Shown one piece after another: positions 1-37,940 of a stretch of DNA of 37,940 bases. Source of the DNA: Oceanispirochaeta sp. (lineage in GTDB: Bacteria; Spirochaetota; Spirochaetia; DSM-2461). The notes below the pieces were generated by a model. The model ran no database searches. It was not told where the DNA came from and saw only the letters and a list, made by a program, of their open reading frames with translations. Within the stretch, counting starts at the first letter, position 1; the number at the start of each line of letters is the position of its first letter. A program made the position numbers and the translations under genes. The stretch covers positions 1 to 37,940 of the forward strand of contig NZ_JAQIBL010000107.1 in assembly GCF_027859075.1 (NCBI RefSeq). The letters run 5' to 3'.

Positions 1-299
1 TAATAGTCCAGACCAGTCTCGCCCAGGGCGACAACCTTGTCCAGGTTGAGTCCTTCTGAAATCTTCTGTTCCCAGTCAGGACCGGGATTCTGGACTTCTG
101 AAGGTGAGACTCCAATTGCAAAAACCACATTGGAAGCAGACAACAGGTTGTTGTAAAGGTCAAAAAAATCGTACAGGTTGTTACAGATGCTCATGATATA
201 GGAGACATTATCCTGTCTGGCTTCCTGAGTTATAATCAATTGCTCGAACGGATCTTCATGAATTAACCCGATGTGGGCGTGAGTATCAAAATACTGCAT
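1..299 (-). CDS. TatD-family metal-dependent hydrolase, 5' part (runs off left edge)
   Basis: The reverse strand opens at an ATG (299-297) and stays open to the window edge for about 99 codons. The N-terminus reads MQYFDTHAHIG, which carries the metal-binding HxH motif of TatD-type TIM-barrel nucleases (His-7 and His-9). Further on, VALGETGLDY matches the family's conserved strand with its metal-binding Glu. TatD proteins are cytoplasmic Mg-dependent deoxyribonucleases or related phosphoesterases; which one this is cannot be told. The 3' two thirds lie outside the window. Only a weak ribosome-binding site (GCGGTAA) precedes the ATG. The gene is divergent from the M23 peptidase gene across a 452-bp AT-rich spacer. 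Confidence 0.85.
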   Translation of the reverse strand, partial: MQYFDTHAHIGLIHEDPFEQLIITQEARQDNVSYIMSICNNLYDFFDLYNNLLSASNVVFAIGVSPSEVQNPGPDWEQKISEGLNLDKVVALGETGLDY

Positions 300-751
300 G
301 TTATTACCGCTTATAATTAAAATAGGATGTTTGGAATTAAAATCTGCGGAATGTTTAACATATCCTGTTTGGACAAGTCAACCAATGACGTAGATCTCCT
401 CAGGGCTTATAGGATGAATTGAGAACCCTGCTATATAGATATTATTAGCCCAATATGGGAACAAAAACAAGGAAAATATGAAAAAACAAGATTTTGTTGC
501 ATGGACATTCATCGTGGATATGATATAAAAATCTTATAAAAGGTAAAATACAACATTATTAAATGAGAACATGAATTCTCCTTTAGTTGAATTACCATTC
601 TTGTTAAACCCCGAATTCGGGAGTATAATAAAAAAAATAAGTGAATAGGTCATATCTGATCCCCACAAAAGGGCTTTTCAGCCTTGTCTATTCCTTTAGG
701 ATTAGTGTAGATTTGTCGATAATGTAGTTGAATAAGCCTCAAGGAGCACAA
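300..751. other. AT-rich divergent intergenic region, tatD-like / M23 peptidase
   Basis: No gene longer than a few codons is supported here. The region holds a good promoter for the M23 gene (601-629) with a palindrome in its spacer, and a leader of about 115 nt. A 16-codon reading frame at 478-528 follows AAGGAAAAT but is too short to call. On the reverse strand a TTGACT element lies near 376-381, without a good -10, and could serve the tatD-like gene. No tRNA or strong terminator was seen. Confidence 0.6.
601..629 (+). promoter_or_regulatory. Promoter of M23 peptidase gene with palindromic operator candidate
   Basis: TTGTTA at 601-606 and TATAAT at 624-629 are separated by 17 bp, as expected for a housekeeping sigma factor. 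The perfect palindrome CCCGAATTCGGG (610-621) fills most of the spacer, a classic position for a repressor that blocks polymerase. The repressor itself is unknown. Confidence 0.65.
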
Positions 752-1777
752 GTGGCTGGCAAAAGAGTGAAAAGAACGTCCGGATATCCCTCATCAAAAC
801 GCAATTCCGGTTTACTTGGACGTTTAGGCCGGGTGGGCAGGCAAAAATTAACAATCATGCTGATACCCCATTCGGAGAAGAGGGTCTTTAATTTTCAGAT
901 ATCCCTTCTGGCACTCAGCTTTATAAGCATACTCCTTATTTCTCTTGTTGTTACTTTTGTATGGCTAACCGCCGATTTCTCCGGTACAAATGACCTGCTG
1001 GCTTCCCGATCCCGTGATCTGGAACATTCAGAAGCCAGTCTGGAAGTCCTCAGGGATGAGGTCAATCAGCTGATAAGTTCTACCGAAACATTTCAAAAGA
1101 CCCTGTCGGGAACCCTGAATACTCTGGGGATCGAATCGGCAGGAAGAGATGCTGCTGCCAATAGAAACGGTGATCTGACTTCATTCTTTAATGTAGAATC
1201 AGCTGAAAATGGATCTCTCAGTGAAACACTGGAAATTCAGAAGCTGAAAACAGCCCTGGATCAGTCTGTTACTTCTCTTGATGAGATAGGCCAAATTCTG
1301 AACTCTCAAAAAAGCCTCCTCTCCGATATACCCACAATGTGGCCTTTAAAAGGGGTGCAGGGTTATGTGACAGCTGTTTTCGGACCATCCATTCATCCTT
1401 TTTCCGGGCAGTGGTATCTTCATAAGGGTGTAGACATGGCCTATGGATATGGTGTTCCCATTATTTCAACGGCAAACGGTAAGGTTCTGGAAGTGGATTT
1501 TGATGAAGGTTATGGTAATTTTGTTGTCATCAGACATAAATATGGTTTCTATACAAAATATGCTCATCTCCAGCGAACCTATGTAAGGCCGGGGCAGGAT
1601 ATTTCCCAGGGAGATGTTCTGGGAACCATGGGAAACACAGGTTTATCTACAGGACCGCACCTTCATTATGAAGTCCGTATCGGCTCTCAGGTTGTAGACC
1701 CTGTCAAGTATATCAATATGACAGACAATCATGATATTTTTAACCGAGTCACACGCAATCTTCAAAAATACAAGTAG
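752..1777 (+). CDS. M23-family peptidoglycan endopeptidase, membrane-anchored
   Basis: The protein has a basic cytoplasmic N-terminus, one membrane segment at about residues 49-72, a coiled-coil-like stretch, and a C-terminal LytM/M23 domain. The zinc and catalytic residues are present: HKGVD (His-224, Asp-228), YAHL (His-272) and HLHYEV (His-303, His-305). Enzymes of this family cleave peptide cross-links of peptidoglycan in the periplasm. I prefer the GTG at 752 because AAGGAG (741-746) lies 5 nt upstream. The frame can be extended to a TTG at 728, but that has no such site. A bactofilin gene follows at once. In other bacteria (for example Helicobacter CcmA and Csd1) bactofilin-M23 pairs act in cell-shape control, so a shape role is likely here by inference. 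Confidence 0.9.
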   Translation: MAGKRVKRTSGYPSSKRNSGLLGRLGRVGRQKLTIMLIPHSEKRVFNFQISLLALSFISILLISLVVTFVWLTADFSGTNDLLASRSRDLEHSEASLEVLRDEVNQLISSTETFQKTLSGTLNTLGIESAGRDAAANRNGDLTSFFNVESAENGSLSETLEIQKLKTALDQSVTSLDEIGQILNSQKSLLSDIPTMWPLKGVQGYVTAVFGPSIHPFSGQWYLHKGVDMAYGYGVPIISTANGKVLEVDFDEGYGNFVVIRHKYGFYTKYAHLQRTYVRPGQDISQGDVLGTMGNTGLSTGPHLHYEVRIGSQVVDPVKYINMTDNHDIFNRVTRNLQKYK

Positions 1778-1902
1778 TATTCAAATCATTCCGGCATTGC
1801 ACACTTCTGCAAAAAGTCGTCAATAATTCTCAGGCAGGACTATTTCGTTTTTTTCGGAATCGGGTTAGACTATTTTAGAATTTGTAATATAAGGGCTGAA
1901 AA

Positions 1903-2349
1903 ATGAGCGATTATATAAAAAACCATTCCTTTATAAATTCCATTATTGGAGAGGGAACAAAATTCAGCGGAGAGCTGGTTTTAAATGGCCTTCTTAGAAT
2001 TGATGGCGATTTTTCAGGGAGTATCAATACTAGCGGTAAAGTCTTAATCGGTAAAACCGGTCGGGCCGAGTGTAATATTGTTGCCGGTACGGCCGTCGTC
2101 GGCGGTGTCGTTCATGGCAATATTTTTTCCTCAGGAAAAGTTGTTATTCTGGCAACCGGAATGGTTGTTGGTAATATTCAGGCCTGTAAGCTGATTGTTG
2201 AGGAAGGTGTTCTTCTTCACGGCAGCTGTATAATCAAGGGAGAAGCTGATAACAGCAAAGACGCCGCCGTCCCTGTCGTTGGCAGCAGCTATTCAGTCGA
2301 CTGGCATACTGAAGCCGTCAATTCTCCGGAAACCGTGGAGAGCCGCTGA
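1903..2349 (+). CDS. Bactofilin (first copy)
   Basis: This 148-aa protein has the bactofilin core: a glycine-rich right-handed beta-helix with repeats such as FSGELVLNGLLRIDGDFSG and a series of V/I-G-x-I turns, flanked by short disordered ends. Bactofilins polymerise without nucleotides into cytoskeletal filaments, often at the inner membrane. The gene starts at ATG 1903 after AAGGGCTG. It follows the M23 endopeptidase by 125 bp and overlaps the next gene at TGATG, so coupled translation is likely. A second bactofilin lies at 5297. The two share the same fold but differ clearly in sequence, so they are not a recent duplication. Confidence 0.92.
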   Translation: MSDYIKNHSFINSIIGEGTKFSGELVLNGLLRIDGDFSGSINTSGKVLIGKTGRAECNIVAGTAVVGGVVHGNIFSSGKVVILATGMVVGNIQACKLIVEEGVLLHGSCIIKGEADNSKDAAVPVVGSSYSVDWHTEAVNSPETVESR

Positions 2350-2849
2350 TGGACAAACTGGGGATAGTTGGAAGTACTCTGGTCCCCGCATCCGGAAATA
2401 GTCCGGATAAAAAGAAAGTCAGCAAAAAAAAGACCTCTGATGTCCACTTTAAGAGCCGCCTCGGAGAAGTTGATGATTCCCAAGTGGTTCATCCTGGTTC
2501 TTTGGCTGAAGGGCTTTCGGGCCTTGAAAAAGCAGAGGATCTTTTAGATGATGTTTACAAGCTGGGAGAGGAGTTGAAGCAGGATGGAACCCTGGGAACT
2601 CTTCATAAGTATCGTGAAGCTGTCAAGAAATTCTATAAATATGTGGTGACACGGAGTCTGGAAGCCTATCAGGTGGACGGGCGATTGAATCCGAAAACCA
2701 TGTCCCGCAAGCAGTATACTTTGATCTCAATAGTGGATGAGAAACTTGAGAAACTGGGTGCTGCCGTGCTGCGGAGTCAGAAAGAGCAATTGAATATTCT
2801 AAAAAAAATTGATGAAATTTATGGTATCCTTGTAGACCTTACACGCTAA
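2349..2849 (+). CDS. yaaR: YaaR-family protein (DUF327)
   Basis: The 166-aa product has a Lys/Ser-rich, probably disordered N-terminus (about residues 1-45) followed by a helical domain. Its pattern LHKYREAVKKFYKYVV, then LEKLGAAVLRSQ and the ending IDEIYGILVDLTR, matches the YaaR/DUF327 family. The molecular role of the family is not established. In Bacillus subtilis yaaR sits in the yaaQ-yaaR-holB-yaaT cluster. Here it is directly followed by the RicT/YaaT homologue, which supports the assignment. The ATG overlaps the bactofilin stop codon (TGATG), so translational coupling replaces an obvious ribosome-binding site. Confidence 0.82.
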   Translation: MDKLGIVGSTLVPASGNSPDKKKVSKKKTSDVHFKSRLGEVDDSQVVHPGSLAEGLSGLEKAEDLLDDVYKLGEELKQDGTLGTLHKYREAVKKFYKYVVTRSLEAYQVDGRLNPKTMSRKQYTLISIVDEKLEKLGAAVLRSQKEQLNILKKIDEIYGILVDLTR

Positions 2850-2888
2850 GGTCGATATCGGGCAGCTATGGATAACAGGAGATAACCG

Positions 2889-3788
2889 ATGGGATCGGAA
2901 AAAAATAAAGAACCGAACAAGGCCGGGGTATCCGTGGATCTCAACCAATACCCGGACGGTCTGTACATGACTAAAATTATTCATTCCAGTGAAACCGAAG
3001 TCTGCATTCCCTTTGAAGGGGAGTCTCTGGCTCCTGGAGAGATGATCATTGTCAAGACCCGTTACGGAAATGATATGGTCAAGGTCCTGGGATCTGTGAC
3101 TGATCTGAAACATGTCCGGAAAGGAGATCTTCGGGAGGTCGTCAGAAGGGCCAGTGAAGAAGATCTGAAGAAAGCCGAATCCTTTAAGGTGAAAGAAACT
3201 GATACCTTTAAGATCTGCCGCGACAAAATTGATATGCATAAACTCGATATGTCCCTGGTTTCGGCACACTACCTGCTGGACGAACCAAAGGTTATGTTCT
3301 TTTTCACCGCGGAAAACAGGATTGATTTCCGGGAACTGGTGAAGGATCTTGTCGCTATATTCAAGATGCGCATAGAACTCCGGCAAATTGGAGTCCGTGA
3401 TGAGTCCCGGGTACTGGGAGGATTGGGGGTCTGCGGTCGGGAGTACTGCTGTCACAGTCTTACTGATCATTTAAGTCCTGTCTCAATCAAAATGGCAAAA
3501 GAGCAGAGCCTTTCCCTTAACTCAATGAAAATATCAGGACCCTGCGGCAGACTGCTCTGCTGCCTGTCCTATGAGTATGATTATTACCAGGAAGAAAAGC
3601 GAAAACTCCCCAATGAAGGTACCCGCATTAATTGGGACGGAATAAGTTTTAAGGTTATTGAGGTTAATATCTTTTCCAAGCGGCTCAGGCTGTTTGGTTC
3701 AGACAGTCGAACGCTGGACATCGGCACAGAGGAAATTTCATATAATAAGGAATCCCGGACCTGGGAAATAAATCCTTTGGAAATTTAG
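2889..3788 (+). CDS. ricT: PSP1-domain protein, RicT/YaaT family
   Basis: This 299-aa protein contains a PSP1 domain with the family's cysteine signature GVCGREYCC and GPCGRLLCC (Cys-182, 187, 188, 219, 224, 225). In Bacillus, RicT (YaaT) joins RicA and RicF in the Fe-S-bearing Y-complex, which stimulates RNase Y maturation of mRNAs and also affects sporulation and competence. RicA and RicF are not in this window, so the partner set here is unknown. Start ATG 2889 follows AGGAGAT (2877-2883). The gene ends a bactofilin-yaaR-ricT run and is followed by a strong promoter for the next operon. Confidence 0.88.
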   Translation: MGSEKNKEPNKAGVSVDLNQYPDGLYMTKIIHSSETEVCIPFEGESLAPGEMIIVKTRYGNDMVKVLGSVTDLKHVRKGDLREVVRRASEEDLKKAESFKVKETDTFKICRDKIDMHKLDMSLVSAHYLLDEPKVMFFFTAENRIDFRELVKDLVAIFKMRIELRQIGVRDESRVLGGLGVCGREYCCHSLTDHLSPVSIKMAKEQSLSLNSMKISGPCGRLLCCLSYEYDYYQEEKRKLPNEGTRINWDGISFKVIEVNIFSKRLRLFGSDSRTLDIGTEEISYNKESRTWEINPLEI

Positions 3789-3798
3789 GCTACTCTTG

Positions 3799-3828
3799 TT
3801 GACAGTCTCTCTGGATCTCTGTTAATAT
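3799..3828 (+). promoter_or_regulatory. Near-consensus promoter for 59-aa gene / rpsT / HU operon
   Basis: TTGACA (3799-3804) and TAATAT (3823-3828) are 18 bp apart. The leader to the first ATG is about 105 nt and contains complementary segments GCTTTTA (3876-3882) and TAAAAGC (3907-3913), which could fold. The strength fits a ribosomal-protein transcript. Confidence 0.75.
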
Positions 3829-3939
3829 CCATCTGCTAATGAATTAAGTAATGGAAGTAAGGGTGCAGGTTTAGTGCTTTTATTATCATGAACGATAGCA
3901 GCTTTGTAAAAGCAGCGAAAGTGTTATAGGAGTCAAATT

Positions 3940-4119
3940 ATGGCAGGAGTTAGTAAGAATGCCCGTATCGGGTCTGGTACACATAAGTTTGTCCATTCAG
4001 AAGACGGCGGCGAAGTTAAAATGAAGTCTATTTTTCAAAATGGACGGATGAAACATGTTGCTGAATGTGAAAAATGCAAACGTCAGGAAAGAAGACCAAG
4101 CGATTTCGATTTAGCGTAA
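3940..4119 (+). CDS. Small basic protein of unknown function, 59 aa, one CxxC
   Basis: A 60-codon frame runs from ATG 3940 to TAA 4117-4119, after TAGGAG (3927-3932). The product begins MAGVSKNARIGSGTHKF and ends CEKCKRQERRPSDFDLA. It is strongly basic with three His residues and a single CxxC, so a metal site or nucleic-acid contact is possible but unproven. I do not recognise the family. It is the first gene behind a near-consensus promoter, upstream of rpsT and HU, so abundant expression and a link to translation or the nucleoid are reasonable guesses. Clean codon use, the promoter and the ribosome-binding site argue that it is real. Confidence 0.78.
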   Translation: MAGVSKNARIGSGTHKFVHSEDGGEVKMKSIFQNGRMKHVAECEKCKRQERRPSDFDLA

Positions 4120-4127
4120 TCAAAAAG

Positions 4128-4188
4128 GTTAACAGAGTAGAGCATATCTTGGGAATCAACCCGGGAGTGTGAAAGGTTATCTGTTAAC
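4128..4188 (+). promoter_or_regulatory. Inverted repeat in leader before rpsT
   Basis: GTTAACAGA (4128-4136) and TCTGTTAAC (4180-4188) are perfect 9-bp complements around a 43-nt loop. The structure lies between the 59-aa gene and rpsT, 16 nt before the GGGAGG ribosome-binding site. It could be an S20 autoregulatory structure or a processing site; no T-tract follows, so it is not a terminator. Confidence 0.45.
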
Positions 4189-4218
4189 GACACTTAAAAA
4201 CCATGGGAGGTAGTAGAA

Positions 4219-4485
4219 GTGCCTAATTCACTAGATGCAGCTAAGAGACATCGTCAGAATCTCAAAGCTAGAGGACACAATCGTACTATCAGAAGTACTG
4301 TAAGAACGAGTATCAGAACTTTTGAAGCGGCTGTAACAGCCAAAGACAAGCCTAAAGCAGAGGAAGCCTACGAAAAGTTTGTTAAACTTATCGATACGGC
4401 TACTGGTAAGGGTTTGTATCACAAGAATATGGCTGCAAGAAAGAAGTCAAGACTTCATAACACGCTTGCCACAATGGCTTCGTAA
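4219..4485 (+). CDS. rpsT: 30S ribosomal protein S20 (bS20)
   Basis: This 88-aa, very basic protein matches S20 throughout: N-terminal SLDAAKRHRQNLKARGHN, the central helix with KPKAEEAYEKFVKLIDTA, and the C-terminal GLYHKNMAARKKSRL. S20 binds 16S rRNA at the base of the 30S body. The start is GTG 4219, with GGGAGG (4205-4210) 8 nt upstream. Non-AUG starts on rpsT are known elsewhere and may limit its expression. The neighbours are an upstream unknown small gene and a downstream HU gene, all in one direction. Confidence 0.97.
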   Translation: MPNSLDAAKRHRQNLKARGHNRTIRSTVRTSIRTFEAAVTAKDKPKAEEAYEKFVKLIDTATGKGLYHKNMAARKKSRLHNTLATMAS

Positions 4486-4518
4486 AAAATCAAATCCTAA
4501 TTTTTTTAGAGAAGAGAT

Positions 4519-4821
4519 ATGTCAGAAGAAAAGCTAACAAAAGCTGAGATAATTGAGCACATTTATGACAATTCATCTATCAGCAGAAAAGATATTCACA
4601 ATGTGATTGATTCTTTTTTTGAAGAAGTGAAAGAGGCTCTTGAAGATGACAGAGTCGTAGAGTTGAGAGGTTTCGGAACCTTTGAAATCCGGACCAGAAA
4701 AGGTCGGGAGAAAGCCAGAAATCCAAAAACCGGTGAGATTGTGCCTGTAGAAAGTCACGGTGTTACTGTTTTTAGACCTGGTAAAGAACTGAAGAAACTA
4801 GCTTGGTCCCTGCGTAAATAA
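4519..4821 (+). CDS. hup: HU/IHF-family DNA-binding protein
   Basis: The 100-aa product shows the full HU/IHF fold. The N-terminal dimerisation helices (LTKAEIIEHIYDNSSISRKD) are followed by the core strand VVELRGFGTFEIRTRKGREK, the arm-tip segment ARNPKTGEIV with its intercalating Pro, and VTVFRPGKELK. It bends and compacts DNA as a dimer. Whether it is HU-like or sequence-specific cannot be decided. The C-terminal LAWSLRK is slightly longer than in E. coli HU (90 aa). Start ATG 4519 follows AGAGAAGAG. Two terminator hairpins follow the stop codon, so it closes the rpsT operon. Confidence 0.96.
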   Translation: MSEEKLTKAEIIEHIYDNSSISRKDIHNVIDSFFEEVKEALEDDRVVELRGFGTFEIRTRKGREKARNPKTGEIVPVESHGVTVFRPGKELKKLAWSLRK

Positions 4822-4867
4822 GGGGTTCGGGGTCTATTGATAGATTCGCTCTGACAGAGTTACACCT

Positions 4868-4898
4868 CACCTTGTCCATTTTTGGTTAAGGTGTTTTT
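4868..4898 (+). terminator. Intrinsic terminator 1 after HU gene
   Basis: CACCTT (4868-4873) pairs with AAGGTG (4888-4893), with an inner CCA/TGG pairing possible, and TTTTT follows. It lies 46 bp after the HU stop codon. Confidence 0.6.
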
Positions 4899-4926
4899 AC
4901 AAATTATCAGCGGTTTGACCGTGTAT

Positions 4927-4956
4927 AAAGAATGCCTCCGGGCATTCTTTTTTTTT
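4927..4956 (+). terminator. Intrinsic terminator 2 after HU gene
   Basis: A perfect 10-bp stem (4927-4936 with 4941-4950) closes a TCCG tetraloop and runs into at least six further T residues. This is a textbook Rho-independent terminator. Confidence 0.92.
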
Positions 4957-5005
4957 ATACTTTTGAATATGTATCCGCGACTTTATGCCCTGGTGAAGGG
5001 GAAGA

Positions 5006-5034
5006 TTGACAATCCCTGCCAGAAGGTGGACAAT
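5006..5034 (+). promoter_or_regulatory. Promoter for TPR-tail / bactofilin / pncC operon
   Basis: TTGACA (5006-5011) and GACAAT (5029-5034) are 17 bp apart. The predicted start of transcription leaves a leader of about 25 nt containing the CGGAGGG ribosome-binding site of the 73-aa gene. Confidence 0.6.
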
Positions 5035-5067
5035 AAGGACAGGGGATGAGCCCTTCGGAGGGAAAGT

Positions 5068-5289
5068 ATGATCTCTGAGACAAAAAGAGAAGTGCTGAGT
5101 CTGTTTGATGAAGGCCGGTTATTGTATAAGTCCAGAGCATTTGCGGAAGCCATGAGTAAATTCGCTGAAGCTCTTAAGCTGGACCAGGAAGACGGACCCT
5201 CAAAAGTATATTATGCCAGATGTAAAATGTATCTGGAAAATCCACCACCTCCCGAGTGGGATGGCGTTTTTATCATGACCACTAAATAG
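5068..5289 (+). CDS. Standalone TPR-type tail protein, 73 aa (adenylate-cyclase-like C-terminus)
   Basis: The product has one TPR-like helix pair (LYKSRAFAEAMSKFAEALKL) followed by the ending YYARCKMYLENPPPPEWDGV. That PPP-x-x-WDGV ending is familiar to me from the C-terminal ends of class III adenylate/guanylate cyclases with TPR units, but no cyclase domain is present. Possible readings are a small adaptor or a detached cyclase tail. It starts at ATG 5068 after CGGAGGG (5056-5062), which is strong evidence for translation. The stop is 7 bp before the second bactofilin, so the two are surely co-transcribed. Confidence 0.78.
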   Translation: MISETKREVLSLFDEGRLLYKSRAFAEAMSKFAEALKLDQEDGPSKVYYARCKMYLENPPPPEWDGVFIMTTK

Positions 5290-5296
5290 GAATAAT

Positions 5297-5704
5297 ATGA
5301 CAGCATCATTGAAGGATATTGAATCCATTTCGACCATTCTTGGTAGTGAAACGGTGTTCAAGGGGACAATGAAATTTAGTAAACCTCTCAAGATAGACGG
5401 TAAATATGAAGGCCGCATCGAATCTGAGGGATTTCTATATATCGAAGAGGGAGCAGAAGTAAGAGCAGACATTCAGGTCGGTTCTATCGTTGTCGGCGGG
5501 ATTGTCTATGGAGATATTGAGGCTTCAGAAAAACTGGAAATGCTCTCCACCGGACAGGTTATCGGCAATATCAGGACAGCAAAGCTGAAAATTGCCGACG
5601 GGGTCAAGTTCGAAGGCAAGTGCGATATGATCAGTGATCCTGAATCGGTGGATGTGTTTTCTGTTCCCGTAGACCAGCTGAAACAGGACCATAATGAGCT
5701 CTGA
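5297..5704 (+). CDS. Bactofilin (second copy)
   Basis: This 135-aa protein has the bactofilin beta-helix: ISTILGSETVFKGTMKF, then FLYIEEGAEVRADIQVGSIV and IEASEKLEMLSTGQVIGNI, with short polar ends. Like the copy at 1903 it should form nucleotide-independent filaments. It lacks any membrane segment. It is flanked by the 73-aa TPR tail gene and by pncC, whose start lies 11 nt inside this gene. This second copy has no M23 partner next to it, so its task may differ from the first. Confidence 0.92.
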   Translation: MTASLKDIESISTILGSETVFKGTMKFSKPLKIDGKYEGRIESEGFLYIEEGAEVRADIQVGSIVVGGIVYGDIEASEKLEMLSTGQVIGNIRTAKLKIADGVKFEGKCDMISDPESVDVFSVPVDQLKQDHNEL

Positions 5705-6203
5705 TCTTCCCGGATCGACTCTTCTTGATCTCTGTAGAAAACAAAAAATTACCCTCGTTACTGCTGAATCCTGTACGGGCGGACTTATTTGTGCGTCATT
5801 AACAGACATTCCCGGTAGCTCAGATATTGTCTGGGGCGGTTTTGTCACATATGCCAATGCGGCCAAGATCAGGGCCTTATCTGTATCAGAATCTTTGATA
5901 GCAAAGAAAGGGGCGGTTTCCCGAGAGGTTGCCGAAGCCATGGTGACGGGTGCCCTGGCTATGAGTGACGCCGGTCTGGCTGTCGCGGTGTCTGGAATTG
6001 CCGGACCCGGAGGCGGCAGCCCTGATAAACCTGTGGGGACAGTCTGGATCGCTGTGTCACTGAAAAATGGAAAAATGTATTCAGAGTTGTTTCAATTCAG
6101 TGGGAGCCGGTCACAAATCCGCTGGAGCACTGTTGAAAATGCATTAAGAATCTGTAAAAAAATTATTTTGAATGATTCCTCTCTTGACAGTGAACAGAGC
6201 TGA
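5694..6203 (+). CDS. pncC: Nicotinamide-nucleotide amidohydrolase (CinA C-terminal domain)
   Basis: The 169-aa protein matches the stand-alone CinA C-terminal domain: TLVTAESCTGGLI near the N-terminus with the catalytic Ser-Cys-Thr region, WGGFVTYANAAK, and VSGIAGPGGGSPDKPVGTVW. PncC deamidates NMN to nicotinate mononucleotide in pyridine-nucleotide recycling. The length is close to E. coli PncC (165 aa), and the N-terminal MoaB-like domain of full CinA is absent. The start overlaps the bactofilin gene by 11 nt. A weak hairpin without a T-tract follows the stop at about 6221-6250. Confidence 0.93.
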   Translation: MSSDLPGSTLLDLCRKQKITLVTAESCTGGLICASLTDIPGSSDIVWGGFVTYANAAKIRALSVSESLIAKKGAVSREVAEAMVTGALAMSDAGLAVAVSGIAGPGGGSPDKPVGTVWIAVSLKNGKMYSELFQFSGSRSQIRWSTVENALRICKKIILNDSSLDSEQS

Positions 6204-6354
6204 TAATATATTTGTTTCATAAATGATTTCCTGATTTCCGGGAATCATTCCCTAATAGCAAGTCTAAATCTTCACTTTTAAACTTATTACAAAGAAGAAT
6301 TTTGAATAAGTTGACATATATAATTTTTAAATCAACATTATTTTTGGAGAATTT

Positions 6355-8376
6355 ATGGCGATAATCCGGAAGAATCTGGACGATCCTCAGGTCGGTTCAA
6401 TTGAATCCGACCCTACTGAGGGTCAGAAAGAACTGGATCTGAGAAGTGGTGCAGCGCAAGAGACGGATTCAAAAGAGTCGGTCGGTGAAGTAAAAGAAAA
6501 AACAATAACAGTTAAAAAGGCTGCCGTCAAAAAAAGAACGATTGTCAAAAAGAAAGAGCCTATTGTGGAACCGGCTGCTGAATCCCCTGAATCTGTACAG
6601 GAATCCGAAGAGGTAGCAACCCCTCCCGCAAAAAAAGTCCGGCGTAAAAAAAGCATAAAAGAAACAGTAGGCTCCGTTGTGGCCGGTACAACGAATGACT
6701 CCGGTTCTGTAACAGGGACCGTCACTGTCACTAGTGATATGGGTGAAACAGTTGAAGCAAAGCCTGAATCGACAGAAACTGTCCCGGCCGATGGGGCTGG
6801 TTCAGAGCCTGTACATAAAGCAGGTAAACAGGAAAATCACAGCTCCAGGGCAGATTCCTCTCGATCAGACGCATCCAGATCAGACGCATCCAGATCAGAC
6901 GCATCTCGATCAGACTCATCTCGATCAGATTCCTCTCGATCAGATTCCTCTCGATCAGACTCATCTCGATCAGACTCCTCTCGATCAGACTCATCAACTC
7001 AACGAAACAACTCATTTAATAAAAGAAAAAGCGGAAAAAATAGACGGGATCAGAATTCTAACCGGGATTTAAACCGACAGGCGCGAAACCATCCGCTTCC
7101 CACTCCTGATCAACCCCGGATCACCATCAATGATTTGTCTATCATGACCATGCCGGACCTCAGGGCTTATGCTGAGGATCTGAATTTAGGCCGTGAGGAC
7201 ATGATCAGTCTTAAAAAGCAGGAAATCATTTTTTCAATTCTTAAGGCTCATATTGAGAATAATGGTGTTATTTTTGCTTATGGTTCTCTGGAAATATTAC
7301 CCGACGGTTATGGATTTCTCCGTTCCCCACAGAACTCATATCTTCCCGGAAGTGATGATATTTATATCTCTCCTTCCCAGATAAGACTGTTTAATCTGAA
7401 AACCGGGGATACCGTATACGGCCAGATCCGTTCACCCAAAGAGGGAGAACGCTTTTTTGCCATGCTCCGTGTGGTTCATGTCAACTTTGATGAACCAAGT
7501 GTGGCTCAAACCAGAGTCTCCTTTGAGAATCTGACTCCCCTTTATCCGACACAGCGATTGAATATGGAAACAAATATTGCTGATCCATCTACCAGAATGA
7601 TCAACTTGTTCTGTCCTATCGGGATGGGTCAACGAGGGCTTATCGTTTCTCCTCCCCGTTCGGGAAAAACTGTTATTTTACAGAAAATAGCCAATGCCAT
7701 CACTGAAAATCATCCGAGTGTACAACTTATCGTACTTCTGATCGACGAACGTCCTGAAGAAGTGACCGACATGAAGCGCAGTGTTCAGGGTGAAGTCATT
7801 GCTTCAACATTCGATGAACAGGCCAGCAGGCATGTTCAGGTTGCAGAAATGGTTCTAGAGAAAGCCAGGCGTCTTGTAGAGCATAAAAAGGATGTTGTCA
7901 TCCTGCTGGACTCAATTACCCGTCTGGCAAGAGCCTACAATCAGACCGTTCCCACTTCGGGGAAAATCCTTTCCGGTGGTGTGGATTCCAATGCACTTCA
8001 TAGACCAAAAAGGTTCTTTGGAGCCGCCCGTAATATTGAACATGGAGGCAGCCTGACTATTGTTGCCACCGCTCTGATCGAAACCGGGAGCCGCATGGAT
8101 GAAGTTATTTTTGAGGAATTCAAGGGTACTGGTAATATGGAACTGGTTCTGGATAGACGGCTGGCTGATAAGAGAGTCTTTCCGGCGATAAATATTAAAA
8201 AATCCGGGACAAGGAAAGAGGACTTGCTCTTGAGCAGTGAAGAACTGAACAAGATGTGGTTGCTCCGAAAGGTCATGAATCCCATGGATGATATGGAATG
8301 CACTGAAATGATTGTTGACAAAATGAGGAAAACCAAGAATAATGAGGCGTTCCTGAAGTCGATGAATTCGGCATAG
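6355..8376 (+). CDS. rho: Transcription termination factor Rho with long N-terminal extension
   Basis: Residues from about 258 to the end are a full Rho: the Rho-N helix ([19 protein letters not shown]), the cold-shock RNA-binding fold (about 310-360), the Walker A motif PPRSGKT (433-439) and a Walker B region [14 protein letters not shown]. Rho is a hexameric RNA translocase that ends transcription. At 673 aa it is about 250 residues longer than E. coli Rho. The extra part has an acidic start, Lys-rich blocks such as [14 protein letters not shown], a tract of SRSD(A/S) repeats (residues 164-213) and a basic stretch; it looks disordered. GGAG (6346-6349) precedes ATG 6355. TTGACA and TATAAT elements lie at 6311-6324 but their spacing fits no single promoter. 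rpmE follows. Confidence 0.95.
6844..6993 (+). repeat. Ten 15-bp in-frame tandem repeats in rho
   Basis: Ten 15-bp units encode the pentapeptide SRADS once, SRSDA three times and SRSDS six times. Units vary at silent positions (TCT CGA versus TCC AGA), and some adjacent units are identical, so slippage is likely. Since units are multiples of three, copy-number change would alter length without a frameshift. Confidence 0.95.
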
Positions 8377-8424
8377 GAAGTTTCAGGTTCTTTGAAACGG
8401 AGAACCGACGGAGGATAAATAGTT

Positions 8425-8634
8425 ATGAAAGAAGGAATTCATCCCAAGTATGTGGATGCTACTGTTAAGTGCGCTTGTGGAAATGTCATTCAAACCCGTT
8501 CTACCCATGGGGATATGGAAGTTGAAATTTGCAGCTCCTGTCACCCCTTTTACACTGGTAAACAGAAATTGGTAGATACTGCAGGTCGTGTTGAAAGATT
8601 CAACAAGAAATACGGAATCAAAAGCAAAGACTGA
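8425..8634 (+). CDS. rpmE: 50S ribosomal protein L31 (zinc-binding type)
   Basis: The 69-aa protein begins [20 protein letters not shown] and carries Cys-16, Cys-18, Cys-36 and Cys-39, the four zinc ligands of C+ type L31. L31 bridges the two ribosomal subunits, and the zinc form is usually replaced by a Cys-free paralogue under zinc starvation; no such paralogue is in this window. GGAGG (8410-8414) lies 10 nt before ATG 8425. The rho-rpmE pairing is common. A strong terminator follows 30 bp after the stop. Confidence 0.97.
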
Positions 8635-8663
8635 AATTACTTCAGTTTAATGACAAAAAATGA

Positions 8664-8689
8664 CCACTCCCTTCAGGGAGTGGTTTTTT
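8664..8689 (+). terminator. Intrinsic terminator after rpmE
   Basis: CCACTCCC (8664-8671) and GGGAGTGG (8676-8683) form a perfect 8-bp stem with a TTCA loop, followed by TTTTTT. Confidence 0.93.
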
Positions 8690-8734
8690 GTTGCCCTTAT
8701 ATAGGGGCTTAATTTTCGGTCCAGGGTTTTTTTA

Positions 8735-8763
8735 TTGAATTATTGGTGAACATGACGTAATAT
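8735..8763 (+). promoter_or_regulatory. Promoter for galactokinase-like / surE operon
   Basis: TTGAAT (8735-8740) and TAATAT (8758-8763) are 17 bp apart. The leader to ATG 8801 is about 30 nt. Confidence 0.65.
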
Positions 8764-8800
8764 AAAAGTGGGTTTTTAACATCAGAATTTAAGGCTAAAC

Positions 8801-9955
8801 ATGGAAGATTTGCATACCCTTCATAAGAATATTTACGGAAAAGAACCGGATGTTATCGTTCGGGTTCCTGGAAAGCTTAATCTTATGGGGGAACATACGG
8901 AGTACTTTGAAGGACTCGTCCTTGCCGTGGCCGTAAACAAATTTATTGAAGTATCCATCTCTGAACGGGATGACAATTCACTAAGGGTTTACTCCGTAAC
9001 TTATAATGAAAGAAAAAAGTCCTCCTTATCCGGTCTGAAATACAAAAGAGAGGACCGCTGGGCCAATTATGTTAAGGGTGCCATAGCCGTGATGCTTCAG
9101 CTTGGATGTCCGGTTAAAGGACTGGATATCACCATCAACAGTGAGATCCCGGAGCAGGTAGGGCTGGGTTCCTCATCCTCTTTGACACTGGCTCTGGTAT
9201 CGGCTCTTAAAAAACTCTATGACTTTGAAATTTCTGATATTCAGCTTGTAGAATCTGCCCGCTTATCTGAATTGAAATTCATGCAGAAAGATCCCGGTCT
9301 GGCAGCCTGTGCTGTTTCCTATTTTGCCAAGGAAGATCAGGCCTTACTCATAGATACAAAAACCATGGACATCCTGACCATTAACATGGATTTCAAGCCC
9401 ATCATACTCCTGGTGACAGATTCCAATGTTCCTAATGGAATCGGGTACGGCGAGGCTGATGATCTGAGAAAGGATTTTGATGAATGTAAGAAGCTGTTAA
9501 ACAGCCATGGCCGTCATATCACTCTCAGAGATATGACGATACAGGACATAAGAGTTGAACTGGACCTTCTCCCCGAGCATCTCAGAAGGCGTTCTATCCA
9601 TATAATTGAAGAAAATCTGAGGGTGAGAGAGTTGAAGGCAGCTCTGGAGCACAATGATCTGATCCTGGCGGGAAAGTTGATGTACCGCTCCCATGAGAGT
9701 CTCCGTGATTTGCTCGAAATTTCCTGTCCAGAACTGGACTGGCTTGTGAAAAGGGCCTTTGAAACCAATGGAGTCATGGGCTCCCGCATGGTGGGAAATG
9801 GCTTTGGCGGTTGTACAATCAACCTGATAAATGGTAATAATATTCCATTATACGATGAGCATCTTGAAGAATATGACAGGATATTCGGCTTCAAGGCGGA
9901 TTATTTTATCTGCACTCCCGTATCAGGTCTGAAAGCATTACAGGATAAAGAGTAA
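8801..9955 (+). CDS. GHMP kinase of the galactokinase family, catalytic Asp replaced
   Basis: The 384-aa length and three motifs fit galactokinase: PGKLNLMGEHTEYFEG (residues 23-38), the phosphate loop GLGSSSSL (121-128) and GNGFGGC (332-338). However, the catalytic segment normally reading GIMDQ is GLAAC here (166-170). A gapless alignment from KF(M/V) to ALLID puts Ala-169 where the catalytic Asp belongs. The Arg of the first motif is Lys-25, and the sugar-contacting Asp of GEHTDY is Glu. So ATP binding may survive, but normal galactose phosphorylation is doubtful. It could act on another substrate or as a sensor, as yeast Gal3p does. It lies 6 bp before surE. Confidence 0.8.
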   Translation: MEDLHTLHKNIYGKEPDVIVRVPGKLNLMGEHTEYFEGLVLAVAVNKFIEVSISERDDNSLRVYSVTYNERKKSSLSGLKYKREDRWANYVKGAIAVMLQLGCPVKGLDITINSEIPEQVGLGSSSSLTLALVSALKKLYDFEISDIQLVESARLSELKFMQKDPGLAACAVSYFAKEDQALLIDTKTMDILTINMDFKPIILLVTDSNVPNGIGYGEADDLRKDFDECKKLLNSHGRHITLRDMTIQDIRVELDLLPEHLRRRSIHIIEENLRVRELKAALEHNDLILAGKLMYRSHESLRDLLEISCPELDWLVKRAFETNGVMGSRMVGNGFGGCTINLINGNNIPLYDEHLEEYDRIFGFKADYFICTPVSGLKALQDKE

Positions 9956-9961
9956 AATTTC

Positions 9962-10711
9962 ATGAAAATATTAATCACAAATGATGATGGGATTGAGAGT
10001 CCCGGCATATTAAGCCTCAGGGATGTATTGTCCCGGAAACACGATGTCTGGGTCATGGCTCCCGATGGAGACCGCAGCGGATACTCTCATTCCATTACCC
10101 TCAGGAATCCTGTGAAAATTGAAAAGCTGGGACATCACTTGTATCGCTGTTCGGGGACACCCGTTGACTGTGTTGTCTATGGGCTGGCGGGGTACCTGGA
10201 GGAAGACTTTGATGTCATTCTCTCGGGCATCAATATCGGTCCCAATATGGGGACGGATATACTTTATTCCGGAACGGCTGCGGCTGCCAGGCAGGGGGCT
10301 CTTAAAAATATTCCCTCCATAGCCTTGTCTTTAAATCAGTTTGAACCTCCCTTCGATTTTGACTCTATTTCCGAATTTTTACTCTACCGGCTTGAAAATC
10401 TGGTATCCCTTTGGGAAGACAGTTGTTTTTTGAATATGAACTTTCCCGATAAGATGGTTGAGAATAGTGAAATGAAATGGTGCTGGCCCGCCAAACGGAT
10501 CTACCGGGACGAGATTGTCCAGTTTCAGCCTCCCAGAGAGAAAGGAACATTCTGTTTCCTTAAGGGGTGTCTGATTCAATCTGAAGAGGAGGAAGGATCG
10601 GATGCTCTGGCTGTGCATTCCGGTTTTGTGTCCATCTCAGCGATCTCTCTGTCCCCATCCATCGTACCCCATATCGGGTCGGTTAATGAAAAAGCCGGGT
10701 CAGTCTGCTGA
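9962..10711 (+). CDS. surE: 5'/3'-nucleotidase SurE
   Basis: The N-terminus MKILITNDDGIESPG holds the metal-binding Asp pair (Asp-8, Asp-9). SGYSHSIT, GTPVDCVVYGL and LSGINIGPNMGTDILYSGT follow, as in all SurE proteins. SurE is a metal-dependent nucleotidase that removes phosphate from nucleoside monophosphates and helps stationary-phase survival in E. coli. The 249 aa agree with the family. The gene starts 6 bp after the galactokinase-like gene and its TGA overlaps the ATG of the following TPR gene, so it is in a tightly packed operon. Confidence 0.95.
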   Translation: MKILITNDDGIESPGILSLRDVLSRKHDVWVMAPDGDRSGYSHSITLRNPVKIEKLGHHLYRCSGTPVDCVVYGLAGYLEEDFDVILSGINIGPNMGTDILYSGTAAAARQGALKNIPSIALSLNQFEPPFDFDSISEFLLYRLENLVSLWEDSCFLNMNFPDKMVENSEMKWCWPAKRIYRDEIVQFQPPREKGTFCFLKGCLIQSEEEEGSDALAVHSGFVSISAISLSPSIVPHIGSVNEKAGSVC

Positions 10712-11382
10712 TGACTTTTCGGGAAGACGGTTTGAATTTATACAATAATGGTCTGTACCAGGAAGCTCTTGATGCTCTTTTGTCTGAAGATATTGATCCG
10801 GTAGATGACCCCGAACTGGCTTATTTGATGGGACTTTGTTATACCCGTCTGGAGGAGTTCAGTGCAGCAGTTTTCTATCTGGAAAAAGCCACGGAAAGGG
10901 ACATCTCCCTTATCAGAGTCTTTCAGTGCCGTATGGTACTCAGTTATGTCTATAACATTACCAGAGATTTTAAGAGTGCCGAGAAACAGTTGAAGAAGGT
11001 TCTGGAAGACGGCTTTGAATCCTGCCAGATCTTCACATCTTTGGGTTATGCCCTCTGGAGTCAGAAGAAAGTGGAGGAGAGCATCGATTTTCTTTCCCGC
11101 TCTCTTGAAATGGACCCTGATAATGCAAATACCTTGAATTCCATGGGATATATCATGGCTGATGAGGGGATCAATCCAGAAAAAGCCGTCGAGTACTGCC
11201 ATCTGGCATTGTCTTTCCAGCCGGATAATGGGAATTATCTGGATTCTTTGGCTTGGGCACTTTTCAGGACCGGAAAATTGAAAGAGGCCCGCAACTATGC
11301 GGAAAGAGCCTTGGATGCCGGTGCTGATAAATCAGTTTGCAGGGAGCATCTGAATATGATAGATCAGTATGATAAATTTTAA
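10711..11382 (+). CDS. TPR-repeat protein, 223 aa
   Basis: The protein is built of about five tetratricopeptide units, for example LAYLMGLCYTRLEEFSAAVF, then CQIFTSLGYALWSQKKVEES, PDNANTLNSMGYIMADEG and NGNYLDSLAWALFRTGKLKE. There is no signal peptide or membrane segment, so it is probably a cytoplasmic scaffold. It is joined to surE by a TGATG overlap and overlaps the next gene by 14 nt. A partner among the neighbouring products, such as the secreted NHL/VWA protein, cannot be deduced. The specific function is unknown. Confidence 0.85.
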   Translation: MTFREDGLNLYNNGLYQEALDALLSEDIDPVDDPELAYLMGLCYTRLEEFSAAVFYLEKATERDISLIRVFQCRMVLSYVYNITRDFKSAEKQLKKVLEDGFESCQIFTSLGYALWSQKKVEESIDFLSRSLEMDPDNANTLNSMGYIMADEGINPEKAVEYCHLALSFQPDNGNYLDSLAWALFRTGKLKEARNYAERALDAGADKSVCREHLNMIDQYDKF

Positions 11383-13408
11383 GAAGGCTTTGCCCCTTAT
11401 TTTTCTTTTTCTCTCTTCCCTCTTACCGGCTCAACAGAACCGGGTTTCTGATTCAGTGGCAATCAGGGCGGCGGAAGAGTTGCGCTGGGGAGTCATCTCC
11501 TTTCATCAGGGTCTCTTTAATAAGGCCATCCTATCCCTCGAAAAATCACTGGCATTGGATGCGGGTAATGATTTGACACGTTTCTGGCTGGGACGGAGTT
11601 ATTATCAATCCGGATTTGAAGAAGCCGCCCTTAACGAATGGGAAAATCTTATCTCCGGAGGGAAGGCCGGATCAACCTTGCTCAGTTTTGTTGAAATCAT
11701 AACCGACCGGAGGGGGTTGGCCAGAGAGCTGAAGTCCAGCGGCCAACTCGTAGAACTGTTTGAAATTCCAAGGGAACAGGCAGGCATCAACTACTACGAC
11801 CGACCTGTCTCTGTTGCGGCTTCGCCTCAGAGGGACGGAAGCTTTTATCTTCTTTCTTACCTGAATGGCAATCTCATCAGAATCACAACCACCGGACGGA
11901 TACACCATGTTCTGGCCGGGGGGCTGCTGGGCTTCGACAGACCCTGGGACATTGCCTTTCTTCCTGAAAACAAATTGATTATATCCGAATACGGTGCGGA
12001 TCAGCTCTCGGTCTGCAATCCCGAGGGTTTTAGAATCCAGACTATCGGTTCCAAAGGGACGGCACCTGGAGAACTTTTAGGACCACAGTATATGGCTGTT
12101 TCCGAGGATGGATATATCTATGTATCTGAATGGGGCAACAGGAGAATCAGCAAATTTAATCTAGAGGGTGAGTTCATCCTGAGTTTTGGTGAACGCCGTA
12201 CGGACTATTCCGGTTTAAGTGGTCCCAGCGGGATTGCCCTGCGTAACAATAGTGTTTATGTTGCTGATTCCAAGAACGGAAGGATTGAAGTCTTTGATAA
12301 AAGCGGAAACTATCTCAAGCCTCTGATCAGAGATGGTCTGAAGTCTCCCGAAGGGCTGTTGTTTACTTCTGACAGTTCCCTGCTTATTGCCGATGCCGGA
12401 CGGATCATGGTTTATAATCTGGAGAATGATGTCCTTTCTGTCTCTTCTGACCTGGGAGGCAAGGGGAAGAGAATCCTCAGTATCTGCCAGGATGAGAATG
12501 GTAATATAATCTCCGCCGATTTTGATAATAATTCTGTTTCGGTCATGACTGATGTCTCTACTCTCTATGCCGGTCTGTTCCTTAGAATCAACCGGATTGT
12601 TACGGATGAATACCCCCAGGTTCATGTGGATTTTACGGTGGAAGACCGTTGGGGGAAACCCGTTGTCGGACTGGATAAATTGAATTTTTTTATCAGAGAA
12701 AAAGATCGGAATGTAGAAAATTTTGAGATAAGCTATACGGGTTACAATAATCGTGACCTGAGTCTGGCTGTGGTGGTTGATAAAAGCAGCCGTCTTCAAA
12801 GCAGCGATGAGATCATGAGAGACGGTGTTCGGGAGTTGTTCCGCCACTTGAATCCCGGTGATGATCGCTATCTGATCGGGGCCATGGATGCACCCCAGCT
12901 GCTTGCCGAGCCCGGAGATAATACTTTGGATGCTCTGGTGCGCATGATGGATGGATGGAGCCCTACTAGTGATGTGGCTTCCGGATTGAGGCTAGGTGCT
13001 TCCTACCTGCTGCCCGGTCGAAAGAGGAAGGCCATGGTTTTCCTGACAGACGGGAATATTCATAGGGATACTTTTATCCAGTATGGACTGCAGGATATGG
13101 CGCAATACATGAAGAATAACGGTATTTCCTTCTTTCCTGTCTACCTGGATGCGGAGCTGCGGAATGAAGAACTGGACTATATCGCCCGGGAAACCGGCGG
13201 AACAAGTCAGTATCTCTTTCAGCCCAGGGGTATCCTTCCTTTACTGGAGCAGGTCCGGAGTGATGTGAACGGTTTTTATACGTTGACATATGATTCTCTG
13301 GCCTATTCTGATTTTGGAAGAGCCTATATCCCTCTATCGCTGGAAGTCAATTTTGTGAAAAAGAGCGGCAGAGATGAGATGGGTTTTTATGCTCCTCTGG
13401 AATATTGA
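11369..13408 (+). CDS. Secreted TPR / NHL-propeller / von Willebrand A protein
   Basis: A signal peptide (MINFKKALPLIFLFLSSLLP, cleavage near AQQ) is followed by a short TPR-like part (residues about 25-95). Several NHL beta-propeller repeats come next (about 155-390, for example GPQYMAVSEDGYIYVSEWGN). The C-terminal VWA-like domain has LAVVVDKSSRL at its metal site and FLTDGN further on. The canonical site DxSxS reads DKSSR here, so metal-dependent ligand binding may be weakened. The protein is probably periplasmic or on the outer face, acting as a binding platform. Start ATG 11369 overlaps the TPR gene and lacks a clear ribosome-binding site, which suggests coupled translation. No close namesake is recognised. 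Confidence 0.82.
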   Translation: MINFKKALPLIFLFLSSLLPAQQNRVSDSVAIRAAEELRWGVISFHQGLFNKAILSLEKSLALDAGNDLTRFWLGRSYYQSGFEEAALNEWENLISGGKAGSTLLSFVEIITDRRGLARELKSSGQLVELFEIPREQAGINYYDRPVSVAASPQRDGSFYLLSYLNGNLIRITTTGRIHHVLAGGLLGFDRPWDIAFLPENKLIISEYGADQLSVCNPEGFRIQTIGSKGTAPGELLGPQYMAVSEDGYIYVSEWGNRRISKFNLEGEFILSFGERRTDYSGLSGPSGIALRNNSVYVADSKNGRIEVFDKSGNYLKPLIRDGLKSPEGLLFTSDSSLLIADAGRIMVYNLENDVLSVSSDLGGKGKRILSICQDENGNIISADFDNNSVSVMTDVSTLYAGLFLRINRIVTDEYPQVHVDFTVEDRWGKPVVGLDKLNFFIREKDRNVENFEISYTGYNNRDLSLAVVVDKSSRLQSSDEIMRDGVRELFRHLNPGDDRYLIGAMDAPQLLAEPGDNTLDALVRMMDGWSPTSDVASGLRLGASYLLPGRKRKAMVFLTDGNIHRDTFIQYGLQDMAQYMKNNGISFFPVYLDAELRNEELDYIARETGGTSQYLFQPRGILPLLEQVRSDVNGFYTLTYDSLAYSDFGRAYIPLSLEVNFVKKSGRDEMGFYAPLEY

Positions 13409-13453
13409 TCGTCTCTGATAAAATCGGCAGCGGATAAAAACCCGGATATATAA

Positions 13454-13801
13454 ATGGTAAAATGGATTAAAATGAGAGCTCAGTTTCTGAATGAATATTG
13501 GGAGTCCCTCTGTCATGGATGTGGCAAATGCTGTTATGAAAAACATTTCCTCCCCAAGGGGACTCTTGTCATCGACTTTGACAGGCCCTGCCGGTTTCTG
13601 AATGAAGACATAAAACGTTGTACTGTCTACGTAAACCGCTTTAATGCCTGCAGGGAGTGCCAGAAAATCACTTTCTGGACGGCCTTGTTTTCTCCGGCCC
13701 TACCGCCGGACTGCGGTTATGTCGTAAAAATAAGGGGTGCCTTTAAGCACCCCTTGAAAACATTAAAATCCTGGAAATTTATTCGGCGTTTACTGCAATG
13801 A
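13454..13801 (+). CDS. Cys-rich YcgN/YkgJ-type metal-cluster protein
   Basis: The 115-aa product has nine Cys residues arranged as CHGCGKCC (Cys-20, 23, 26, 27), then single Cys near CRFL and CTVY, CRECQ and DCGY. The order CGxCC ... C ... CxxY ... LPPxC is that of the UPF0260/YkgJ group, thought to bind an Fe-S or zinc cluster; the activity is unknown. ATG 13454 has no good ribosome-binding site and a second ATG lies six codons on (13472). The last 23 bp overlap the 3' end of the opposing gene, and the terminator of that gene is inside this coding region. Confidence 0.75.
   Translation: MVKWIKMRAQFLNEYWESLCHGCGKCCYEKHFLPKGTLVIDFDRPCRFLNEDIKRCTVYVNRFNACRECQKITFWTALFSPALPPDCGYVVKIRGAFKHPLKTLKSWKFIRRLLQ
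13726..13753 (-). terminator. Terminator of the reverse-strand gene, inside the YcgN-like gene
   Basis: On the reverse strand GGGGTGC (13753-13747) and GCACCCC (13740-13734) form a perfect 7-bp stem with a TTAAAG loop, followed by TTATTTTT. It lies 26 bp after the stop of the 13779-14477 gene, within the forward gene's coding sequence. Confidence 0.8.
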
Positions 13802-14477
13802 GCCGCCAACCTTCTCTGTATTCCCTGAAATAAAACTTGTGCAGTCTTCCGTAAAATCCAAACTCGTCATCAAATATCCTGATACCCTCTTCAGTCAGGC
13901 TGACACTCGCCACCCAGGAGCTGCCTTCCGGCATTATATAGATACGATTAAGTGAGTAGATTGAAACGGGATCGATCCTGTCCAAAGGGTATTTTTTGAA
14001 AACCTGCCGGACAAAGGTCAGAACTTCTTTTTTTTCAACACCATCGTCATAACCAGGCAGATAGAGTCTTGTTGACAGGAGAGACGCCAGATCTCGCTCA
14101 TTTTCCGAGAAAACGGCGCGCATCAGTTTTCCAAAAAAATACTGAACTGCTGCCGGTTCTTTACCGCTTGGCCTGACGGGAGATAAAGTTGTCAATGGGC
14201 CGGCTTCTACGGGAGAGTCGGGGTAATCCATATTCTCTATTCCTGGAAAAATTTCATCAGCCATGCGTTTATATGCATCGCCTTTCTCATTCTCTCCCAA
14301 TTCGCCATATTGTTCTCCCACAGCCAGATAGGCTCCGGCTATCACAAGTCTTTCACTCTCTGAATACTCTTCAAAAAAACTCTCACCAGCTGTCGCACTC
14401 ATGGTGATTATAAAAAACATCACAGTCAGTAGGTTGAGAGGTCTGATTATTAAGAACCCTTTTCTGATATAATTCAT
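13779..14477 (-). CDS. Secreted protein of unknown function, 232 aa
   Basis: A long N-terminal signal sequence is visible: a basic start MNYIRKGFLIIRP, a hydrophobic core LLTVMFFIITMS and cleavage near ATAGE. The mature part begins with helical, TPR-like sequence (SERLVIAGAYLAVGEQYGEL) and ends with beta-rich sequence (FGFYGRLHKFYFREYREGW) reminiscent of SnoaL/NTF2-like domains. That resemblance is an impression, not an assignment. GGGGAGATATGTT precedes the ATG and a promoter lies at 14517-14545. It is probably a single-gene unit in the periplasm or lipid-free envelope. Confidence 0.75.
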   Translation of the reverse strand: MNYIRKGFLIIRPLNLLTVMFFIITMSATAGESFFEEYSESERLVIAGAYLAVGEQYGELGENEKGDAYKRMADEIFPGIENMDYPDSPVEAGPLTTLSPVRPSGKEPAAVQYFFGKLMRAVFSENERDLASLLSTRLYLPGYDDGVEKKEVLTFVRQVFKKYPLDRIDPVSIYSLNRIYIMPEGSSWVASVSLTEEGIRIFDDEFGFYGRLHKFYFREYREGWRLIAVNAE

Positions 14478-14516
14478 AACATATCTCCCCGCATTGAATC
14501 ATTGTTGTTCTTTTTT

Positions 14517-14545
14517 AGTATAGTACCAGCAAACTTAAAAGTAAA
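14517..14545 (-). promoter_or_regulatory. Promoter of the 232-aa secreted protein gene
   Basis: On the reverse strand TTTACT (14545-14540) and TATACT (14522-14517) are 17 bp apart, leaving a leader of about 30 nt with a GGGGAG ribosome-binding site. Confidence 0.6.
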
Positions 14546-14662
14546 TCATGTGTCTACTCTTATCCGTAAGATGATTTTTTTCCTGAACTCTCTGTCTTTA
14601 AAAATAACTGGTAAGCTGTCAAATAGATTGAAAGGGGCGGAAAAAATCAGTACATTAATGGA

Positions 14663-14974
14663 ATGGCAGGACAAAACAGCTTTGATAGCGATTTTTTAAA
14701 TCAGGTGGACGAAGGGCTCAAAGAGCCTGATATGTACAGAGTCCTTCTGTTGAATGATGACTATACAACTCAGGACTTTGTTGTAGAAGTTCTAGTGACG
14801 ATTTTTCATAAACAGCCCGTGGATGCGACCCGGATCATGCTGGATGTGCATAAAAAAGGACGTGGTATGGTGGGTTTGTTTACCTTCGATATCGCTTCGA
14901 CTAAGGTTAAGCAGGTAAAAGAGCTGGCTAAACAGAGGGAATACCCCTTGAAATGCGTCATGGAGAAGGCTTGA
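14663..14974 (+). CDS. clpS: ATP-dependent Clp protease adaptor ClpS
   Basis: The 103-aa protein matches ClpS: YRVLLLNDDYTTQDFVVEVL (binding pocket for the N-terminal residue, with the Asn-Asp-Asp segment) and IMLDVHKKGRGMVGLF. ClpS recognises proteins with N-terminal Leu, Phe, Tyr or Trp and hands them to ClpA. The N-terminal tail of about 20 residues, which enters ClpA, is present. The start at ATG 14663 has no nearby ribosome-binding site (AAGGGGCGG is about 25 nt upstream), and no in-frame alternative exists. clpA begins 3 bp after the stop. Confidence 0.95.
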   Translation: MAGQNSFDSDFLNQVDEGLKEPDMYRVLLLNDDYTTQDFVVEVLVTIFHKQPVDATRIMLDVHKKGRGMVGLFTFDIASTKVKQVKELAKQREYPLKCVMEKA

Positions 14975-14977
14975 GAT

Positions 14978-17272
14978 ATGGATATCAGTCAGGAACTACA
15001 GATTATTGTCAACGCGGCCTATCAGGAGGCCAGAAGCCGGAAGCATGAGTATTTTACTCCCGAGCATCTTCTGCTGACGACTCTTGATTTTGATGCTCCC
15101 AGAGAAATGCTTGAATCCTGCGGTGCAGATCCGGATCTGATCATCGAACAGCTTGAGGAATTTTTCACCAAAAATATTGAGGTAGTCAGTGGCGCCGAGC
15201 CGGTGCAGTCAGAAGGATTACAGAATATTATTGAGCGATCCATGCTCCAGATGAGCTCGGCAGGAAAAGACATCATTCACATCGGCGATCTCCTGGTGGC
15301 TATTCTGGATGAGCCTGAAAGTTTTGCCTCCTATTATATGAAGAAATCCGGTGTTAACCGTCTTGAACTCCTCAGTGTAGTTTCTCATCCCATCGAAGAT
15401 GAGCTTGAAGGCGTCAATTCCATGGACTCTGATTCGGAAGACGCTGCCGAAGAGCTTTCATCCCAGGAGGGCCGCGGACACCGACAGGACCGCAAGAGTA
15501 AATCGGCCCTTGCACAGTACACAACCGACCTGACCAGGCTGGCGGAAGAGGGGAAACTGGAACCCCTGATTGGACGGGAAGACATTCTGGAGCGGACCAT
15601 ACAGATCCTTTCACGCCGGTTGAAGAATAATCCTGTGCATGTGGGGGAACCGGGTGTCGGCAAAACAGCCCTCACCGAAGGTCTTGCCTACCGAATCGTG
15701 AATGATGATGTTCCCTCTTTTTTAAAGGGATTTCGGATATTTTCTCTGGATATGGGCAGCCTTCTGGCGGGAACCCGTTTCCGGGGGGACTTTGAAGAGC
15801 GGATGAAGAGGGTCCTCAAAGACCTTGAAAAGCTGAGTAAGTCCATACTGTTCATCGATGAAATCCATACCATTATCGGTGCCGGAGCAGTTTCCGGAGG
15901 TAGTATGGATGCTGGAAATCTGCTCAAACCAGCCCTTGCAAAGGGGCAGCTTCGCTGCATCGGCAGTACAACTTATGATGAGTATACAAAACACTTTGAG
16001 AAGGACCATGCCCTGGCCAGGCGTTTTCAGAAGATTGATATTCCGGAAACCACAGTGGAAGAAACTTTGAAAATTCTAAGGGGCCTTCAGGATGTCTATG
16101 AGATTCACCACGGTGTCCGGTACTCTGAAGAAGCCCTGGAAGCGGCTGTCAGGCTTTCTGATCAGTATATCAACGAAAAACACCTCCCCGATAAAGCTAT
16201 CGATCTGATCGATGAGGCAGGAGCCTGGAAGGCCCTGAAGCAGGAAAAAGAAGGGGCTCCTCCCGACTCTCTTCCCGAAGTGACAGAGCAGGACATCGAA
16301 AAAGTGGTTGCCTCTATCGCCAGGATACCAGAGAGGAGCGTCTCTGCCAATGAAACGGATAAGCTTCGTGATCTGGACAAGGCCCTGAAGAAAAACCTTT
16401 TTGGCCAGGATGAGGCTGTCGATGCGGTGACCCTGGCGATCAGACGATCCCGGGCCGGTTTCCGGCAGGATCATAAACCCGTCGCCTCCTTTCTTTTTGT
16501 CGGCCCCACGGGGGTAGGGAAAACAGAGCTGGCCCGTTTGCTTGCCTCTGAATTGGGTGTGTCCCTCCACCGGATAGATATGAGTGAGTATCAGGAGAAA
16601 CACACTGTGTCCCGACTCATCGGATCACCTCCCGGTTACGTGGGATATGAAGAGGGGGGATTATTGACCGATACAATTCGGAAAAATCCCCATGCAGTTC
16701 TTCTGCTGGATGAAATTGAGAAGGCCCATCAGGATGTGTTTAACATCCTTCTCCAGATGATGGATTATGCCACTGTCACGGATAACATGGGCCGGAAAGC
16801 GGATTTTCGGCATGCTGTCATCATCATGACCTCCAATGCGGGAGCCCGAAACCTCGGCAGAAGTCAGATAGGATTCGGTGACCGGGTCATGAATGGGGAA
16901 ATCGTGAATGATGAGGTCAAGAGGATATTCACCCCCGAATTCAGGAATCGTCTGGATCAGATTATAACCTTTGCCAATCTGCCGGATGATGTTGTGATAT
17001 CAATCGTTAAAAAGGAACTGGCCGGCTTTGAGACACAACTGGCCGCACGGAATGTTTCCCTGGAAGTCAGTGACTCCTGCATCGAGTTTCTGGCAAAAGA
17101 AGGGTATTCTCAGGAATACGGAGCCCGGAATATCTCCAGACTGATCGATGAAAAGATCAAGACATTCTTTGTGGATCAGGTCCTTTTCGGTAGTCTGGTT
17201 TCGGGTGGCAAGGCCCGGGCCGATATGAAAGACGGGGCTGTCTTCATTGAGGTTCTCCCCAGTGAGGGATGA
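14978..17272 (+). CDS. clpA: ATP-dependent Clp protease ATP-binding subunit ClpA
   Basis: The 764 aa agree with E. coli ClpA (758). In order there are a double Clp-N repeat, a charged linker (about 140-170), the first AAA+ module with GEPGVGKT (223-230) and FIDEIHTIIGAG, and the second module with GPTGVGKT (509-516) and LLLDEIEKAH. The ClpP-docking tripeptide is present as IGF (631-633) within GRSQIGFGD. ClpA unfolds substrates and threads them into ClpP. No clpP is in the window, so it must be elsewhere. It is translated right after clpS and overlaps aat, so the delivery, unfolding and tagging parts of one pathway are co-expressed. Confidence 0.97.
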   Translation: MDISQELQIIVNAAYQEARSRKHEYFTPEHLLLTTLDFDAPREMLESCGADPDLIIEQLEEFFTKNIEVVSGAEPVQSEGLQNIIERSMLQMSSAGKDIIHIGDLLVAILDEPESFASYYMKKSGVNRLELLSVVSHPIEDELEGVNSMDSDSEDAAEELSSQEGRGHRQDRKSKSALAQYTTDLTRLAEEGKLEPLIGREDILERTIQILSRRLKNNPVHVGEPGVGKTALTEGLAYRIVNDDVPSFLKGFRIFSLDMGSLLAGTRFRGDFEERMKRVLKDLEKLSKSILFIDEIHTIIGAGAVSGGSMDAGNLLKPALAKGQLRCIGSTTYDEYTKHFEKDHALARRFQKIDIPETTVEETLKILRGLQDVYEIHHGVRYSEEALEAAVRLSDQYINEKHLPDKAIDLIDEAGAWKALKQEKEGAPPDSLPEVTEQDIEKVVASIARIPERSVSANETDKLRDLDKALKKNLFGQDEAVDAVTLAIRRSRAGFRQDHKPVASFLFVGPTGVGKTELARLLASELGVSLHRIDMSEYQEKHTVSRLIGSPPGYVGYEEGGLLTDTIRKNPHAVLLLDEIEKAHQDVFNILLQMMDYATVTDNMGRKADFRHAVIIMTSNAGARNLGRSQIGFGDRVMNGEIVNDEVKRIFTPEFRNRLDQIITFANLPDDVVISIVKKELAGFETQLAARNVSLEVSDSCIEFLAKEGYSQEYGARNISRLIDEKIKTFFVDQVLFGSLVSGGKARADMKDGAVFIEVLPSEG

Positions 17273-18023
17273 GGAATTTCCCTGGCTGGAATACGACCAG
17301 TATTTCCCCTTTCCTCCCGAAGAAACCTGGGAGGATGATATCGTGGGAGTCGGGGGGAATCTGTCTCCAGGGCTCTTGATCTCTGCCTATTCCCAGGGTG
17401 TCTTTCCCTGGTTTAATGAGGGGGAGGACATCCTCTGGTGGAGCCTGGACCCCCGCTTTGTCTTGTATCCTGAAAACCTCAGGATCAGCCGGTCCATGAA
17501 AAAAGTCCTCAAATCCGGAAAATTCAGGGTCACCCTTGACTGCGCTTTCAAGGATGTCATGACAGGTTGCGGCAAGGTGCCCCGGAAGGATCAGGATGGT
17601 ACCTGGATCTCTGGTGACATGTTAAAAGCATATTCAACTCTTCATGAATTGGGCTTTGCCCATTCTGTTGAAGTCTGGGAGGATGAGAGCCTTGTCGGGG
17701 GCCTATACGGTGTGTCCCTGGGGCGTGCTTTTTTTGGTGAATCCATGTTTGCCATCAAGGCAAATGCCTCCAAGACAGGATTTATCGCCTTGTCTTCTTT
17801 TCTGGAGGAGAAGGGATTTTCCTTTATTGACTGTCAGCAGCATACGGAACATCTGGGATCTCTGGGAGCCTGTGACGTACCCCGCAGCCGTTTCCTCAAG
17901 GAACTTCGGATGGCGCTGAAAGAAGGTACAATTCGGGGAAACTGGTCTGTTCTCTTTCCGGGATTTCCTGTATCTACTCAATGGAATAGACTGACAAGGC
18001 AGAACCAGGAGGTTCAAGGCTGA
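17262..18023 (+). CDS. aat: Leucyl/phenylalanyl-tRNA-protein transferase
   Basis: The 253-aa protein has the family blocks GVGGNLSPGLLISAYSQGVF and PWF, FGESMFAIKANASKTGF, DCQQHTEHLGSLGA and R-S-R-F. Aat adds Leu or Phe from tRNA to N-terminal Lys or Arg, creating the degron that ClpS reads. I prefer GTG 17262, which has GAGG 9 nt upstream (17249-17252). The frame can be extended to TTG 17247. Either start lies inside clpA, so translation is coupled. The next gene begins inside this stop codon. Confidence 0.95.
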   Translation: MRDEEFPWLEYDQYFPFPPEETWEDDIVGVGGNLSPGLLISAYSQGVFPWFNEGEDILWWSLDPRFVLYPENLRISRSMKKVLKSGKFRVTLDCAFKDVMTGCGKVPRKDQDGTWISGDMLKAYSTLHELGFAHSVEVWEDESLVGGLYGVSLGRAFFGESMFAIKANASKTGFIALSSFLEEKGFSFIDCQQHTEHLGSLGACDVPRSRFLKELRMALKEGTIRGNWSVLFPGFPVSTQWNRLTRQNQEVQG

Positions 18024-19072
18024 AAAAGGGGATTCTTTACCTCATTTTACTCCTGATCTCTCTTCTCTCTCTTTCTGCCCAGGCCGGTAATTTGAATGAA
18101 ACAGACATTCTGGAACAGGAATACAGAAAGGGCCGTCTTGTGGATCTGGCTTTATCGGATATTTCCAAGGGCAACTACAAAGGCGCCCTGACCTACCTGG
18201 ATGCTGCGATTGCCCTATCTCCACAAGAGACGACTCTGTATGAATTAAGGCTGTCGGTTCTTGATATTGTTATCCTCACTGAAGGAGGGGATACAGGCTC
18301 AGATATTGATCCGGAAGATCCGAATTTTACTGAGTTTTATCACCCTGATGATGAAGAAATTATCACCCCGGACTTTGCCCGGGAACTCCTCTCAGAATCT
18401 CAGAGGGAAGATCCCCGTATCAATAGAAATGCATTTTCTCTGACCCTGGGTGGTTCCTATGGTTTGACCCAGCCGGTGTATTTGGAGAATAATCTGGTTT
18501 TGTCAGGGGATATCACCACTCCCATACATCCCTTTTACCGACTTTCAGTGGGAACCCGATATTTTTTTAATGAATCCGTACGTCAATTTGGAATTGCTGC
18601 CCGATATAAGGGAGTGTTCAATAAGGAGGATCAGACTGATATGCTGGAGCATCAGTTTGACTTTACCTTTCATTACAGGGGGTTTTTTGCCGAAACCCTG
18701 GAGAGCAGGATGATTCTGGGAGCCAAGATAGGGGTAGGATATCTATTTCTGAAGGAGATGGAGAATGGGGAAATCCGTCCTTTGGAAAGTCACAATTCTC
18801 TTATAGCTGGTTTTTATTTTGAGGACGCCCTGCTGAGGTATCTATTCAAGGAGCAGAAGCTTTTTAAAAAGATTGTCATGGAATTTGATTTTGACTTTAT
18901 CTTTTTTTCAAGCTTCAACGAAGTAAGTATGGTCCAGTTCTTAATGGGCATGGGCTACCAGTTCAACGAGGATTGGTCTCTGGGTATCTTCAATGAAATA
19001 TTCAACAGTCCTGTCAATATCCAGGAAACAAACTCCTGGGAAGCCGGGATGAAATTGAAATATACCTATTAA
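18020..19072 (+). CDS. Outer-membrane protein with TPR-like N-terminus, CTG start
   Basis: The frame continues upstream of any ATG, GTG or TTG into a perfect signal peptide read as (M)KKGILYLILLLISLLSLS with cleavage after AQA. Its first codon is CTG 18020, with AGGAGG (18007-18012) 7 nt upstream; CTG overlaps the TGA of aat. A TTG at 18092 would delete the whole signal peptide and has no such site. The mature protein (350 aa precursor) starts with a TPR-like helix pair (KGNYKGALTYLDAAIALSP). It continues with alternating amphipathic strands (LSVGTRYFF, IAARYKGVF, FDFTFHYRGFF) and ends KLKYTY, as outer-membrane barrels do. Function unknown. Confidence 0.8.
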   Translation: MKKGILYLILLLISLLSLSAQAGNLNETDILEQEYRKGRLVDLALSDISKGNYKGALTYLDAAIALSPQETTLYELRLSVLDIVILTEGGDTGSDIDPEDPNFTEFYHPDDEEIITPDFARELLSESQREDPRINRNAFSLTLGGSYGLTQPVYLENNLVLSGDITTPIHPFYRLSVGTRYFFNESVRQFGIAARYKGVFNKEDQTDMLEHQFDFTFHYRGFFAETLESRMILGAKIGVGYLFLKEMENGEIRPLESHNSLIAGFYFEDALLRYLFKEQKLFKKIVMEFDFDFIFFSSFNEVSMVQFLMGMGYQFNEDWSLGIFNEIFNSPVNIQETNSWEAGMKLKYTY

Positions 19073-20592
19073 TCAGGAACATATTGCATAAAATGTGCCA
19101 TCCGTCCGGGTTGCGCCCAGTTACAGGTCCCTTCCATATTCTGTTGTTTTAAGATTCTATTAATTCCAGGATGTTTCAAATCTGTAAGGACTCGTCGGGC
19201 TTCTTCTTCTGATCCAAAGGAACAGGCCGCCTGAAGGGCCTGATTCGGAATCCATGGTTTTCCCTCAAAAGTATGAAATATCCGGGGATTAAAATCCTTT
19301 TTTCCATAGGCCTCCCAGACGATTTTCCAGGATGAAAAAGTATAGGGTCCTACCCCTAAAAGGGTCCAGAATCTCCCCATTTTCATGGTACTGCCCAGCA
19401 TGCTTCCCTTTCGGCTGGTCAGCTGATCCTTTTGATCTGATAAATATTGATAGGCCAGAGGATATTTTTTGATCTCTTCCAGTCCTAATACTTTTCCATT
19501 TCTCTTGTAGGGTAGAAATATAAAGCGGTTTGCCCTCTCTTTTCCCTTAAATTGTTCAGATGTAATCAGCGGGTAGACCAGCTGATCAGGCAGTAATACG
19601 GATCTGCTTTTATTGTACAGCCGTACTGTGTCTTCACTTTCTTTTTCGAGGCGGTCAAAGATGAAAATTTGATTACGTCCTCCCGTATTGATACCCTGTC
19701 TGGGACGTGAATCCGCTGCTAAACGGATCAGCGGGGGTGACAGCTCATTATCCAGTATTCTGTAGGAACTTCCCTGCTGGCCCACTGTGCCGGACATCTC
19801 ACTCTTCCATTGACCCCTTTCCATCAGGGTCAGATAGGGAATCCTGTTTTTTTGAGGCTCCGATTTTTTTAAGGCGGTAAAACCGCAGCGTGTATTCACA
19901 TCCTGAAAAACATTGTTTGCTCCAAAATCCCGTATTTCCTGGATACTGAAACAATCCCCTGCCAGTATCCCCTTGCGGAAGGTATTATGAGCCCCTTCAT
20001 TGAGAAGGAGGGAGAGGGGTATGAAGAAATAGGCTTCTCCCCCCACTTTGAGGTGATCCTGCATGGCTTTTTGTATGATCAGGGCTGCCAGATCAATGCG
20101 TGAATGACCCAGAAGGATATGACGGCCCTTGCCGACGAGCCCATAATGCTTGAACAAGGCTTTCAGATCTTCCTTTTCCTCATCGGGAAGATCTGTGAAA
20201 TTCAACCAGGGCGGATTCCCCAGGAGTATGTCCCATGATTCGGGTTCTACAGTCAGGAAATCCCTTTGACTCAGCATGTTCTGTGGAATTGTGAGGGAAT
20301 AGGAGTTTTCAATCCTTTCCTTGAAGTTCAGGATAAACTCTTTTTCTTTTTCATAACCCTTGAGCCTGCCGAGCATGTCCCCTGTTATAGGGATCTTATT
20401 GTTTTGACAGGTCCTGATCAGGGCTTCCAGTAGTCTGCCGTTTCCGGCTGTCGGGTCCAGTACTGAGGCCCCGGAGGCCCACTTTCTATGGATGTTGTAG
20501 GTCTGAATCATGGTTTCGGCCATATCCAGGGGAGTAAAAAAAGCACCAATCTTTTTTTTATCAGTCCTGGTCAGTAGGAGGGGTCTGTTCAT
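19069..20592 (-). CDS. Adenine-specific DNA methyltransferase (N6-Mtase/Eco57I type)
   Basis: An AdoMet-binding motif VLDPTAGNGRLLEAL (residues 44-58) follows GAFFTPLDMAETMI. The catalytic motif LLGNPPW (Asn-126 to Trp-129) marks it as an N6-adenine methylase. The C-terminal half (about 270-507) probably recognises DNA, as in Eco57I-type enzymes that need no separate specificity subunit. No nuclease motif (PD-ExK, HNH) was found, and no restriction gene lies nearby, so it may be an orphan or regulatory methylase. It overlaps the BrkB-like gene by 32 bp upstream and the outer-membrane gene by 4 bp at its 3' end. Confidence 0.85.
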   Translation of the reverse strand: MNRPLLLTRTDKKKIGAFFTPLDMAETMIQTYNIHRKWASGASVLDPTAGNGRLLEALIRTCQNNKIPITGDMLGRLKGYEKEKEFILNFKERIENSYSLTIPQNMLSQRDFLTVEPESWDILLGNPPWLNFTDLPDEEKEDLKALFKHYGLVGKGRHILLGHSRIDLAALIIQKAMQDHLKVGGEAYFFIPLSLLLNEGAHNTFRKGILAGDCFSIQEIRDFGANNVFQDVNTRCGFTALKKSEPQKNRIPYLTLMERGQWKSEMSGTVGQQGSSYRILDNELSPPLIRLAADSRPRQGINTGGRNQIFIFDRLEKESEDTVRLYNKSRSVLLPDQLVYPLITSEQFKGKERANRFIFLPYKRNGKVLGLEEIKKYPLAYQYLSDQKDQLTSRKGSMLGSTMKMGRFWTLLGVGPYTFSSWKIVWEAYGKKDFNPRIFHTFEGKPWIPNQALQAACSFGSEEEARRVLTDLKHPGINRILKQQNMEGTCNWAQPGRMAHFMQYVPD

Positions 20593-21802
20593 ACTTTTTC
20601 AATAGCTCCTCGATATTTGTTTCATAAAAGCAAGTCGATAGTTCTGTTGAGATGGCCTCAATCAGGGGATCATTCGCAAATCCGGGTATAGGATTGCTGT
20701 AATGGCATAGTGCCTGGAGCAGGGCGGCGAGATCCTGACTCTTCAGGGGTTGGACAGGTACAAACCCTTTTCTCTTTTTATCGAGGATGACCTTATACAG
20801 GATTCTCTGTTCCAGGAGCGGCAGGAGTAAGTTTTCAGTATTCCTTTCGGGAAGATTCACGGCATTTGACAAAGCCGTCAAATCCGGAGGAGTCCGGGAG
20901 TCTTTGAAGGCCCGGATGATGATGGAATAGAGACGAAGGCTGTTGATCAGGGCTTCTCCCGGGGCGCTTGTTTTTAACCTCTTCATAGAGAAGTAAGAAC
21001 GGTGCTGATGCACATAGGTCAATTCAGCGACGAGGAGCAGAATGATCCAGACCAGCAGCAGCCAGATCAGCATCAAAGGGACCATAAACAGAGACCCGTA
21101 AATGACGGATAAGCGGACCGACTGGGACGCCCAGAAACCAAACAAACGCTTGGACAGTTCCCAGAGGATGGATCCGGTGGCTGCCCCCAGGAGAGCACTC
21201 AGGGGATGAACCCGCCTGCCCGGGATAAGAGTCAGCAAAGCAAACTGTCCCAGAAATATAAAGAGGAAGGAGGCCATCCTTTTTTCAAAGATGGGATAGA
21301 TCCAGGAGGAATCCATTTTTTGCAGAACCAGATTTATCATGTCTCCTGACAGGGTAATGCTGGCGCCGATGAACATTCCCGCAAAAATAATAACCGCCGT
21401 GTAAGTCATGATGCGCTGCAGCAGGTTCCGGTCTGTACTCACTCTGAATATATGATTGAGGGTGATTTCAATATTATTGAGTAGAGCCAGAACAGTCAGG
21501 ATGAAGACAGGAGTTCCCAGAAGTCCCAGGCGTTTGCTGTTGTCTGCAAAGTCCAGGATGGCATTCTTGATGGGCTCCTGCATGACAGGCAGAAGGGTGT
21601 TGGCCAGAAACGTCTGCACCGATTCATCTGTCATGACAGGCCCGCCAAAACCTATGAGTATTGCCAGAAGGGGTACGATTGCCATGAGTGTGGAGTAGGC
21701 AAGACCTGCCGCTCTCTGAGGACCTGCATCGGCAAGAAAGCGAATGAGGATCTGCTCTAATAAGGTCATGAATCGTAGAAATCGGGTAATCATTTTTTTC
21801 AT
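20561..21802 (-). CDS. YihY/BrkB-family inner-membrane protein
   Basis: The protein has six or so membrane segments and the family signature RAAGLAYSTLMAIVPLLAIL. After the membrane part it ends in a cytoplasmic, winged-helix-like tail (about 280-413) with DLAALLQALCHYS. BrkB/YihY proteins were once called RNase BN; their function is unsettled. The longest frame starts at 21838. That ATG falls inside a good promoter, so I prefer ATG 21802 (413 aa), which would leave a leader of only about 9 nt and no ribosome-binding site. The 3' end overlaps the methylase gene by 32 bp, so the two are co-transcribed. Confidence 0.88.
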   Translation of the reverse strand: MKKMITRFLRFMTLLEQILIRFLADAGPQRAAGLAYSTLMAIVPLLAILIGFGGPVMTDESVQTFLANTLLPVMQEPIKNAILDFADNSKRLGLLGTPVFILTVLALLNNIEITLNHIFRVSTDRNLLQRIMTYTAVIIFAGMFIGASITLSGDMINLVLQKMDSSWIYPIFEKRMASFLFIFLGQFALLTLIPGRRVHPLSALLGAATGSILWELSKRLFGFWASQSVRLSVIYGSLFMVPLMLIWLLLVWIILLLVAELTYVHQHRSYFSMKRLKTSAPGEALINSLRLYSIIIRAFKDSRTPPDLTALSNAVNLPERNTENLLLPLLEQRILYKVILDKKRKGFVPVQPLKSQDLAALLQALCHYSNPIPGFANDPLIEAISTELSTCFYETNIEELLKKYEQTPPTDQD

Positions 21803-21817
21803 TGAGATATGTCGAAG

Positions 21818-21846
21818 ATTATAGGGCAGGAATGTCATGTTCTCAA
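21818..21846 (-). promoter_or_regulatory. Promoter of BrkB-like / methylase operon
   Basis: On the reverse strand TTGAGA (21846-21841) and TATAAT (21823-21818) are 17 bp apart. It sits just behind the terminator of the upstream aldo/keto reductase gene. Confidence 0.72.
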
Positions 21847-21852
21847 GACAGG

Positions 21853-21891
21853 AAAAAAAATTTCCGGTGATTCCCTGTCAGAGGAATCACC
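21853..21891 (-). terminator. Intrinsic terminator after aldo/keto reductase gene
   Basis: On the reverse strand GGTGATTCC (21891-21883) and GGAATCACC (21874-21866) form a perfect 9-bp stem. Five bases later comes a run of eight T residues (21860-21853). Confidence 0.85.
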
Positions 21892-21908
21892 AATGGTTTT
21901 GAAAAGAA

Positions 21909-22946
21909 TCAGGGAGGGGTTATTTCACCATTCAGGTCCCAGAGATCTTCCCAGGTCTGGCCGTCTTTCCACAGAAAAACCTGACCCTTGATGAGGCGGC
22001 AGTTCTTGTCAATCCTGGACAGCTCTTCCATCTCTTCGTCGGTCAGTAGATTTTCCACAGTCAATTTGATGTTGCTGAGGTATTCGTTTCTGTGTACTGA
22101 GAAGGGGATGGGTATCTGACCTCTCTGGACGGCCCATTTGAGGCAGACCACCGCAGGGTGGGCACCCAGACGGGCGGCAATTTTTTTAATAGCGGGATCT
22201 TCAATATCCACAGTATCGGTCTCAGATTTATCTCTGTCGGGCCTTGTGGGTGAACCGATGGGACAGAAACCTATGGGTACAATGTTGTTGGCTCGGACAA
22301 AAACAAACATTTCCTGCTGCTGGAAGTGGGGATGGAGTTCCATCTCGTTACAGGCCGGCTGTATTTTTGCATCCCTTAAAACAAGTTTTAGTTTGGGGAT
22401 TGTCATATTGGAGGTACCGATATGTTTTACCAGTCCCATTTCTACCAGTTCTTCCATCTGTCTCCAGGTCTTCATGAAATTCTCATGGATATAGGGCTTG
22501 GCATCGGGGCTTCTTGAATCAACATCACACCCGGGAGCATGAAAGTTAGGGAAGGGCCAGTGCACCAGGTAAAGATCCAGGTAATCCAGCTGAAGATCCT
22601 TGAGGGACTGTTTACAGGACCCTATAACATCATCATGTTTATCATTCCATACCTTGGACGTCACCCAGAGGTCTTCTCTTTTGATTCCGCCATCCATTGC
22701 TGTTTTCAGGGAATTTCCGATAAGATCTTCGTTGCCGTATACAGAGGCACAGTCTATGTGTCTGAAACCGACTTTGATGGCTCCCAGCACTGCATCTGCA
22801 ATATCCTGCATACTGAAGCGGTCGGAACCGAAGGTTCCCATACCGATAGCTGGAATTTCCTTACCAGTCCAAAGTTTTCTGGTGGGGACAATTTTTGGAT
22901 CAACTCCATCTGGGGCGATGGAGAAGGCTTTTGTGGCTTCTGACAT
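21909..22946 (-). CDS. Aldo/keto reductase
   Basis: The 345-aa protein shows the aldo/keto reductase fold: GMGTFG, the active-site Asp-65 and Tyr-70 in IDCASVYGNE, Lys-98 in SKVW and His-129 in LVHWP, all four catalytic residues. GTSNMTIPKL and the NADPH-binding IPIPFSVHR region follow. The substrate cannot be named. Start ATG 22946 follows AAGGAGAGAAAT, a good ribosome-binding site. Its promoter at 22998-23026 is followed by a palindrome (22971-22982), so expression is probably regulated, for example by an aldehyde- or redox-responsive repressor (inference). It is a single-gene unit with its own terminator. Confidence 0.93.
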   Translation of the reverse strand: MSEATKAFSIAPDGVDPKIVPTRKLWTGKEIPAIGMGTFGSDRFSMQDIADAVLGAIKVGFRHIDCASVYGNEDLIGNSLKTAMDGGIKREDLWVTSKVWNDKHDDVIGSCKQSLKDLQLDYLDLYLVHWPFPNFHAPGCDVDSRSPDAKPYIHENFMKTWRQMEELVEMGLVKHIGTSNMTIPKLKLVLRDAKIQPACNEMELHPHFQQQEMFVFVRANNIVPIGFCPIGSPTRPDRDKSETDTVDIEDPAIKKIAARLGAHPAVVCLKWAVQRGQIPIPFSVHRNEYLSNIKLTVENLLTDEEMEELSRIDKNCRLIKGQVFLWKDGQTWEDLWDLNGEITPP

Positions 22947-22970
22947 ATTTCTCTCCTTGACAGTTTTAGT

Positions 22971-22982
22971 GTGTTAGAACAC
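22971..22982. promoter_or_regulatory. Palindromic operator candidate of aldo/keto reductase gene
   Basis: GTGTTAGAACAC has perfect 5-bp arms about a 2-bp centre. It lies 16 bp downstream of the -10 element, a repressor-type position. Confidence 0.5.
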
Positions 22983-22997
22983 TTGTTTCATAGGTCA

Positions 22998-23026
22998 TTT
23001 ATACACTAGTTTCTCAGCTTTAGCAA
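22998..23026 (-). promoter_or_regulatory. Promoter of aldo/keto reductase gene
   Basis: On the reverse strand TTGCTA (23026-23021) and TATAAA (23003-22998) are 17 bp apart. Confidence 0.65.
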
Positions 23027-23162
23027 AGGATTTCCGGATTTTATTTTAATCTTATGGATATTCTTGGGGGGAATGGTATAAATCAGGATCAAGACTCAAA
23101 AAAATTAGGATGCCCCGGTCGTTTGCTGGTATAATAAAATAAATTCAATTTTGGAGTTCTCA

Positions 23163-24857
23163 ATGAATTGGGATTATTCTCTCTTTGATGCTGTACAACT
23201 CATGATCCCGATTTTCTGTTTCTTTCTGACATTCGCAGTTGTCATCATTTATCTGTTTCTCTATGGAAATTTCCAGAAGAGGATATACTCGACGGGATTC
23301 CTCTTCAGTCTGACCGCAATGTTTTTTGTCCTATTTGAATCTCTTGTTATTATTTGCGGCTGGTTGGGGCTGTATGAATCAGGCCGGATCTTCCATTTTG
23401 TCGGTCAGATGACGGCTTCCTATTTTATGTATACCATCCTGCTTTTTTCATCGGCTCTCATGGACAGGGATAATCTCTTTTCAAGAATAGTTCAAAAGAT
23501 AGCATATATCGGCCTGGGAGTTGCAGTAGTGCTGACCATTGTCAGTCTTATCAAACCCGCACTTTTTATCTCTCTGACCCAGGCGGGGGAATACGGCTAT
23601 CTCACTCCGGGGAACTTTGCCCGGGGAAAAGAGGGCATTCTACTCAGCCTGAGAGACCTTTTCATGGGGTTTTGTATCCTCGTTCTGATTTTTATGTCTA
23701 TCATCTCTCTGGTGATAAACCGGGTGGATGTAAAAACCATTCTCATCGCTTCTGGAAATTTCTTTGCCACCTTTTCGGCTATTGATGATTTGGTTTTCTT
23801 TCACTTCGGCCGGAACTTTTATCTGAATAATTTCAGATATTCCCGCCTGTCCGTGGGGTTATCCCTTATGTCCTTTGTCATCATGATTGCCATCCTGACA
23901 GATTACATCATGACCCAGAATCAATTGGTTTTGACTCATGATGTTCTGCAGAGTACTCATAACAGACTCAAACTGTCTGAGCAGAAATACAGGCGCCTGG
24001 CCGAAGGTGCAGACCAGGCTGTTTTTTCCTTGTCCAGTGATTACCGGTTTATATCCTACAACAAGAAGGCCCGATTCTATTTTCATCTGTCCAAGGATGG
24101 GGTGAATGCTTCACTCCCGGATATTCTCGGCAATGCCGGAGGCCGTGAGACAAAAGGTGTTTCCAGGCAGATCATATTGGAACAGCTCAGGAATTTGAGC
24201 CGCGATATGAAGTCTGTCCGTTTCCATTCCATCATGAATGATCTCAGGACGGGAGAGCCGGAAGAACTTGAGTTCCATATTGATTATTTTGAGACAGACG
24301 ATGGAGAGGTCGAATATATATGCCGGGCTGAAAGGATGAAAGCCAACCGTTTGATCCGCTGTATTGAGCAGGAAAAGCTTCAGTTGTCCCTGGAAAATTA
24401 TATTATAGCCATCGATGATGTGACCACCAGGTTGACCAGTGCTCTCAATAAATATATGGACTCGGGGAGTGCTCTCATGATAAAGATGGGGCTTCAGGAG
24501 ATCATTATCAATGCCATCGAACATGGCAATCTGAATATTACATTTGAGGAAAAATCCAGGGCTTTGAATGAAAACCGCTACCTCGATTTTATCAGGGAAA
24601 GGCAGATGGATTCCCGATATAAAGACCGCATGGTCAGGATCAATTATGTTTTGAACAAGGATGCGGTCCAGTATATGGTGACCGATGAGGGGAGGGGCTT
24701 CGATTTTAATGCGACCATGAGGATGGTGGACAGCTCGGTCGAACAGGATTTTCTGCCTCACGGAAGGGGTATAAATATGTCCCGTGTGCTCTTTGATAAG
24801 GTGAAATACAACAGCAAGGGCAATCAGGTCCTTCTGGTTAAAAAATTCGAAAAATAG
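23163..24857 (+). CDS. Multi-TM sensor with PAS region and RsbW-type ATPase domain
   Basis: The first 240 residues hold seven or so membrane helices. A coiled linker and a PAS-like segment (YRRLAEGADQAVFSLSSDYR) follow. The C-terminus is a HATPase_c_2 domain with EIIINAIEHGN (N-box), TDEGRGF and HGRGINMSR. This order resembles RsbW/SpoIIAB serine kinases more than histidine kinases: no phospho-acceptor His motif is visible. It may phosphorylate a STAS protein, such as the product at 30582, in a partner-switch (inference). ATG 23163 has GGAG 6 nt upstream; the frame could extend to TTG 23151. A TATAAT lies at 23130-23135 with a poor -35. Confidence 0.85.
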   Translation: MNWDYSLFDAVQLMIPIFCFFLTFAVVIIYLFLYGNFQKRIYSTGFLFSLTAMFFVLFESLVIICGWLGLYESGRIFHFVGQMTASYFMYTILLFSSALMDRDNLFSRIVQKIAYIGLGVAVVLTIVSLIKPALFISLTQAGEYGYLTPGNFARGKEGILLSLRDLFMGFCILVLIFMSIISLVINRVDVKTILIASGNFFATFSAIDDLVFFHFGRNFYLNNFRYSRLSVGLSLMSFVIMIAILTDYIMTQNQLVLTHDVLQSTHNRLKLSEQKYRRLAEGADQAVFSLSSDYRFISYNKKARFYFHLSKDGVNASLPDILGNAGGRETKGVSRQIILEQLRNLSRDMKSVRFHSIMNDLRTGEPEELEFHIDYFETDDGEVEYICRAERMKANRLIRCIEQEKLQLSLENYIIAIDDVTTRLTSALNKYMDSGSALMIKMGLQEIIINAIEHGNLNITFEEKSRALNENRYLDFIRERQMDSRYKDRMVRINYVLNKDAVQYMVTDEGRGFDFNATMRMVDSSVEQDFLPHGRGINMSRVLFDKVKYNSKGNQVLLVKKFEK

Positions 24858-24860
24858 AGA

Positions 24861-25121
24861 TCAGGCAAGAAGGTCAACCTTTAAAGCCATATCGTCGGGA
24901 AGGGGTGCCCGGTCCGGATCAGTTTTATTTCTCTCTTCATACTTCAGGAGGAGCCTTTTTTCCTCGATTCGCTCCTCCTCCCTGAGTTGTTCTACCTCCC
25001 TCAGGGCCTCTTCTTTTTCGATTCTGTCCCAAAAATAGGACTCTGTAATGTCCTCCAGCTCCTGGATCGGTCTGATGTCGATCGGTTCAGGAACCGAGGT
25101 TTTCCCGATTCCCGTATTCAT
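24861..25121 (-). CDS. Small charged protein of unknown function, 86 aa
   Basis: The product is highly charged with a predicted helix rich in Glu and Arg (EEALREVEQLREEERIEEKR) and Pro-rich ends; it looks like a short coiled coil. No signal peptide or membrane segment is present, and I do not recognise a family. The ATG has GGAG 9 nt upstream. It lies 105 bp after the dGTPase-like gene on the same strand and its stop is 3 bp from the stop of the convergent sensor gene. It could be the last gene of the dgt operon. Confidence 0.6.
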   Translation of the reverse strand: MNTGIGKTSVPEPIDIRPIQELEDITESYFWDRIEKEEALREVEQLREEERIEEKRLLLKYEERNKTDPDRAPLPDDMALKVDLLA

Positions 25122-25226
25122 AGCGGATGTCTCCGAAATTGAGTATAACAGAGCCGTTTGTGACTCATATGATTGTTTATTGTTGATTTCATGATTCAGA
25201 GTCTCCTTTTCAGAAGACCCTGATGA

Positions 25227-26405
25227 TCAGACTTTGAATCCGAAGTTCGCCGGAATGACCCTGCGTCTGAAATCTTCATTGAAATAGCGGTCGGTCATGC
25301 TGGCAATATAGTCCACGGCTATCCGCTCTGGTGCTGTTTCTTCGATGTAGGTCGGTTTCATTTTCAGATAAGCCCATTTGTATATAAAACTGTTTTCATC
25401 TCTGGAAATAAGCTCCTTGCAAAAAGCCTGATAAAGATAGCGGAACATCTTTTCGATCTTGTGATCTTCCGATTTTTTCTCAGGATTAAGGTAAATTTTT
25501 TTATAGTTGAACTGAAGCAGATCCTGCAGGGCCTTTTGAATGTCTAATGAGAAATTGAGACCTTTTTTACCGTAACTCTGTTCAATCAGATCAAAAGAAA
25601 GGGTCCGGATTATTCTGTCATTTCTGTCGCCCAGAACGGCCTGAATCGCCGGAGGAATTTCCTCTCTTTTCAGCATGCCGATGGTTATGGCATCTTCAAT
25701 ATCCCGGCCTATATAGGCAATCACATCGGATACCCTGACGACACAACCTTCCAGTGTCATGGGACGCAGAGTGGAGGAACTGCCCTTGTGGGTAAAGCAG
25801 TTCTGGTATTCCTCCAGGACTTTTTCGGCGCTCTTGTTTTTCTCTGGAATATAAATATCTTCCAGAAGCTCGCCGTTATGACAGAGGATACCGTCGAGAA
25901 CCTGAATTGTCAGATTCAATCCTCGCCCATTATTCTCCAGCTCTTTCAGGGTTCTGACGCTTTGGCCATTATGAGAGAAATATCCGATATTCTGTTCTTC
26001 ACAAAGGGCATTCAGAATTCGTTCCCCGTCATGACCGTAGGGTACATGCCCCAGATCATGGCCCAGGGCGATGGCTTCAATCAAATCTTCATTCAGTTTG
26101 AGGGCTCTCCCAATCTGACGGGCGATTTTTGAAACGAGTTGTACATGGAGCACCCTGTGGGTAATGTTATCATTCTGAAAAAGATAGAAGACCTGGGTCT
26201 TGTCTATGTACCGGGTGTAGGAGGGAGAGTGGATGATTCTGTCCGTATCCCTGGTGAAGGAGCTGCGAATATCATCCTGATTCTTATCATGGGTCTCCGG
26301 AGTCAGGCGGATACCTCTGCTGCTGGGGCAGGCTTCGGGTGAGAGTGTGAGCTCTTCTCTCTGTTTATTCTGTGCCAGAATTGTCGATACCAGTCTGCTG
26401 TTCAC
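25227..26405 (-). CDS. dgt: dGTPase-like HD-domain triphosphohydrolase
   Basis: The 392-aa protein begins its domain with SFTRDTDRIIHSPSYTRYIDKTQV and has HRVLHVQL (His-83), ALGHDLGH (His-116, Asp-117, His-120) and a late Asp in VRVSDVIAYIGRD. These are the HD metal ligands of the deoxyguanosine triphosphate triphosphohydrolase family, which hydrolyse dNTPs to nucleoside and triphosphate. The exact nucleotide preference cannot be inferred. The start is GTG 26405, preceded by GAGGAAATGAA; its first four bases GTGA overlap the stop of a 58-aa gene, so the two are translated in a coupled manner. Confidence 0.9.
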   Translation of the reverse strand: MNSRLVSTILAQNKQREELTLSPEACPSSRGIRLTPETHDKNQDDIRSSFTRDTDRIIHSPSYTRYIDKTQVFYLFQNDNITHRVLHVQLVSKIARQIGRALKLNEDLIEAIALGHDLGHVPYGHDGERILNALCEEQNIGYFSHNGQSVRTLKELENNGRGLNLTIQVLDGILCHNGELLEDIYIPEKNKSAEKVLEEYQNCFTHKGSSSTLRPMTLEGCVVRVSDVIAYIGRDIEDAITIGMLKREEIPPAIQAVLGDRNDRIIRTLSFDLIEQSYGKKGLNFSLDIQKALQDLLQFNYKKIYLNPEKKSEDHKIEKMFRYLYQAFCKELISRDENSFIYKWAYLKMKPTYIEETAPERIAVDYIASMTDRYFNEDFRRRVIPANFGFKV

Positions 26406-26578
26406 TTCATTTCCTCATGGGCTTTATTCAGTTGTTCACTGTAGTATTCCAGAAAATCTTCCTTATCCTTCAATCGGTACTGCATGATCCATCGCGGATG
26501 GGGTAGAGGAAGAGATCTCCCCGTGGATCTGATAAAGGATAGATAGTGAGAGGCAAAAGTGTCCTGAGGAGAAGGCAT
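26402..26578 (-). CDS. 58-aa protein of unknown function, coupled to dgt
   Basis: A 59-codon frame on the reverse strand starts at ATG 26578 (MPSPQDTFASHYLSFIRSTG) and ends with EYYSEQLNKAHEEMK. Its TGA overlaps the GTG start of dgt as GTGA, and dgt's ribosome-binding sequence lies within its last codons. AAGAG just before the ATG is a tight, moderate ribosome-binding site. The product is soluble with an amphipathic C-terminal helix. I do not recognise it. Such an arrangement suggests a regulator or partner of the dGTPase, or simply a coupling leader gene. Confidence 0.6.
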   Translation of the reverse strand: MPSPQDTFASHYLSFIRSTGRSLPLPHPRWIMQYRLKDKEDFLEYYSEQLNKAHEEMK

Positions 26579-26711
26579 ACTCTTTTTTACCCTATATTTT
26601 CTCTTTTTGCCAGTTCATTTCGGCTTTGCCGGAATATACTCTCCTGAGGAGACCTTGTATTATTTCAAAAATTTGGTTCTGGTGGAGGACGGTATGTTTT
26701 TCAGCCCTGTT

Positions 26712-27371
26712 TTAGAATTTGATCCCGCCCCCCAGAAGAAGCTCTACCGTTTTCAGAGATCTAGGAGAGCCGTCGGCAGCACTATAGCTCAGACTGTCTG
26801 TGAAGGGCAGTTTGATTCTGAAATCCCCGATGTAGCTCCTTTTTTCCATTCTTTTAAACTCCAGTCCCGTTCCCAGGACGAGTCCCAGAGACAAGGGGGT
26901 CTCGTTCTTCTGTTCGATTCTGTCTTCCATATCATTTATCCGGCTGGTTTCTACAATGTTGAAGGAGTAGAGGATTTGAAATCCTCCCATCAGGCGGATG
27001 GCCTTGTCTCCCCCTGAAAAGGGGAATTCTCTGGCTATGGGCAGGATCAATTCAAGGGAGTGAATAGAGGATATTTTTATAAATTCATCTCTGGAATTGG
27101 ACAGATGAACACCCCTGTTGAAGATGTAGTACAGCTCGGGTGCAAAAATGTTGACAGGGCTCACATTCATTTCTGCAAAAACACCCATTCCGAAGGTTCC
27201 CAGAACATCGGCAAAATCTCTGTTTCCCGAGTCATCAAGCATCTGGTTCCATTCCTGTCCGGCTCCACTGCTGATGCCCATATTCACCTTGAATCCATAA
27301 TCCAGGGCCCATAGAGACGAGATATTCAGACTGAGAAGGATGAAAATCAATGCTTTTTTGTCAGCTGCCAT
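26712..27371 (-). CDS. Outer-membrane beta-barrel protein, 219 aa
   Basis: A signal peptide (MAADKKALIFILLSLNISSL, cleavage near WALD) is followed by alternating strands such as YGFKVNMGISSGAG, FGMGVFAEMNVSPV and LSLGLVLGTGLEF. It ends VELLLGGGIKF with a C-terminal Phe, as outer-membrane barrels do. I chose ATG 27371 because GGAGG (27381-27377) lies 5 nt upstream. The frame extends to 27395, but that start has no such site and spoils the signal peptide. The porin-like fold is seen only by pattern; ligand unknown. Confidence 0.75.
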   Translation of the reverse strand: MAADKKALIFILLSLNISSLWALDYGFKVNMGISSGAGQEWNQMLDDSGNRDFADVLGTFGMGVFAEMNVSPVNIFAPELYYIFNRGVHLSNSRDEFIKISSIHSLELILPIAREFPFSGGDKAIRLMGGFQILYSFNIVETSRINDMEDRIEQKNETPLSLGLVLGTGLEFKRMEKRSYIGDFRIKLPFTDSLSYSAADGSPRSLKTVELLLGGGIKF

Positions 27372-27409
27372 CTTTTCCTCCGGTAGTAGGGACAAAATAT
27401 TTCATCCTT

Positions 27410-27418
27410 AGTATAACA
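27410..27418 (-). promoter_or_regulatory. Extended -10 promoter candidate for beta-barrel gene
   Basis: On the reverse strand TGTTATACT forms a TGn extended -10 element, overlapping the T-tract of the asd terminator. No good -35 is seen. Confidence 0.4.
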
Positions 27419-27444
27419 AAAAACCTGCCTTTTACGGCAGGTTT
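27415..27444 (-). terminator. Intrinsic terminator after asd
   Basis: AAACCTGCC (27421-27429) and GGCAGGTTT (27436-27444) form a perfect stem around TTTTAC. On the reverse strand the stem runs into TTTTTTG, 25 bp after the asd stop codon. Confidence 0.9.
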
Positions 27445-27468
27445 TATTAAAATTGCAAGAATAAGGTT

Positions 27469-28590
27469 TCAGCCTTCCAGATGATCCAGGGTGATCTTCA
27501 GCATACGGCGGACCGGTTCGGCCGCACCCCATAGAAGCTGGTCTCCCACGGTAAAGGCTGTGAGATAATCCGGGCCCATATTGAGTTTTCTGACTCTTCC
27601 CACGGGCACTGTCAGTCCCCCTGATACGGCGGCAGGTGTTAAACCGGCCAGAGAGTCCTCTTTATTGTTGGGAATGAATCTGACCCAGTCATTGCTGCTT
27701 TTAATGATGTCTTCGATTTCATCCAGCGGGATGTCTCTTGTCATCTTGATGGTCAATGCCTGGCTGTGGCAGCGCATAGAACCGATGCGGACACAGAGCC
27801 CGTCGATGGGTATGGCCGGGTCGTTCATCAGAATCTTATTGGTTTCGGCAAATCCCTTCCATTCTTCCTTGGTCATGCCGTTATCCATGGCTTTGTCTAT
27901 CCAGGGGATCAGGCTGCCTGCGAGGGGTGCTCCGAATTGCTCCTTGGGAAAGCTGTCGCTGCGGAGGGTGTCGGTTATCTTCTTATCCAGTTCCAGAATG
28001 GCTGAGGAAGGATTAAGGAGGCCTGTGGCGCTGTTGCCCAGTACATCCATCTGGGAGATCAGTTCTTTCATATTCATGGCACCCGCACCGGAAGCCGCCT
28101 GGTAGGTCATGGAGGTCATCCATTCAATCAGGTTTTCTCTGAACAATCCGTTCAGAGCCATCAGCATCAGGCTGACCGTGCAGTTTCCACCCACATAGGT
28201 CTTGATGCCCGAGCGGAGTCCTTTCTGGATAACATCTTTATTGACAGGGTCCAGAACAATCAGGCTGTCTTCTTTCATCCTCAGAGTCGAGGCTGCGTCA
28301 ATCCAGTACCCTTTCCACCCGGATTTTTTGAGCTCGGGATAGATCCTTTCAGTATAGGAACCGCCCTGGCAGCTGAGGATAATATCCTGCTCCTTGAGGG
28401 TTTTAAGATCAAAGGCATCTGCCAGTGCAGGCAGTTCTCTTCCAAAATCAGGGGCTTTCTGACCTGCCTGGGATGTGGAGAACAACAGGGGTTCCAACGT
28501 TTTCCCGGCTAAATCGCCCTCAGACATCATCCTATCCATCAGTACGGATCCGACCATTCCTCTCCATCCAATAATCCCGACTTTTTTCAC
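27469..28590 (-). CDS. asd: Aspartate-semialdehyde dehydrogenase
   Basis: The protein has the NADP-binding start KKVGIIGWRGMVGSVL, almost identical to E. coli Asd. It also has the active-site Cys in GGNCTVSLM (Cys-137; Cys-135 in E. coli) and MRCHSQALTIK with the catalytic His. It reduces aspartyl phosphate to the semialdehyde for lysine, threonine, methionine and diaminopimelate synthesis. I set the start at GTG 28590 (373 aa; E. coli 367), with AGGAGA in good position upstream. The longest frame (28707) crosses the gene's own promoter and is rejected. No riboswitch is seen in the short leader. Confidence 0.95.
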   Translation of the reverse strand: MKKVGIIGWRGMVGSVLMDRMMSEGDLAGKTLEPLLFSTSQAGQKAPDFGRELPALADAFDLKTLKEQDIILSCQGGSYTERIYPELKKSGWKGYWIDAASTLRMKEDSLIVLDPVNKDVIQKGLRSGIKTYVGGNCTVSLMLMALNGLFRENLIEWMTSMTYQAASGAGAMNMKELISQMDVLGNSATGLLNPSSAILELDKKITDTLRSDSFPKEQFGAPLAGSLIPWIDKAMDNGMTKEEWKGFAETNKILMNDPAIPIDGLCVRIGSMRCHSQALTIKMTRDIPLDEIEDIIKSSNDWVRFIPNNKEDSLAGLTPAAVSGGLTVPVGRVRKLNMGPDYLTAFTVGDQLLWGAAEPVRRMLKITLDHLEG

Positions 28591-28620
28591 CTGTCTCTCC
28601 TGATTCATATCATTGAAGAA

Positions 28621-28649
28621 ACTATACGTTTTAAGGGGAAATCTGTAAA
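28621..28649 (-). promoter_or_regulatory. Promoter of asd
   Basis: On the reverse strand TTTACA (28649-28644) and TATAGT (28626-28621) are 17 bp apart. The leader to GTG 28590 is about 24 nt and includes the ribosome-binding site. Confidence 0.65.
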
Positions 28650-28738
28650 TAGGAGAAGTCTCTTTGGCAGATAATGAATAAAATGCCCCCCTGGAGGGGT
28701 TCTTCATTCAATGAACAGATAGATTTGAAAAAAACTCT

Positions 28739-28771
28739 TTGACCAGATAAGGGGTTTGCGTACATTATAAT
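28739..28771 (+). promoter_or_regulatory. Promoter region of acyl-CoA synthetase gene
   Basis: TTGACC (28739-28744) is followed by TACATT (28761-28766, 16-bp spacing) and TATAAT (28766-28771, 21-bp spacing). Which -10 is used is unclear. Confidence 0.45.
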
Positions 28772-28845
28772 AGGGTAGTATTCGAAAGTATTATCACTCA
28801 TCGATTATGTTAATGGAAATGATAAAGCCACAGGAGGTAAAATAT

Positions 28846-30561
28846 ATGCCCTATGATCTGAATAAATACACATTGAGTGAAGCCTGGTCCAAGAGCCGGG
28901 ACCAATACAAGGATCTTGATTTTCTAGGATATGCCGGTGACAGCATGGCCAGTTTTGGTCAGGTTGCCCAGAATATCCGGGAGCTCCAGAACTACCTTGT
29001 GAATCAGGGAGTCAAGAGAGGCGAGAAGGTTGCTCTTGTCAGTGAGAGCCGTCCTGAATGGGGTCAGGTTTATCTGGCGATTAATACAATGGGTGCGGTG
29101 GCAGTACCCATCATGGCCGATTTTTCTGCCGAACAGATGTGTAATATTCTGGACCACTCCGACTCAGTCTTTGTCATTGCCTCAGATAAGGTCATTCCCC
29201 GATTATTGGGTTCTTCTCTGGTTCTGGCAGATAAGCTGGTTTTGATACAAGACGGTTTAAAAACAGGAAAACTGAAGACTGAAGGAGAAGAGTGGAGTTT
29301 TACAGAGGAATCTGATCTTTTTAATCCTGCATCTCCTACACAGGAAGATCACCTTTATATGGTCGAGGAAGATGATATTGCCGCGATCCTCTATACATCG
29401 GGTACCACAGGAAACTCCAAAGGGGTGATGCTGTCTCATAAAAACATCAGCCATAACGCTTATGTGGGCATTGATATTTGCTTCGCCGCTGAGAACAGCC
29501 GCTTCCTTTCTGTATTGCCTCTGGCACATTCCTATGAATGTACCCTGGGTCTGATTATTCCTATGATGAGCGGATCTTCCATCCATTATATCAAGGGGGC
29601 TCCCACGGCCCGTGTCATGATTCAGGCATTGAATGTGGTTCGTCCACAGCAGATGCTGACCGTACCCATCCTGATTGAGAAAATCTACAGAACGAGTATC
29701 GCTCCCAAATTCGCGTCGAAAAAGATCCTCCGCTTCCTCTACAGTCAAAGGCCGACAAAGTTTCTGCTGAACCGCTATGTTGCAGGTAAAAAATTGAAGG
29801 CTCTCTTCGGGGGACGACTCGAATTTTTCGGTATCGGCGGGGCTCCACTGGCGCCGGATGTAGAAGTCTTCCTCAGAGATGCCCGATTTCCCTATTCAGT
29901 GGGTTACGGTCTGACTGAGACGGCACCCTGCCTGGCTGGGGATATTCCTTCCCGCTCTGTGTACCGGGCCATCGGCAAGGCCTTCAAGGATGTTGAACTC
30001 AGAATTGCCGATGTCAGACCGGAAACCGGACATGGTGAAATCCAGGCCAGAGGTCCCAATATCATGATTGGATATTATAAGGATGAAGAAAAAACGGCGG
30101 AAGTCTTTACCGAAGACGGCTGGTTTAAAACGGGCGACCTGGGCTATCTGGATGAGAAAAACATACTTTTTATCAAGGGACGATTGAAAAATATGATCCT
30201 CGGTGCCAACGGTGAAAATATATATCCTGAAGAGATTGAAGCCATTCTGAACAGGGATCCCTATGTTCTGGACTCTCTGGTTTCCCGAATCGGTAACTCT
30301 CTGGTTGCCCGGGTTCAGCTCAACACGGAAAAACTGGATGAATTCTTGAAAGGTCTGAAGAAAACACCGGAAGAACTGAACAGGATCAAGACAGACACCC
30401 TTGAGATGGTCAGACAGTCAGCCAACAACAGTTTAAATGCCCTTTCCCGACTGGGAAAAATAATTGAACAGGTTGAGCCTTTTGAGAAAACACCATCTCT
30501 GAAGATAAAACGGTTTTTGTACTCCAGGGAGGACAGGAAGTCTGGTCAATCTATAGAATAA
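28846..30561 (+). CDS. Long-chain acyl-CoA synthetase (AMP-forming)
   Basis: The 571-aa protein has the AMP-binding motif ILYTSGTTGNSKGVMLSH, then GYGLTETAP and FKTGDLGYLDEKN, and the hinge-lysine region GRLKNMILGANGENIYPEEIE. These activate a carboxylic acid to acyl-AMP and then to acyl-CoA. Long-chain fatty acid as substrate is inferred from overall resemblance to FadD-like spirochaetal enzymes. I chose ATG 28846: AGGAGG (28832-28837) lies 8 nt upstream. The frame extends to 28807 without such a site. A STAS gene follows 20 bp later, which suggests an operon with a regulator. Confidence 0.92.
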   Translation: MPYDLNKYTLSEAWSKSRDQYKDLDFLGYAGDSMASFGQVAQNIRELQNYLVNQGVKRGEKVALVSESRPEWGQVYLAINTMGAVAVPIMADFSAEQMCNILDHSDSVFVIASDKVIPRLLGSSLVLADKLVLIQDGLKTGKLKTEGEEWSFTEESDLFNPASPTQEDHLYMVEEDDIAAILYTSGTTGNSKGVMLSHKNISHNAYVGIDICFAAENSRFLSVLPLAHSYECTLGLIIPMMSGSSIHYIKGAPTARVMIQALNVVRPQQMLTVPILIEKIYRTSIAPKFASKKILRFLYSQRPTKFLLNRYVAGKKLKALFGGRLEFFGIGGAPLAPDVEVFLRDARFPYSVGYGLTETAPCLAGDIPSRSVYRAIGKAFKDVELRIADVRPETGHGEIQARGPNIMIGYYKDEEKTAEVFTEDGWFKTGDLGYLDEKNILFIKGRLKNMILGANGENIYPEEIEAILNRDPYVLDSLVSRIGNSLVARVQLNTEKLDEFLKGLKKTPEELNRIKTDTLEMVRQSANNSLNALSRLGKIIEQVEPFEKTPSLKIKRFLYSREDRKSGQSIE

Positions 30562-30581
30562 AAAGGGGAATTAGTATCGTC

Positions 30582-30974
30582 ATGATGGACTTCAGTGTTT
30601 TTACTCAGCTCAATGACCAGCAGGAAGGACTGATCATCCAGTGTTCGCTGGATGAACGTTTTTCACCTCCTGCCGGGATACTCTCTTTTGAGGGTATTCT
30701 GGATCACTCCAATACGATTGAGTTTGCCGAAGCCGTTATGGAGTTCTTCGGAGGAGAGTGGGAGGAGCATCCTTTAATCCTCGAGTTGAGCGGACTTCAG
30801 TACATTTCATCCAGCGGTATCGGTTCTTTTACGACCATCCGGGTACAGGCGGATCATAAGAGCAGCCCCCTGTATCTTCTGAATATGAATACCAAGATCC
30901 GGACCGTCTTTGATCAGCTCGGATTTTCATCCTTTTTTGAGATCATTGATGATCTCCAGGAGATATTGGCATGA
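30582..30974 (+). CDS. STAS-domain protein, anti-sigma factor antagonist type
   Basis: The 130-aa product has a STAS fold: LSFEGILDHSNTIEFAEAV, then the strand LILELSGLQYISSSGIGSF and LYLLNMNTKIRTVFDQLGF. The SSSG segment (residues 76-79) is where SpoIIAA/RsbV proteins are phosphorylated by RsbW-type kinases. A candidate kinase domain is encoded at 23163-24857. Two ATGs in a row (30582, 30585) are possible starts; AAGGGG lies about 14 nt upstream, which is long. It follows the acyl-CoA synthetase by 20 bp and is probably co-transcribed. Confidence 0.87.
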   Translation: MMDFSVFTQLNDQQEGLIIQCSLDERFSPPAGILSFEGILDHSNTIEFAEAVMEFFGGEWEEHPLILELSGLQYISSSGIGSFTTIRVQADHKSSPLYLLNMNTKIRTVFDQLGFSSFFEIIDDLQEILA

Positions 30975-31276
30975 AGAAGATTTTAAAATGAAGGGACGAG
31001 GAGTCCTCTTTCATAATATGCCCTCTTCCATGAATGGTATCATCTGCATGGGGAGCGTTTTCTTATAAAGAACAGAAGCTGCCACAACGTAACAGCTTCT
31101 GAAATGGAGAACGTAAAATGAAAAAATCTTCAACCAATCTTGACTCTTTGGCTTTAATAACTAAGTAACAATCTTGACTAGTCTACGTTACATAATATAG
31201 AGGGCAAATGTGTGTCTCCTGTGATCTTTCCATGGCTGTTCTCTGAATAATAAACAAATATGAGGTGAAGCTCTCC
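30975..31276. other. Gene-free stretch with hairpin, direct repeat and 16-codon frame
   Basis: No protein gene is supported over 302 bp. It holds a perfect 9-bp inverted repeat, CAGAAGCTG (31073-31081) and CAGCTTCTG (31093-31101), with an 11-nt loop. CAATCTTGACT occurs twice (31135-31145, 31169-31179). A 16-codon frame (31118-31168) begins MKKSSTNLDS behind GGAG. A possible promoter reads TTGACT (31174-31179) and TATAGA (31196-31201). A small RNA or regulatory leader is possible but not shown. Confidence 0.45.
31073..31101. repeat. Perfect 9-bp inverted repeat between STAS gene and umuC
   Basis: CAGAAGCTG and CAGCTTCTG face each other around 11 bases. No T-tract follows on either strand, so it is not a plain terminator. 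A TATAAA lies just upstream (31064-31069). Confidence 0.6.
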
Positions 31277-32557
31277 CTATTCAGTATCCCGCCGTTTTAA
31301 CAGAGCTGCTCCGGAACGGACCACGGGCAAATCCCTCCAGCTGGTCGTATAGCGGGGGGAAAGTTTTTCCCGTTTCATCTGCCAGCGGCTCTCCGGACGC
31401 AGGGGCATGCAGTGGAGACTGTGCGGACCGTAGCGGCTGTTTATCCGGTCTACCGCCTCCATGACGGCGTCGCTTCTATCGTCGGTCTTGTAAAAAAGAT
31501 CCAGTTGTCCCTGATCGGCCGGCTCTATTTCTCCGAGGAATACGGCTATCTTTTTGTAGCGGAATCCGGGGCGGTAGAGTTTCTCCAGCTGCCGGTGGAC
31601 GATGGAGACAATGGAGGGCGTATAGGACAGGGGGAAGGAGAGCTGCTCCGTGATTCCCCGGGCGTACTGCCTGTCTGACTCCCTGAAGGGATTGGTCATG
31701 ATGGAGCAGTGTATCACCCTGCAGGCCGAGTTCTGGGCTCTGAGTTTTGCCACAGCCCGGGAGGCATAATCCGCTCCGGCTTCCATGATGTCTTCCTTCC
31801 CGGTGACAGGGAAGGAAAAGCTCCGGGAGCTCATGATTCCCTGTTTGGGGGGAGGGCTTTCCTCCAGGGTAAAACTGGGTCTCCCCCTGAGTTCCCAGAG
31901 GGTTTTTAATCCCACCAGGGTCATATTCTTCTTGACCCAGCTGTCGTCCTGGCGGATAAGATCTGCCGCGCTGTGGATCTCTTTGCTGTGGAGCTTCAGG
32001 GCGTACTGCCTGCCGATTCCCCATATCTCTCTTACATTTGTCTCCTCCAGAATCCCCGGCCATTCCTCCGGGGTGGGGATGCAGATGTTGTCCACTCTTT
32101 TTTTGGACCTGTGGCTGGCTATTTTTGCCAGGGTCTTGGTCTTTCCGATGCCGATGGAGACCGGGACCCCCACCCAGGAGAATACCCTGTCTCTGATGAT
32201 TCGGGCCTGTTCCATCAGTTCTTCCCGGCTGCCCTGGAGTTCCAGAAAGGCCTCGTCGATGGAATAGACCTCCAGATGAGGGGTGAAGGTTTCCAGAATA
32301 TCCATGATCCTCCGGGAGAGGTCGCCGTAGAGGGTGTAGTTGGATGAAAATATCACGGCACCGGCCTGGTCCAGCTGCCTTTGCATCTTAAACAGAGGGG
32401 CCCCCCGGGGCAGGTTCAACAGCTTGGCCTCCCGGCTCATGGCCACGATGCAGCCGTCATTGTTGGACAGGACCACGATGGGGCGTCCCTCAAGATCGGG
32501 GCGGAAGACCCTTTCGCAGGAGGCATAAAAGCTGTTGCAGTCCACCAGGGCGGTCAT
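31277..32557 (-). CDS. umuC: DNA polymerase V catalytic subunit UmuC (Y-family)
   Basis: The start [18 protein letters not shown], the steric-gate region, and [11 protein letters not shown] with the catalytic Asp-Glu pair identify a Y-family lesion-bypass polymerase. [17 protein letters not shown] and [11 protein letters not shown] follow UmuC closely. At 426 aa it matches E. coli UmuC (422). I prefer ATG 32557 by homology, with GGGGA about 11 nt upstream. The frame could begin at ATG 32581, overlapping the umuD stop as ATGA. The two genes form an operon. It extends lesion-blocked DNA with low fidelity, together with processed UmuD. Confidence 0.93.
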
Positions 32558-32577
32558 GGTCGTGATTTTCCCCGGCC

Positions 32578-33072
32578 TCATAACAGGGTGGACTTTCCAG
32601 CCAGAAAACGGTGAATCACATGGCTGACCACCCCCCAGACCTGAAACTCCATGTCCAGTTCGATCCTGACAGGGTCATAGGAGGGGTTTCCGGGGTAGAG
32701 CCAGAGCCGTCCGTCCCGGCGGAGCAGCTTTTTTACGGTGAATTCACCGTAGAGAACAGCCACGATGATCATGCCTTCTTTCGGGGAGATGCTGCGGTCC
32801 ACAATCAGGAGGTCCCCGCTGCGAATGCCCTCGTCGATCATGGAGTCTCCCTCTACACGGACGGTGAAGGTGGCGGCGGGATTCTGTACCAGGTAGGCGT
32901 TGAAATCCAGAATCTCCTCTCGGTAGTCCGCCGCAGGGGAGGGGAAACCCGCCTTGATCAGGTCTCCGTAGCAGGGGATTCCTTTGCTCTCTTCCTTTTC
33001 GGGGATTTTCCATTGTACGGGAACTTCCGACAGAAAAAAGCCGGCGGGATCTGATTCAAAATAACTATTCAT
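32578..33072 (-). CDS. umuD: UmuD-type self-cleaving SOS protein
   Basis: The segment [10 protein letters not shown] and the protease motifs GDSMIDEGI (Ser-77) and GEFTVKKLL (Lys-114) match UmuD; the Ser-Lys spacing of 37 equals that of E. coli. The cleavage site is Ala-41/Gly-42, LexA-like, where E. coli UmuD has Cys-Gly. The N-terminal arm is about 17 residues longer. I set the start at ATG 33072. The longest frame begins at TTG 33108, which is the -35 element of the promoter. The -10 lies so close that the mRNA would be nearly leaderless. RecA-driven cleavage in the SOS response is expected from the family. Confidence 0.92.
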
Positions 33073-33078
33073 ATGTAT

Positions 33079-33108
33079 AGTATAATTCGCTCTGGGGAGA
33101 ACCGTCAA
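33079..33108 (-). promoter_or_regulatory. Promoter of umuDC, overlapping a divergent -10
   Basis: On the reverse strand TTGACG (33108-33103) and TATACT (33084-33079) are 18 bp apart, placing transcription start near ATG 33072. On the forward strand TATAAT (33081-33086) overlaps it and may serve the MATE gene. No SOS box known to me is recognised. Confidence 0.7.
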
Positions 33109-33220
33109 TTCCCCTTAGACTCTTCTTCACCGGATTCTGTCGTTTCCCCTCTTTATCCTCATGACAAAAGAGCCCCTCTTCGGTAGAATGCCATCCATGC
33201 TCAGGGAAAAAGGCGCACAG

Positions 33221-34558
33221 ATGAAAAGAAATGAAACTCTCCGTCCCCTGTTGAAGGTGGCTGTTCCGGTGATGCTGGCCAATGGGGCCGAAACCATATA
33301 CAACCTTACGGACAGCTGGTTTCTGGGCCGCCTGGGGTCCAGGGAAATTTCGGCACCCACTATTGCCTTTAATCTGATCATGCTGATCATCCTGGGGGGG
33401 CTGGGTATTTCCGCCGCAGGAACCACCCTCATTTCCCGGGCGGTGGGGCAGAAGGATCAGAAGAAGGCCGAGTTCTTTCTGGGACAGGTCTGTTCCCTCC
33501 TGCTGTTGGCCTCCCTGCTCCTTGCCGCGGCGGGCTGGCTGCTGGCAGGCCCCTTTCTGCGGGCCATACAGACACCACCCGACCTTTTTGAGCTTACAGC
33601 GGACTATATTAGAATCATCTGTCTTGGAATTCCCTTCATGTACGGTTTCTTTGCCCTTCAGAGTGCCATGGAGGGGACTGGAAATACCATGGCAGCCCTG
33701 CGGATTCAGCTTCTGGCCACGGCGGTGAACATACCCCTTGATGCGGTTCTTATTTTCGGAGCCGGGAGCATCCCTTCTCTGGGAGTCAAAGGGGCGGCCC
33801 TGGCCACGGTTCTTTCCCGGGGGGTGGCGGCGGTCAGTGCTTATGTGATCCTCTTCCGGGGGCGCCAGGGTATTCGTCTGCATGTTGCGAATCTCCCCTT
33901 TAAACCCAGTGTTCTGAGGCTTCTTCTGAAGGTGGCGATTCCCTCATCCCTGTCTCATATGGCCTCTTCTCTGGGTTTTATCGTCCTCCAGGGACTTGTG
34001 AACTCCTTTGGAACTGCCGTTATTGCGGCCTTTGGGATTGTGAACCGCATCCATTCCCTGTTTTATATGCCCGCTCAGGGGATGGCCCGGGGTACGGCTT
34101 CTCTGGTCGGACAGTCTCTGGGAGCCGGAGACCCGTCCCGGGCGGGAAAGGTGGTGAAAACAGGGGTTTTCCTCGCCTTGATCTACATTATTCCGGGTAT
34201 GATTTTCTGTTTTTTTTACGGGTCCCAGTTCATCCGTTTTTTTATAAATGATCCGGCGGTCATCGACGAGGGAAGTCTGCTCTTCCGAATCATTTCGCCT
34301 TCTGTTATAGTCTTTACTGTGTTCTTGATTCTGGCTGGAGCCTTTCAGGGCGCCGGAGATACCCGCTCTCTGATGATGATGCATCTAGGCCGTCTCTGGG
34401 TATTCCGTCTCCCCTTTGCCTGGCTCCTGGCCTTCCCCCTGGGCTGGGGTACTCAGGGCATCTGGTACGCCATGGTCTTTTCCAATGTGGTGATTACCGC
34501 CATCGGGATCTTCCGCTTCCGGAGTGAAGGCTGGGTTCATGCCTTGAAGGAGGTCTGA
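33221..34558 (+). CDS. MATE-family multidrug/toxin efflux transporter
   Basis: The protein has about 12 membrane helices in two similar halves, with TIYNLTDSWFLGRLGSREIS in the first and the repeated pattern IAAFGIVNRIHSLFYMPAQG in the second. It matches MATE cation/drug antiporters of the inner membrane. I prefer ATG 33221 (445 aa), which is preceded by AAGG at 8 nt and fits the usual family start. The frame extends to ATG 33161, whose upstream has no ribosome-binding site. The substrate is unknown. It is divergent from umuDC and may share its promoter region, so damage-linked expression is possible. Confidence 0.92.
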   Translation: MKRNETLRPLLKVAVPVMLANGAETIYNLTDSWFLGRLGSREISAPTIAFNLIMLIILGGLGISAAGTTLISRAVGQKDQKKAEFFLGQVCSLLLLASLLLAAAGWLLAGPFLRAIQTPPDLFELTADYIRIICLGIPFMYGFFALQSAMEGTGNTMAALRIQLLATAVNIPLDAVLIFGAGSIPSLGVKGAALATVLSRGVAAVSAYVILFRGRQGIRLHVANLPFKPSVLRLLLKVAIPSSLSHMASSLGFIVLQGLVNSFGTAVIAAFGIVNRIHSLFYMPAQGMARGTASLVGQSLGAGDPSRAGKVVKTGVFLALIYIIPGMIFCFFYGSQFIRFFINDPAVIDEGSLLFRIISPSVIVFTVFLILAGAFQGAGDTRSLMMMHLGRLWVFRLPFAWLLAFPLGWGTQGIWYAMVFSNVVITAIGIFRFRSEGWVHALKEV

Positions 34559-34601
34559 GGCCCTGTTTCTTCGCTTCTAAATCCGAATTCAGAGGAACTT
34601 A

Positions 34602-37600
34602 TTGAAAGTACTGACGCCTGCATTTGCTGATCATTTCAAACCTGATGTCCTGCCCGAAGCGCGGGGACTCTATAGGGAAAACAGGGTTTATAATCTCAAA
34701 GAAGAGGACGAGCGGCTCAGGGTTTTTGTCCTGGGTGATCAGCCTATGCCCTTTGAGGTCCAGCTTCACAGCCGATCCGGCCAGTTCTACTGGAGCTGCG
34801 AATGCGGCAGCCTTGAGCCCTGCGTCCACCTGGCAGCTCTCTTTTTCAAGGCGGCTTCGGCCGGTTTCGGCAATGATCACTGGTTCCAGGGCCTGCCTCA
34901 GTTGGACCTTGTTCCTGAAAAGTTCAGCTTTGAAGAATCCGATTCGCCCCAGGGGGACCTGTTTGCTTCTTCCCCTCAGGCTCCGCTGTCCCGGCATTCC
35001 AAGCCGTCCAGGCGGGCGGGACAGGCGGTGCCCGTCAGTCCTCCGGCAGCGTCCTCTCAAGATCCCGGTAGTGATATTCCCCTGTTTCAGGGACTCTCGG
35101 ATGATGATTTTCATCTCTCCAGTGAAGCACCCCGGTACGACCTGGTGTTTACCCTCTCTGGGAACGCCGACAGCGGTATCCGGGTTCGCCCGGCCCTGCT
35201 GCGTCTGAGGGAGGGGCAGAGGAGCGGCGGGATTCTCCGTTACAAGGCTTCACGTCCCGTTTCAGCCCTTATGAGGGAGCAGAAGATCCTGCTGGACAGA
35301 CTCTGTTCTTCCCTGAATGATGACCCGGAAGAGGCCCTTCCCCTGGAGGACTGTCTGGAGGATGTTCTGGCGCAAAAGGAGCTCTTCACCAGCGGCCGCA
35401 TCGGGATCAAGACCCACCAGGCGGCCTCCCTGGAAGTCTCTTTCCGTTTTCAGGAACTCCTTCATGATGACAGGCCCCTGTATTACCCTGAGTACCGCTT
35501 CCTTGATACCCGGGGAGCCGTCCTGCATCTGCAGCGCAGCAGATCCGGCCTCATCCTCAGAAATAAAAGGGTCTTCTGTCTGGATGAAGAGGAGGGAGTC
35601 CTGGCCTTCCTTCCCGAAGACTCGAACACCTCCTTCTTTGTGAACCTTCTTTTGTCCAAAAGTCAGGGATTTCTCCCGGCAGACATTCAGGGCGTTCTCA
35701 GACTCACCGGGAAGATGAAACATCACTCCCTGAGGCTGAATAGCGACTATCCTCCCGTCTCTGTCAGACAGGCGGATCCCCTGCCGGTGCTCAAACTCAG
35801 AAGCCGGCAGGATAAAACGGAGACATTTTTCTTCTTCCGTTACGGTCACAAGGATATTCCCTACCAGTCTCCGGTCTCCTGGATTCCTCCAGGGGAGACT
35901 GAAGGGGCGGCGGTTCTGGTGATTCAGAAACGGAACAAGGAACGGGAAACAACTCTTGTCAAAGATGTCATTTCTCAAATCACCAATCACCTGAGTTTTG
36001 AGAAAGGCTATTACGCCGGACTGGTCAGCGGGAATGAAGAGGGCGACCTGCGTCTGGATCTCTCTCTGGAGGAATTTCTGACCTACTACAGCACCATGCT
36101 CAGTCAAAGAGGCATTGAGCTGCAGCTGGAAGACAGGAAGATCAGCACAAGCGCCTCGGTGCAGTTCAATGTGGGGAATACCACCGACTGGCTGGATGTG
36201 GATGCCATGGTGAAAGAGCCGGACACAGAGAAACTGAAGGCTCTGTTCTTCGATGATCACTACCAGACTCTGGGCCTTATCAGCACCGGGGACAGCTACG
36301 TCCGGCTCTGCGAAAGCGACCTCCGGAAGTTGGATTTCCTCCGTCGGCAGGGCATGAATGACGATGGAAAACTGGAAACTTCGGTGCGTAACTTTTCTGT
36401 TATTGACCAAATTTATGAGCAGATAGCCGGGCGGGATGAGTCGCCTGCCGATGACATTCTGGAACAGGCCCGACAGATTCGTGAGGCCGGCCGGGATGAT
36501 CAGGCTCCCCTGCCCGCTGGTCTGAATGCCACACTCAGGCCCTATCAGAAAGCAGGGTTCAACTGGCTTCTCCGTCTGCATCATAACGACTGCCACGGCT
36601 GTCTGGCCGATGATATGGGATTGGGCAAGACCCTGCAGACCCTGTGTCTCCTGCAGCACCTGAAGGAGACACAGAGTCTGAAGACCAGCCTCCTGGTGGC
36701 CCCGGTCGTCACCCTGGCCAACTGGGAGAGTGAGATCGAGAAGTTTGCCCCCGGCTTGACCTATAAGCGGCATGCCGGGGCCGGACGGATCATCGAAGCT
36801 CCCCATTTTGAAGAGTATGACCTGATCATCGTGAGTTATCATACCTTGAGGAACGATGTAGACCTCTTTCTGGAATATATTTTTGACTACATCATCCTCG
36901 ATGAGGCCCATTACATCAAAAATGCGGGGTCCCGTATCTTCAAGGCCATCCGTTCCCTGAAAAGCGGACACCGTCTGTCCCTGACAGGAACCCCTCTGGA
37001 AAATAATACCATGGAGCTCTGGTCCCAGTTCAGCTTTCTCAATCCCGGACTCCTGGGAGGACGAAAAGACTTTTTTAACCGTTTTGCCCAGCCCATAGAG
37101 AAGAAAAAGGACAATGAGGCCCTGACCATCCTCCGGGATACTGTGTCTCCCTTTATGCTGCGCCGTAAAAAAGAAGACGTTCTGGACGATCTGCCCCCCA
37201 AGGAAATCATCGTGCACTACAGCGAGATGATCCCCGAGCAGGCGGAACTCTACAACAAGTACAGAGATTTTTACCGGGCCCGGGTGACCGGACTCATTGG
37301 CGACAAGGGGCTCTCCGGCGCTTCTGTGGAGATCTTCCAGTTTCTCCTGAAGCTGCGCCAGCTGGCCATCTATCCTCCCATGACGGGGGATGAAGAAGCC
37401 ATGACTGTCAGCTCCTGCAAGATGGTAGCCCTGAAGGATCTACTGGACGAAGTGTTGGAAGAAGACCATAAAATCCTGATTTTCTCCCAGTTTCTGGGGA
37501 CCCTGAATGCCATCGGAGATTTCTGCCGTAACCAGCACTGGGACTATTCCAGGATCACCGGAAAGACAAAAGACAGAGCCGGGGAGATCAGAAGGTTTCA

Positions 37601-37919
37601 GGAAGATGAGGATGTGAGGGTTTTCCTCCTCAGCCTCAAGGCGGGAGGAGTCGGAATCAATCTGACCGCCGCCGATTATGTGGTTCTCTTTGACCCCTGG
37701 TGGAATCCCGCTGCCGAACGGCAGGCCATCGACCGGGCCCACAGGATGGGCCAGAAGCGCAAGGTCATCTCCTACAAGATGATCGTACGGGGCACCATTG
37801 AAGAGAAAATTCTCAGGATGCAGGAACAAAAAACCGCCCTGATGGACGGCATCATCCAGGATGACCAGAACATCTTCGGGTCTCTGGGTGAGGATGATGT
37901 GATCAGATTGTTTGAGTAA
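34602..37919 (+). CDS. SWIM zinc-finger SNF2-family helicase
   Basis: This 1105-aa protein starts at TTG 34602 with GAGG 6 nt upstream. An N-terminal SWIM zinc finger (Cys-66, Cys-68, Cys-74, His-76 in CECGSLEPCVH) is followed by a long middle region (about 130-640) without clear homology. The SNF2 ATPase comes last: GLGKT (673-677), DEAH (767-770), LTGTPLENN, and the C-terminal helicase half with DPWWNPAAERQAIDRAHRMG. Proteins of this type move along double-stranded DNA or displace bound proteins. Bacterial SWIM-SNF2 proteins lack a firmly known role; RapA-like work on RNA polymerase is one option. It follows the MATE gene by 43 bp. The frame is complete. Confidence 0.93.
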   Translation: MKVLTPAFADHFKPDVLPEARGLYRENRVYNLKEEDERLRVFVLGDQPMPFEVQLHSRSGQFYWSCECGSLEPCVHLAALFFKAASAGFGNDHWFQGLPQLDLVPEKFSFEESDSPQGDLFASSPQAPLSRHSKPSRRAGQAVPVSPPAASSQDPGSDIPLFQGLSDDDFHLSSEAPRYDLVFTLSGNADSGIRVRPALLRLREGQRSGGILRYKASRPVSALMREQKILLDRLCSSLNDDPEEALPLEDCLEDVLAQKELFTSGRIGIKTHQAASLEVSFRFQELLHDDRPLYYPEYRFLDTRGAVLHLQRSRSGLILRNKRVFCLDEEEGVLAFLPEDSNTSFFVNLLLSKSQGFLPADIQGVLRLTGKMKHHSLRLNSDYPPVSVRQADPLPVLKLRSRQDKTETFFFFRYGHKDIPYQSPVSWIPPGETEGAAVLVIQKRNKERETTLVKDVISQITNHLSFEKGYYAGLVSGNEEGDLRLDLSLEEFLTYYSTMLSQRGIELQLEDRKISTSASVQFNVGNTTDWLDVDAMVKEPDTEKLKALFFDDHYQTLGLISTGDSYVRLCESDLRKLDFLRRQGMNDDGKLETSVRNFSVIDQIYEQIAGRDESPADDILEQARQIREAGRDDQAPLPAGLNATLRPYQKAGFNWLLRLHHNDCHGCLADDMGLGKTLQTLCLLQHLKETQSLKTSLLVAPVVTLANWESEIEKFAPGLTYKRHAGAGRIIEAPHFEEYDLIIVSYHTLRNDVDLFLEYIFDYIILDEAHYIKNAGSRIFKAIRSLKSGHRLSLTGTPLENNTMELWSQFSFLNPGLLGGRKDFFNRFAQPIEKKKDNEALTILRDTVSPFMLRRKKEDVLDDLPPKEIIVHYSEMIPEQAELYNKYRDFYRARVTGLIGDKGLSGASVEIFQFLLKLRQLAIYPPMTGDEEAMTVSSCKMVALKDLLDEVLEEDHKILIFSQFLGTLNAIGDFCRNQHWDYSRITGKTKDRAGEIRRFQEDEDVRVFLLSLKAGGVGINLTAADYVVLFDPWWNPAAERQAIDRAHRMGQKRKVISYKMIVRGTIEEKILRMQEQKTALMDGIIQDDQNIFGSLGEDDVIRLFE

Positions 37920-37940
37920 CCTTTAGAAGAGGGGCAGCAA

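Follow-up and report, generated by a model that had tools for sequence, protein, structure and literature searches.

Within the 37,940-nucleotide stretch of Oceanispirochaeta sp. DNA that was analyzed as a whole (the window), a galactokinase-like gene lies between the rho region and surE (Table 1). This gene, called here the galK-like gene, is followed by surE, a TPR gene and an NHL gene, spaced by 6 nt or overlapping, and the four stand behind a terminator-like hairpin (8662-8685). The match of the NHL-repeat protein to the VWA domain is weak; the protein is encoded near the galK-like gene in much of the class and may be related to TP0421. The latter is a predicted outer-membrane protein (PMC5015957). 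At the other end of the locus, Rho carries about ten RSD(S/A) units of low complexity, N-terminal to its Rho_N domain, which appear to form a four-residue tandem repeat.

Table 1. Features of the galK-like locus and of its product (residue numbers are those of the product; positions are those of the window)
Feature	Position	Strand	Basis
rho, upstream flank of the conserved locus	6355..8376	+	
rpmE-like (ribosomal protein L31) ORF, 69 aa	8425..8634	+	Translation of 8377-8640
Intrinsic-terminator-like hairpin and T-run, between rho-rpmE and the galK-like gene	8662..8692	+	
galK-like gene (galactokinase-like, without the catalytic Asp; product P0001)	8801..9955	+	ORF and translation, 384 aa
Motif 1, residues 20-37, VRVPGKLNLMGEHTEYFE; K25 (hGALK1 R37) and E34 (D46) changed, E31 and H32 kept	8858..8911	+	Alignment to orthodox galactokinases
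Family signature part 1: E70 R71 K72, E84 D85 R86 W87 ... K92	9008..9076	+	90-100% conserved
ATP-binding loop PEQVGLGSSSSL, residues 117-128	9149..9184	+	G121, L122 and S125 invariant in 18/18 of the window's clade
GLAAC in place of GIMDQ, residues 166-170; A169 at the catalytic Asp position	9296..9310	+	Translation and alignment
Family signature part 2: helix 310-321, P310, W314, K317, R318, E321	9728..9763	+	Conservation and model
Motif 3, MVGNGFGGC, residues 330-338, present	9788..9814	+	Alignment; conservation in the window's clade
Family signature part 3: Y358, I361, F362, G363, F364, end of helix 345-362	9872..9892	+	Conservation and model
surE, 5'/3'-nucleotidase; DDGIESPG and SGIN motifs intact	9962..10711	+	PF01975 and TIGR00087 over cut-off
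TPR-repeat protein; overlaps surE stop	10711..11382	+	Adjacency conserved
NHL-repeat protein, possible VWA domain, signal-peptide-like N terminus; overlaps TPR gene	11369..13408	+	Adjacency conserved

At an E-value of 0.001 or better, 57 of 61 related genomes contain relatives of the galK-like product, a tally that takes in ordinary galactokinases; at 1e-35, relatives are present in 175 of 248 genomes of the Spirochaetia. Profile scores within the phylum were at least 414 bits for proteins of the class, against at most 298 for galactokinases of other classes; a profile search of four genomes of one family (f20) gave no family member. One homologue from the same phylum but another class (L244, in genome G333) reads GELIDYSDG and TSLSDHV where galactokinases have GEHTDYNxG and CGIMDQF, with the loop NTSLASSSS, and is possibly an independent case of active-site change.

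The original prediction had described the position directly before surE as unusual. The position is real, with a gap of 6 nt (surE starts at 9962), but it reflects no special link: the order galK-like-surE-TPR-NHL/VWA, often with rho upstream, recurs across the class Spirochaetia, and the linkage to surE is therefore the ancestral gene order of the class. Among the 117 loci with at least 1.5 kb of downstream sequence, surE comes next in 96, and a TPR or NHL gene is present in 105. In 20 of the 117 loci surE is absent and the galK-like gene still precedes TPR or NHL, which rules out SurE as an obligate partner. A single locus (L101) has none of the three genes. Upstream, rho was found in 46 of the 128 loci with at least 1 kb of flank, a count that is a lower bound as many flanks are short.

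By domain content and fold, the product is a member of the GHMP/galactokinase family: PF10509, PF00288 and PF08544 (galactokinase signature, GHMP N and GHMP C domains) all score over the Pfam cut-offs, and its model matches human GALK1 (hGALK1) with a Z of 49. It exceeds the cut-off of the NCBIfam galactokinase equivalog TIGR00131 (241.4 bits against 226.65) and falls below that of the stricter equivalog NF003705 (251.7 against 385), which three early-branching relatives pass with 400 to 433 bits. The models for mevalonate kinase (97 bits, cut-off 163) and thrB (25 bits, cut-off 168) were both missed.

An alignment of 114 sequences equates A169 with D186 of hGALK1, K25 with R37, E34 with D46 and A219 with Y236, although the loop that holds the last of these columns is variable (pLDDT about 71) and the alignment there is less certain. 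The product thus has neither the catalytic Asp nor the Arg of an active galactokinase; of its galactose ligands, E43 and H44 (hGALK1 numbering) are kept, D46 is Glu and the Y236 column is Ala, and in total two of the six galactose/catalytic residues remain. The replacement of GIMDQ by GLAAC, the change of the first-motif Arg to Lys and that of the Asp of GEHTDY to Glu had all been read correctly from the sequence at the outset, as had the register from KF (159-160) to ALLID (181-185), which runs without a gap against hGALK1 and rules out an alignment artefact. A sequencing error is ruled out as well, since the change is common to related genomes. The two ATP-binding motifs, first described as intact, are both present but not letter-perfect: GLGSSSS stands for GLSSSA(A/S), and GNGFGGC for GGGFGGC. 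As to GLAAC itself, it is specific to the genus and does not extend to the whole family. Within the genus, the four other genomes closest to that of the window have it unchanged (proteins 83-92% identical), and the sixth and most distant one reads GITAC (69% identical). Across the GTDB family, the position of the Asp holds Ser in 14 and Ala in 4 of 18 distinct sequences, genus g4 excepted, in which the segment reads GLDDA.

Structure prediction, which had been proposed as a check, gave a full galactokinase fold. The AlphaFold model of P0001, for which 83 family members were aligned, has a mean pLDDT of 93.5, and its best solved matches are the human and Lactococcus galactokinases (Z about 49 over 368-380 residues; for hGALK1, 49.4 over 368 residues). 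The most eroded member that was modelled, L182, has lost the ATP loop, motif 3 and the Asp; its model is as confident (pLDDT 94.0) and still matches human galactokinase with a Z of 42.3, so that the predicted fold appears to be held across the whole family.

Mevalonate kinase showed no significant activity once the equivalent Asp was replaced by Ala or Asn (PMC1851959). Among the 18 sequences of the window's clade, the residues of the ATP loop and of motif 3 are invariant or nearly so, K25 is found in 16 and E34 in all 18, and E31 is conserved as well. This degree of conservation in the ATP motifs, K25 and E34 is too high for a protein without a ligand. Some GHMP kinases, such as homoserine kinase, work without an Asp base, and the absence of the Asp therefore does not prove that phosphotransfer is absent. 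It is conceivable, as the original prediction also suggested for the substrate, that the protein is an active GHMP kinase that acts on something other than galactose, in which K25 and transition-state stabilisation do the work, as proposed for homoserine kinase. The near-invariance just described and the restriction of position 169 to Ser and Ala speak for such an enzyme, as does Lys at the place of K25, which is of the mevalonate-kinase type (Lys18 in the Leishmania enzyme; PMC1851959). On the other hand, active-site residues of the crown, the larger part of the family defined below, vary from genus to genus with no new set having settled, the ATP loop is gone from several lineages in which the rest persists, and conservation falls on residues outside the active site. 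We consider this main rival unlikely overall; it is most plausible for the window's clade and least so for lineages without the ATP loop.

The genome of the window also encodes a second galactokinase. On contig C53, galT is followed by a gene for a 425-aa galactokinase with an intact GLMDQ (L002, 1381-2658), 24% identical to the galK-like product. This enzyme scores 120 bits with TIGR00131, under the cut-off that the degenerate protein passes; judged by these scores, automatic annotation is inverted. That the galK-like product is over the TIGR00131 cut-off (241 against 226.65 bits) could also be taken to mean that it is a slow galactokinase whose base is supplied by another acidic residue, for which E151 would be the candidate, being the acidic residue whose conservation is most confined to the window's clade. 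However, the conservation check that pointed to E151 gave no sign that it reaches the site, R37, D46, D186 and probably Y236 have all changed, the NF003705 cut-off is missed by a wide span (251.7 against 385), and an intact galT-linked galK is at hand in the same genome. A slow galactokinase is accordingly very improbable. Elsewhere, galT (TIGR00209) was found in only 22 of the 70 genomes examined, so that the galK-like gene also persists in genomes that lack this galT. The treponeme-like genome G099, a single contig of 1,139,633 bases, is such a case: a genome search found no second galactokinase and no galT, and its only galactokinase-like gene is the family member L174 (C1:446942-448093), whose ATP loop is damaged (GLGTPNA) and whose residue at the position of Asp46 is Trp.

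Trees were computed from alignments stripped of the main catalytic columns. With 114 rows, a quick tree supported the family and its crown (82 rows) with 99 each; in a careful tree of 50 rows (LG+C20, 1000 bootstraps) both had 100/100, and the members with an intact active site branch first. About 12 changes are needed on the tree for Asp186, 9 for Arg37 and 12 for Asp46, counts that are approximate as the deep branches within the crown are poorly resolved; the active site has been lost repeatedly. The Arg is missing from 56 of the 57 sequences without the Asp and from 46 others in which the Asp is kept, an asymmetry that points to loss of the Arg before that of the Asp. A strict switch from Arg to Lys tied to the loss of the Asp was rejected: it looked near-perfect in the window's family, but class-wide Val, Ser, Thr or Ile can also stand in for the Arg. 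For a paired test of this coupling, there were not enough independent pairs.

Repeated loss of catalytic residues is also what a decaying pseudogene would display, but decay is hardly credible here, and is refuted by selection and by conservation of the locus across the class. For P0001 and its nearest relative (92% identical), pairwise dN/dS is 0.04. With a single exception, the pairs measured fall at 0.02-0.09, those with degenerate members among them; two early-branching members form the outlying pair, at 0.18-0.20. These values are rough, as many dS exceed 1, but no pair comes near neutrality: dN/dS is far below 1, and the family is under purifying selection. Reading frames are open nearly throughout. 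One member, L124 (G102 C258), has an in-frame TAG inside its open frame.

Our main finding concerns what has been conserved instead. Compared with 27 orthodox galactokinases, the family has lost conservation at Arg37, Asn39, Asp46, Tyr47, Ser140, the whole of GIMDQ and Tyr236/Arg239. It has gained it at His8, Pro16, Ser54, Glu70-Arg71-Lys72, Glu84-Asp85-Arg86 and Lys92 in the N-terminal part, and at Pro310, Trp314, Lys317, Arg318, Glu321, Ile361, Phe362 and Phe364 in the C-terminal part. The residues of the first signature part are 90-100% conserved in 87 non-redundant family members and, with the exception of W87, rare or uncommon in the orthodox set. When a signature of 16 residues is scored, all five early-branching rows have 16, the 82 crown rows have 13 to 16, and the 27 orthodox galactokinases have 0 to 5. 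The catalytic residues behave in the opposite way: nine early-branching members keep five or six of the six galactose/catalytic residues, the missing one being a Glu43 to Asp change, and no crown member keeps all six (82 non-redundant, 153 distinct sequences). As the early-branching members carry both sets of residues at once, the order read from the tree is that the signature was acquired first and catalysis lost later. One member, L159, carries a long Ser/Thr/Asn-rich insertion (GEIAPTGSSTIAPTGSS...) within the sugar-binding motif (motif 1 region).

The ATP loop is eroded in several crown lineages that keep the rest, and in the most eroded members, L182, L185 and L186, both it and motif 3 have disappeared, with most of the signature retained. 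These three fit a pure scaffold that binds neither ATP nor sugar, for which only the fold and the signature surface would matter. The conservation of the ATP motifs in the window's clade makes this less likely for the window protein, and we regard it as improbable.

The pattern of the signature is solid; from it we infer a biochemical role and a partner. The galK-like product probably does a job other than making galactose-1-phosphate, and there is good support for the initial proposal that the catalytic Asp has been lost and a role other than that of a galactokinase taken on. The reading that we favor, with reasonable though limited confidence, is that of a pseudo-galactokinase: a galactokinase with a second, non-catalytic role that has turned into a regulatory or scaffold pseudoenzyme, as in yeast Gal1/Gal3. 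Its extension to the whole class, namely that Spirochaetia had a bifunctional galactokinase whose regulatory or scaffold role outlived catalysis independently in many lineages, a class-wide parallel to the yeast Gal1/Gal3 split with an ancient partner, seems to us about evenly balanced. The ancestor of the Spirochaetia would have had, at this locus, a catalytically competent galactokinase that had already acquired its second function, presumably carried by the residues that other galactokinases lack, whose conservation is observed and whose function is deduced. In most descendants, including the genome of the window, phosphorylation of galactose by this protein would have become dispensable, either because another galK took over or because the Leloir pathway was absent. 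R37, D46, D186 and their neighbors would then have drifted, with the fold and the signature held under strong purifying selection by the second function. The crown proteins would thus no longer phosphorylate galactose, and the signature residues would contact a partner. Conservation of the ATP motifs, E31 and E34 in the window's clade makes it probable that ATP and a sugar-like ligand are still bound there but not turned over; ligand-driven closing of the two lobes would control contact with the partner via a putative signature surface, as galactose and ATP do in the Gal3p-Gal80p pair.

Galactokinase-derived pseudoenzymes are already known; what surprises here is that decay recurs throughout the class beneath a second signature that stays constant. 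The family offers a natural experiment in which two constraints on one enzyme fold are separated, since catalytic residues come and go and the non-catalytic set stays. It makes the second function testable, through the partner of the signature residues, and provides a bacterial case of what is known mainly from yeast. There is also a consequence for annotation: the product passes the NCBI galactokinase model, and databases would still call it galactokinase. As the degenerate protein passes this model and the galT-linked GLMDQ enzyme of the same genome does not, galactose use in spirochaetes is likely misread, apparently including that of the 1.14-Mb genome G099. A search of the open-licence literature, with subscription journals outside its coverage, found no paper on a spirochaete galactokinase at this locus or on this family.

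Among known systems, galactokinase itself (GALK/GalK, EC 2.7.1.6; TIGR00131, hGALK1) has the same full fold, the three Pfam domains, E43 and H44, and the ATP motifs, and the early-branching members of the family have its whole active site; the window protein differs by the loss of Asp186, Arg37, Asp46 and probably Tyr236, and by its 16 family-specific, near-invariant residues. The galT-linked enzyme of the same genome is likewise a GHMP galactokinase, and differs by its intact GLMDQ, its adjacency to galT and its 24% identity. Homoserine and phosphomevalonate kinases have the GHMP fold in common with the galK-like product, which is closest to galactokinase in sequence and fold and has much weaker scores to these enzymes. 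The closest parallel in evolution is in yeast. In Kluyveromyces lactis, the enzymatic and regulatory functions of the moonlighting Gal1p are separable, and in Saccharomyces cerevisiae the enzymatic activity of Gal3p has been lost (PMC7556753). As with these proteins, the galK-like family descends from a galactokinase, as its tree indicates, or from a bifunctional ancestor, and a non-catalytic role appears to outlive catalysis; Gal3p is among the fold matches of the P0001 model (Z 35), the retained fold being that of the model and the catalytic loss being deduced from the residues. Bacteria are not known to have a Gal80. Gal3p is the product of a duplication in yeast, with its lesion in the ATP motif and the Asp kept. 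The comparison with Gal3p made in the original prediction thus seems to hold for the evolutionary pattern, in which catalysis is lost and a second role persists, but not for the lesion: in the galK-like family the loss occurred in place, was repeated across a bacterial class, and hit the Arg and the Asp.
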